A stretch of DNA of 44,020 nt from Sphingobacteriales bacterium (GTDB lineage Bacteria > Bacteroidota > Bacteroidia > Chitinophagales > Chitinophagaceae). The notes under the pieces are model-generated. The model had not been told where the DNA came from and searched no databases. It was given only the letters and a program-made list of their open reading frames with translations. Shown here one piece after another: positions 1 to 44,020 of the stretch. A program made the position numbers and the translations under genes. The stretch lies in NCBI GenBank assembly GCA_900299255.1, contig OMJB01000082.1:1-44020 (forward strand). The letters run 5' to 3'. Each line of letters opens with the position of its first letter. Within the stretch, counting starts at the first letter, position 1.

Positions 1-459
1 CTTACTGATGGAAAAGTTATTCCATTCTGCAGTTTGTAATTTTGCTCCTACCACACCGCAAGTGGGCATAGTGTCTATTGAGAAGCCCGGCGCCAGCTGA
101 TTTACAAAATCTGTTATTCCGGGATTATGTGCTACTATTATCAGTGTTTTCGCTTTGTCGTCTGCTTCGTATATAACCTCTTCCAGCACCTGCGGAATAC
201 AATGATACAATTTTTCTTCCCATTTGATGTTCTCCGGATCGTAGCCCAGTTCCTGTGCAATTTTCTTTGCTGTCTGCTTTGTTCGTTTTGCTGTACTGGA
301 TATAATCAGATCTGGTTTGATACCCAGCTTCTTCAGCCTGGCTCCCATTTCAGGGGCTTCAATTTTTCCTCGTTCATTAAGCGGCCGCTCAAAATCGCTT
401 TGCAGCGGATTAGCCCAGCTGCTTTTTGCGTGCCTGATCATTATTAATGTCCTGTTCAT
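1..459 (-). CDS. SixA-like phosphohistidine phosphatase (3' end outside window)
   Basis: Histidine phosphatase superfamily, SixA-like branch; in E. coli SixA removes phosphate from phosphohistidine in phosphorelay or phosphotransfer proteins. Translating the minus strand from the ATG at 459 gives 153 codons with no stop before the window edge, so the C-terminus is missing. Seen: an N-terminal catalytic signature RHAKSSW (Arg9, His10), the SSTAKRTKQTA segment, and a second-histidine motif VAHNPG in the later part. No signal peptide, so cytoplasmic. It lies 78 nt downstream of lpxH on the same strand, and a run of four heptamer repeats fills part of that gap just before the start. The family is clear; the real substrate is unknown. 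An open frame on the other strand at 127-447 is its shadow. Confidence 0.85.
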   Translation of the reverse strand, partial: MNRTLIMIRHAKSSWANPLQSDFERPLNERGKIEAPEMGARLKKLGIKPDLIISSTAKRTKQTAKKIAQELGYDPENIKWEEKLYHCIPQVLEEVIYEADDKAKTLIIVAHNPGITDFVNQLAPGFSIDTMPTCGVVGAKLQTAEWNNFSISK

Positions 460-468
460 ACCTGATAG

Positions 469-496
469 TCGTAAGTCATAAGTCGTGAGTCATAAG
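469..496 (-). repeat. Four tandem heptamers (CTYAYGA) before the sixA-like start
   Basis: On the plus strand the units are TCGTAAG, TCATAAG, TCGTGAG and TCATAAG; read in the direction of the downstream gene the unit is CTYAYGA. The block ends 9 nt before the ATG at 459. A related five-unit block sits at 21171-21205 before an unrelated gene, in the same orientation relative to its start codon. Confidence 0.8.
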
Positions 497-537
497 TTGA
501 GCGGCTGGCTCCCACTTAACCCGCACATTCAATCACA

Positions 538-1305
538 TTATTCCACATTCATTTTATAGTATTTCAGTTTCAGGTCCTTTCCGTCAAATTCGGCATAGCT
601 GTCGTAGCGTATCCAGTCGCCCAGGTTTACGTACAGGCTGTTTTGCGGCAACGGATATTCAATTGCTATGTGCCTGTGCCCGAAAATAAAATAGTCGAAA
701 TGCTCGTTGTTCAGTGTATCCATACAAAACTGCACCAGCCATTCCTTTTCCGGACCCTGAAATTCCTTTATCGGTGTATCGGCATGTTTGGGGCCCAGCT
801 GGCTGAACCATGATGCCATACCTACGCCCGTATCGGGGTGCAGGCGGCGGTACAGCCATTGCGATACCGGGCTGCGCAGTACCTTCTTCAGCAACTTATA
901 GCCATGGTCGCCGGGGCCAAGGCCATCGCCGTGAGCTATAAGGAATTTCTTGCCGTTTATTTCGCGGTATATGGGTTTGTGATGAACCAGTATGCTCAGC
1001 TCGTCTTCAAAGTAGTCGAGCATCCACAGATCGTGGTTGCCAGTGAATACTTCAACCGGAATACCTGCATCGCTGAGTTCAGCCAGCTTACCCATAAATC
1101 TTGTAAACCCCTTGGGTACTACATTGCGGTACTCAAACCAGGTATCAAAAAGGTCGCCCACCAGGTATATGCGGGCGGCATCGGTTTTTATGTCGTCGAG
1201 CCAGGCAACAATGCGTTTTTCGCGCTCCAGGCTGCTGGTACGATCCGGTATCCCTAAATGAAAGTCAGAAGCGAAATAAACTTTTTTACCCGGTGGTAAT
1301 TCCAT
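538..1305 (-). CDS. lpxH: UDP-2,3-diacylglucosamine diphosphatase
   Basis: Calcineurin-like metallophosphoesterase of 255 residues that hydrolyses UDP-2,3-diacylglucosamine to lipid X in lipid A synthesis, at the inner face of the cytoplasmic membrane. The metal-site motifs appear in order: DFHLG (Asp14, His16), GDLFD (Asp51), GNHD (Asn90, His91), AHGDG (His125) and GHRH (His210, His212). The GHRH motif and the length fit LpxH better than the alternative enzyme LpxI. The ATG start is followed directly by the first beta strand. It is the first gene before the sixA-like gene on the same strand. A -7 box TAACTTTG lies 17 nt upstream of the ATG. A broader 'UDP-2,3-diacylglucosamine diphosphatase family' label is the cautious alternative. 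Confidence 0.88.
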   Translation of the reverse strand: MELPPGKKVYFASDFHLGIPDRTSSLEREKRIVAWLDDIKTDAARIYLVGDLFDTWFEYRNVVPKGFTRFMGKLAELSDAGIPVEVFTGNHDLWMLDYFEDELSILVHHKPIYREINGKKFLIAHGDGLGPGDHGYKLLKKVLRSPVSQWLYRRLHPDTGVGMASWFSQLGPKHADTPIKEFQGPEKEWLVQFCMDTLNNEHFDYFIFGHRHIAIEYPLPQNSLYVNLGDWIRYDSYAEFDGKDLKLKYYKMNVE

Positions 1306-1322
1306 GTACTGTGAGTGGGAGG

Positions 1323-1330
1323 CAAAGTTA
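1323..1330 (-). promoter_or_regulatory. Candidate -7 box for lpxH
   Basis: The minus strand reads TAACTTTG, a full match to the Bacteroidota -7 consensus TAnnTTTG, ending 17 nt before the lpxH ATG. No clear -33 TTTG was found at the usual distance, so this rests on one element. Confidence 0.45.
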
Positions 1331-1437
1331 GGTGAAAAAGGTAATATGGTTGTGAACGAATCCGTCTCAATACTGGAGATGAATTCGGCAACAAGAGCGA
1401 TGCTGCATTAAATATATAATTCGTTTTCAATGGCACA

Positions 1438-1923
1438 TTACAGCATCCCATCCAGGTTCCCCAAAGCCATTTCAAATCCCTGTTCCATGCCCATTTCCAC
1501 CATTGTTCTGAGATCTTCGGGTTTGTCGCAGGTTATTTCTACACTCACTTTGGTGTTTTCACCTTCCTGCGCAAACGTGATGGCCCAACGCATTTTGGGC
1601 AGGCTGGTATTGATGCTGCCGTTCTCATCACAAAATGCCTGATCTATTATCAGGCAGTTGACGGGGTCAACCGTTATAATATCTGCCCTTGACCAGTGTT
1701 TCTCACCATCGGGTCCGCACATGGTGTACAGCCACAGCCCGCCTGGCCTCATATCCATGGTTTTGGTTTCCGTTTTCCATGGTTTCGGGGCCCACCACAT
1801 TTCCAGTAAGGCGCTTTTGGTCCAGGCATCCCACACGCGGCTGACTAATGCGGCAAAATAACAGGTTATAAGCAGCGATTTTCCGTTTTCGTTTCTTTCA
1901 AGAGTAAATTTATTGTTTTTCAT
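1438..1923 (-). CDS. AHSA1/SRPBCC domain protein partnered with ArsR regulator
   Basis: A 161-residue START-like (SRPBCC, AHSA1 branch) protein. This fold makes a hydrophobic cavity, but the ligand of these bacterial members is generally not known. Seen: the family pattern of an N-terminal strand, a helix with VWDAWTKSALLEMWWAPKPW, then GGLWLYTMCGPDG and a C-terminal helix with MEMGMEQGFEMALGNLDGML. No signal peptide. Its ATG overlaps the stop of the upstream arsR-type gene (TAATG), so the two are probably translationally coupled. ArsR plus AHSA1 pairs of this kind are common in Bacteroidota and other phyla, which suggests joint regulation. The biochemical role is unknown. Confidence 0.85.
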   Translation of the reverse strand: MKNNKFTLERNENGKSLLITCYFAALVSRVWDAWTKSALLEMWWAPKPWKTETKTMDMRPGGLWLYTMCGPDGEKHWSRADIITVDPVNCLIIDQAFCDENGSINTSLPKMRWAITFAQEGENTKVSVEITCDKPEDLRTMVEMGMEQGFEMALGNLDGML

Positions 1924-2246
1924 TAATTTATATCATTTAATTTATCTACTATAATGTCTAGTTGGTTAAATTTCACTTCCCAAATTTTCCTGAATTGTTC
2001 CACCCATATATCAATTTCCTTCAATTTTTCCGGGTTAAAATGATAAACAATCTCCCTGCCTGCCTGTTTATGGGTTATCAGCAGGCATTCGGCAAGTATC
2101 TGTATGTGTTTTGATACCGCCTGCCGGCTGGTGTCAAAATGTGCGGCAATAGCATTGGGTGTCATTGCCTGCATGGCCACGAGGGCAAGTATTGCCCTTC
2201 GGGTAGGGTCTGCTATCGCCTGAAATACGTCTCTCCGTGTGTTCAT
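1923..2246 (-). CDS. ArsR-family winged-helix transcriptional repressor
   Basis: A 107-residue ArsR/SmtB-type DNA-binding protein. The winged-helix core is visible: [18 protein letters not shown], then a recognition-helix region [18 protein letters not shown] and a wing with [13 protein letters not shown]. There is no Cys-rich metal site such as ELCVCDL, so this is a non-metal branch like those paired with SRPBCC proteins. I chose the ATG at 2246 rather than the in-frame TTG at 2261 because AGGAAAA precedes the ATG and the TTG lies inside the operator. Two 16-bp dyads in its promoter suggest autorepression. It is co-transcribed with the SRPBCC gene through a stop/start overlap. The inducer is unknown. 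Confidence 0.9.
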
Positions 2247-2257
2247 TTTTCCTATTT

Positions 2258-2299
2258 GCAACTATTTAATTGCAAATATACACGCAACCAATTGATTGC
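2258..2299 (-). promoter_or_regulatory. ArsR promoter with two GCAA-N8-TTGC operator dyads
   Basis: Two copies of a 16-bp dyad lie 26 bp apart start to start: GCAACTATTTAATTGC at 2258-2273 and GCAACCAATTGATTGC at 2284-2299, matching at 13 of 16 positions. On the minus strand a -7 box TATATTTG (2280-2273) is preceded by TTG 20 nt upstream, so one dyad sits between the -33 and -7 elements and the other overlaps the -7 box and start region. This is the expected layout for repression by the adjacent ArsR protein. Binding is inferred, not shown. Confidence 0.7.
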
Positions 2300-2448
2300 G
2301 CAAAATATTTCTGATTATCAGGGTTTTGCCGGCTAGTGCAAACGGGTTATTTTTTGAATGTGCAGATTGCCTTTTCTGTTTTAATATACATAACTGAAAA
2401 CACAGATTTTTGTACAAACCAGCGGCTAATTAAAATAGCCGAAACACG

Positions 2449-2478
2449 TTGATTTTTCATAGTATAGCTGTAGTTTTG
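2449..2478 (+). promoter_or_regulatory. Promoter of the complex I operon
   Basis: TTG at 2449-2451, then 19 nt, then TAGTTTTG at 2471-2478, a full TAnnTTTG match. This puts transcription start near 2485 and gives a short leader of about 30 nt before the nuoA ATG. It diverges from the ArsR promoter. Confidence 0.65.
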
Positions 2479-2517
2479 CAATTCTATTAACAAAGTTTCA
2501 AATCTGCGAAACCATTT

Positions 2518-2910
2518 ATGAATTGTTTACTGTTGGCCGCCGAGCACAATACACCCTTTAACTACTTTCCTCTGGCGCTGCAATTAGTTATTGCTGTAGG
2601 ATTTGTGGTAATTATGATGGTGGTAACTCACCTGCTGGGCCCCAAAAGAAAAACGGGTGACAAACTAATCAATTTTGAAAGTGGTATACCCTCTGTTGGT
2701 AATGCAAGGCAGCCAATGGGTATCAAATATTTTCTGGTAGCTATACTATTTGTGCTGTTTGATGTTGAAGTTATTTTCTTTTATCCTTATGCAGTCAATT
2801 TCAAATTTCTGGGTACCGAGGGTTTTCTGGAAGTAGTTTTATTTGTTGCTTTCTTTTTGTGCGGTTTTATATACATCGTTAAGAGAGGCGCACTAGACTG
2901 GGAAGAGTAG
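2518..2910 (+). CDS. nuoA: NADH-quinone oxidoreductase subunit A
   Basis: Membrane subunit of complex I, 130 residues, with three predicted transmembrane helices (about residues 17-40, 72-92 and 98-119). It helps form the junction between the membrane arm and the quinone site. The family loop between helices 1 and 2 is present (KLINFESGIPSVGNARQPMGIKYF), and helix 2 carries the conserved FDVEVIFFYPYA with its acidic residues. It is the first gene of a complete nuo operon and directly follows the candidate promoter. A terminator-like hairpin lies between it and nuoB. Confidence 0.95.
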   Translation: MNCLLLAAEHNTPFNYFPLALQLVIAVGFVVIMMVVTHLLGPKRKTGDKLINFESGIPSVGNARQPMGIKYFLVAILFVLFDVEVIFFYPYAVNFKFLGTEGFLEVVLFVAFFLCGFIYIVKRGALDWEE

Positions 2911-2960
2911 AAAAAATAAAAAGCAAATACTGCTTTCACGTTTTATGCTTTTTAATTTTT
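2911..2960 (+). terminator. Terminator-like or attenuator hairpin between nuoA and nuoB
   Basis: The A-rich arm ending AAAAAGCA (2918-2925) can pair with TGCTTTTT (2946-2953), giving nine pairs with T2917-A2954, extended past a one-base bulge by the flanking A and T runs. The same arm can instead pair with TGCTTT at 2931-2936. A T-rich tract follows to the nuoB ATG. It may weaken or process the operon transcript; it cannot be a full stop if the operon is to be expressed as one unit. Confidence 0.4.
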
Positions 2961-2982
2961 AAGTTTTAATTTTTTAGTTTTT

Positions 2983-3546
2983 ATGGCCCGTCCTGTACAG
3001 TATAATACGAAAGTGAAAATGGTGGAGATGCCCGAAGGATATTCGGGTGAGGGCTTTTTCTCTACGTCATTTGATAAGATTGTGGAATTGGGCCGTAAGA
3101 ATTCCCTGTGGCCGCTGCCATTTGCAACATCCTGCTGCGGTATTGAATTCATGGCAACAATGGGGTCACATTACGACCTGGGCCGCTTTGGCGCCGAGCG
3201 TATGGGATTCACGCCACGTCAGTGCGATGTGCTGCTGGTAGCTGGTACTATTGCCAAAAAAATGGCACCCATCCTGCGCCAGGTATACCTGCAGATGGCC
3301 GAACCCCGCTGGGTAATAGCCATTGGTGCATGTGCCAGCAGCGGAGGCATTTTTGATTCTTATTCTGTACTTCAGGGCATAGACCAGGTGATTCCGGTTG
3401 ATGTATATGTACCAGGTTGCCCGCCCAGGCCGGAAGGCATTATAGATGGTATTCTTAAACTACAGGACCTCGTAAGCACCGAGAGTTTAAGAAGAAGAAA
3501 TAACCCGGTATATAAGAGCCTGATGGAGAGTTACGGAATAGAATAA
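2983..3546 (+). CDS. nuoB: NADH-quinone oxidoreductase subunit B
   Basis: Peripheral-arm subunit of complex I, 187 residues, that carries the terminal 4Fe-4S cluster N2, which passes electrons to quinone. The ligands are visible: the tandem Cys51-Cys52 in ATSCCGIEF, Cys117 in IGACASSGG and Cys146 in VPGCPPRPEG. Soluble, no signal peptide, usual length. It follows nuoA after a 72-nt T-rich gap with a possible attenuator and precedes nuoC. Confidence 0.97.
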   Translation: MARPVQYNTKVKMVEMPEGYSGEGFFSTSFDKIVELGRKNSLWPLPFATSCCGIEFMATMGSHYDLGRFGAERMGFTPRQCDVLLVAGTIAKKMAPILRQVYLQMAEPRWVIAIGACASSGGIFDSYSVLQGIDQVIPVDVYVPGCPPRPEGIIDGILKLQDLVSTESLRRRNNPVYKSLMESYGIE

Positions 3547-3603
3547 AACCTGCGTGTTACCGGTAAATAAATGTGATTTTTCAGTATAGCCGACTAGTTA
3601 AAA

Positions 3604-4107
3604 ATGGGATTGTCCAACGAATTAATAAAACAAAAACTGACTGAAAAATTCGGTGAGCAACTCACCGGATGGGAAGAGCAATTCGGGCTGCTGACATTCA
3701 GCGCACCGGCCGAGCTTAACCTGAAAGTGGTGCAGTTTCTTTATGATGACGAAACACTGCGTTTCCGCTTTCTTACAGACCTCACCGGAGTGCATTACCC
3801 CGACAGAAAAGGAGAAGAAATCTGCGTGGTGTACCATTTGCATAATCTGATAGATAATATCCGCCTGCGTTTCAAAGTATACGTACCTTCAGAAAAACCT
3901 GATGTTTATTCACTTTCACAGCGTTTTTCAGGAGCTAACTGGATGGAGCGTGAAACCTATGATTTTTTTGGGGTAAACTTCATCGGGCACCCCAACCTTA
4001 TCCGCATACTCAACATGGATGAGATGGATTATTTCCCGATGCGGAAAGAATATGAAATGGAAGACCCTACCCGCAGAGATAAGGACAATGAGATGTTTGG
4101 ACGGTAG
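3604..4107 (+). CDS. nuoC: NADH-quinone oxidoreductase subunit C
   Basis: Peripheral-arm subunit of complex I, 167 residues (the 30-kDa subunit family), lying next to NuoD near the quinone pocket. It has no redox cofactor. Family signatures seen: FLTDLTGVHYPDRKGEEICVVYHL in the middle and the C-terminal ERETYDFFGVNFIGHPNLIRILNMDEMD. It is a separate gene here, not fused to nuoD as in E. coli. 57 nt separate it from nuoB. Confidence 0.96.
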   Translation: MGLSNELIKQKLTEKFGEQLTGWEEQFGLLTFSAPAELNLKVVQFLYDDETLRFRFLTDLTGVHYPDRKGEEICVVYHLHNLIDNIRLRFKVYVPSEKPDVYSLSQRFSGANWMERETYDFFGVNFIGHPNLIRILNMDEMDYFPMRKEYEMEDPTRRDKDNEMFGR

Positions 4108-4152
4108 GAAAGAAAAAGAATACATGACACTGAAACAGTAATAATTATTAAC

Positions 4153-4183
4153 GAGGGGAAGCCCCTTTAGGGATCCAGGGTAT
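4153..4183 (+). promoter_or_regulatory. Hairpin leader before nuoD
   Basis: AAGCCCC-TTTA-GGGATCCAGGG ends 3 nt before the nuoD ATG; CCC/GGG can pair around a TTTA loop. It shares its design with leaders before nuoF, nuoL and nuoN (AGCYCC, short loop, GGGG or GCGG, TTYRGGG). Role unknown; perhaps translation control or RNA processing. Confidence 0.5.
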
Positions 4184-5434
4184 ATGGAACTTCAACAGCA
4201 ACAACAGCAGCATATAAAACTTTCTGAGGAATCTCTTCAGAAACAGACTACAACGCTCAACCTGGGCCCTACACACCCTGCCACCCATGGGGTGTTCCAG
4301 AACATTATGGAAATAGATGGTGAGCGTGTGCTGGAAACAGTGCCAACCATTGGCTATATCCACCGGGCTTTTGAAAAAATAGCAGAGCGCAGGCCGTTTT
4401 ATCAGATCACAACCCTTACCGACCGCCTGAATTATTGCTCATCGCCTATCAACAATATGGGGTGGCACATGACTGTAGAAAAACTACTGAAAATTAATAT
4501 TCCGAAAAGGATTCAGTACCTGCGTGTTATTATTATGGAATTGGCCCGTATTGCCGACCACCTGGTGTGTAATTCGGTTATAGGCGTGGATACAGGTGCA
4601 CTTACTCCGTTTACCTATGTGTTCCAGTCGAGGGAGCATATTTATGAAATATTTGAAGAAATATGTGGCTCACGCCTTACCACCAACATTGGCAGGGTGG
4701 GCGGTTTTGAACGTAATTTCTCAGAAGCATCTTTTACAAAACTGAACAAATTCCTGACAGACTTTCCAAAGACAATGACGGAATTTGAAAACCTGCTCAA
4801 CAGGAATAAGATATTTGTTGACCGTTGCGTAGGTGCCGGCCCTATCAGTGCTGAGCGAGCACTGAATTACGGCATAACAGGCCCCAACCTCAGAGCTGCG
4901 GGGGTAGACTATGATGTAAGGGTTGCACAGCCTTACTCATCATATGAAGAATTTGATTTTAAGATACCTGTTGGCACTACGGGCGATGTATACGACCGTT
5001 TCATGGTGCGCAATGGGGAGATATGGGAAAGCCTCAGCATCATCAGGCAGGCACTTGAAAAAATTCAGAAAATAGAGAAAGAGTTTCCTGAGCAGAAGAA
5101 TATCTATTATGCCCAGGAAGCAGATCATTTCCATCTGCCACCCAAAGAGGATGTGTACACTAAAATGGAGGCGCTGATCTACCACTTCAAAATAATAATG
5201 GGCGAGATTGACGCACCGAAAGGTGAAATCTACCATGCGGTAGAAGGTGGCAACGGAGAATTGGGTTTTTACCTGATCAGTGATGGTGGCCGCTCACCAT
5301 ACAGGCTGCACTTCCGCAGGCCTTGTTTTATTTACTACCAGGCCTACCCTGAAATGGTGGAAGGAGGATTGCTGAGCGATGCAGTGGTAACACTGAGTAG
5401 TTTGAACGTGATTGCAGGAGAACTGGATGCCTAG
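4184..5434 (+). CDS. nuoD: NADH-quinone oxidoreductase subunit D
   Basis: Peripheral-arm subunit of complex I (49-kDa family), 416 residues, forming the quinone-reduction site with NuoB and related to the large subunit of NiFe hydrogenases. Seen: NLGPTHPATHGVFQ near the N-terminus, TIGYIHRAFEKIAE, ARIADHLVCN, and the C-terminal RSPYRLHFRRPCF. As expected for complex I, the hydrogenase nickel-ligand cysteines are absent. An unusual glutamine run (residues 4-9) precedes the conserved core. The start ATG directly follows one of the hairpin leaders. Confidence 0.97.
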   Translation: MELQQQQQQHIKLSEESLQKQTTTLNLGPTHPATHGVFQNIMEIDGERVLETVPTIGYIHRAFEKIAERRPFYQITTLTDRLNYCSSPINNMGWHMTVEKLLKINIPKRIQYLRVIIMELARIADHLVCNSVIGVDTGALTPFTYVFQSREHIYEIFEEICGSRLTTNIGRVGGFERNFSEASFTKLNKFLTDFPKTMTEFENLLNRNKIFVDRCVGAGPISAERALNYGITGPNLRAAGVDYDVRVAQPYSSYEEFDFKIPVGTTGDVYDRFMVRNGEIWESLSIIRQALEKIQKIEKEFPEQKNIYYAQEADHFHLPPKEDVYTKMEALIYHFKIIMGEIDAPKGEIYHAVEGGNGELGFYLISDGGRSPYRLHFRRPCFIYYQAYPEMVEGGLLSDAVVTLSSLNVIAGELDA

Positions 5435-5505
5435 AAAACGGCAGATAGTTTTGACAAAATGAACAGAAATTGGGAATTCACAGAATTCTATAAAGAACAT
5501 AGTAA

Positions 5506-6003
5506 ATGAGCGTAAAATTTTCAGACGAAAAAATGAAGGAGGTAAAAGAACTCATATCTCATTACCCAGAGGGTAAGGAGAAGAGTGCGCTGATACCTTT
5601 ACTGCATATTGCGCAGGGTGAGTTTGGTGGCTGGCTAGATGTGCCTGTTATGGATTATGTAGCTGAGCTGCTGAATATACTGCCTATAGAGGTATATGAA
5701 GTAGCTACATTCTATACTATGTTCAATACAAAGCCTGTTGGTAAATACGTGCTGGAAGTGTGCCGCACCGGACCATGTATGGTAAGCGGCTGCGACGACA
5801 TTATCAGCTATATAAAAGAAAAACTGGGAATAAACGAAGGTGAGACCACACCAGACGGGCTGTTTACGCTGAAGCCAGCTGAGTGCCTGGGTGCCTGCGG
5901 ATATGCCCCCATGATGCAGATGGGTAAAACGTACCGCGAGCATCTGACAAAAGAAAAAGTGGACAAACTGATTGAAGAACTGAGAGGAAAATCGAATAAT
6001 TAG
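5506..6003 (+). CDS. nuoE: NADH-quinone oxidoreductase subunit E
   Basis: Peripheral subunit of complex I (24-kDa family), 165 residues, carrying the 2Fe-2S cluster N1a next to the FMN subunit NuoF. The four cluster ligands are seen: Cys86 and Cys91 in CRTGPCMVSG, and Cys127 and Cys131 in ECLGACGYAP. The helical N-terminal domain (ALIPLLHIAQGEFGGW) is present. In most operons nuoF follows at once; here two non-nuo genes come between. Confidence 0.96.
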   Translation: MSVKFSDEKMKEVKELISHYPEGKEKSALIPLLHIAQGEFGGWLDVPVMDYVAELLNILPIEVYEVATFYTMFNTKPVGKYVLEVCRTGPCMVSGCDDIISYIKEKLGINEGETTPDGLFTLKPAECLGACGYAPMMQMGKTYREHLTKEKVDKLIEELRGKSNN

Positions 6004-6009
6004 AAAACA

Positions 6010-6414
6010 ATGGCTTTCGATCTGTCACTTGAATTTATTTTGTCGGGTAAACCGGAGCGGGTGATGGAGTTATTGACTGATCCGGTACTGATCAGGAAAT
6101 GGAGTGGAGAAGCAGCAGTACTGGAGGCAAAATCGGGCGGAAGATTTGAAATGTTTGATGGCTGGGTTTCAGGAGTGGTGTTGAAAACAGGGAAGCTTGA
6201 ACTATCATATACATGGAAAGCAAGCGACTGGCCGGAAGAAACAAAACCAAGTGAAGTTCATTATTTATTGAAAAAAGATGAAGCCGGTACCAAGGTGATA
6301 TTACACCACACCGGTTTCCCCAATGAGAAAGAAATGGACAGCCACAAGTCGGGATGGACAGACTTCTTTTTCGACCCGATGGAAGATTTTATTTTGATGA
6401 TTGATAAAAGCTGA
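6010..6414 (+). CDS. SRPBCC (AHSA1-like) protein inserted in the nuo operon
   Basis: A 134-residue START-like domain protein with the AHSA1 pattern: FILSGKPERVMELLTDPVLIRKWSGE, then SGGRFEMFDGWVSG, SYTWKASDWPEE, and the C-terminal HTGFPNEKEMDSHKSGWTDFF. It has no signal peptide and no redox motif. It starts 6 nt after the nuoE stop, and its stop overlaps the next ATG by one base (TGATG), so it is fully embedded in the operon. It is distinct from the ArsR-linked SRPBCC protein at 1438-1923. A function in complex I assembly or quinone handling is only a guess from position. Confidence 0.85.
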   Translation: MAFDLSLEFILSGKPERVMELLTDPVLIRKWSGEAAVLEAKSGGRFEMFDGWVSGVVLKTGKLELSYTWKASDWPEETKPSEVHYLLKKDEAGTKVILHHTGFPNEKEMDSHKSGWTDFFFDPMEDFILMIDKS

Positions 6415-6842
6415 TGAGAAATTTATTGGTCATATTGCTGCTCTTTGTAAGTTTTTGTGCCGGTGCTCAGAAAAGAGATTCGTCAGGTTTAGCTCGTGCC
6501 ATGTTTGACCTGAATAAATCACTGATCAAAAAAGATACAGCTGCGCTGAACAAACAACTGAGAGACGATGTGCGTTATTACCATTCAAACGGATGGTTAC
6601 AGGTGAAGAAAGATGTGATAGAAGATCTGTATAACGGCAAGCTTACTTATAAAGAGATCAGCGCGAAAATAGAAAGCGTGCATTTGAACGGTGATATAGG
6701 GCAGATCAGAACGGTGCTGGATGTAGATGTGTCCTTGAACGGCAAGCCGATACAACTGAAGCTGAAAGTTGTACAGGTGTGGGTGTGGAAAGAGAACAGA
6801 TGGGAATTGTATTCCAGACATAGTGAAAAAATTACAGCATAA
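6414..6842 (+). CDS. Exported NTF2-like (DUF4440-type) protein in the nuo operon
   Basis: A 142-residue protein with a clear Sec signal peptide (MRNLLVILLLFVSFCAGAQ, likely cut after AGA) and a SnoaL/NTF2-like small cone fold suggested by the pattern FDLNKSLIKKDTAALNKQL, DDVRYYHSNG, VKKDVIEDL and the C-terminal strand VQVWVWKENRWELYSRHS. Proteins of this group include ligand-binding domains and enzymes, so no reaction can be assigned. Its ATG overlaps the stop of the SRPBCC gene, suggesting coupling. The predicted export sets it apart from every peripheral nuo subunit around it. Confidence 0.8.
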   Translation: MRNLLVILLLFVSFCAGAQKRDSSGLARAMFDLNKSLIKKDTAALNKQLRDDVRYYHSNGWLQVKKDVIEDLYNGKLTYKEISAKIESVHLNGDIGQIRTVLDVDVSLNGKPIQLKLKVVQVWVWKENRWELYSRHSEKITA

Positions 6843-6854
6843 CAGTAACAATAA

Positions 6855-6878
6855 GCTCCGCTAAAGCGGTTCAGGCAT
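6855..6878 (+). promoter_or_regulatory. Hairpin leader before nuoF
   Basis: GCTCCGC-TAAA-GCGGTTCAGGC ends 2 nt before the nuoF ATG. CCGC (6858-6861) pairs with GCGG (6866-6869) around a TAAA loop. It is one of four leaders of similar design in this operon. Confidence 0.5.
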
Positions 6879-8234
6879 ATGGGTGTAAAATTATTATTAG
6901 CAAACGATGGTGTAGAGGGTATCAGGTACTACGATACTTATCGAAAGAATGGCGGATACACTACCGCAGAGAAGGCATTGAAAATGTCTCAGGCTGATAT
7001 CGTTGAAGAGGTTAAAAAGAGTGGTTTGAGGGGCCGCGGTGGCGCAGGTTTCCCTACGGGTATGAAGTGGAGTTTTCTGGCAAAACCAGAGGGCGTACCA
7101 CGTCATCTGGTATGCAATGCCGATGAATCAGAGCCAGGTACTTTCAAAGACCGCTACCTTATGGAGTTTCATCCGCATCTGTTCATAGAGGGTTTGCTCA
7201 TCAGCAGTTTTGCACTGGGCAGTAACCGTACCTATGTATATATCAGGGGTGAATATTCCTGGATACCCGATATCCTTAACCAGGCAATTGCCGAAGCAAG
7301 AAACGCAGGTTTCCTGGGCAAGAATATTCTCGGTTCTGGTTTTGATTGTGAGATATATGTACATCGCGGTGCAGGTGCTTACATATGCGGTGAGGAAACG
7401 GCACTTATTGAATCTCTGGAGGGCAAGCGCGGTAATCCCCGTATGAAACCCCCGTTCCCGGCCATTCAGGGTCTTTGGATGCGCCCAACGGTTGTAAACA
7501 ATGTAGAAACCATTGCTGCAGTTGTACCCATCATTGCCATGGGTGGAGATGAATACGCAAAGATAGGTGTGGGAAAATCTACAGGCACAAAACTGATGTC
7601 GGCCTGCGGAAACATCAATAAGCCCGGTGTTTATGAAATAGACATGACCATATCTGTTGAGGAGTTTATTTTTAGTGATGAATACTGTGGTGGCATCAAA
7701 AACGGTAAAAGGTTGAAAGCCTGCATACCCGGCGGTTCATCAGTACCGATACTGCCTGCCAACCTGCTGCTGAAAACAGCTAAGGGCGAAACACGCATGA
7801 TGAACTACGAAAGTATGTCGGACGGTGGATTTGCTACCGGTTCTATGATAGGCTCGGGAGGATTTGAAGTGCTGGACGAAGACCAGTGTATTGTAAAGCA
7901 CACTATGACTCTGGCCCGCTTCTATAATCATGAAAGCTGCGGACAATGCAGCCCGTGCCGTGAGGGCACCGGCTGGATGTACAAGATACTGAAGAACCTG
8001 GAATACGGGCACGGCAAGCTGAGTGATATAGACCTGCTTTGGGATATCCAGCGCAGGATAGAAGGTAATACTATCTGCCCGCTTGGCGATGCCGCATCGT
8101 GGCCTGTAGCCGCAGCTATACGCCATTTCCGAGACGAGTTTGAATGGCATGTTAAGAACCCTGAAGAATCACAGAAACGTAATTACGGTCTGGCACATTA
8201 TGCCGATCCTATTCATGTAGCTGCAACAGCATAA
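6879..8234 (+). CDS. nuoF: NADH-quinone oxidoreductase subunit F
   Basis: The NADH-oxidising subunit of complex I (51-kDa family), 451 residues, holding FMN and 4Fe-4S cluster N3. Seen: the FMN/NADH loop GLRGRGGAGFPTGMKW (residues 49-64), NADESEPGTFKDR, the second glycine-rich stretch RGAGAYICGEETALIESLEG (163-182), and cluster ligands Cys354, Cys357 and Cys360 in ESCGQCSPCREG with Cys400 in TICPLGDA. It is preceded by the two inserted genes and a hairpin leader, and followed by nuoG after about 26 nt. Confidence 0.97.
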   Translation: MGVKLLLANDGVEGIRYYDTYRKNGGYTTAEKALKMSQADIVEEVKKSGLRGRGGAGFPTGMKWSFLAKPEGVPRHLVCNADESEPGTFKDRYLMEFHPHLFIEGLLISSFALGSNRTYVYIRGEYSWIPDILNQAIAEARNAGFLGKNILGSGFDCEIYVHRGAGAYICGEETALIESLEGKRGNPRMKPPFPAIQGLWMRPTVVNNVETIAAVVPIIAMGGDEYAKIGVGKSTGTKLMSACGNINKPGVYEIDMTISVEEFIFSDEYCGGIKNGKRLKACIPGGSSVPILPANLLLKTAKGETRMMNYESMSDGGFATGSMIGSGGFEVLDEDQCIVKHTMTLARFYNHESCGQCSPCREGTGWMYKILKNLEYGHGKLSDIDLLWDIQRRIEGNTICPLGDAASWPVAAAIRHFRDEFEWHVKNPEESQKRNYGLAHYADPIHVAATA

Positions 8235-8260
8235 AGTAATTAGTGAATTTTGATTTAGTT

Positions 8261-9364
8261 ATGTCAGAAACACCAAAGTTTAAAGTAACCATTGATACTA
8301 TTAGCGTAGAGGTACCGGCTGGTACTACTATTCTTAATGCTGCCCGTATGATAGGCGGCGATGTAGCTCCGCCTACTATGTGCTACTACAGCAAGCTGAA
8401 GGACAGCGGCGGCAAATGCCGCACCTGCCTGGTAGAGGTGAGCAAGGGCTCTGAAAAAGATCCTCGCCCCATGCCCAAGCTGGTGGCCAGTTGCCGCACC
8501 ACCGTTATGGATGGCATGGAAGTGAAAAATATCACTTCAGAAAAAGTACTTGATGCCCGCAAAGGCGTTGTTGAGTTCCTGCTCATTAACCATCCGCTCG
8601 ACTGCCCGGTTTGTGATCAGGCCGGTGAATGTGACCTGCAGAACCTTAGCTACGAGCATGGCACGGAGGCTACCCGCTATGAATTCAAGCGTCGCACTTT
8701 TGAGAAAGAAGATATTGGTCCATATATATCTCTGCACATGAACCGTTGTATCATGTGTTTCCGTTGTGTGTTTACTGCTGATCAGCTCACCGAAAAAAGG
8801 GAACATGGTATTCTGGAGCGGGGCGATCATGCACAGATAGGTACCTACCTCAATAAGGCACTTAAAAATGATTTTATTGGGAATGTGATAGATGTGTGCC
8901 CAGTTGGTGCACTTACAGATAAAACCTTCCGTTTTAAAAACAGGGTTTGGTTTACAAAACCAGTGGACGCTCACCGCAATTGCAGTAATCCAAAATGCTG
9001 CGGCCATGTAAGGTTATGGATGCGTGGCGATGAAGTATTCCGTGTTACTGCGCGAAAAGATGAGTGGGGCGAGGTGGAAACAAGGCCTGACGGAACCCCA
9101 GGATGGATTTGCAACGAATGCAGGTTTGAGAAAAAACAAACTAAAGACTGGGTTATTGAGGGGCCAGCATTGATACCCAGAAGCAGCGTTATAGCACAGG
9201 GGCATTATGTGGGTACCAAAAAGACACCTGTACTTATTGATAAAGTGATAGGCAAGGAGCCGCAGTATCAACTGAATATTCATGATATAAGTGATGTAAA
9301 TAAACCGGAAATAGAATTATCGAAAATAGCCGGTCCGGCTCATTCAGATGATTTTAATAAGTAG
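8261..9364 (+). CDS. nuoG: NADH-quinone oxidoreductase subunit G, short form
   Basis: Iron-sulfur subunit of the NADH module, 367 residues, about 40% of the E. coli length; the C-terminal molybdopterin-oxidoreductase-like body is absent. Ligands seen: 2Fe-2S N1b (Cys41, 53, 56, 78); His111 with Cys115, 118 and 124 in HPLDCPVCDQAGEC; a third set Cys163, 166, 169 and 213; and a fourth Cys group (241, 246/247, 284, 287) in the domain that holds N7 in some species. Short NuoG forms are known in Bacteroidota. I chose the ATG at 8261 (MSETPKFKV) over the in-frame GTG at 8243 because homologous N-termini begin just before this ferredoxin strand. Confidence 0.93.
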   Translation: MSETPKFKVTIDTISVEVPAGTTILNAARMIGGDVAPPTMCYYSKLKDSGGKCRTCLVEVSKGSEKDPRPMPKLVASCRTTVMDGMEVKNITSEKVLDARKGVVEFLLINHPLDCPVCDQAGECDLQNLSYEHGTEATRYEFKRRTFEKEDIGPYISLHMNRCIMCFRCVFTADQLTEKREHGILERGDHAQIGTYLNKALKNDFIGNVIDVCPVGALTDKTFRFKNRVWFTKPVDAHRNCSNPKCCGHVRLWMRGDEVFRVTARKDEWGEVETRPDGTPGWICNECRFEKKQTKDWVIEGPALIPRSSVIAQGHYVGTKKTPVLIDKVIGKEPQYQLNIHDISDVNKPEIELSKIAGPAHSDDFNK

Positions 9365-9453
9365 AGTTGGTATTTATTTTTGAAATTTGATAAGCCCGAT
9401 TTTTGATTAGAAAAGTGAATATTTAAAACAACTAAAACTACTTTTGTACAATT

Positions 9454-10527
9454 ATGCTGTTACTTCAGATTGATACAGCGCTGATAATAGAGAAGGCTCT
9501 TCTTATCATAACCATTCTCCTTGGTTCACTGGGCATCGCCATGTATGCCACATGGGGAGAACGCAAAGTTGCAGCCATCATGCAGGATCGTATCGGCCCA
9601 AACAGGGCTGGCCCTTTTGGTTTGTTCCAGCCATTGGCCGATGGAATGAAACTCTTCTTTAAAGAAGAAATTATCCCAGACGGTTCAACCCGTTTTATTT
9701 TTATTCTTGGCCCCTGCCTGGCAATGCTTACCGCTACCATGACCAGTGCTGTTATACCGTGGGCTCCCGATTTCGTTACACCGGGCGGCCATGTATTCTC
9801 ATTTCAGGTGGCGGATATTAATATAGGTATTCTGTTTGTTTTTGGGGTTGTGAGCCTTGGTGTATACGGCGTTATGCTGGGTGGCTGGGCATCTAACAAT
9901 AAATTCTCTCTTTTAAGTAGTATCCGTGCGGCGTCTCAGGCTATTTCCTATGAGCTGGCTATGGGCATCAGCCTTATTGCACTGCTTATGATGACCGGGT
10001 CACTGAGCCTCCGTGAGATTGTGGCACAGCAGCATGGGTTCTGGAGCGATGGCTATTTTACCTGGAACTTCTTTAAGCAGCCGCTAGGGTTTATTATTTT
10101 CTTGACCTGTTCCTTCGCTGAGCTGAACCGTGCACCTTTTGACCTGCCCGAATGTGAAAGCGAATTGAACATGGGATACCATCAGGAGTATTCGTCTATG
10201 AAACTGGGCTTTTACCTTTTTTCTGAATATATCAATCTCTTTGTGAGCTCAGTTATCTTAAGCACACTGTTCTTCGGCGGTTACAATTTCCCGTTCATGG
10301 ATCAGGTAGCAGGCATGGTACACCCATTATTGTTTTCACTTATTTGCGTGATGGTGCTGCTCACAAAAGCAGTAATGATTATCCTGTTTGTAATGGCAGT
10401 GAGGTGGACATTGCCCCGTTTCCGTTATGATCAGTTAATGAAATTAGGGTGGAAATCGCTGATACCTCTGGCACTGTTTAATATGCTGGTTACAGGGGCA
10501 GTAATTCTGTGGACAATGAAAAAATAA
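9454..10527 (+). CDS. nuoH: NADH-quinone oxidoreductase subunit H
   Basis: Membrane subunit of complex I (ND1 family), 357 residues, with about eight helices; it forms the entry to the quinone chamber. Family motifs seen: GERKVAAIMQDRIGPNRAGPFGLFQPLADGMKLFFKEEIIP in the first loop (several conserved charged residues), SYELAMGISLIAL, and FAELNRAPFDLPECESELNMGYHQEYSSMKLG in the loop facing the quinone site. Usual length. It follows nuoG after 89 nt. Confidence 0.97.
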   Translation: MLLLQIDTALIIEKALLIITILLGSLGIAMYATWGERKVAAIMQDRIGPNRAGPFGLFQPLADGMKLFFKEEIIPDGSTRFIFILGPCLAMLTATMTSAVIPWAPDFVTPGGHVFSFQVADINIGILFVFGVVSLGVYGVMLGGWASNNKFSLLSSIRAASQAISYELAMGISLIALLMMTGSLSLREIVAQQHGFWSDGYFTWNFFKQPLGFIIFLTCSFAELNRAPFDLPECESELNMGYHQEYSSMKLGFYLFSEYINLFVSSVILSTLFFGGYNFPFMDQVAGMVHPLLFSLICVMVLLTKAVMIILFVMAVRWTLPRFRYDQLMKLGWKSLIPLALFNMLVTGAVILWTMKK

Positions 10528-10588
10528 TTTATTTGTTTTTACAACCGTATTAAGAGTTAATCTAGAGGTATTTCGGAAATAGAACGTA

Positions 10589-11098
10589 ATGGAAAAACTA
10601 ACTAATAAATCAGTACAGATAAACCGCACACCTTTGAATTTCATGGAGCGGGCATACCTGCCTGCACTGGCTAAGGGGCTGACTATAACATTGGGCCATG
10701 TGTTCAAAAAGACCACAACTGTTAGCTACCCTGAAGTGAAAAGGCCATTCAGCCCGGTTTTTCGCGGATTGCATATACTTAACCGCGATGAGAATGGCGC
10801 TGAAAGGTGCACTGCCTGTGGCCTGTGCGCACTAGCATGCCCGGCAGAGGCAATCACCATGGAGGCAGCAGAGCGCAAACCAGGTGAAGAGCATCTGTAC
10901 AGGGAAGAAAAATATGCAGCTAAGTATGAGATAAATATGCTTCGTTGTATTTTCTGTGGTTACTGCGAAGAAGCTTGTCCGAAGGATGCTGTTTACCTGA
11001 CTGAAACTGTGATGCCTGCAAATTATAGCCGTGATAGTTTTATTTATAAAAAAGATGACCTGTTAATTCCCGGCCCAAATAAAAAGGAAAGCAAATAA
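10589..11098 (+). CDS. nuoI: NADH-quinone oxidoreductase subunit I
   Basis: Ferredoxin-like subunit of complex I, 169 residues, carrying clusters N6a and N6b. Two complete CxxCxxCxxxC motifs are present: Cys74, 77, 80, 84 (CTACGLCALACP) and Cys120, 123, 126, 130 (CIFCGYCEEACP). An amphipathic N-terminal helix (about residues 22-40) would lie on the membrane. The next gene starts one base after its stop (TAATATG), suggesting coupling to nuoJ. Confidence 0.96.
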   Translation: MEKLTNKSVQINRTPLNFMERAYLPALAKGLTITLGHVFKKTTTVSYPEVKRPFSPVFRGLHILNRDENGAERCTACGLCALACPAEAITMEAAERKPGEEHLYREEKYAAKYEINMLRCIFCGYCEEACPKDAVYLTETVMPANYSRDSFIYKKDDLLIPGPNKKESK

Positions 11099-11099
11099 T

Positions 11100-11633
11100 A
11101 TGGAGATATACGATATTTTATTCTGGGTACTGTCTGCTGTTGCTGTAAGCTGTGCGCTGGGAGTAATCCTCAGCCGCAACCCTGTAAATAGTGTGATGTT
11201 CCTGATACTTACGTTTTTTGCCATTTCGGGGCACTATATATTAATGAATGTTCAGTTTCTGGCAATTGTAAATGTGATAGTATATGCCGGTGCCATTATG
11301 GTTCTGTTTCTGTTTGTGATTATGCTCATGAACCTCAATGCAGATGTGGAGCCCCAGAAAGGGCAGCTTGTGCAGCTGGCAGGTGTGATATCCGGCGGAA
11401 TATTATTTCTGGTTATACTGGCTGGCATCAAATCAGCTAAACCTGAGATAATGGATAAGGCATCTACCGATATAGGGTTAATCAGCAATCTGGGTAAAGT
11501 GCTTTTTACTAAATATGTATTGCCATTTGAGATCAGCAGTGTTTTATTTTTGAGTGCTATGATTGGCGCTATAGTTATAGGCAAGAAAGAAGAAACAAAA
11601 GACCCGGATGCTAAAGCAGAAAGGGTAAATTAA
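11100..11633 (+). CDS. nuoJ: NADH-quinone oxidoreductase subunit J
   Basis: Membrane subunit of complex I (ND6 family), 177 residues with about five helices. The characteristic start (ILFWVLSAVAVSCALGVILSRNPVNSVMFLILTFF) and the helix-3 segment IVYAGAIMVLFLFVIMLMNL, with the family pi-bulge region, are present. The C-terminus is hydrophilic (EETKDPDAKAERVN). Starts one base after nuoI. Confidence 0.95.
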   Translation: MEIYDILFWVLSAVAVSCALGVILSRNPVNSVMFLILTFFAISGHYILMNVQFLAIVNVIVYAGAIMVLFLFVIMLMNLNADVEPQKGQLVQLAGVISGGILFLVILAGIKSAKPEIMDKASTDIGLISNLGKVLFTKYVLPFEISSVLFLSAMIGAIVIGKKEETKDPDAKAERVN

Positions 11634-11677
11634 TAACCAGTTAGTAAAAATTACACGCGCGAGCGGAACTAAGTTAT

Positions 11678-11983
11678 ATGCCGGTAAATTCAACTCATTA
11701 TCTGTTTTTGAGCCTGCTGTTATTTTCTATTGGAATAATGGGGGCTTTGATGCGCAGAAATGCCATCATCATTTTTATGTGCATTGAGCTGATGCTCAAT
11801 GCCGTGAATTTATTGCTCGTAGCATTTTCAAAACTTTATGGCGATGCTGATGCACAGTTATTTGTGTTTTTCATTATGGTAGTGGCGGCGGCAGAGGTGG
11901 CAGTGGGTTTGGCGATAATCGTTATGATGTACCGAAGGGTCTACTCAGTAGACATAAATATTTTAAACAGGTTAAAACATTAA
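11678..11983 (+). CDS. nuoK: NADH-quinone oxidoreductase subunit K
   Basis: Small membrane subunit of complex I (ND4L family), 101 residues with three helices. The conserved membrane glutamates of the proton path are seen in MCIELMLNAVNLLLVAF (helix 2) and AAAEVAVGLAIIVMMYR (helix 3). Usual length for the family. It lies 44 nt after nuoJ. Confidence 0.96.
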   Translation: MPVNSTHYLFLSLLLFSIGIMGALMRRNAIIIFMCIELMLNAVNLLLVAFSKLYGDADAQLFVFFIMVVAAAEVAVGLAIIVMMYRRVYSVDINILNRLKH

Positions 11984-12043
11984 TATACCCTGCCTTAATG
12001 CTCAGGCATGCAGGTGGGATTGTTCACGAATTTTAATTTAATA

Positions 12044-12064
12044 GCCCCGTTCGGGGTTCGGAGT
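12044..12064 (+). promoter_or_regulatory. Hairpin leader before nuoL
   Basis: GCCCCG-TTC-GGGGTTCGGAG ends 1 nt before the ATG at 12065. CCCC (12045-12048) pairs with GGGG around a short GTTC loop. Same design as the leaders before nuoD, nuoF and nuoN; its position supports the ATG at 12065 as the true nuoL start. Confidence 0.5.
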
Positions 12065-13966
12065 ATGGCTAATTTTGTTTACTTAGTTCCACTTTTCCCA
12101 TTGATCGGTTTTTTGATCAATGGCCTGTTATGGAAAAAAATGCCGAAATCACTGGGTGGTATCATCGGTTCTCTCGCTATTCTGGCATCGTTTGTTGTAT
12201 CCCTCGGCATTTTCTTTGAAGTCAGGACTGCATCGTTTCAGGGACCACTGATCGTAAACATGTTTGAATTTATCCATTCGGGTAAGCTATTGATTCCTTT
12301 TGCTTTTCAGGTTGATGCTCTTTCTTCTTTGTTCCTGCTTATTATTACGGGTATCGGCTTCCTGATCCATGTGTACTCTACATCATACATGGGCCACGAC
12401 GATGGCATGGTGAAATACTTTGCCTACCTCAACCTGTTCGTTTTCTCCATGCTGTTGCTAGTATTAGGTGCCAATTACCTGATTATGTTCATAGGCTGGG
12501 AAGGCGTGGGCCTTTGCTCTTACCTGCTTATCGGGTTCTGGTTCAAAAACCGTGATTATACCAATGCCGCCAAGAAAGCTTTTGTAATGAACCGTATTGG
12601 CGACCTGGGTTTTCTGGTGGGCATGCTGCTGATACTGTTTAATTATGGCACACTGTCATATCAGGACTTCTTCGGCCAGTTGCATGCCGGTAGTGCTTCT
12701 GCTTCGTCATCCTGCATGTTCAACTGGATTGCATTTTGCCTGTTCATAGGCGCTATGGGTAAAAGTGCCCAGATTCCGTTGCACACATGGCTCCCCGATG
12801 CCATGGCGGGTCCTACTCCTGTTTCGGCATTGATTCATGCCGCTACCATGGTTACTGCCGGTATATATATGATTGCCCGTAGCAATGCGTTGTATGACCT
12901 GGCACCTGTGGCGCTCAGCATTGTAGCGGCAGTTGGCCTAGCGACAGCATTATTAGGCGCTACAATTGCATTGTACCAAAACGATATTAAAAAAGTGCTG
13001 GCATATTCAACACTCAGTCAGCTGGGTTTCATGTTTCTGGCGTTGGGTGTTGGTGCATACACTACCGGGGTATTCCATGTTATGACACACGCTTTCTTCA
13101 AAGCGCTGTTGTTCCTGGGAGCAGGTTCCGTAATTCACGCTATGGGCGGGGAGCAGGATATCAGGTTCATGGGCGGCCTGAGGAAAAAATTACCGGTAAC
13201 CTATATCACCTTTTTGATTGGTGTGCTGGCTATCTCCGGTTTTCCATTCACTTCTGGTTTTGTTTCAAAAGACGAGATTCTTCTTGCTGTATATGAGTAC
13301 AATAAAATCTACTTTGCTATTGCGGCATTTGTAGCCATACTCACAGCTATTTATATGTTCCGCCTGCTGATGCTGGTATTTATGGGTGGTTTCAGAGGCA
13401 CCCACGATCAGGAACACCATTTGCATGAATCGCCGGCTGCCATAACTATACCGCTTGTGATACTTGCAATACTGTCTTTGGCCGGAGGCTGGATACAATT
13501 GCCGCACCTATTTGGTGGACATGATTATCTCAATCAATTCCTGGCTGGGGCTAAGATTCCGGCAATTGTGCACGAAGGCCCAAATGTTGCCACACGTGAA
13601 CTTACCTTACTAGTTGCTACTTGCGTTGGTTTGTTGATAATTTTTATCGCAACACGCAAATTGTTCGCAGTATCTCAGTTCGAAGGTAAGTACACTGGAT
13701 TCAAAAATGTACTGGCTAATAAGTGGTACATAGATGAGTTGTACAACTCTGTTGTTGTTAACCCCATTGCTGCTATGAGCCGGATGATGGAGAAGTTTGT
13801 AGAGAAGAGCGGTATTGACGGCATTGTAAATGGTGTTGGCAAAACAGTAAAGTGGGGCGGAGACAGGCTGCGTTTACTGCAGAGCGGCCAGGTTGGTTTT
13901 TATATTTTTATTATGGTACTGGGCATGATCATATTGTTCGCGCTTAGTTTTTTTTGGATTAAATAA
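12065..13966 (+). CDS. nuoL: NADH-quinone oxidoreductase subunit L
   Basis: Distal antiporter-like membrane subunit of complex I (ND5 family), 633 residues with about 16 helices, including the long C-terminal lateral helix that couples the pump modules. Seen: the proton-channel segments IMFIGWEGVGLCSYLLIGFW, GKSAQIPLHTWLPDAMAGPTPVSALIHAATMV, YQNDIKKVLAYSTLSQLGFM and THAFFKALLFLGAGSVIHA, with their conserved Glu, Lys and His residues. An in-frame ATG at 12008 would add 19 residues; I prefer 12065 because MANFVYLVPLFPL is the standard family N-terminus and a hairpin leader directly precedes it. Confidence 0.95.
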   Translation: MANFVYLVPLFPLIGFLINGLLWKKMPKSLGGIIGSLAILASFVVSLGIFFEVRTASFQGPLIVNMFEFIHSGKLLIPFAFQVDALSSLFLLIITGIGFLIHVYSTSYMGHDDGMVKYFAYLNLFVFSMLLLVLGANYLIMFIGWEGVGLCSYLLIGFWFKNRDYTNAAKKAFVMNRIGDLGFLVGMLLILFNYGTLSYQDFFGQLHAGSASASSSCMFNWIAFCLFIGAMGKSAQIPLHTWLPDAMAGPTPVSALIHAATMVTAGIYMIARSNALYDLAPVALSIVAAVGLATALLGATIALYQNDIKKVLAYSTLSQLGFMFLALGVGAYTTGVFHVMTHAFFKALLFLGAGSVIHAMGGEQDIRFMGGLRKKLPVTYITFLIGVLAISGFPFTSGFVSKDEILLAVYEYNKIYFAIAAFVAILTAIYMFRLLMLVFMGGFRGTHDQEHHLHESPAAITIPLVILAILSLAGGWIQLPHLFGGHDYLNQFLAGAKIPAIVHEGPNVATRELTLLVATCVGLLIIFIATRKLFAVSQFEGKYTGFKNVLANKWYIDELYNSVVVNPIAAMSRMMEKFVEKSGIDGIVNGVGKTVKWGGDRLRLLQSGQVGFYIFIMVLGMIILFALSFFWIK

Positions 13967-13972
13967 ATGTTT

Positions 13973-14003
13973 CCGGGGTTGTTATTTATGCTCCGGCTTT
14001 TTA
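13973..14003 (+). terminator. Weak terminator-like hairpin between nuoL and nuoM
   Basis: CCGGGG (13973-13978) can pair with CTCCGG (13991-13996, one G-T pair), followed by CTTTTTAT. It lies inside the operon, so at most it would attenuate or mark an RNA end. A 14-bp palindrome AAAGTGTACACTTT follows at 14016-14029. Confidence 0.35.
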
Positions 14004-14063
14004 TAATGTTATTTGAAAGTGTACACTTTTTAAGTTTCTACTTTTAACAATTGAAATGACAAT

Positions 14064-15512
14064 ATGATATTAATATTACTGATAGCCATTCCATTGTTTG
14101 CCGGCATATTTTCTTTTGGTATAAAAGGAGATGGTGCTAAAGTGCTTGGTTTGATTAGCTCTATGCTCACATTGGTAGCAGCCGCATATGTGAGCGGGGC
14201 CAACTACATTGCTCCGGTTTCTTTCTCCCAGCCCTGGATACCCCTGCTTGGTACACAGTTCAGCCTGATGGGCGATGGCATGAGTAGTATGCTCTGCCTG
14301 CTCACCGGCATAGTGGTGCTGGTAGTAATGATAACAAATGTCAGCAAAGAAGTTGAAAAACCGGGATCGTTTTACGGATTGCTTCTATTGTCTCAGGCTG
14401 GCCTTATGGGCGTTTTTCTGGCATACGATGCGCTGGTATTTTATGTATTCTGGGAACTGGCATTGATACCTGTTTACTTTTTGTGCTCTCAATGGGGTGG
14501 CGAAAAACGCATTGCTGTAACATTCAAGTTCTTTATTTACACGTTTGTGGGCAGCCTTATGCTGCTGGCCGGCCTTATTTACCTGTCATTGCAAACACCC
14601 GGGCTCAGCAGCTATGCCTGGGCTGATATTGTTCGGGCAGGAGCATCGCTCCCACCTGAGAAGCAGCAGTGGCTTTTCTGGTTGGTATTTATTGCGTTTG
14701 CAATCAAAATGCCCATTTTCCCATTCCATACCTGGCAGCCTGATACATACGAACAATCGCCCACTCCGGTTACAATTATTCTGAGTGCGCTGATGGTAAA
14801 AATGGGTATGTACGCAGTACTCCGCTGGCTGGTACCGGTACTGCCATTTGGTGTTGCATACTGGGCAGATACTGTGGTCGTTTTATCGGTTATTGGTATC
14901 GTATACGCCTCCTGTATTGCTATCGTGCAGACAGATATAAAAAGACTCATTGCCTATTCGTCAATAGCACACATGGGTCTTATGGCCGCGGCGGCGTTTA
15001 CCCATTCTCAGGTAGGCACACATGGTATCATGGTACAGATGTTCAATCATGGAATCAATATTACCGGCATGTGGGTAATGGTCAGCATGATAGAACAGCG
15101 TTACGGCACCCGTGATATGACAAAGCTGGGCGGCATGGCTACTGCTGCTCCGCAAATGGCCATTGCCCTGCTCATCATTGCTTTTGCCAATATTGCACTT
15201 CCGCTTACAAACGGGTTCATTGGCGAATTCATGTTGTTCAATGGAATTTTCCGCGCAGACTCGGCAGGGCATATTACAATTATGGTAGTTGCCGGCCTGG
15301 GTATTATTCTGGGTGCGGTTTATACTTTGAATATGGTACAGAAAACTGCATGGGGGGAAGAAGTAAAAATGAACAGTGGAAAAGACCTGAGTACCAATGA
15401 ATATTTAGGATTGGCCATAATTATCAGCATTATCATATTCCTGGGTGTTTATCCAAAACCTCTTTTGGATCTCACTTCGGGTATTGCGGGTGTGATAACA
15501 GCCGGCCACTAA
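14064..15512 (+). CDS. nuoM: NADH-quinone oxidoreductase subunit M
   Basis: Antiporter-like membrane subunit of complex I (ND4 family), 482 residues with about 14 helices. Seen: the helix-5 segment FYVFWELALIPVYFLCSQWGG with the conserved Glu, KMPIFPFHTWQPDTYEQSPTPVTIILSALMVKMG, QTDIKRLIAYSSIAHMGLM and FNHGINITGMWVM. The ATG at 14064 begins the first helix at once. It follows nuoL after 97 nt containing a weak hairpin and a palindrome. Confidence 0.96.
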   Translation: MILILLIAIPLFAGIFSFGIKGDGAKVLGLISSMLTLVAAAYVSGANYIAPVSFSQPWIPLLGTQFSLMGDGMSSMLCLLTGIVVLVVMITNVSKEVEKPGSFYGLLLLSQAGLMGVFLAYDALVFYVFWELALIPVYFLCSQWGGEKRIAVTFKFFIYTFVGSLMLLAGLIYLSLQTPGLSSYAWADIVRAGASLPPEKQQWLFWLVFIAFAIKMPIFPFHTWQPDTYEQSPTPVTIILSALMVKMGMYAVLRWLVPVLPFGVAYWADTVVVLSVIGIVYASCIAIVQTDIKRLIAYSSIAHMGLMAAAAFTHSQVGTHGIMVQMFNHGINITGMWVMVSMIEQRYGTRDMTKLGGMATAAPQMAIALLIIAFANIALPLTNGFIGEFMLFNGIFRADSAGHITIMVVAGLGIILGAVYTLNMVQKTAWGEEVKMNSGKDLSTNEYLGLAIIISIIIFLGVYPKPLLDLTSGIAGVITAGH

Positions 15513-15562
15513 CGGTGCGCAGAGATTGATTATTTGTTAATAACCCAGACGACTAAATAAGC

Positions 15563-15590
15563 GGGAGCCCGTTAGGGGTTTGGGGTTGGA
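15563..15590 (+). promoter_or_regulatory. Hairpin leader before nuoN
   Basis: GGGAGCCC-GTTA-GGGGTTTGGGG lies about 14 nt before the nuoN ATG at 15600. CCC can pair with GGG on either side of the GTTA loop, and GGGAGCCC contains an alternative pairing. It belongs to the group seen before nuoD, nuoF and nuoL. Confidence 0.5.
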
Positions 15591-15599
15591 AATTATATT

Positions 15600-16982
15600 A
15601 TGAAAGCAATTATTGCTACAACGGTTTTTGGTATAATAATGATGTTTGCCGGGATTCTGGTGAATGACAGGAAGAATATTGGTTCAATAGCAGCACTGCT
15701 GTTTGCCGCACTCCTGGGTGTTTCCATCTGGGATCTGGTGACAACACCTGCAAATGCCCCGCAGTTATTATTCAATGATATGCTGCGCATAGAGCATTAT
15801 TCTTTATGGTTCAACACCATTATGACAGGTTGCTCATTGTTGTACGTACTACTGCTAGGTAAAGAGATACAAAAAGTAGGAAAGTATGTTGGCGAGTATT
15901 TTGCACTTATATTTTTCATTTTGTGCGGCTTGTACCTGCTGTCGTCCTATAATAATCTGCTTATGCTGTTTATTGGCATTGAGATACTTTCCATACCTCA
16001 GTACATTCTTGCAGGCAGTGACAAACGTAATCTGAAGAGCAGTGAGGCTTCTCTGAAGTATTTTCTGATGGGGGCATTCTCAACCGGCATATTATTAATG
16101 GGTATTACTTTGCTGTATGGTGCTGCACGTACTTTCAATATAATGGAGATGGTGAGTATGCTGCACGCTGACGCGCTAAACCCGCTTGCAATTGGGGGCA
16201 TCTTATTCCTCATGGTTGCACTTTCGTTCAAGGTTTCTGCGGCACCCATGCATATGTGGACCCCCGACGTATACGATGGCTCGCCTACTGCCTTTACGGC
16301 ATTCATGGCTACGATTGTAAAATCAGCAGCGTTCTTTGCATTTCTACGTCTATTCCAGGTGTCATTCAATGCGCTGAGCGGCCATTGGGTTTTTATCCTC
16401 GCTGTTATTACTGCAGCTACATTGCTGGTAGGTAATGTTACAGCTGTTTTCCAGCAAAGCGTGAAAAGAATGCTTGCCTATTCTTCGATTGCGCAGGCAG
16501 GCTTTATGTTATTTGCAGTGCTGGCTGTTAATGCGGTTGCATGGCAGGGTATCATTATTTATGCACTGGCATACAGTGTTGCTACTATTGGCATATTTGC
16601 AGTGCTGATAAAATTGAAAGACTACACTTATGATGGTTTCAACGGCCTGGCCAAGAAAGAACCTTTTCTTGCATTTGTTACCACAGTATGTTTGTTTTCG
16701 CTGGCAGGTATACCACTTACCGGTGGTTTTATGGCCAAGTACTTTGTGCTGCTGGCAGTAGTGCAGCAGGGGCAGTTTATGTGGCTGGTAATTTTTGCAC
16801 TACTAATGGCTGCAATAAGTGTTTACTATTATTTCAGGGTCATTATAGCTATGTATTTTAAGCAAGGCACTCCTGAACTCATGTCCCCCGTTACTTCAGG
16901 TGACAAATTCTGGATGGTAGTTACATGTATTCTGGTTATTCTGCTGGGGGTAGTGCCGCAGTTGTTCCTGAGTAATATTTAG
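15600..16982 (+). CDS. nuoN: NADH-quinone oxidoreductase subunit N
   Basis: Antiporter-like membrane subunit of complex I (ND2 family), 460 residues with about 14 helices. Seen: LLMLFIGIEILSIPQYILAG with the conserved Glu, SSEASLKYFLMGAFSTGILLMG, FKVSAAPMHMWTPDVYDGSPTAFTAFMATIVKSAAFFAF, and QQSVKRMLAYSSIAQAGFM. It is the last of the 14 subunits. No strong terminator follows; a small lipoprotein gene begins 77 nt downstream. Confidence 0.96.
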   Translation: MKAIIATTVFGIIMMFAGILVNDRKNIGSIAALLFAALLGVSIWDLVTTPANAPQLLFNDMLRIEHYSLWFNTIMTGCSLLYVLLLGKEIQKVGKYVGEYFALIFFILCGLYLLSSYNNLLMLFIGIEILSIPQYILAGSDKRNLKSSEASLKYFLMGAFSTGILLMGITLLYGAARTFNIMEMVSMLHADALNPLAIGGILFLMVALSFKVSAAPMHMWTPDVYDGSPTAFTAFMATIVKSAAFFAFLRLFQVSFNALSGHWVFILAVITAATLLVGNVTAVFQQSVKRMLAYSSIAQAGFMLFAVLAVNAVAWQGIIIYALAYSVATIGIFAVLIKLKDYTYDGFNGLAKKEPFLAFVTTVCLFSLAGIPLTGGFMAKYFVLLAVVQQGQFMWLVIFALLMAAISVYYYFRVIIAMYFKQGTPELMSPVTSGDKFWMVVTCILVILLGVVPQLFLSNI

Positions 16983-17059
16983 CCGGAGCGTTTTCAAATG
17001 CTACTGAAGGCGTATTTGGCATAAAAGTTGCGGTATTTTAAGTCTTTATACCTTCGGCA

Positions 17060-17491
17060 ATGACAAAACTATCGTTCATTTTCTTGCTATTTGCTGTACT
17101 TATTTTTAGCTATTCCTGTACAAAAAAGACGGATAACTCCAGCAGCACAACAACCAAAGGTTGGAGTAATTTCCCAAAAGGCTCTTCTTATTTTACGCTG
17201 AGTGCCGTTGATGATGTTACTGTCAGGAGACATGTAGACACGACTGTTAAAGTCGTTTTTCGCCTTACGAGCATGTCTGAAAGTTACATTGGTATTGCAC
17301 CAATTGGTAACCCAAAGGGTGTATCTTTTTCTCCCGCATCAGAACAGTTTTCATCAACACCATCTGATAGTTCTTTTGATTTTCACATTAATATGGATAC
17401 GATCGGGATTTTTCCGATAAGATTTGAGGGAGAGTCGTTTCCTTGGGCTTCATATCAAATCCCGGTATTTAATATTATAGTAGTCCCCTAA
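17060..17491 (+). CDS. Small lipoprotein of unknown function
   Basis: I do not recognise the family. The 143-residue product starts with a lipoprotein signal (FIFLLFAVLIFSYSC, lipidated Cys at about residue 20) followed by a Ser/Thr/Lys-rich linker; the rest is beta-rich and may form one immunoglobulin-like sandwich. It is probably in the outer membrane or periplasm. A -7-like box TACCTTCG (17049-17056) stands 3 nt before the ATG, suggesting its own leaderless transcript rather than only read-through from nuoN. Its TAA overlaps the stop of the convergent purN gene (shared bases 17488-17491). Confidence 0.75.
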   Translation: MTKLSFIFLLFAVLIFSYSCTKKTDNSSSTTTKGWSNFPKGSSYFTLSAVDDVTVRRHVDTTVKVVFRLTSMSESYIGIAPIGNPKGVSFSPASEQFSSTPSDSSFDFHINMDTIGIFPIRFEGESFPWASYQIPVFNIIVVP

Positions 17492-18063
17492 AGACGTGTT
17501 GCATGGGCAAGCAAATACCCCACTACCCTCGGAAAATACAAATGCTCCAGCCTGTGTATCTTTTTAGCTAAAGTATCTGGGGTATCGTTAGGCTTTATGC
17601 TGCATTTTACCTGCACGATGGTGTTTCCTTCATCATAATGCTCATTGACATGGTGAATGGTAATACCTGATTCTTTTTCATGAGCAGCTATTACGGCATC
17701 GTGTACATTATGCCCATACATACCCTTGCCTCCGTATTTGGGCAGCAAAGCAGGATGTATGTTGATAATCTTACCCGAAAATGCCCTGATCATACCATCA
17801 GGTATTTTCCATAAAAATCCGGCAAGCACAATAAGCGAGGGTTTGTATGATTGCAGTTCATCAATCAGTGCCTGCCCGTTAAAAATGGTTTTATCTATTA
17901 CCCTGGTTGGAATACCTTCTCTTGCAGCAATATTCAACACTCCGGCTTCTGCCTTATTGCATACTATCAGCGACACTTTAGCCTTACCATTCTTTTTGAA
18001 ATACTCAATAATGGCATTGGCGTTAGACCCTGCACCGGATGCGAAAATAATCAGTGAATGCAT
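17488..18063 (-). CDS. purN: Phosphoribosylglycinamide formyltransferase
   Basis: Folate-dependent GAR transformylase, 191 residues, the third step of purine synthesis: it moves a formyl group from 10-formyltetrahydrofolate to GAR. Seen: the GAR phosphate loop ASGAGSNANAI (residues 8-18), NIHPALLPKYGGKGMYG with catalytic Asn101 and His103, and the catalytic aspartate in NEHYDEGN (Asp144). Cytoplasmic, usual length. It lies 60 nt downstream of the TPR gene on the same strand, and a 16-bp palindrome (18075-18090) stands 11 nt before its ATG. Confidence 0.95.
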   Translation of the reverse strand: MHSLIIFASGAGSNANAIIEYFKKNGKAKVSLIVCNKAEAGVLNIAAREGIPTRVIDKTIFNGQALIDELQSYKPSLIVLAGFLWKIPDGMIRAFSGKIINIHPALLPKYGGKGMYGHNVHDAVIAAHEKESGITIHHVNEHYDEGNTIVQVKCSIKPNDTPDTLAKKIHRLEHLYFPRVVGYLLAHATRL

Positions 18064-18074
18064 AAAAGATGTGG

Positions 18075-18090
18075 TTCAGAAATTTCTGAA
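18075..18090. repeat. 16-bp perfect palindrome upstream of purN
   Basis: TTCAGAAATTTCTGAA is its own reverse complement and lies between the TPR gene and the purN ATG. It could be an operator or a small hairpin with an AATT loop, but a 16-bp palindrome is expected by chance about once in a window this long. Confidence 0.35.
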
Positions 18091-18123
18091 AGCGTAAAAT
18101 TAATCAATTTAGTGAGGCCGGCA

Positions 18124-19971
18124 TCAGGGCATTGAAGCCTTGACCATATCGGCAAGCCGCTGCCTTGCTACCTGCACAAAAGTACTGCCCTGGTAATCTA
18201 TGATCAGTTGTTCGTAATAGTTCCTGGCCTTGTCGTTCTGATGCAAGTCATTCTGGTATATCTCAGCCATTTTAAATACCGCATCATCCCCTAGCACGTC
18301 TTCTTTATATTGTTCGTAAATGGTTTTGAGATAATCAAGTGCTTTGTCGTATTGGTGATGCTTTACAGCCATATCGGCACGCACCATCAGTATGTCATCA
18401 TTCAACGGATGTTTTGGGTAGGCTTTATTAATGCTATCCAGTACCTCGGTTGCTTCATTATCTTTATTCTGGAAAAAGAGCAGCCCGGCATAAGCAAACC
18501 GCTGCAGCGGCACAATATCACTGTCTTCTACATTTTCTGTGATCAGTACAGACAAGTATATTGCATCATTGGCAATGAGTTGCGAGGTAGCAGTTTTGAG
18601 TATCGTAAGCTGCCGCTGCGCCCATTCAAAATCTCCGCGGTAGTAGGCAAGTTTGGCATTCCTGAACCTGGCATCCTCAGCCAGTGCATCCTGTTTAAAC
18701 TCCTTGTCCACCTGGCTGTATACCAGCGATGCATCCCAAATTTTGCCGTTTAGCACCAGGTAGTCTCCCATCTGCAGCTTAAACTGGCCCACCATACTGC
18801 GCTTTGTGTCCGGCTCGTCAATACCTTTCTGCAGCACAGTAATAGCGTGCTTGATATTTCCGGCATAAAGTGCAAGCAGAGTAGCAAAATCGGATGCCGC
18901 CTGCTGGCAGTAGTATTTTGGGTAATAAGCCAGAAAGCTATCATACAGTGCCACCAGCGCATTTATTTCTTCTGTAGTATTTGCCGGATTGTTTTTGATA
19001 CGATCCAGTTCAGTAGTCAGCCGCTCACTCCTTGACAGGATAAAATAAGGCGATTCTTTTCCTTTGGCAATAATATCGTCGTAAGCCCTCTGCGCCACCT
19101 GATATTGTTTTGCAGCATGAGCGGTACGTGCCAGTTCCATCAGGTGCTTACCGTTTTCTTTGTTTCGCTCGTCAATAGCTTCCATCTGCATGAGGGCACC
19201 GTCCCAGTCATTCTTTTGAGTGAATATCCAGGTAAGCAGCTCCACATAGTACATGTTGTCCGGATGTTCATTGATGCGCAGCACCAGCGCTTTTTGCATT
19301 TGCTGCAGCTTTTCTTCGTTGTTGCCCAGCAGTTCCAGCAGGGTAGCTTTTACGGCCTCCACATTGGTCCCCTGGCCCGGAATACTCACCAGCAAAGCAT
19401 CTATGGCTTTACCCAGGTCTCCTATTTTGGCATATAGTACCGCCATTGGTATACTGAAGTAAAAGTTAGCGCCAATAAGATTGCCGGTGCGCTCATAAAC
19501 TTTGATTGCGTATTCATCATTTCCCAGGTCTGTGAATGCCTTTACCAGCTTATCGGTGAACATGAAGTCACCGTTTACCATATTCACCAGTTTGTCATAC
19601 TCTGCTTTGGCTTTGGCTGGCTTGCCGTCATTTTCATATACATACCCCATATCCGCAGCCAGCAGCGGATTGTTGCGCAGAGTCATCTGCTTCTCTACCA
19701 ACTGCTCGGCCTGCTTATATTTTCTGGCTGCTACAAGTGCTTTCAGATAATCCTGGTAAACAGAATCAGGGGAGGCAGAATACACCTCGCTGAAAAGATC
19801 TATGGCCTTGTCGTATTTCTTTTCTGCCACAAACGCACGGGCCTGATCTGCTTTCGACTGAGCAAGCAAACCCCTCTCTGGTAATATTAGTAATATAACC
19901 AGCAATACGGGCAGTATAAACCTGATTCTTGCGAAAACCATCTTCAACTCAAATGTATGCTTTATTACCAT
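18124..19971 (-). CDS. Large exported TPR-repeat protein
   Basis: A 615-residue protein with an N-terminal hydrophobic segment (RIRFILPVLLVILLILPERG, about residues 15-34, followed by LLAQ), either a signal peptide or an anchor, and then tetratricopeptide-like helical pairs to the C-terminus. Clear examples are ARAFVAEKKYDKAIDLFSEV near residue 45, and DMAVKHHQYDKALDYLKTIYEQY and DLHQNDKARNYYEQLIIDY near the end. No enzymatic domain seen. Such proteins usually act as periplasmic scaffolds for protein-protein contacts; the partner is unknown. A second in-frame ATG at 19941 (MVFARIRF) is an equally good start. It is the upstream neighbour of purN on the same strand. Confidence 0.85.
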   Translation of the reverse strand: MVIKHTFELKMVFARIRFILPVLLVILLILPERGLLAQSKADQARAFVAEKKYDKAIDLFSEVYSASPDSVYQDYLKALVAARKYKQAEQLVEKQMTLRNNPLLAADMGYVYENDGKPAKAKAEYDKLVNMVNGDFMFTDKLVKAFTDLGNDEYAIKVYERTGNLIGANFYFSIPMAVLYAKIGDLGKAIDALLVSIPGQGTNVEAVKATLLELLGNNEEKLQQMQKALVLRINEHPDNMYYVELLTWIFTQKNDWDGALMQMEAIDERNKENGKHLMELARTAHAAKQYQVAQRAYDDIIAKGKESPYFILSRSERLTTELDRIKNNPANTTEEINALVALYDSFLAYYPKYYCQQAASDFATLLALYAGNIKHAITVLQKGIDEPDTKRSMVGQFKLQMGDYLVLNGKIWDASLVYSQVDKEFKQDALAEDARFRNAKLAYYRGDFEWAQRQLTILKTATSQLIANDAIYLSVLITENVEDSDIVPLQRFAYAGLLFFQNKDNEATEVLDSINKAYPKHPLNDDILMVRADMAVKHHQYDKALDYLKTIYEQYKEDVLGDDAVFKMAEIYQNDLHQNDKARNYYEQLIIDYQGSTFVQVARQRLADMVKASMP

Positions 19972-20101
19972 TGCAAATTCCTATCAAAAACATAATTGTT
20001 TCACAGTGGTTGGGCAAGGCTGCTGTTACTGCCGGAAAGAAAAACAGGAAATATAAAATTGCAATGCAATAGTTCAGGCCGGTGATACACCCGCAGGCTT
20101 A

Positions 20102-20227
20102 TCAGTAAATATGGCGATAGTAATGCCGATGGCTTTTATGGTAATACCTGTTGCGTGGCTTCACCTCAATACAGGAACTGATAAACATAACAGCAAGTAC
20201 AATTGTGGCTATAGCGGCCTTCTTCAT
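20102..20227 (-). CDS. 41-residue His/Tyr-rich mini-lipoprotein
   Basis: A short gene found by reading the minus strand of the gap between the TPR gene and nfu. The product starts MKKAAIATIVLAVMFISSC: a basic start, a hydrophobic core and a lipobox ending in Cys19, all typical of signal peptidase II substrates. The mature part is only 23 residues and ends in a tail dense in His, Tyr and Arg (RNRYYHKSHRHYYRHIY). AGG stands directly before the ATG, too close for a normal ribosome site. An open frame of 71 codons on the other strand (20111-20326) has no support. The histidines might bind metal; this is a guess. It could be co-transcribed with the TPR gene. Confidence 0.65.
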   Translation of the reverse strand: MKKAAIATIVLAVMFISSCIEVKPRNRYYHKSHRHYYRHIY

Positions 20228-20251
20228 CCTGAATCAATTGGTTATAATTAT

Positions 20252-20289
20252 GGTATTGCAAATACCGCTCCACAATTTATTAATAAATT
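20252..20289. repeat. Two inverted repeats upstream of the mini-lipoprotein
   Basis: GGTATT-GCA-AATACC (20252-20266) and the 16-bp AT-only palindrome AATTTATTAATAAATT (20274-20289) lie next to each other upstream of the mini-lipoprotein gene. The second may be chance in AT-rich DNA. Together they may mark its promoter or operator region. Confidence 0.3.
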
Positions 20290-20374
20290 TCTAAAATCGC
20301 CTGATTTTAACCCATTATTGATTTAGCCTTTACTTGTATTGGTTTAAATAATCAGTTTTTATAACTCATTTCAG

Positions 20375-20382
20375 TATTTTTG
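20375..20382 (+). promoter_or_regulatory. Candidate -7 box for the nfu-type gene
   Basis: TATTTTTG matches TAnnTTTG and ends 14 nt before the ATG at 20397. No good -33 TTTG was found. Implies a leader of about 8 nt. Confidence 0.45.
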
Positions 20383-20396
20383 TCAAAATTATTGAG

Positions 20397-20987
20397 ATGC
20401 TGAAGACCGGAAATACAATTGTAAGTATATATACCGAGATGACCCCAAACCCGGAGACTATGAAGTTTGTAGCCAACAAGCTTTTATACCCCGGCAAGAG
20501 CATTGACTTCCCCGATGAGCCATCAGCAGGCCCCTCGCCGTTGGCTAAAGAATTGTTTGCTTTTCCGTTTATAAAAAGTGTTTTCATAGCCAGCAACTTC
20601 GTTACGCTTACAAAAACTCAGGGTACCAACTGGGACGACGTAATTCCCAACATCCGTGAATTTCTGAAGAACTACCTTGAAGAAGGTAAAGCAGTGATCA
20701 ATGAAGATCAGGTGGTGGTAAAAAAAGATGAGTATGTGCCCAGTGGCAGCGACGTGGATGTAGTAGACAGGATCAAGGAGCTGCTGGAGAATTACGTAAA
20801 GCCCGCAGTAGAAATGGACGGAGGCGCTATCAGCTTTAAAGGCTACAAAAGCGGTACAGTAACCCTTATGCTGCAGGGATCTTGTTCGGGTTGCCCGTCA
20901 TCTATGATTACGCTTAAGTCAGGCATAGAAGGTATGATGAAACGCATGATACCTGAGGTAAAAGAAGTAGTAGCCGAAGCAGAATAA
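20397..20987 (+). CDS. Nfu-type Fe-S cluster carrier protein
   Basis: A 196-residue Nfu-family protein that carries and delivers Fe-S clusters. Two domains are seen: the Nfu N-terminal domain (about residues 8-95, with TEMTPNPETMKFVAN and the segment FPFIKSVFIASNFVTLTK) and the NifU-like C-terminal domain (about 120-190), with VKPAVEMDGGAISFKGY and the cluster-binding CSGCPSS motif (Cys163, Cys166). Cytoplasmic. Its product could help supply the many clusters of complex I encoded nearby, but there is no operon link. A strong terminator follows 22 nt after the stop. Confidence 0.92.
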   Translation: MLKTGNTIVSIYTEMTPNPETMKFVANKLLYPGKSIDFPDEPSAGPSPLAKELFAFPFIKSVFIASNFVTLTKTQGTNWDDVIPNIREFLKNYLEEGKAVINEDQVVVKKDEYVPSGSDVDVVDRIKELLENYVKPAVEMDGGAISFKGYKSGTVTLMLQGSCSGCPSSMITLKSGIEGMMKRMIPEVKEVVAEAE

Positions 20988-21009
20988 CAGCCCGGATAAA
21001 TAAGATATT

Positions 21010-21037
21010 AAAAAGCATCGTTAAGATGCTTTTTTTG
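21010..21037 (+). terminator. Intrinsic terminator after the nfu-type gene
   Basis: AAAAAGCATC-GTTAA-GATGCTTTTT forms a ten-pair stem (21010-21019 with 21025-21034) followed by further T residues. It separates the nfu-type gene from the polysaccharide genes and could work in both directions. Confidence 0.85.
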
Positions 21038-21152
21038 TTCAGGCCATTTGATAAATAAGGTGGGAGTAAGCCCATTAGCTGTTTTGTGGTGCAGCTGGCG
21101 CTGTACTGTTTTATTGGGCTTATTATAGTATTTTTACATTGTTTTGAGGGTA

Positions 21153-21160
21153 TAGCTTTG
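21153..21160 (+). promoter_or_regulatory. Candidate -7 box for the manC gene
   Basis: TAGCTTTG matches TAnnTTTG. A start near 21167 would place the heptamer repeat block (21171-21205) inside the 5' leader. No clear -33 element was found. Confidence 0.45.
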
Positions 21161-21170
21161 CTGTTTCCGA

Positions 21171-21205
21171 CTTATAACTTATAACTTACAACTTAAGACT
21201 CACGA
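21171..21205 (+). repeat. Five tandem heptamers (CTYAYRA-type) before manC
   Basis: Units CTTATAA, CTTATAA, CTTACAA, CTTAAGA and CTCACGA run without a break and end 8 nt before the ATG at 21214. The same type of unit, in the same direction relative to its gene, occurs at 469-496. Confidence 0.8.
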
Positions 21206-21213
21206 CTACAAAA

Positions 21214-22299
21214 ATGAGCATCCAAAATAACTATGTAGCTATTATGGCAGGGGGTATCGGAAGCCGTTTCTGGCCCGAAAGCCGTACCCATTATCCAAAA
21301 CAGTTTCTTGATCTGCTGGGTACAGGCCGCTCACTTATACAGTGGACCTATAGCCGGTTTAAGCACATTTGCCCCAAGGAGAATATCTACTTTATTACCA
21401 ACGAGCAGTACATAGCTACCCTCAAAAGCCAGATACCTGATATCAGTGACGACAATATTATAAGTGAACCCTCGCGAAAAAACACAGCGCCATGTGCTGC
21501 TTATTTTGCTCATAAAATAATGGCGCTGAATCCCAAGGCCAACATCATCATGTCGCCCGCCGATCACCTGATCATGGACGAGCATTCTTTTGAACGGACT
21601 GCACATGAGGCACTCGATTTCGTAGCGCATCACCCGTCTTTGCTCACACTGGGTATAAAACCAACCCGCCCCGATACCGGATACGGATACATTCAGTACG
21701 ATGCCGGAAGTGAAATTGACAAAACGTACCGTGTAAAAACCTTTACAGAAAAACCATCTCTGGAGCTGGCCCGCACTTTTCTGAAGAGTGGCGACTTTCT
21801 CTGGAACTCCGGCATTTTTGTGTGGAATGTGCAGACCATCATGGATGCGCTGGAGCACTACCTGCCTGAGATGAACGAAGTGTTCACACAAGCTAAAGAC
21901 GTATACAACACCCCAGCAGAACACGAAACCATAACCAAATTATATCCCCAGTGCACCAATATCTCCATTGACTACGGTATTATGGAAAAAGCGCGCAATG
22001 TGTTTGTAATACCTTCCTACTTTGGCTGGTGTGATCTCGGCACCTGGGAGTCCGCTTACGACAACTGCTCTAAAGATTATCTGGGCAACGCTGTGCTGGG
22101 CAACAACGTAATGGTGATTGATGCCAGCGAATGCATGATCAAGGCACCCAATGAGAAACTGGTAGTGGTGCAGGGGCTCGAGAACTTCATTGTTGTTGAT
22201 ACCCCCGATGTGCTCCTCATTTGTGAGCGCAACCGTGAGCAGCAGATCAAAGAATATGTGGCCGAAGTAAAACGGAATAAGGGCGATAAGTTTTTATAG
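21214..22299 (+). CDS. manC: Mannose-1-phosphate guanylyltransferase
   Basis: Nucleotidyltransferase of 361 residues that makes GDP-mannose from mannose-1-phosphate and GTP for surface polysaccharides. Seen: the nucleotide-binding signature MAGGIGSRFWPESRTHYPKQF (about residues 11-31), SPADHLI, TRPDTGYGYIQYD and FTEKPSLELA. The length fits the single-domain form; the C-terminal isomerase domain of bifunctional enzymes is absent. It is the first of three plus-strand genes that look like a surface-polysaccharide group, and has a heptamer repeat just before its ATG. Confidence 0.9.
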   Translation: MSIQNNYVAIMAGGIGSRFWPESRTHYPKQFLDLLGTGRSLIQWTYSRFKHICPKENIYFITNEQYIATLKSQIPDISDDNIISEPSRKNTAPCAAYFAHKIMALNPKANIIMSPADHLIMDEHSFERTAHEALDFVAHHPSLLTLGIKPTRPDTGYGYIQYDAGSEIDKTYRVKTFTEKPSLELARTFLKSGDFLWNSGIFVWNVQTIMDALEHYLPEMNEVFTQAKDVYNTPAEHETITKLYPQCTNISIDYGIMEKARNVFVIPSYFGWCDLGTWESAYDNCSKDYLGNAVLGNNVMVIDASECMIKAPNEKLVVVQGLENFIVVDTPDVLLICERNREQQIKEYVAEVKRNKGDKFL

Positions 22300-22363
22300 A
22301 GATATTTACTGCAGGCTGCTCCTTTCCTTTGGAATACCGCTGTGAGTAATTAATTTGCAGTAG

Positions 22364-23788
22364 ATGGTTTTCAGCAGCCTCACATTTTTATTCTATTTCT
22401 TTCCTGCGTTTTTTCTTGCTTACTACCTGGTACCTGCAAGGTTCAAAAATGCGGTTATACTGTGTGGCAGTATTTTATTTTATTCATGGGGTGCGCCCCG
22501 GTTCATTTTTGTGATCCTTGGCACCACCATTGCAGACTTTTATATAGTCCGTACCATGTCGGCGGCCACGCGTAAAAAGATCCGTCAACTGCTGCTGGCA
22601 TTGTCGCTCAGCATCAATCTGGGCTTGCTCTTCTATTTCAAGTACAGCAATTTCTTTGCAGATAACCTCAGTGTGCTGCTGGAGGGCCTGGGTATTGGCC
22701 GGCTCTCCTGGCCGCAGTTGGTGCTGCCCATAGGCATCTCCTTTTATACCTTCGAGACCCTCACCTATGTAGTAGATGTGTACCGGGGGGTACATAAGCC
22801 ATTACGCAGTTTCTTCGACTACCAGTTATACATCATCCTGTTCCCCAAACTCATTGCCGGGCCCATCATCCGCTTTGGCGATTTCGCCGATCAGGTGTAT
22901 AACCATACCCTGAACGATAATGTAGATAACAGGCTGCGTGGCATCTACCGGTTTCTCATCGGCCTGGGCAAAAAGGTAATTATTGCCAACGCGCTGGGTG
23001 TCACTACAAATGTTGTATTTACACTTTCGCCTGCTGAACTTACTACCACTGCAGCATGGTTTGGAGCGCTCAACTATACCTTCCAGATATACTTCGATTT
23101 TTCCGGCTACTCAGATATGGCCATTGGGCTGGGGCTGATGATGGGTTTTCGCTTTCCTGAGAACTTCAATAATCCATATGCTGCACTGTCTATTACCGAC
23201 TTCTGGCGCCGCTGGCACATCACCCTAGGAGCCTGGATGCGCAATTACCTCTATATACCACTGGGTGGCAACAGGGCAGGCAAGCCATGGCGAACCTACC
23301 TCAATCTCTTTATTGTTTTTCTCGCCTCGGGGTTGTGGCACGGCGCAGCCTGGGGATTTATTATATGGGGCTGCTACCATGGCTTGTTTCTGGTGCTGGA
23401 GCGGTTGTTTCTTGCAGATGTGCTTAAGAGGGCAGGCAAACTTGTCGTCTTGTACACATTTCCGGTTGTGCTGATAAGCTGGGTTTTCTTCCGTACAGAA
23501 CATCTTGATACTGCAGGAAATTTTCTGTATACCATGTTTGTATGGAAACCCGATGTAAGTATGTGGCATCCTACACGCGAAAATGTGATTATACTGGCTA
23601 TCGCAGCGCTTACTTCTTTTTCCGGTTTGACATCTGCAGGCACCTGGCTCTGCAACAAAGTGTTTGGATCTGATTATTCGCCGGCACTGCATGTGCTCAT
23701 GTTCTTAGGTACGCTGGTATTATTTGTTGTGTGCGTGGGCAAGATAAGCGCATCATCCTTTGACCCTTTTATTTACTTCAGGTTCTAA
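22364..23788 (+). CDS. MBOAT-family membrane O-acyltransferase (AlgI/PatA-like)
   Basis: A 474-residue polytopic membrane protein of the MBOAT family, which transfers acyl groups from the cytoplasm across the membrane to sugars or other acceptors. Seen: FLFYFFPAFFLAYYLVP at the start, ISFYTFETLTYVVDVYRG, FPKLIAGPIIRF, DFSGYSDMAIGLGLMMGF, FWRRWHITLGAWMRNYLYIPLGG (His285) and the active-site histidine His326 in ASGLWHGAAWG. The next gene starts 3 nt after its stop and encodes an AlgJ/AlgX-like protein, the usual partner in alginate or cell-wall O-acetylation. The acceptor here is not known. Confidence 0.93.
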   Translation: MVFSSLTFLFYFFPAFFLAYYLVPARFKNAVILCGSILFYSWGAPRFIFVILGTTIADFYIVRTMSAATRKKIRQLLLALSLSINLGLLFYFKYSNFFADNLSVLLEGLGIGRLSWPQLVLPIGISFYTFETLTYVVDVYRGVHKPLRSFFDYQLYIILFPKLIAGPIIRFGDFADQVYNHTLNDNVDNRLRGIYRFLIGLGKKVIIANALGVTTNVVFTLSPAELTTTAAWFGALNYTFQIYFDFSGYSDMAIGLGLMMGFRFPENFNNPYAALSITDFWRRWHITLGAWMRNYLYIPLGGNRAGKPWRTYLNLFIVFLASGLWHGAAWGFIIWGCYHGLFLVLERLFLADVLKRAGKLVVLYTFPVVLISWVFFRTEHLDTAGNFLYTMFVWKPDVSMWHPTRENVIILAIAALTSFSGLTSAGTWLCNKVFGSDYSPALHVLMFLGTLVLFVVCVGKISASSFDPFIYFRF

Positions 23789-23791
23789 CCC

Positions 23792-24937
23792 ATGGCTTCG
23801 AAACTCAAATATGGCCTTTTTGTACTGGCACTTGCCATATTCTGCTTACCGTGGGTGCAGGATAAGTGCCCTGTTTTTTCCAGTAAGCCACTGAACGGCT
23901 ATGCCAAATCTTCCGACGATGTACCATTTACATGGAAGGGATGGTGGGATGGTACCTACCAGGAGCAAAAAAATAAGTACCTCAACGACAATTCAGCGTT
24001 TAAACCAGGCCTGATACGCCTGCACAACCAGATTGACTATTTACTTTTCAAGGCCCTGCATGCTTTTCGTGTTGTAGAGGGCGGAGATCACAATCTGTTT
24101 GTGAGCAGCAATACTGTGGCATACTTCGGTACCGATTACATTGGGTACAGTGCCATCAGAACGAAACTGGAAAAACTCAAAGCCCTGTCCGACACTTTTT
24201 CGAAACTGGGTAAGTCGCTGGTATTTGTGCATTCACCTGCCAAGGAGTTTATGTACCCTGAATTTATACCTGAATCGCTTATCACCACCAGAGGCACCAC
24301 CAACCTGGAAACCTATGTCCGTCTGGCCGACTCACTTCACATTCCACAGATCAATTTCAATGGCTGGTTTTGCTCTATGAAAAATACCTCTACTGAAAAA
24401 CTGTTCTCAAAGCAGGGTGTGCATTGGTCTGTATATGGCTCTTACCTGGCCGCCGACAGCCTTATCAGGTACATAGAGCACCAGCGCAGTATACACATGC
24501 CCCACCCTGTATGGACAAAGGTTACGCACTCTGACAAACCCCGGCAAACAGACAATGACGTAGAGCAAACGCTCAACCTGATATACCCTTTCACACAAGA
24601 GGTGCTCAGCTACCCTGAGGTTAGCTACCCCACAGATAACACCATTACAAAACCTCGTGTAGTGTATATCGGCGACAGCTTCCTGCTCATATGGATCACA
24701 GACGGTATTATGAACAACACCAACAGTAACTGGGAAGTATGGCAATGGTTTGCACAGGTGTGGGATAAAAACAGTACCGCTGAAAAACCATCTGCCCTTA
24801 TAGACAATCACGACTGGCTCAAGGCTATTGAACAGTCAGATTGTATAGTACTCATGTACACAGCCTTCAACCTCCCATATGCCGGCAATGGCTTTATAGA
24901 AAAAGCATACGATTATTATTTCCCCGGTGGAAAGTAA
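23792..24937 (+). CDS. AlgJ/AlgX-like SGNH-type O-acetyltransferase partner
   Basis: A 381-residue protein with an N-terminal membrane anchor or signal (about residues 7-22) and an extracytoplasmic domain of the AlgX/AlgJ group, which receives acetyl from the MBOAT partner and passes it to the glycan. Seen: a GDSF block (IGDSFLLIW, Ser296) and the histidine block QGVHWSVYGSYLAAD (His211). In AlgX-type enzymes the histidine block reads DxH; here the first position is glycine (GVH), so the aspartate is absent at the usual place. It starts 3 nt after the MBOAT gene. Catalysis is plausible but that difference deserves checking. Confidence 0.8.
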   Translation: MASKLKYGLFVLALAIFCLPWVQDKCPVFSSKPLNGYAKSSDDVPFTWKGWWDGTYQEQKNKYLNDNSAFKPGLIRLHNQIDYLLFKALHAFRVVEGGDHNLFVSSNTVAYFGTDYIGYSAIRTKLEKLKALSDTFSKLGKSLVFVHSPAKEFMYPEFIPESLITTRGTTNLETYVRLADSLHIPQINFNGWFCSMKNTSTEKLFSKQGVHWSVYGSYLAADSLIRYIEHQRSIHMPHPVWTKVTHSDKPRQTDNDVEQTLNLIYPFTQEVLSYPEVSYPTDNTITKPRVVYIGDSFLLIWITDGIMNNTNSNWEVWQWFAQVWDKNSTAEKPSALIDNHDWLKAIEQSDCIVLMYTAFNLPYAGNGFIEKAYDYYFPGGK

Positions 24938-24981
24938 TGCTGCCGCTCCTGGTGCAGCTCACAAGGTTATCCCTAGAGTAC

Positions 24982-25608
24982 CTACAGGCTCCTGACAACC
25001 AAATCATCAAACTCCACCATTTCAGAGTTCTCAATGTATAGTTTCACACTGGTACCTTCCGGAATTTTTACTTCCTTCTTGTAAAGCATGTTGCCATTTG
25101 CATAAAATGCTGCCTTACCATCCTGGTACCTGATTTCCCATTTGTTGTCGCCGTTGTCTCTTTTATTGATCACCGACTGTGCGCCCCAGTCTACTATCGT
25201 TTCGTATTTCTTGGCTGCAGTATCATATTTCAGTAATCTGCGCTCTCCATCTCCGTAAGCAAGAAAATAGTAGTCACCCAGTATCATGCCATATGGATTA
25301 TAGGTATCATTGGGCTTCACGTTTTTCACCCAGTGGGTGGTAAAAGTGACAGAGTAATTATTTGCCGGCAGTTTGAAATCGGGAAGCCTGATCCAGTATC
25401 CGCCTCCTTTACCGGTCTGGTATTTCTTGCTCTCTAGTATCATTTTCCCATTCTCTATTTTCCTCACTACGTTATTATCTTCACCCAGATTCCAGCCTCG
25501 GTCATTTTCTACAAAATGTTCTTCCACCAGTATCTTGCTCGACTGACCGACCGACCGTGCAAATGAAACTATTACAAACGATAACATTAAAATGATGCTC
25601 TTCTTCAT
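24982..25608 (-). CDS. Secreted beta-sandwich protein of unknown function
   Basis: A 208-residue protein with a clear Sec signal peptide (MKKSIILMLSFVIVSFARSVGQ) and a body resembling concanavalin-like/DUF1080-type sandwiches: ILVEEHFVENDRGWNLGEDNN, a central GGGYWIRLPDF, YGMILGDYYFLAYGDGERRLLKY and the C-terminal KLYIENSEMVEFDDLVVRSL. Domains like this bind or act on sugars, but no catalytic residues can be named, so no function is assigned. It converges on the AlgJ/AlgX-like gene (44-nt gap) and diverges from the aminotransferase gene. Confidence 0.75.
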   Translation of the reverse strand: MKKSIILMLSFVIVSFARSVGQSSKILVEEHFVENDRGWNLGEDNNVVRKIENGKMILESKKYQTGKGGGYWIRLPDFKLPANNYSVTFTTHWVKNVKPNDTYNPYGMILGDYYFLAYGDGERRLLKYDTAAKKYETIVDWGAQSVINKRDNGDNKWEIRYQDGKAAFYANGNMLYKKEVKIPEGTSVKLYIENSEMVEFDDLVVRSL

Positions 25609-25945
25609 AATCGTTTTTGTTTTGATTGCCAGAAAATAAAAATTATATTAATGTAAAGTTGGTGATTTTTTCAGTTTCACACAATACCGCAAATCACTGA
25701 TTTTTGAGGAATTATGCATTTCCAAAATGTCCGCCATGTTCGGCATAGCCAAGAAGCAAACTTGAAGTCGAGGGTGTTTACAATCATAGATTTCCAATTT
25801 TGCCAATTCCATCTAATACCCGACTTTTACATTTACCCAATCCCTCAATTGAGGAAATAATACCCTGAAAAAAAATTTCTGCCCAGGTTAGGAATTATCT
25901 TAAAATACCCTTTTCGCTATTAATTGATTTTTCAACTCTACCATA
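25609..25945. other. 337-nt divergent intergenic region
   Basis: AT-rich gap between the secreted protein gene (minus) and the aminotransferase gene (plus); it must hold both promoters. I found no full TAnnTTTG box with a proper -33 partner. A 48-codon open frame starting at the ATG near 25714 has no family features and I do not call it a gene. Confidence 0.5.
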
Positions 25946-27130
25946 ATGGCAAATACAATTAACAATGAGGCACTGCTTCACCAATTAAAGCCCAAGCACT
26001 CCAATACAGGTACCTCTATTTTCGCTGTCATGAGTGGGCTGGCACAGCAGCACAATGCCATTAACCTCTCCCAGGGTTTTCCCGATTTTCATATAGAAGA
26101 GCGGCTCTCGTACCTGCTGGGCGAAGCTGCCCGTACCGGGCATAATCAGTATGCACCTATGCCGGGCCTTCCTGCCCTCAGGCAGGCCATTGCTGCAGAT
26201 TTCAAAAAACGGTACAATCTTGAGATTGATGCGGACCACGAGATCACTATTACCCCAGGAGCAACGCATGCTATCTATACAGCATTTGCTGCCATATTGC
26301 AGCCCGGCGATGAAGCAATTGTACTGGAGCCGGCATATGACAGTTACATCCCCAACATAGAAATGAATGGCGCAGTGGCAGTTCCCGTGCCTCTTATAGC
26401 CCCCGATTTCCGGGTAGACTGGAACAGGGTCAAAGATGCAATCACTCCCCGCACCAGGGCTATTATAGTAAACACACCCCACAACCCCGGCGGTGCCATC
26501 TGGAGTAAGAAAGACTGGGATTACCTTGCAGACCTGGTGCGCGATACAAAAATCATTGTCCTCTCTGACGAAGTGTATGAACACCTGATTTTCGATGGCA
26601 TGCACCACTACAGTGTACTGCAGCACCCCGAGCTCAGAGAGCGCAGTTTTGCATTGTATTCATTTGGCAAAGTTTTCAATAATACCGGCTGGAAAATTGG
26701 CTACTGCATAGCACCCAGGGCTTATACTGAGGCATTCAGGCGGCTGCACCAGTTCATAGCTTTTTGCGTCAATACACCGGCACAGGTAGCACTGGCCCTG
26801 CATATGCCCAACCAGTCTGCTATGCCGGTAAATACACAAATGCAGCTAAAGCGCGATCATTTTCTAAACCTCATCAGAGAGGTACCTTTTACCATACACC
26901 AGCCTTCCCGTGGCAGCTACTTTCAGGTAGCAGGTTACGAGCGCATCAGCGACCTGCCGGATATGGAATTTGCCAAGTGGCTTACACTCGAATACGGTGT
27001 GGCAACGATACCACTCAGTGCATTTTACAAAAACAAAAAAGATGACAAACTGATTCGTTTTTGTTTTGCCAAAAAAGAAGAAACGCTGGACGAGGCTGTA
27101 TCGCGCCTCAGGGGGCTGAAAGCGAAATAG
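25946..27130 (+). CDS. PLP-dependent aminotransferase, YbdL/methionine type
   Basis: A 394-residue fold-type I class I/II aminotransferase. Seen: INLSQGFPDFHIEERL near the start, the substrate loop YAPMPGLPALRQAIA, ITPGATHAIYTAF, NTPHNPGGAIWSKKDW, the pyridine-binding DEVYEHLIF (Asp208, Tyr211), and the Schiff-base lysine Lys242 in SFGKVFNNTGWKIGY. The INLSQGFPDF and HQFIAFCVNTPAQVAL segments resemble E. coli YbdL, a methionine-preferring enzyme, and kynurenine/glutamine aminotransferases. Substrate: probably methionine or aromatic amino acids with 2-oxo acids; methionine salvage is one option. Cytoplasmic and apparently monocistronic. Confidence 0.9.
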   Translation: MANTINNEALLHQLKPKHSNTGTSIFAVMSGLAQQHNAINLSQGFPDFHIEERLSYLLGEAARTGHNQYAPMPGLPALRQAIAADFKKRYNLEIDADHEITITPGATHAIYTAFAAILQPGDEAIVLEPAYDSYIPNIEMNGAVAVPVPLIAPDFRVDWNRVKDAITPRTRAIIVNTPHNPGGAIWSKKDWDYLADLVRDTKIIVLSDEVYEHLIFDGMHHYSVLQHPELRERSFALYSFGKVFNNTGWKIGYCIAPRAYTEAFRRLHQFIAFCVNTPAQVALALHMPNQSAMPVNTQMQLKRDHFLNLIREVPFTIHQPSRGSYFQVAGYERISDLPDMEFAKWLTLEYGVATIPLSAFYKNKKDDKLIRFCFAKKEETLDEAVSRLRGLKAK

Positions 27131-27213
27131 CGGCAGTGGCATAGTTTTTATTTGAAAATGTAGTGCTGTTACCAGCGGCATCAATCATCTACTCAAACAA
27201 AAACTGCAAAACT

Positions 27214-27450
27214 ATGCTCCCTGTAAAATTGAACAATCGGCTATGGCTAAGTACAAAATTAGTCTGGCGCAGCGCCCACCAAACCAATATGCTGAGCCCT
27301 CGCCACAATGGTATGCTGGGTATCATTATGGTTACAAAGGGTGCAACCCTGCTGGTACTACTGTACTTTTTTAAGCAATATCCGTTTGTAAATGTCAGAT
27401 CTATGCGCTGCTCATCGCATAGGCAGCTAAAGAAAAAAATGGCAGCCTGA
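27214..27450 (+). CDS. Possible small membrane protein (doubtful)
   Basis: An open frame of 78 codons from the ATG at 27214 in the 360-nt gap between two plus-strand genes. It has one hydrophobic stretch (GIIMVTKGATLLVLLYFF) and a basic tail. No family is recognised and there is no clear ribosome site. It may be noise; apart from it I see nothing in 27131-27490. Confidence 0.25.
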   Translation: MLPVKLNNRLWLSTKLVWRSAHQTNMLSPRHNGMLGIIMVTKGATLLVLLYFFKQYPFVNVRSMRCSSHRQLKKKMAA

Positions 27451-27490
27451 TTACTATCAAAATGTTTGTTTTCAGTACTTTTAGAAGTAT

Positions 27491-28141
27491 ATGGATCTGC
27501 TCACCAAACTCAGGCTCAACATTGCAAAGCCGCTGTGGCTCATCAATGCCCCTGCCGATTGCCTGGAGTACTTTACCGAATTTAAAGTCAATAAAAAACT
27601 GAGTAAAGAAAAGCCTGTACCGCAGCTGCTGCTGTTTACCCTCAATAGTGCTGAACTGCACCACTACCTTACAGTAGTAGCTGATTATGTAGGCCACGAA
27701 ACGGTACTTTGGATTCTGTACCCTAAAAAAAGCGGAGGAATTTCGTCTGACCTGATACAGATGAAACACTGGGAAATTGTAACCACTTACGGTTTCCGCA
27801 GCCAGGCGTCTGCGTCATTAGACGCCAACTGGACGGGCATCAGATTTACCAATGCGCCGCTCAAAAAACCATCGGACCGCCATGTGCCCATGGCCGAACG
27901 AAAAACCGAGGGGATTGATTATGTGAAACGAACAGTGCAGCTCCCGGCAGATGCACATGCCGAATTGCAGCAGCACTCAGGGCTTTCGGAGTATTTCTAT
28001 GCGCAGTCTTTTACCTGCAAAAAAGAATATGCCCTGTCTATCATAGAGGCAAAAAAGCCTGAAACCAGAAACAGGCGAATCGAAAAAATGATAGAAATGC
28101 TACTGCCCAAAATGCACGCGAAACAGCTGAAGAAAAAATAG
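27491..28141 (+). CDS. DUF3052-like domain fused to YdeI/OmdA domain
   Basis: A 216-residue cytoplasmic protein with two recognisable parts. Residues 1-120 resemble DUF3052: PLWLINAPADCLEYF, a central LHHYLTVVADYVGHETVLWILYPKKSGG, and SLDANWTGIRFT. Residues about 140-216 match the YdeI/OmpD-associated (OmdA) C-terminal domain, with SGLSEYFYAQSFTCKKEYALSIIEAKKPETRNRRIEKMIEML. Both domains are common in Bacteroidota and neither has a proven biochemical role; OmdA-like proteins have been linked to bacteriocin and peptide resistance. A bidirectional terminator follows. Confidence 0.75.
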   Translation: MDLLTKLRLNIAKPLWLINAPADCLEYFTEFKVNKKLSKEKPVPQLLLFTLNSAELHHYLTVVADYVGHETVLWILYPKKSGGISSDLIQMKHWEIVTTYGFRSQASASLDANWTGIRFTNAPLKKPSDRHVPMAERKTEGIDYVKRTVQLPADAHAELQQHSGLSEYFYAQSFTCKKEYALSIIEAKKPETRNRRIEKMIEMLLPKMHAKQLKKK

Positions 28142-28156
28142 TTGCTATTGCATCGG

Positions 28157-28200
28157 CAAAAAAAAGCGGCAGGAGAAATTCCAGCCGCTTAGCTTTTTTA
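28157..28200. terminator. Bidirectional terminator
   Basis: AGCGGC (28165-28170) pairs with GCCGCT (28184-28189), and GGA/TCC inside extends the stem past one mismatch around a GAAAT loop. An A run on the left and a T run on the right let it serve both the DUF3052/OmdA gene (plus) and the convergent gene at 28216 (minus). Confidence 0.8.
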
Positions 28201-28215
28201 TATTCTGTCGGTGTA

Positions 28216-29751
28216 TTATGCCTTCAAAGTCAGGTGCGAAAAATTAGGTGCTTCTGTATTGTGTATTGAGTTGTATGTAGGTATAATGTAGCGCGCGCTG
28301 TAGTCGTTATCAGAAATAAACTTCACCACATAATCTACAGCAAAAGCCGGATTATTTTTCTTGCCTACCAGCAGATACTCAAGATAGAACAGTGATATGC
28401 CGGAATCGAATGATCCGCCATTATCCTTGCCAATCCACTTTTCAGCAAATGCAACAATATCCATTTTGTTGTCAGTGAGGCGGTCATGCAACTGTTTCAG
28501 GCTGTTTACCTTCAAAAAGCGCAGGCGCTCCACATCACCTTCAATATCAATATCAGTGTTGATCTTGGCACCGGCACGCTCTGCAATCAGCTGGTCTATT
28601 TCTTTCAGTATTTTGCTGTTCATCACGTAGTCTCTGAGGGTAGCATCAGTCATCTGTGCATTCTCATCAACCGGAACTGCTTTTGTTGCTTTAGCTTCTT
28701 CATTGGCAACCGGTGTTGCTTTTTCCTCGCGCACAATATCAGGTATCAGCTGGAATATCCGGCTGCCGTTAACGTTGGTATTGCTGATATCTGCAGGTGT
28801 TACCGGAGGCAACGACTCTGTTACAATTTTTTCTGCCACAGGTACAACCAGCTCAGGCATAGCAGGAGCCTTAGGTGCTTCAACTGCCGGAGCAGGAGGA
28901 ACAACAGCTGCAATAACTTCAGGTTTTGGAGCAGGTGGCACTATGCTGCTTTTAATTTCGGGATGGTTGATGCTCTCTGCGAGTTCTTTTAACCCATCCA
29001 GATTAATTACCGATGGAGCGGCATTGATTACTGTTTCTACACTTGGAACAGTGATTGGTTTGGGAGCTATACCCAGCGATGGTGCCTGAGCCTGTGGCTG
29101 AGGAGCTGGTGTTTCCACTTTTTCTACAACAGGCACAGCAGGAATCTCTGCTATAGGCTGATAATAATTTACCGGAGGTTCAGTTTCAACTTTAATTTGC
29201 TGCACCGGAGGCGGTGTCACTGGCGCCTGAGTAACCTGTGGTGCTGGTGGTACAGTTTCAACAACTATCTGCTGTACCGGAGCCGGTGGAGGTGCCTGAA
29301 CAACCGGAATCTGTGCCACAGGCTGTGGAGCAGGTTCTGCCTTGATTTCAGGTATCAGTGGTACATGCATTACCGGAGGCGGTGGTGCGGGAATGTTCAC
29401 TGCGGGTTCCGGAACTGCCATTTTAGGTACTTCAGGTACTGGTGGCGCAAAAGTTACAACCGGCTGAGGAGCCGCTGGTGCAGCCGGTGCTGCAGGAGCT
29501 TCTTTTGAAACAGCATTCAGAAAATCTGCAAAAGTTGTTGCTTCTTTTTCTACTGCCGGCTGTGCAGCAACTGCAGTATTTTTTCTGCCTGCCAGTCTTT
29601 GCCCCAGTTCAGAGCGGATTTTCAGGAATTCAATGTCCGCCATTTCCAGGAGGGCTCCTACCCTGTAAAAATCTCTTTTTGCTTCGTCAGGCACAAAATT
29701 GGTATCATAACCGAGTTCCTTTTCAATACCCGACCATGCATCCTGCAGCAT
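28216..29751 (-). CDS. 3' part of a RelA/SpoT-family gene: proline-rich protein
   Basis: A 511-codon open frame. Its first ~55 residues are the end of a RelA/SpoT synthetase domain: SMLQDAWSGIEKELGYD, then AKRDFYRVGALLEMADIEFL. Then comes a long, low-complexity Pro/Ala/Val-rich linker (about residues 70-330), and a C-terminal helical domain (about 370-511) from QMTDATLRDYVMNSKILKEI to the end. The rest of the synthetase domain is encoded just upstream but broken (29752-29984). The ATG at 29751 lies inside the old domain, so whether this frame is translated is unclear. It follows truB on the same strand. Other reading: a live protein that lost its enzyme part and kept the C-terminal region. 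Confidence 0.6.
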   Translation of the reverse strand: MLQDAWSGIEKELGYDTNFVPDEAKRDFYRVGALLEMADIEFLKIRSELGQRLAGRKNTAVAAQPAVEKEATTFADFLNAVSKEAPAAPAAPAAPQPVVTFAPPVPEVPKMAVPEPAVNIPAPPPPVMHVPLIPEIKAEPAPQPVAQIPVVQAPPPAPVQQIVVETVPPAPQVTQAPVTPPPVQQIKVETEPPVNYYQPIAEIPAVPVVEKVETPAPQPQAQAPSLGIAPKPITVPSVETVINAAPSVINLDGLKELAESINHPEIKSSIVPPAPKPEVIAAVVPPAPAVEAPKAPAMPELVVPVAEKIVTESLPPVTPADISNTNVNGSRIFQLIPDIVREEKATPVANEEAKATKAVPVDENAQMTDATLRDYVMNSKILKEIDQLIAERAGAKINTDIDIEGDVERLRFLKVNSLKQLHDRLTDNKMDIVAFAEKWIGKDNGGSFDSGISLFYLEYLLVGKKNNPAFAVDYVVKFISDNDYSARYIIPTYNSIHNTEAPNFSHLTLKA

Positions 29752-29984
29752 GGAGCATATCTGAACTTCGAATTTCCTGTTACCTGACCTTTTGTATTCT
29801 GTTTGCTGCTGACGGTCTTTTTTAAGCCTTGCAGTATAATTAATATTCTTATATGCAAACGTTTCTATGCGTATTTCTTTTTGTCAACTGACCTTTCAAT
29901 ATCAACATCGAACTCATCATGCAGTACATGTGATATTTTGTTGACTGTATCTTCGAAATAGGTAATAATGCGAATTGTTTTAAT
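29752..29984 (-). pseudogene. Decayed (p)ppGpp synthetase (RelA/SpoT) domain
   Basis: On the minus strand two frames together give a RelA/SpoT synthetase domain. From 29984: IKTIRIITYFEDTV, then HDEFDVDIERSVDK. After a one-base shift near 29868-29886, in the A-rich AAAAAGAAA tract, the second frame reads EIRIETFAYKNINYTARL and KFEVQICS, joining in frame to the 511-codon ORF. Each frame has its own stop (TAG at 29987-29985, TAG at 29867-29865, TGA at 29886-29884). The YxSxHY block has become YKNINY, and the IRT after the catalytic-Glu motif FEVQ has become ICS. Everything before the first block is missing; truB ends at 30078. Confidence 0.7.
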
Positions 29985-30077
29985 CTAAAACCGGAACATG
30001 AAATTCACAATTTTCATGCCAATCAGCGGTTAAGACGCCCTAAAAACAGCGACTGGTGCTGAGCTCAGGTGACAGAA

Positions 30078-30788
30078 TCATTGCTGAATGCTGGTTTCAG
30101 CGGATGGTGCAGGTTTCCATATATTTTTCCATTCCTGAGGCGTCAGAGCATTGGCAACGTCAAAGTTTCCAATTTTTGTACGCCTCAGCTCCTGTAGATA
30201 CGCCCCGCAGCCCAACAATTCGCCAATATCGTGAGCAATGGACCTGATATAGGTACCTGTGCTGCATACCACACGAAAATGCACTTCAGGCAGTTTTATA
30301 GCTGTAATCTCAAATTCCCCAATGGTAATGGGCCTGGCTTCCATCACTAGTTCTTTGCCAGCGCGTGCCAGATCGTAGGAGCGTTTTCCGTCTTTTTTTA
30401 TTGCAGAGTGCGCAGGGGGCACCTGCATTATATCTCCGGTAAGTTGCTGTGCGGCTTCGTATATACGGGCATCTGCAATATGTTCAAATGGTTTAAAATC
30501 TGTTGGCTCGCTTTCCAGATCATAGGTAGCGGTTTGCGCGCCCAGATGGAAAATGCCTGTATATTCTTTGGGCAACTGCTGGTAGCCCGAAATCTGTTTC
30601 GTCATTTCACCGGTGCAGCAAATCAGCAGGCCTGTGGCGAGCGGATCGAGCGTACCGCAGTGGCCTATCTTTGCCCTAAGTGCTATTTTAATACTATTCA
30701 CTGCATCGAAGGAAGTCCATTTATAGGGCTTATCTACTAGTATCACGCCTCCTTTTTTTAACTCGGCAGCCGTTGGTCTGTTTTGCAT
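30078..30788 (-). CDS. truB: tRNA pseudouridine(55) synthase
   Basis: A 236-residue enzyme that converts U55 to pseudouridine in the T-loop of most tRNAs. Seen: GGVILVDKPYKWTSFDAVN near the N-terminus, the catalytic block IGHCGTLDPLATGLLI (Asp48), KEYTGIFHLGAQTATYDLESEP, PPAHSAIKKDGKRSYDLAR, and FRVVCSTGTYIRSIAHDIGELLG. The ATG at 30788 (MQNRPTAAEL) is preferred over an upstream in-frame start at 30839. A -7 box TACCTTTG lies only 5 nt before this ATG, suggesting a leaderless message. It diverges from the first acyltransferase gene. Confidence 0.95.
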   Translation of the reverse strand: MQNRPTAAELKKGGVILVDKPYKWTSFDAVNSIKIALRAKIGHCGTLDPLATGLLICCTGEMTKQISGYQQLPKEYTGIFHLGAQTATYDLESEPTDFKPFEHIADARIYEAAQQLTGDIMQVPPAHSAIKKDGKRSYDLARAGKELVMEARPITIGEFEITAIKLPEVHFRVVCSTGTYIRSIAHDIGELLGCGAYLQELRRTKIGNFDVANALTPQEWKNIWKPAPSAETSIQQ

Positions 30789-30793
30789 TATTG

Positions 30794-30801
30794 CAAAGGT
30801 A
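30794..30801 (-). promoter_or_regulatory. truB -7 box 5 nt from the start codon
   Basis: The minus strand reads TACCTTTG (30801-30794), a full TAnnTTTG match, then 5 nt, then the truB ATG. Transcription would begin at or next to the A of the ATG. Confidence 0.5.
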
Positions 30802-30913
30802 TGCTGATTTTGTTGACAAGCAGGAACACCGTCAGGCAAAACACGTTGTTGTCAATAAATTCCCGTGGTTTGCCTTTTCGAAAATACTTTACTTTTACTG
30901 CTCTTTTAGGCCT

Positions 30914-32026
30914 ATGCCGGAAAATCCAAGAATTCAGACAGATAAACACTTAAAATATCTTGATTCAGCCCGGGGTATTGCTGCCCTAATGGTTTTTTTC
31001 AGCCACTTCATAGCAAGAAGTTTTCAGGAGAAAATGAATGTCCATTACTTGTTTTTCATTTTTAACGGGAATGATGCTGTTTCTTTTTTCTTTGTGCTGA
31101 GCGGTTTTGTTTTGTCATACAAATACATAGTGCTTAATAAACCACTTGATATTAAACAGTTTTATGTAAGCAGAATACTCCGGCTTTTTCCTGCTTATTT
31201 TATTACCCTCCTGTTCACGGCTATTTTCGCTTATCGCAAATATCTCAACCTTCATTCGGTTATGGATATTTTCGTTTTTAACAAATATCAATTTTGGGAA
31301 GAAGCATTATTATTCAGGGTTCACAACGTACTTTACTATCCCGGGTGGACACTGTCAATAGAACTTCTGGTTTCTTTTCTTATACCCTTTTACATAGCGC
31401 TGGCATTAAAAGACAAACAGTACATTCCCTACCTGATAGTGGTTACACTCATCATGGGGAACAACCTTTGTTTCAGCTATATGTTTCTTTTGGGAATTAT
31501 TGCCAGCACAAATTATAGCTACATAGCAGGAGCGTCGTTCAGGCAAACAACGTGGTATAAATACCGCATCCCTGTTCTTGCTTTAGCTTTTGTTATTTTT
31601 TCTATCCGGCAGATTGACTATATTTTACCTTTCAGCCCCACATTTAAATACATACAAGCCTTTCTTGGGCTAGACTTTTTCAGCTATACCGGATTGAGTT
31701 GTTTCGTATTTCTGGTAGGCATACTGCACAGCAAACAGGCGCAGCACTTCCTTGAAAACAGGTTACTGGTATTTCTTGGAAAAATTTCTTATAGTATTTA
31801 CCTGGTTCATGTTCTTGTAATCAATGTGCTGTATGTGTTCGTAGAAAAGTACATTACTTTCCCCCCAAAGGTTTCTACTTTTACCTGTATCACGTTAATG
31901 GCCGTTGCCAGTGTAATTGTTGTAGCCACTGCTATGCATTATATAATTGAACTACCCTTCATCAGGTTGGGTAAATTTATTACAGGGAAAATGAAACCAT
32001 CACTAATCATTCAGAAAGATAGATAG
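30914..32026 (+). CDS. Acyltransferase-3 (OafA-like) membrane protein, copy 1
   Basis: A 370-residue polytopic membrane acyltransferase of family 3, a group that O-acylates surface sugars such as LPS O-antigen or peptidoglycan. Seen: the family start KHLKYLDSARGIAALMVFFSHF (Arg and His conserved), NGNDAVSFFFVLSGFVLSYKYI, FYVSRILRLFPAYFITLL, YPGWTLSIELLVSFLIPF, and the late segment GKISYSIYLVHVLVINVLY. About ten helices. I chose the ATG at 30914 because the paralog at 32141 has the same spacing to the LKYLDSARG block; an in-frame ATG at 30773 would overlap truB. Acceptor unknown. Confidence 0.88.
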   Translation: MPENPRIQTDKHLKYLDSARGIAALMVFFSHFIARSFQEKMNVHYLFFIFNGNDAVSFFFVLSGFVLSYKYIVLNKPLDIKQFYVSRILRLFPAYFITLLFTAIFAYRKYLNLHSVMDIFVFNKYQFWEEALLFRVHNVLYYPGWTLSIELLVSFLIPFYIALALKDKQYIPYLIVVTLIMGNNLCFSYMFLLGIIASTNYSYIAGASFRQTTWYKYRIPVLALAFVIFSIRQIDYILPFSPTFKYIQAFLGLDFFSYTGLSCFVFLVGILHSKQAQHFLENRLLVFLGKISYSIYLVHVLVINVLYVFVEKYITFPPKVSTFTCITLMAVASVIVVATAMHYIIELPFIRLGKFITGKMKPSLIIQKDR

Positions 32027-32117
32027 TTATATGCTATAGAGGTGAAAACAAACCATTCTGCAAAATAATCCGAGACAATCAAAATAAGGCGCTAACATTT
32101 TTATTTCGAAAATGCGC

Positions 32118-32125
32118 TACATTTA
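32118..32125 (+). promoter_or_regulatory. Possible -7 box for acyltransferase copy 2
   Basis: TACATTTA matches TAnnTTTG at all but the last base and lies 15 nt before the ATG at 32141. Weak evidence on its own. Confidence 0.3.
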
Positions 32126-32140
32126 CCTTACCTACTACCT

Positions 32141-33259
32141 ATGCCGAATAGCAATATAAATAATACAGAACAGCATCTTAAATATCTTGACTCTGCAAGA
32201 GGCATTGCTGCACTGATGGTTTTTATCAGCCACTATACCGGCTACGTTTATAATTTTCAGAACCCAAGAAACATTGGAATTTATTGCCTGTTATTTAACG
32301 GAAATGATGCGGTATCTTTCTTTTTCGTACTCAGTGGCTTTGTATTATCATATAAATATATCATGGGCGGCAATGCGCTTGATATCAGGAAATTTTATGT
32401 AACCCGTTTTTTCAGACTGTTTCCACCTTATTTTATCTTAGTAACAGCATCTGCACTTTGGTCATTTCACGACCGCCTTTCCATACAGTTGCTTAAAGAC
32501 CTTTTTATTTTTAATAAATTCGAATTCTGGCAGGAGGCTATATTATTCAGGTACAACAACAAATTCTGGAGCCCAGGCTGGACGCTCACCATAGAAATGC
32601 TGTGCTCATTTCTTATACCTTTTTTCATTGCACTGGCGCTTAAAAACAAACGGTTTATCAACTATTTTTTGGTGACTATTATTATTCTCGGTAACACCAT
32701 CAGTTTCAGTTTTCATTTTCTGCTGGGTATATTGGCCTGCTGCCATTATTCAATGATCACCAGCGATGAATTTAAAAAAACAAATTGGCATAAATACCGC
32801 TTTTTAATACTGGCTGCAGCAATAGTTCTTTTTTCCCTTCGGCAAATCAACCGGATTTCTGAATTGGGTTCCACGCTTGTGTATTTGATGAATTTTTCTG
32901 GCATAGAGTACTTTGTCCTTTCTGCCATCGGTTCATTCATATTTCTCGTAGCAATACTCAGAAGTAAGACAGCTCAAAGAATTCTGGAGAACAGAATACT
33001 TGTATTCGTGGGCAGGATTTCCTTTGCAATATACCTCGTTCATTTGCTGGTACTGGGTATGACCCTTAAATATATGGGCGGCCCTTTGGAACGCCCGTTT
33101 AGTATTAAGTACCTGCTATTGTTTACACTTGTCTGCTTTACTGCGGTTTTTACAACGTCTACACTTTTCTATTATCTTATAGAGAGGCCCTTTATCAGTA
33201 TTGGAAAGCGCATCTCAGCCAGGTTGAAACCTTCATTGATAGTGCAGCGTGATGTATAG
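32141..33259 (+). CDS. Acyltransferase-3 (OafA-like) membrane protein, copy 2
   Basis: A 372-residue paralog of the preceding gene, with the same order of blocks: QHLKYLDSARGIAALMVFISHY, FNGNDAVSFFFVLSGFVLSYKYI, FYVTRFFRLFPPYFIL, SPGWTLTIEMLCSFLIPFFIALALK, GRISFAIYLVHLLVLG, and the shared C-terminal tail LKPSLIVQRDV (copy 1 ends MKPSLIIQKDR). The middle region has diverged more. The pair looks like a tandem gene duplication, 114 nt apart, giving two enzymes that may differ in acceptor or acyl donor. Confidence 0.88.
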   Translation: MPNSNINNTEQHLKYLDSARGIAALMVFISHYTGYVYNFQNPRNIGIYCLLFNGNDAVSFFFVLSGFVLSYKYIMGGNALDIRKFYVTRFFRLFPPYFILVTASALWSFHDRLSIQLLKDLFIFNKFEFWQEAILFRYNNKFWSPGWTLTIEMLCSFLIPFFIALALKNKRFINYFLVTIIILGNTISFSFHFLLGILACCHYSMITSDEFKKTNWHKYRFLILAAAIVLFSLRQINRISELGSTLVYLMNFSGIEYFVLSAIGSFIFLVAILRSKTAQRILENRILVFVGRISFAIYLVHLLVLGMTLKYMGGPLERPFSIKYLLLFTLVCFTAVFTTSTLFYYLIERPFISIGKRISARLKPSLIVQRDV

Positions 33260-33312
33260 TTAATTATAACACTACCATAGCAACATCCTATGCTGCAATC
33301 AACTTATCAGCC

Positions 33313-33320
33313 TAACTTTG
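33313..33320 (+). promoter_or_regulatory. -7 box 4 nt from the ubiD-family start
   Basis: TAACTTTG is a full TAnnTTTG match and ends 4 nt before the ATG at 33325, suggesting a leaderless message. Confidence 0.5.
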
Positions 33321-33324
33321 CAGT

Positions 33325-35247
33325 ATGGCATATAAATCGTTGCGGGCATTTATTGAAGCACTGGAGCAGGCCGGAGAACTTGTACGGATACAGACTTTTG
33401 TCGACCTGGTACTGGAAATAGCTGAGATTACTGACCGGGTATCAAAGTCACCAGACAGGAACAAAGCTCTGCTCTTTGAAAATACGGGTACTGGTTTTCC
33501 ATTGCTTATTAATTCTATGGGCAATGAGCGGCGTATGTGTATAGCGCTTGGTATTGAAAAACTGGATGATGCCACCAGCGATATTGAAGCGCTGCTCAAA
33601 AAAATGTCGGCTCCCAAAAGCGGTATCATTGAAAAACTGTCTATGCTGCCTCAGTTGGGAAAATTCGCATCGTGGATGCCCAAAGTAGTGAATGGCCGTG
33701 GCTCCTGCCAGGAGGTGGTTATGACTAAACCAGACCTGAGTAAAATCCCTGTTCTAAAATGCTGGCCACAGGATGGTGGCAGGTTCATAACGCTGCCAGC
33801 TATACATACAAAAGAGCCTAATACCGGGATACGCAACATTGGCATGTACCGTATGCAGGTGTTTGACGAAACAATGACTGCCATGCACTGGCACAAGCAC
33901 AAGGTATCGGCAAGGCATTATAACGAATATAAGAAGCTGGGCAAGATAATGCCTGTAGCGGTAGCACTTGGCGGTGACCCGGTATATACATATGCTGCCA
34001 CAGCCCCATTGCCCGAAAATGTTGATGAGTATATGCTGGCCGGTTTTCTTCGTAAGAAAAAAGTGGAATTGGTGCGCTGTATCACTCAGCTGGAGATTGA
34101 AGTACCAGCTGATGCCGACATCATTATTGAAGGTTACGTGGACCCTGCTGAAGAGCTGATATGGGAGGGCCCATTTGGAGATCATACCGGCTACTATTCG
34201 TTACCTGATTTCTACCCCAGATTCCACGTTACAGCAATTACCCACAGAAAAGATGCTATATACCCTGCAACAATAGTAGGCATACCGCCTCAGGAAGATG
34301 CATGGCTTGGGAAGGCTACGGAGCGTATATTCCTGACCCCCATAAAAATGATGATGGTACCAGAGATAACAGACATGAATATGCCGGTAGAAGGTGTATT
34401 TCATAATCTGGTTATTACTACTATCAATAAAGAATATGCCGGACAGGGACAAAAAGTAATGAATGCCATGTGGGGAGCAGGACAAATGATGTTTAATAAA
34501 ATACTGGTGCTGTCTGACGGGCAAACTGCCAGCGGAATTCCTATTGATGACTACAAAAACCTGGCCCGCTACGTTCTTAATAATCTTAACCCGGTTACCG
34601 ACATTTACTTCAGCCAGGGGCCTATGGATGTGCTGGACCACAGCTGTTCAAAACTGGGTTTTGGTGGCAAGATGTGTATAGACGGAACCCAAAAAACTGA
34701 TGAAGAGATCACTACTCCACTGCTGCCTTTTAAAGCTGACCCAGGTTTTTCTAAATCATCTTTGATGTCATCGCTTCCGGAAATCACCGGAATCAACGAC
34801 CGCCTAGCCAGCGACTGGGACATTCCGGTACTGTTTGTGGCTGTAAAGAAAGGCCGAAGCAATCATGTGAGGGATGTTCACAATACCATCTGTAAAGACC
34901 CAACCCTGAATAATATAAAAATAATATGCTATGTAGAACACACTGTGAGCACAGATGACATTGCAGATGTACTCTGGCGATTCTGCAATAACCTAGACCC
35001 TAAAAGAGATCATTTTTATGCTGGCAGCAAACAGCATATCCTGGGGCTTGATGGCACACGCAAAACAAAAAAACTGGATGGGTTTGAGCGGCCATGGCCT
35101 AACATTTTAGCATCGGATGACGAAACAATTGCAGCTGTGGACAAAAAATGGGCCGATTTGGGGCTGGGGCCAATAATAAATTCACCTTCTTTAAGGTATA
35201 AAACCCAACTATATGGGGGGGCTGCCTCTGTCTATGATAATGACTAA
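33325..35247 (+). CDS. UbiD-family prenylated-FMN decarboxylase
   Basis: A 640-residue UbiD-family decarboxylase, longer than E. coli UbiD (about 500). The family removes carboxyl groups from aromatic or unsaturated acids using prenylated FMN. Seen: NSMGNERRMCIALGIEKLDD, PVLKCWPQDGGRFITLPAIHTKEP, RNIGMYRMQVFDETMTAMHWHKHKVSARHYNEYK in the cofactor region, and the block EGPFGDHTGYYSLPDFYPRFHVTAITHR. In Bacteroidota such proteins are usually assigned to menaquinone synthesis, which would supply the quinone used by complex I; this is inference. Soluble. The maturing UbiX protein is not in this window. Confidence 0.88.
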   Translation: MAYKSLRAFIEALEQAGELVRIQTFVDLVLEIAEITDRVSKSPDRNKALLFENTGTGFPLLINSMGNERRMCIALGIEKLDDATSDIEALLKKMSAPKSGIIEKLSMLPQLGKFASWMPKVVNGRGSCQEVVMTKPDLSKIPVLKCWPQDGGRFITLPAIHTKEPNTGIRNIGMYRMQVFDETMTAMHWHKHKVSARHYNEYKKLGKIMPVAVALGGDPVYTYAATAPLPENVDEYMLAGFLRKKKVELVRCITQLEIEVPADADIIIEGYVDPAEELIWEGPFGDHTGYYSLPDFYPRFHVTAITHRKDAIYPATIVGIPPQEDAWLGKATERIFLTPIKMMMVPEITDMNMPVEGVFHNLVITTINKEYAGQGQKVMNAMWGAGQMMFNKILVLSDGQTASGIPIDDYKNLARYVLNNLNPVTDIYFSQGPMDVLDHSCSKLGFGGKMCIDGTQKTDEEITTPLLPFKADPGFSKSSLMSSLPEITGINDRLASDWDIPVLFVAVKKGRSNHVRDVHNTICKDPTLNNIKIICYVEHTVSTDDIADVLWRFCNNLDPKRDHFYAGSKQHILGLDGTRKTKKLDGFERPWPNILASDDETIAAVDKKWADLGLGPIINSPSLRYKTQLYGGAASVYDND

Positions 35248-35260
35248 TGCATTTTTATTG

Positions 35261-35268
35261 TAAATTTG
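35261..35268 (+). promoter_or_regulatory. Candidate -7 box for the small exported protein
   Basis: TAAATTTG, a full TAnnTTTG match, 24 nt before the ATG at 35293. No clear -33 element. Confidence 0.45.
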
Positions 35269-35292
35269 TATAACTTTATAAAAAAGACTTCA

Positions 35293-35676
35293 ATGAAACG
35301 TTTATTATTAGCTTTTTTCCTTCTTACTGCAACCGGCACATTTACATTTATACAGCGGGCGGCAGCACAAACCACTGTAACACTTGCTACTTTTACAGCT
35401 AAAGTAAATCAGTTGGACGCAGAAATAGCAGCATCCAACATGACTGCGGCAGCGGCAACATGGGGAGATATACATACAATGATGGTAAGTGTGCTGAAAA
35501 CCAGCAAAGAAAGCATACACCATGCCACTAGCCCTGCTGATAAAACGGCCCACGAAACGATATTGCAAAATCAGCAAACTATTTATTTTGTTATCTGGGA
35601 TCTTAAAAATAACCTGGCAACCAACCGGGCAGCGCTGCACACTAAGCTTGGTGAGTTTGGTGCTACTATTTATTAA
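35293..35676 (+). CDS. Small exported helical protein of unknown function
   Basis: A 127-residue product with a Sec signal peptide (MKRLLLAFFLLTATGTFTF, with likely cleavage after RAAA before QTTVTL). The mature part (about 100 residues) is rich in Ala, Thr and Lys and looks all-helical, with heptad-like spacing in FTAKVNQLDAEIAASNMTAAAA and LQNQQTIYFVIWDLKNNLATNRAAL. No cysteines and no recognised family. I chose the ATG at 35293 over the upstream in-frame ATG at 35266, which overlaps the candidate -7 box. A terminator follows 25 nt after the stop. Confidence 0.75.
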   Translation: MKRLLLAFFLLTATGTFTFIQRAAAQTTVTLATFTAKVNQLDAEIAASNMTAAAATWGDIHTMMVSVLKTSKESIHHATSPADKTAHETILQNQQTIYFVIWDLKNNLATNRAALHTKLGEFGATIY

Positions 35677-35701
35677 ACCTGCTTTTGGTTTGAGTTATTT
35701 G

Positions 35702-35725
35702 AAAGCCCCTGTATGGGGCTTTTTA
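35702..35725 (+). terminator. Intrinsic terminator
   Basis: AAAGCCCC-TGTAT-GGGGCTTT forms an eight-pair stem (35702-35709 with 35715-35722) followed by T residues. It ends the small exported protein gene; an in-frame ATG at 35713 of the next reading frame lies inside it, which argues against that start. Confidence 0.85.
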
Positions 35726-35778
35726 CATTTACTGCTATTCACCACATTTTTACTACTTTTACCACTCAACTAGAAACT

Positions 35779-36780
35779 GTGAAAGCTATTATTCCGGTTG
35801 CAGGTGCGGGTACAAAACTCCGCCCACTGACTTACACACAGCCAAAGGCCTTAATACCGATAGCCGGCAAAACCATTCTCGGTGTTATTATTGATCAGTT
35901 GCTCGAAGCCGGAGTAGATGAATTTATATTCGTGATAGGATACCTGGGTGAGAAAATTCAGCGCTATGTAGATAAAGCCTATCCTAATCTGAAGCATAGC
36001 ATAGTTACCCAAAACGACAGGCGGGGGACAGGCCACGCTATATGGCTTACGCGAGATGCAGTACGAGACGACGAAGTAATGATAGTGCTGGGCGATACAG
36101 TATGTGATTACAACGTCAAAGAAGTTCTGAACAGCCCGGTGTCGCAGATAGGTGTGCGGAAAGTTGATGACCCTCGCAGATTTGGCGTAGCTGAGCTGAA
36201 TGAGAAAGACATGGTGACCCGCATGGTAGAAAAACCGCTCATTCCCAAAAGCAATATGGCAATGGTAGGGATCTATTACATAAAGGAAACCGGAGCCATG
36301 TTTGCGGCATTAGACAAACACTTGCACAATACCGCTGACGAAAACGGAGAATACCACCTGACGAACGCACTGCAGCATATGGTTGAAGACGGCGTACCTT
36401 TTCATGGATTCAGGGTGAGCAACTGGTTTGACTGCGGCAAGAAAGAAACATTACTTTCCACCAATGCCACGCTGTTACGCCAGTTGGAAGAAGAGCATCC
36501 GGAAAGGGTACAGATGCAGCCTTATGATAATACTGTAATTATTCATCCCGTCAGTATAGCAGAAGGGTGTACCATAAATAACTGTATCGTTGGCCCCAAT
36601 GTAACCATTGGTGAATGTACTAAAATAGAATCATCTATTATTAAAGACTCTATAATTGGCTCATACGCTGAGTTGCAGCAGGTGGTGCTCAACTCTTCCA
36701 TAATAGGGAATGATGCTTTCATACGGGGCTTGAGCCAAAGCCTTAACATAGGAGATAATACTGAGATTGACCTTGGTTAG
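35779..36780 (+). CDS. Sugar nucleotidyltransferase (RmlA/GlmU-like) with left-handed beta-helix
   Basis: A 333-residue nucleotidyltransferase that activates a sugar-1-phosphate to an NDP-sugar. Seen: the signature KAIIPVAGAGTKLRPLTYTQPKALIPIAGKTIL at the N-terminus, GTGHAIWLTRD, the metal-binding LGDTVCDYN, VEKPLIPKSNMAMVGIYYI, and FRVSNWFDCGKKETLL; then a C-terminal hexapeptide-repeat helix (AEGCTINNCIVGPNVTIGE and following). The sugar and base (glucose with dTTP or UTP) cannot be decided from sequence alone. I chose the GTG at 35779 because the domain starts there and the upstream ATG at 35713 is inside a terminator. Confidence 0.85.
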   Translation: MKAIIPVAGAGTKLRPLTYTQPKALIPIAGKTILGVIIDQLLEAGVDEFIFVIGYLGEKIQRYVDKAYPNLKHSIVTQNDRRGTGHAIWLTRDAVRDDEVMIVLGDTVCDYNVKEVLNSPVSQIGVRKVDDPRRFGVAELNEKDMVTRMVEKPLIPKSNMAMVGIYYIKETGAMFAALDKHLHNTADENGEYHLTNALQHMVEDGVPFHGFRVSNWFDCGKKETLLSTNATLLRQLEEEHPERVQMQPYDNTVIIHPVSIAEGCTINNCIVGPNVTIGECTKIESSIIKDSIIGSYAELQQVVLNSSIIGNDAFIRGLSQSLNIGDNTEIDLG

Positions 36781-36844
36781 ATTGCCGGCAAGTTTTATTC
36801 TGCTCTTTTCCGGTTCTATCTTTTGATTTTATTTACCTTAGCAT

Positions 36845-39676
36845 ATGCCTGAAAAGAAACTATTCCTGCTTGACGCATTTGCGCTCATATTCCGTGCCTA
36901 CTATGCGCTCATTCGTAATCCACGGGTAACCAGCAAGGGTAAAAACACGAATGCGCAGTTCGGTTTTACAACCACCCTGCTTGACCTACTCAACAAAGAA
37001 AAGCCAACCCACCTGGCTGTTGTATTCGATACTTCGGCGCCAACAGAACGGCATACCGATTTCCCTGATTATAAAGCAGGCAGGCAGGAAACCCCTGAGG
37101 ACCTTTCAGCAGCAGTACCTGATATCAAAAAAATTATTCGCGGTTTCAACCTTCCTTGCCTGGAGCTGGATGGGTATGAGGCTGACGATATCATAGGCTC
37201 GCTGGCCCTTGAAGCAGCCGATCTTGGGTATACCGTTTATATGGTCACTCCTGATAAAGATTACGGCCAGGTAGTTCGTGAGAAAGTATTTATTTACAAG
37301 CCTGCCTCCGGCTTCAGTAACCTGGAGATCATGGGTGAGAAAGAGGTATGCGCTAAGTGGGGCATCAAGCGGGTAGATCAGGTGATTGATATGCTGGGGC
37401 TTATGGGAGATGCGGTAGATAACATACCGGGCATACCGGGCGTAGGAGAAAAAACTGCTGCCAAACTGCTGGCAGAATACGACACGCTTGAAAATATTCT
37501 AGCGAATGCCGACAGTATTAAAGGTGCAATGGGTGAAAAAATCAGGAAAGGAAAAGACCTGGCGATCATGTCGAAAAAACTGGCAACCATCATTACCAAT
37601 GTGCCTGTACCCTTTCATGATGAGGACTTCAGGGTGAAAGAGAAGAATGCCGAAGCGCTTACTGAAATCTTTAATGAGCTGGAATTCAAAACACTGAGTA
37701 AGCGCGTTTTGGGTACCGGTGTGGCTGCACCAGTTAATACGGACCTTTTTGGCAATGAGGTACAGCAGAAAAAAGGTGCAACAATTGCTGCGGCGGCATC
37801 CATAGCCGTTGCTGAACTAACTGCACCAGAGGAAAGCGAAGGGCTGCCTGCCAACCTCGCCAACATAACTCAGGTACCACACACTTATACACTGGTGACC
37901 AGAGATGAAGATATAGCAAAGCTGGTAAAAGAACTCAGTGGGCATAAAATCATTTCGTTTGATACCGAAACAACAGACATAGATCCGAATCTGGCCGAAA
38001 TGGTAGGAATGAGCTTCAGCTGTGAAAAAGGTACAGGTTATTTTGTATCCGTACCGGCTGACCAGAATGAGGTAAAAAAAATACTGGCCCAGTTCCGTCC
38101 GCTATTTGATGATCCGGATATCCTTTGGGTGGGACAGAACATCAAGTACGATATGATCATGCTCAAGTGGTATGGTTTTGCACTTGCAGGTAACATCTAT
38201 GATACCATGCTGGCCAATTATGTCATAGACCCTGATGGAAAACGAAGCATGGACATGCTAAGCATGAAGTACCTGGGGTATGAGCCGGTGTCAATTGAAA
38301 CGCTGATAGGCAAGAAAGGCAAAGGCCAGATGACCATGAGAGAGGCTCCAATTGAAGACGTTAAAGAATATGCAGCAGAGGATGCTGATGTAACACTGCA
38401 ACTAAAAAACGCATTTGACCCATTACTTGCAGAACGTGATGTGCTCACTGTTTTTCAAAGCGTAGAGAATCCGCTGGTGCCTGTACTGGTTGATATGGAA
38501 TATGAGGGAGTGGGCCTTGATGTTGATTTCCTTCGGGAATATTCAAAAGAACTGGAAAAAGATATCCGTCAATCTGAAGAAAATATTTTCAGGCATGCAG
38601 GGGTTAATTTCAACATTGGCTCACCCAAGCAGCTGGGTGAGGTACTGTTTGATATCATGAAAATTGACTCAGGCCAAAAGAAAACAAAGACCGGGCAATA
38701 TGCAACCAGTGAAGACATACTACAGAAACTGCGCTACAAACATCAGATAGTTGAAGACATTCTTGCGTACAGGGAACTGACCAAACTGAAAAGTACTTAT
38801 GTTGATTCTTTACCAGGCCTGATCAACCCTAAGACAGGCAGGCTGCACACCAGTTATAACCAGGCGGTAGCAGTAACTGGCAGGCTCAGTAGTAACAATC
38901 CCAACCTGCAGAACATACCAATCAGGACAGAGCGCGGGCGTGAAATAAGAAGGGCATTTATCTCACGTGACGACAACCACAATATTATTTCCGCCGACTA
39001 CTCTCAGATTGAACTTCGAATTGTGGCAGCTATCAGCGGTGATGAAGCTATGATTCAGGCATTTAAAGACCGGAAAGATATTCATACAGCCACAGCAGCC
39101 AAAGTATATGGCGTAGAAGAAAGCGCAGTAACAAAGGATATGAGGCGTGCCGCCAAAGCGGTGAATTTTGGTATCATATACGGCCAGTCGGCTTTCGGAC
39201 TGGCTGAAAATATTGGTGTTAGCCGAACTGAAGCAAAATCAATTATTGACAATTACTTCATACAGTATCCTGCAATTAAAAAGTATATGGACAGCTCCAT
39301 CAATTTTGCAAAAGAGCATGGATATGTTCAGACAATAATGGGCCGCAAGCGCTGGCTGAAAGATATTTATTCAGCAAACTTCACTGTACGCGGATACGCC
39401 GAACGCAACGCCATCAATATGCCTATACAAGGTACCGCCGCAGATATGATCAAACTGGCTATGATTGCCGTTCACAAAGAGCTGAAATCACGTAAGCTAC
39501 AAACCAAAATGATACTGCAGGTGCATGACGAACTTGTTTTTGACGTACCGAAGGGCGAAGAAAACGAAGTTAGCGACCTTGTGAAATCATGCATGCAGCA
39601 TGCCATGAAGCTGCCTTATGATGTACCGGCAGATGTAGAAACGGGCATAGGCATTAACTGGCTCGAAGCACATTAA
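36845..39676 (+). CDS. polA: DNA polymerase I
   Basis: A 943-residue family A polymerase that fills gaps and removes RNA primers. All three domains are present: 5' nuclease (about residues 1-300, with DAFALIFRAYYAL, EADDIIG and GLMGDAVDNIPGIPGVGEKTA); a 3'-5' proofreading exonuclease with its motifs intact (Asp373 and Glu375 in FDTETTD, NIKYD, YAAEDADV); and the polymerase with motif A SADYSQIELR (Asp718), motif B RRAAKAVNFGIIYGQSAFG and motif C VHDEL (Asp895). Unlike Taq or B. subtilis Pol I, proofreading appears functional. A -7-like box TACCTTAG stands 3 nt before the ATG. A perfect 19-bp stem terminator follows. Confidence 0.97.
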   Translation: MPEKKLFLLDAFALIFRAYYALIRNPRVTSKGKNTNAQFGFTTTLLDLLNKEKPTHLAVVFDTSAPTERHTDFPDYKAGRQETPEDLSAAVPDIKKIIRGFNLPCLELDGYEADDIIGSLALEAADLGYTVYMVTPDKDYGQVVREKVFIYKPASGFSNLEIMGEKEVCAKWGIKRVDQVIDMLGLMGDAVDNIPGIPGVGEKTAAKLLAEYDTLENILANADSIKGAMGEKIRKGKDLAIMSKKLATIITNVPVPFHDEDFRVKEKNAEALTEIFNELEFKTLSKRVLGTGVAAPVNTDLFGNEVQQKKGATIAAAASIAVAELTAPEESEGLPANLANITQVPHTYTLVTRDEDIAKLVKELSGHKIISFDTETTDIDPNLAEMVGMSFSCEKGTGYFVSVPADQNEVKKILAQFRPLFDDPDILWVGQNIKYDMIMLKWYGFALAGNIYDTMLANYVIDPDGKRSMDMLSMKYLGYEPVSIETLIGKKGKGQMTMREAPIEDVKEYAAEDADVTLQLKNAFDPLLAERDVLTVFQSVENPLVPVLVDMEYEGVGLDVDFLREYSKELEKDIRQSEENIFRHAGVNFNIGSPKQLGEVLFDIMKIDSGQKKTKTGQYATSEDILQKLRYKHQIVEDILAYRELTKLKSTYVDSLPGLINPKTGRLHTSYNQAVAVTGRLSSNNPNLQNIPIRTERGREIRRAFISRDDNHNIISADYSQIELRIVAAISGDEAMIQAFKDRKDIHTATAAKVYGVEESAVTKDMRRAAKAVNFGIIYGQSAFGLAENIGVSRTEAKSIIDNYFIQYPAIKKYMDSSINFAKEHGYVQTIMGRKRWLKDIYSANFTVRGYAERNAINMPIQGTAADMIKLAMIAVHKELKSRKLQTKMILQVHDELVFDVPKGEENEVSDLVKSCMQHAMKLPYDVPADVETGIGINWLEAH

Positions 39677-39711
39677 TTGCAACAGCAGCATAACAAGTTC
39701 ACAAACACGCT

Positions 39712-39755
39712 ATAAAATGATAAAGCCCCTAAAAAAAGGGGCTTTATCATTTTAT
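39712..39755. terminator. Bidirectional terminator with perfect 19-bp stem
   Basis: ATAAAATGATAAAGCCCCT (39712-39730) is the exact reverse complement of 39737-39755, around an AAAAAA loop. AT-rich outer parts give T runs in both directions. It serves the convergent polA (plus) and giant repeat protein gene (minus). Confidence 0.9.
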
Positions 39756-39773
39756 GTTTCACTTAGTGTGGCC

Positions 39774-42700
39774 TTATTGCTCAATCACAAAGTGGAAAAC
39801 TGAATTCTGTGTATTTGAACGAACGTTCAGGATGTACATTCCGTTTGCCGGATTGTTGTTCAGGCGAACAGATTCATCAACAGAACCGTTTTTGCTTGCT
39901 GCTTTTCCGCTGTAAATTACCTGGCCCAGCATATTTACAACTTCAAGAGTCACCTCTTCGTCAATTGTTGTTCCAAGTGTTCCTTTTACAGTAAACACGC
40001 CTTTGTTAGGGTTAGGAATCAACATCAACTGGCTGTTTACAGATGCTATTGGGTTAACACCTTCAGTATGCAGCGTGATGATCATTGACTTAGTAGTTGT
40101 GTTTCCGCCGCAGTTGCCGCTAGCTGTAACCATACATGCAACTGAATCCTTGTTAAAGAACTCATGATGCGTGAATGACTGGTTAGTAGCACCAACAATA
40201 GGGTGGCCATTGATTACCCACTGGAATGTAGGGTTAGTACCACCGTTGGTAACCTCAGCCCTCATTGAATCAATGTGCCATACGCCAACATCGTTGCCAG
40301 GGAATGCACGAAGCACAACATTAGGCGTATAGATGGTATCGTGTGCTACAACTGCAGTACCGAACATATTGTTGGCACACCAGATAATAGAACTTGTACC
40401 AACTACAGTGTAAGTACCTACGCTGTCTTTGTAACCGAAATCAAGTGCACCACCAGTTGCAGCAAGGCTGCCAGAGAATGTGCTGCCGTTCCAGAGATTG
40501 TAAATGATACCTGGCTCAGAACCATCCAGGCCAATACGCACGCCTACACCGCCTGGGCAGAATTTACCACCACCGGTTACGTTCTGTATTGTTGGTAATG
40601 GAACGATATGTACCACTGCTGACCCGAGCATGTTGTTTGTACAGAAAGGAGCTGCAGTAGTATCTGTTGCTGTGATAGTATAGCTTCCGGCTACATTCTG
40701 TAAGCCGAAATCAACAACTGTTCCAGTACCAGGCACTGTACCACCAATCATAGTTGAACCTCTCCAGAGCTGATATTTTACACCCGTATTAGAGTTAGGC
40801 AGGTACACATGTACGCCCGTATCTGTTGCACAGAAATAACCAGGATACAATGCACGCTCTCCAGTTACACTTGCAGGGTAAGCTGTTGGCAAAGATTTAA
40901 TTGTTACAGTTGCGCTTCCTGACATTGTATCAGAACAACCGGTTACTGCGTTAGTAGCTACTGCTTTATAAGTACCTGCTACTGTTACCAGGCCGAAGTC
41001 AAGCGCAGAACCAGTACCACTTACAGCACTGCCTAATGGAGATACACCGTTAAACAGGCGGTAATTGATACCTGTATTACCTGTGCTCAGGTTGATGTGA
41101 ACACCAGGACCACCGGCACAATAAATACCACCACCTATTACAGAATTAACCGGAGGCAATGGATTGATTGCTACAGTAACACTGCCGTTCATTGTGCCAA
41201 CACAACCGAACGTAGTATTAGTTGCTACTACTGTGTATGCGCCTGCGGCAGTCTGCAAGCCGAAATTCAAAGGCGTGCCAGAACCAGAAATCGCCGTTCC
41301 GGTAGGAATGCCATCAATGAGCATAGTGTAATCCCAGCCAATTTCAGAACCTGATGTTCCTACATTTACACCGTTACCACCAGCGCAATAGCTGCCACCA
41401 CCCATTACATTAAATGCGATTGGCTGAATCTTTGTAACTGTTGTGCTTCCGCCCATGAACCTTGAACAACCTGTCAACTGATCGGTAGCTTTAATTACGT
41501 AAGTACCGGCAGTATCAGGGCCGAAATGAAGCGTATCGCCAGTACCTGACTGAGGAAGGCCAACTGGTGTTAAACCACGGTACAACTGATAGTCAAAGCC
41601 GATATCAGTTGGAACGAGGTAAACGTCTATACCAGGATCAGATGCGCAGTAAGAACCACCAGCTGACATTGGGTAAGCCGTAGGCAATGGATTTACAAAG
41701 ATATCTGCGCTGCCATTCATTGTATTGCTACAGCCTGTGAGCGGGTTAGTAGCAAGAACTGTATAGTTACCTGAAGCTGTTCTCAGGCCAAAGTTTAGGA
41801 CGCCACCTGAACCCGACATTGGCGTACCAGAAGGTGTAACATTGATCAGCTGATAGCTGATACCCGGAGTAGAACCATCGAGACCAATTGCACGACCTGT
41901 GCCACCTGAGCAATAATCACCACCACCTGTTACATTGTATGCAACCGGTAATGAGTTAACTACTACAGTAGCACTACCTGCCATAACTTTTGTGCAGGCT
42001 GTTGGAAGAAGCGCATCAGTAGCAACCACGGTATAAACACCTGGCAGCGTCTGAGGACCGAATGAAATTGCCGAACCTGTACCAGCAATAGTTGTTCCCG
42101 GAATGAGGAAACTTCCCAGATACAGATCATAATTTGTGCCAACGTTAGAACCGTTGAGGTTGACATTTACTCCAGTACCTCCCATACAATAGTTACCGCC
42201 GCCGGTAACAGCATGAACAACCGGTAATGGATTAACACCAACTACGGTGCTGCCGCCTAGATTTGTTGTACAAGAAGTAATTACATTTCTTGCAACAATG
42301 GTATAAGTACCAGCGATAGTTACATTGCCAAAATTGAGCGGAGACCCGTTTCCTGGCAATGGGAGGCCAAGGGCTGTAGTTCCGCGGTAAAGCTGGTATG
42401 CAATTCCGAGGTCAGAACCGTCTGTTCCGATTGGCACACCAGCACCACCGGTACAATAGTTGCCACCACCTGTAACATTATAGGCAAGCGGAGGTGTATT
42501 AACTGTTATGTTTGCACTGCCAGTCATGTTATTTGTACATCCTGTAGCAAGGTTAGTTGCTGTAACAGTATAAAAACCCGGAGCCATACGTGCACCGAAA
42601 TCCAGGCTAGTACCCGATCCATCGGCAGAATCAATTATAACACCGCCAAACCACAGGTAATACCTGATACCAATATTTGAAAAAGCAGTGCCAACGTGCA

Positions 42701-44020
42701 AACCAGCACCACCAGCGCAGTATTGCCCACCGCCGGTAACATTGTATGCAGCCGGCAATGGGTTAATAACAATATTCACTGATCCGAGCATATTGTTAGA
42801 ACAACCTGTTAAAGGATCTGTGGCTTTTGCAGTGTATGCACCTGGGGCTGTGAACAAACCAAAGTTAAGCCCGGTACCTGTGCCAGTAAGTAATCCACCG
42901 GTAACTGCTGTAGTGCCTAAATATAATTGATAATTAACTCCTGGGTCTGAACTTGAAAGCATAATGGCCTGGCCAGCACCACCTGCGCAGTAATTACCAC
43001 CGTTAGTTACTGATAATCCGTAAGCACTTGGCAATGGATTAATTGTGATAACTGCATTATTAACCATCAGGTCTGTACAGCCTGTAGCTGTTACAATACC
43101 AACAACAGTATATGTACCAGGAGTTGTAAACGAGCCAAATGTGATTGCTGCACCTGTACCATTTACAAGTGGGCCAACCAGAGTTGCACCATTATATAAC
43201 TGGTATTTTGAACCAAGGTCAGAACCATCAAGCCCTATTGGCAAGCCAGTACCACCAAAGCAGATATTACCTCCGCCAATCACGTTGTGCGGCAGTGGCA
43301 ATGGATTAATTGAAACAACCACAGAACCGGTCATATTGTTTGAACAACCTGTAAGCGGGTTGAACGCTGTAACAGTATATGTCCCAGGGCCAACTTGTGG
43401 GCCAAAGTCCAAACCTGAATTTGAGCCATTCAATGGGCCTCCAACTGGAGTTCCGCCATTATATAACTGATAAAGTACACCTGAATTTGAGTATGAAATA
43501 CCTACATGCACACCGCCAGATCCCTGGCAAAAGCTACCACCACCAGTTACAGTGTAGGGGATTGGCAATGGATTAACAACAACTGAAATGCTGTTTGAAC
43601 AACCCGTAGGCAGCGCATAAGTAATAGTAGTTGTACCAGGTGCAACACCAGAAACAACACCGGAGCCCGCACCAACAGTTGCAACACCTGTCGCACTGCT
43701 AGTCCATGTACCGCCACCCGCGTCAGTTAATGTCGTAGTACTACCAACACACACATTTGGCGTACCGCTTATAGGGCCGGCTGCCGCAAATACAGTAAAT
43801 GGTGCTGAAGACTTACAGCCTGTTGAACCTATTGTATAGGTCATATTTAGCGTTCCTGCAGTAATACCTGTAACAACACCTGAACCTAAAACCACAGTTG
43901 CAAGTGTAGTGTTACCACTTGTCCAGGTACCGCCCGGAGTTGCATCGGTTAAAGTTGCTGTTTGTCCGGCACAAACTGAAGTTGCACCGCCTGGTATTGC
44001 CGGATTAGGATTAAGGGCAA
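39774..44020 (-). CDS. Giant T9SS-secreted repeat protein (5' end outside window)
   Basis: At least 1,414 residues read without a stop to the window edge, so the N-terminus is missing; the GTG at 43895 is internal. Order seen from the N-terminal side: an immunoglobulin-like/BIg-type region, twelve ~90-residue repeats (40341-43574), a ~95-residue PKD/Ig-like region (VTNGGTNPTFQWVINGHPIVG), and a T9SS type A sorting domain (LMLIPNPNKGVFTVKGTL, VNMLGQVIYSG, NNNPANGMYILNVRSN) that targets the protein to the cell surface or outside. Probably an adhesin or matrix protein. Rich in Gly, Thr, Asn; nearly lacks Lys in the repeats. Confidence 0.9.
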   Translation of the reverse strand, partial: ALNPNPAIPGGATSVCAGQTATLTDATPGGTWTSGNTTLATVVLGSGVVTGITAGTLNMTYTIGSTGCKSSAPFTVFAAAGPISGTPNVCVGSTTTLTDAGGGTWTSSATGVATVGAGSGVVSGVAPGTTTITYALPTGCSNSISVVVNPLPIPYTVTGGGSFCQGSGGVHVGISYSNSGVLYQLYNGGTPVGGPLNGSNSGLDFGPQVGPGTYTVTAFNPLTGCSNNMTGSVVVSINPLPLPHNVIGGGNICFGGTGLPIGLDGSDLGSKYQLYNGATLVGPLVNGTGAAITFGSFTTPGTYTVVGIVTATGCTDLMVNNAVITINPLPSAYGLSVTNGGNYCAGGAGQAIMLSSSDPGVNYQLYLGTTAVTGGLLTGTGTGLNFGLFTAPGAYTAKATDPLTGCSNNMLGSVNIVINPLPAAYNVTGGGQYCAGGAGLHVGTAFSNIGIRYYLWFGGVIIDSADGSGTSLDFGARMAPGFYTVTATNLATGCTNNMTGSANITVNTPPLAYNVTGGGNYCTGGAGVPIGTDGSDLGIAYQLYRGTTALGLPLPGNGSPLNFGNVTIAGTYTIVARNVITSCTTNLGGSTVVGVNPLPVVHAVTGGGNYCMGGTGVNVNLNGSNVGTNYDLYLGSFLIPGTTIAGTGSAISFGPQTLPGVYTVVATDALLPTACTKVMAGSATVVVNSLPVAYNVTGGGDYCSGGTGRAIGLDGSTPGISYQLINVTPSGTPMSGSGGVLNFGLRTASGNYTVLATNPLTGCSNTMNGSADIFVNPLPTAYPMSAGGSYCASDPGIDVYLVPTDIGFDYQLYRGLTPVGLPQSGTGDTLHFGPDTAGTYVIKATDQLTGCSRFMGGSTTVTKIQPIAFNVMGGGSYCAGGNGVNVGTSGSEIGWDYTMLIDGIPTGTAISGSGTPLNFGLQTAAGAYTVVATNTTFGCVGTMNGSVTVAINPLPPVNSVIGGGIYCAGGPGVHINLSTGNTGINYRLFNGVSPLGSAVSGTGSALDFGLVTVAGTYKAVATNAVTGCSDTMSGSATVTIKSLPTAYPASVTGERALYPGYFCATDTGVHVYLPNSNTGVKYQLWRGSTMIGGTVPGTGTVVDFGLQNVAGSYTITATDTTAAPFCTNNMLGSAVVHIVPLPTIQNVTGGGKFCPGGVGVRIGLDGSEPGIIYNLWNGSTFSGSLAATGGALDFGYKDSVGTYTVVGTSSIIWCANNMFGTAVVAHDTIYTPNVVLRAFPGNDVGVWHIDSMRAEVTNGGTNPTFQWVINGHPIVGATNQSFTHHEFFNKDSVACMVTASGNCGGNTTTKSMIITLHTEGVNPIASVNSQLMLIPNPNKGVFTVKGTLGTTIDEEVTLEVVNMLGQVIYSGKAASKNGSVDESVRLNNNPANGMYILNVRSNTQNSVFHFVIEQ
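39777..40028 (-). other. T9SS type A C-terminal sorting domain
   Basis: The last ~84 residues of the giant protein carry the usual order of a type A sorting domain: LIPNPNKGVFTV, then EVTLEVVNMLGQVIYSG, then NPANGMYILNVRSN and a terminal strand VFHFVIEQ. In Bacteroidota this signal is recognised by the type IX secretion system and cleaved at the cell surface. Confidence 0.9.
40341..43574 (-). repeat. Twelve tandem ~90-residue coding repeats
   Basis: Each unit starts with a NPLPxxYxVTGGGxYCxGG-type segment, then GSxxGxxYQLYxGxTxVG, GTGxxLxFG, AGTYTVxATxxxTGC and ends with a GSxxVxxN strand. Most units have two conserved cysteines (YC and TGC) that could form a disulfide. Units 8 and 9 and 11 depart most from the pattern (SDPGIDVYL, IQPIAFN, GERALYPGYFC). 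Confidence 0.85.

Follow-up and report, generated by a model that had tools for sequence, protein, structure and literature searches.

A dispersed hairpin repeat at gene edges in Bacteroidota and its probable copies before four complex I genes

Small palindromes with many intergenic copies are well described for the REP/REPIN elements mobilised by RAYT transposases: as given in parts of PMC3733652 and PMC6006769, they are 20-40 nt long, lie near gene ends, sometimes supply the stop codon and form inverted pairs. The TAACTGA heptamer repeats of Beggiatoaceae, Cyanobacteria and some Bacteroidetes are also short and dispersed; according to parts of PMC4679880, they lie mostly a few nucleotides before start codons in one genome, one set in a Bacteroidetes genome is reversed just after a stop codon, and a role in translation has been proposed. 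The same partial account tells of the E. coli rpsA leader, which has no strong Shine-Dalgarno (SD) sequence and in which hairpins help initiation (PMC4679880). The GUCCY-hairpin motif (Weinberg et al. 2010), known from Bacteroidetes and Proteobacteria, stands without an Rfam accession in the source table, and its name fits the GUCCC of one variant of the repeat described here, a comparison limited to a table row of that source (PMC2864571). Our repeat is likewise a small palindrome with many intergenic copies, which end a few nucleotides from a start codon or lie reversed after a stop codon. Unlike the REP elements, it has an unpaired second G-tract as a tail, and roughly half of the copies at gene edges lie directly against a start codon, in a single orientation. 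It is a single hairpin unit, unlike the tandem TAACTGA heptamers, and it is dispersed, unlike the three hairpins of the single gene rpsA.

The window, that is the whole stretch of 44,020 nucleotides analysed here (Sphingobacteriales bacterium, contig OMJB01000082.1), contains the nuoA-nuoN operon of complex I (2518..16982, forward strand), with two extra genes between nuoE and nuoF. An earlier note made from the sequence alone had placed hairpins 1-14 nt before the start codons of nuoD, nuoF, nuoL and nuoN, and both direct reading and the scores of a covariance model bear this out. All four copies lie on the forward strand. The nuoD copy (4154..4183) contains the hairpin GCCCCTTTAGGGATCCAGGG at 4161-4180, with a C-tract at 4162-4165, a G-tract at 4170-4172 and a G-rich tail to 4180, followed after 3 nt by the ATG at 4184. 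The diverged nuoF copy (6848..6879) has the hairpin GCTCCGCTAAAGCGGTTCAGG at 6855-6875 with the stem CCGC/GCGG, also 3 nt from its ATG at 6879. The nuoL copy (12037..12066) has the hairpin GCCCCGTTCGGGGTTCGGAG at 12044-12063 with the stem GCCCC/GGGGT, 1 nt from the ATG at 12065, and the nuoN copy (15559..15588) has the hairpin GCCCGTTAGGGGTTTGGGG at 15567-15585 and a G-rich tail, 14 nt from the ATG at 15600. The covariance model, built from 11 repeat copies with the four nuo sites among them, gave 34.4 (nuoD), 22.0 (nuoF), 29.1 (nuoL) and 29.0 bits (nuoN), and the runner-up in the window reached 10.8 bits. A weaker relative suspected at 21055-21090 scored 7.6 bits (E = 6.1) and found no support. 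A pattern derived from the genome's other copies and allowed at most 3 mismatches matched the nuoN copy alone in the window and nothing in 100 shuffles. Folded as single sequences, nuoF, nuoL and nuoN are unimpressive (z of -1.9, -1.35 and -1.46), and for nuoD 193 of 200 shuffles were as good or better. In the nuoD leader a 5' G-tract competes for the C-arm and one stem pair is C.A, so the statement that pairing is kept across the four sites is inexact there. Relatives carry related hairpins in several of the same nuo leaders, for instance at the same place before nuoD; in the relative G011 the nuoF stem is kept with a changed loop, and a consensus-type copy occupies the corresponding position before nuoN.

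The consensus of the repeat is AGGGGAAGCCCCTTTAGGGGTTTGGGGTTTA. Within its length of about 30-36 nt, a C-tract and a G-tract enclose a 4-nt loop, and another G-tract forms the tail (AAG-CCCC-TTTA-GGGG-TTTGGGGT). The covariance-model search of the own genome, which the earlier note had proposed, revealed further copies beyond the window; 15 copies were accepted in this genome, 6 of them within its two complex I operons. The repeat is dispersed, and species differ in how many copies they carry: the 25 genomes of the genus (own included) have between 0 and at least 82 each. It was not found in 15 genomes that represent other families of the order, and the leaders read from such families (L342-L349) contained no element by eye. 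In an exact-match scan, all 120 of the at least 120 loci listed belonged to Bacteroidota; cultivable carriers include Parafilimonas terrae and a Pedobacter strain. The exact pattern was present in 13 viral contigs, which does not suggest phages as the principal carrier, and a plasmid search with the guaA leader gave no match. Rfam gave no match in the window, and around nuoL its best hit had an E of 2.9, far under the gathering score. In the open-access literature, to which the survey was confined with subscription papers outside its scope, no description of such a repeat was found and the core sequence strings matched only unrelated E. coli work; the repeat family seems to be unnamed.

To describe the position of the copies, we counted the G-rich end as lying at an edge when its distance to a start or stop codon was between -4 and +20 nt. 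It turned out that 82 of 96 copies in the genus have this end at a start codon on the same strand or at a stop codon on the opposite strand, against 531 of 4000 random intergenic control sites, and the C-rich end is at an edge in 6 of 96. The count used 15 of 28 matches from the profile search of the own genome (L023, L025, L027 and L031 were dropped as another repeat, the other nine as weak), 18 of 19 from the samples (one was cut by the stretch end), 42 of 43 from the nuo loci (one was partial) and 21 of 23 from the relatives (two were duplicates); the stretches of genome G016 were drawn from contigs already known to carry matches. When the 13 dropped own-genome matches were classified later, 1 was at a start and 12 were elsewhere, which brings the own genome to 16 of 28 at edges. 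In the own, sample and relatives sets together, 21 copies are at starts, five of which belong to the two nuo operons of this genome, and 22 are reversed behind stops. The distances pile up at the edge itself, yielding GGGGTATG, GGGGTTTATG and TAACCCC. The distance plot suggested earlier reveals clustering at stops as well as starts: in the genus the G-rich tail lies against the gene edge, forward before starts and reversed behind stops. Of 127 copies among the matches listed for the phylum, 61 sit at gene edges, a figure without a matched control and with some same-genus records included. Some copies (L043, L048) lie upstream of TAnnTTTG, which we take to be a promoter-like motif, a position from which they would be missing from the transcript. 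In itself the repeat is no start signal.

Several observations bear on mobility and on the variation of the leaders among relatives. Compared with G011, whose NuoL is 95% identical, 3 of six own copies compared are absent there; no target-site duplication was readable by eye at the compared sites, because the flanks have diverged. A composite whose loop contains another palindrome occurs in nearly identical form at different genes in two genomes, and the inverted pairs, 38-147 nt apart, have their tails outward in 7 of 7 cases. Many nuo leaders of relatives are without the hairpin, and T-rich repeat leaders alternate with it at the same nuo genes. An automatic rule placed 2-9 changes of hairpin state per gene on the tree, which is probably too high because the rule misses visible copies such as the one before nuoD in G011. 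The earlier note had offered a translation-start element, an RNA-processing site or a small mobile repeat that spread into leaders, and the last is the best supported of the three, by near-identical copies, the range of copy numbers, presence and absence between close relatives and the many copies behind stops.

That RNA structure matters, as also supposed earlier, is supported for the nuoL and nuoD leaders by compensatory changes, in sets that are small and chosen. Six nuoL leaders contain 3 compensatory pairs, a number reached by none of 500 shuffles; five of eleven leaders (the window, G011, G043, G046 and G002) were excluded because their hairpins were shifted in the alignment. Of sixteen nuoD leaders five were excluded because their tail was longer or shifted; the remaining eleven contain 2 compensatory pairs with a covariation score above all 500 shuffles, and a G.U pair is retained in 10 of 11. 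Two of five whole-structure measures are ordinary for nuoD (reached by 159 and 500 of 500 shuffles), as is one for nuoL (78 of 500). In these nuoL and nuoD leaders of relatives the stem is kept by compensatory base changes, and the repeat may thereby have come to take part in the expression of some nuo genes. The guaA leaders contain three different stems among four species, with the G011 leader left out.

The same changes would also be expected of a cis-acting element devoted to translation initiation at genes inside operons, to which the ribosome or a protein would bind and whose repetitive look would be incidental. We consider this unlikely, even though many forward copies end 0-3 nt before the ATG, NuoK carries the repeat in three taxa, and genes of thioesterase, GH3, ScpB, ActB and IspG proteins carry it in two records each (names were read from N-termini, and some records are possibly from the genus of the window). 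With 22 of 43 edge copies reversed behind stops, 0 to at least 82 copies per genome within one genus and many nuo leaders of relatives lacking it, such an element is unsupported as a general explanation. Bacteroidota mostly lack SD sequences, and parts of PMC6847099 describe the start region in Flavobacterium as less structured, with A-rich positions helping. The context of the copies is opposite to the A-rich rule of the phylum: A stands at -3 in 15% of 55 copies but in 38% of 701 genes, and at -12 in 7% and 43%, respectively. Leaders in general fold no better than shuffles: at MFE <= -8 we counted 3 of 240 against 4.0, 5 of 246 against 5.7 and 10 of 296 against 6.3, so by folding energy hairpins before start codons are not clearly enriched, and a general start-hairpin rule was rejected. 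When G+C-rich stems were counted in 396 genes, 29 arm ends fell 0-39 nt before the ATG against 6 in one shuffle, an excess spread over 5-40 nt upstream with no peak at the start. Separately, G016 trailers fold better than shuffles (22 of 296 against 10.3). Could the G-rich tails be weak SD sequences masked by the hairpin? The 55 forward copies pair with the anti-SD at -5.7 kcal/mol on average against -1.25 for 701 genes, energies computed with an assumed anti-SD sequence. The reversed copies are left unexplained, and Bacteroidia ribosomes hide the anti-SD and demand an extended SD, as in rpsU, according to parts of PMC9976891. This makes masking very improbable; the earlier statement that the leader is not an SD is roughly right, except that forward copies out-pair most leaders. 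Short G+C-rich stems between operon genes might also be intrinsic terminators or attenuators, a reading we rejected with a probability close to nil: the consensus stem has no following T-run on either strand, and none of the four nuo hairpins is among the 15 terminator-like sites of 4000-16000.

As for the agent of mobility, a short intergenic hairpin with many copies and inverted pairs recalls the classical REP elements, which a RAYT (TnpA-REP) transposase mobilises, and Y1_Tnp genes are found in 33 of 35 genomes of the genus. The repeat differs from that system in that the consensus of aligned copies has, by eye, no GTAG/GTGG or CGTC tag at the hairpin foot, and no consensus copy lies within flanks of up to 1.5 kb beside 31 Y1_Tnp loci (out of 105 Y1 matches counted in 35 genomes), where six weak matches of 11.5-18.6 bits were obtained. 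Besides, the Y1 gene of this genome has a different palindrome at its flanks (by eye), 4 copies occur in a genome that lacks any Y1_Tnp match, and 49 occur in one whose single match is weak. On the 31 loci scanned, the RAYT link was rejected and seems highly unlikely.

In conclusion, the four nuo copies are old members of the repeat, and we regard them as probably copies of a REP-like mobile hairpin repeat of Bacteroidota, which settles at the edges of genes and in some cases persists as a 5' stem-loop. It would be spread by some activity acting in trans, which may handle one strand as a hairpin, since only one of the two strands can form the conserved G.T pair; the copies at gene edges would be either targeted there or the survivors. 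If position reflects targeting of insertion, gene edges are recognised by some factor; if it reflects selection, functional leaders come from a mobile repeat. A bolder and rather unlikely proposal is a mobile 5' leader that extends across the phylum: a selfish hairpin would insert precisely at gene edges and put its own hairpin and G-tail in place of the native translation-initiation region, while central genes such as those of complex I stay expressed, and in reversed orientation it would cap gene ends. Central respiratory genes here bear a G-rich hairpin in the region around the start, which in Flavobacterium is less structured; if the proposal is true, a mobile part is rewriting translation starts, and such genes would possibly be responsive to a ribosome subpopulation or an RNA-binding protein.

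The earlier note described a shared hairpin directly before four nuo start codons, and direct reading bears this out, with gaps of 3, 3, 1 and 14 nt between the hairpins and the ATG of nuoD, nuoF, nuoL and nuoN, respectively. The nuoL start at 12065 agrees with that of relatives; the mechanically called ORF starts further upstream. The note had proposed a covariance model of the four sites; with one built on 11 aligned repeat copies, the four nuo sites topped the window at 22.0-34.4 bits, followed by a runner-up at 10.8 bits, and the suggested weaker relative at 21055-21090 was dropped (7.6 bits, E 6.1). The window also contains two additional genes between nuoE and nuoF (6010-6842), encoding an AHSA1-domain protein, present in the 25 relatives whose nuo stretch spans the spot, and a DUF4440 protein, which varies.

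The surprising aspect of the repeat is its nearness to gene edges in one polarity. It occurs in both orientations, with the G-rich tail towards the gene: forward copies finish at the start codon and reversed copies start directly behind the stop codon, with typical junctions GGGGTATG or GGGGTTTATG, and TAACCCC. Taking -4 to +20 nt from a start or stop as the edge, on mechanically called ORFs of which some starts are wrong, we found the G-rich end at an edge in 82 of 96 copies and the C-rich end in 6 of 96, while 531 of 4000 random intergenic control sites fell there. The note had proposed plotting the distance to start codons; many of the edges are stops, not starts. All 15 accepted copies of the own genome lie at an edge (8 start, 7 stop; 16 of 28 when the 13 rejected matches are included), as do 15 of 18 in samples of the genomes G021 and G016, 39 of 42 in nuo loci (34 start, 5 stop) and 13 of 21 best copies of relatives. 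In a phylum-wide set of exact copies, which has no matched control and takes in some same-genus records, 32 copies adjoin a start, 29 adjoin a stop and 66 lie away from either; another 9 were so close to the end of a contig that they could not be classified. Nuo intergenic regions of relatives also contain different hairpins immediately after stop codons (such as TAA-CCCCCGGCCCCCTGAAGGGGGAGTGCCGG; e.g. 3' of nuoB in loci L130 and L134), which appear to be a sister family built on the same plan.

In the own genome there are at least 28 model matches at E up to 10, and the 15 accepted ones have AGGGGAAGCCCCTTTAGGGGTTTGGGGTTTA in common (consensus by eye); 150 of 685 candidates were scored and further copies may exist. 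The search of related genomes that the note had also proposed detected the repeat at E <= 0.01 in 21 of 40 genomes (own included), namely 21 of 25 in the genus and 0 of 15 in other families. Counts per genome range from 0 to at least 82 and are lower bounds, 150 candidates being scored in each. The exact 22-letter pattern has at least 120 loci in named genomes; among the matches listed, 120 of 120 are Bacteroidota, from six named orders (41 loci without order), and the pattern is present in only 13 viral contigs. No Rfam family matched the repeat. A second dispersed palindrome family of the own genome, approximately GGCTCCTTTAGGAGTC..AGGCTTTGTAGT followed by a ACCCCATCGGGGTGCAAC hairpin, was seen on contigs C24, C40, C116 and C25 (L023, L025, L027, L031), and under the same rule 0 of 4 lie at a gene edge.

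Complex I operons hold 6 of the 15 accepted own copies, four of which were part of the covariance model. Nuo loci of 20 relatives contain 43 matches in 356 kb, compared with 19 in 791 kb of samples, each at E <= 0.1 within its own search; some of the samples were taken from contigs already seen to carry copies. A second nuo operon of the own genome lies on contig C56 (L322, about 9606 down to 820) and is 25-50% identical to the first. This stretch gave no match to nuoE, nuoF or nuoG; in it, nuoA is followed by a reversed copy and nuoB is preceded by a forward one. A copy also precedes nuoK in Parafilimonas terrae, Taibaiella sp. and a groundwater Sphingobacteriales bacterium, and copies stand at the starts of thioesterase, GH3 protein, ScpB, ActB and IspG genes in two records each (names read from N-termini; some records may belong to the window's genus). 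Besides, T-rich repeats such as (TTTTGAC)n form an alternative leader directly before the ATG of nuoF, nuoN, nuoM and nuoC in same-genus genomes (L127-L146), possibly also at 21165-21213 of the window. Tandem 7-mers (<=1 mismatch) precede 19 of 215 own genes in -42..-1 vs 2 in -87..-46 (shuffled 8), and 42 of 480 genes of G021 and G016 vs 28 (shuffled 20); these leaders are akin to the published TAACTGA repeats.

Compensatory changes in homologous operons, named in the note as a test of RNA structure, were found in nuoL and nuoD leaders. In nuoL leaders of six distinct relatives, the 6-pair stem is kept in 94% of cells (slid versions, 50% or less) and three pairs are altered on both sides, a value as high in 0 of 500 shuffles; one of five measures was ordinary (reached by 78 of 500). 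In nuoD leaders of eleven genomes, two pairs changed on both sides, the covariation score was higher than in any of 500 shuffles, and 10 of 11 genomes retain a G.U pair, with two of five measures ordinary (159 and 500 of 500). For guaA, the leader stems are CCCC/GGGG (window genome, G016), CCGC/GCGG (G004) and CCGGC/GCCGG (G002), and G043 has none. Such variants may be substitutions within one copy or replacements by sister repeats, which cannot always be told apart. The hairpin state at nuoC, nuoD, nuoF and nuoN switches often on the tree (5-9 changes, probably overestimates).

Other readings were weighed. A general rule of hairpins at starts was rejected, since leaders fold no better than shuffles (MFE <= -8: 3/240, 5/246 and 10/296 vs 4.0, 5.7 and 6.3); a count of G+C-rich stems, by contrast, is raised across the 5-40 nt upstream. 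An A-rich start context is known for the phylum (PMC6847099), and forward copies depart from it, 15% of 55 having A at -3 vs 38% of 701 genes. Terminators were likewise rejected, 0 of 4 nuo hairpins being terminator-like.

As to mobility, of six own copies compared with the relative G011 (NuoL 95% identical), three are shared and three are absent from it; the absence could also be loss, and one site empty in G011 holds a copy in the more distant G043. A nearly identical composite, with the palindrome GCCTGCCGAAGCATTTGCGCAGGCAG nested in the repeat's loop, stands at different genes in two genomes (L004 at 1645; L365, minus strand, 1527). Inverted pairs less than 150 nt apart have their tails outward in 7 of 7 cases among the loci examined. 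The search for a mobiliser gave none: no consensus copy was found beside Y1_Tnp genes at 31 loci searched (105 Y1_Tnp matches counted), and the own RAYT-like Y1_Tnp gene (C46, L009, 1000-2400) is flanked by different palindromes, AAGTC..GACTT.

The repeat resembles REP in form and spread, but lacks the defining marks of REP/RAYT systems (PMC3733652, PMC6006769): the tags and, within the loci searched, neighbouring transposase genes. In position it resembles the TAACTGA repeats, which PMC4679880 describes before start codons and, for one case, in reverse after a stop. It is therefore classed with the short interspersed repeats, as a novel form of them.
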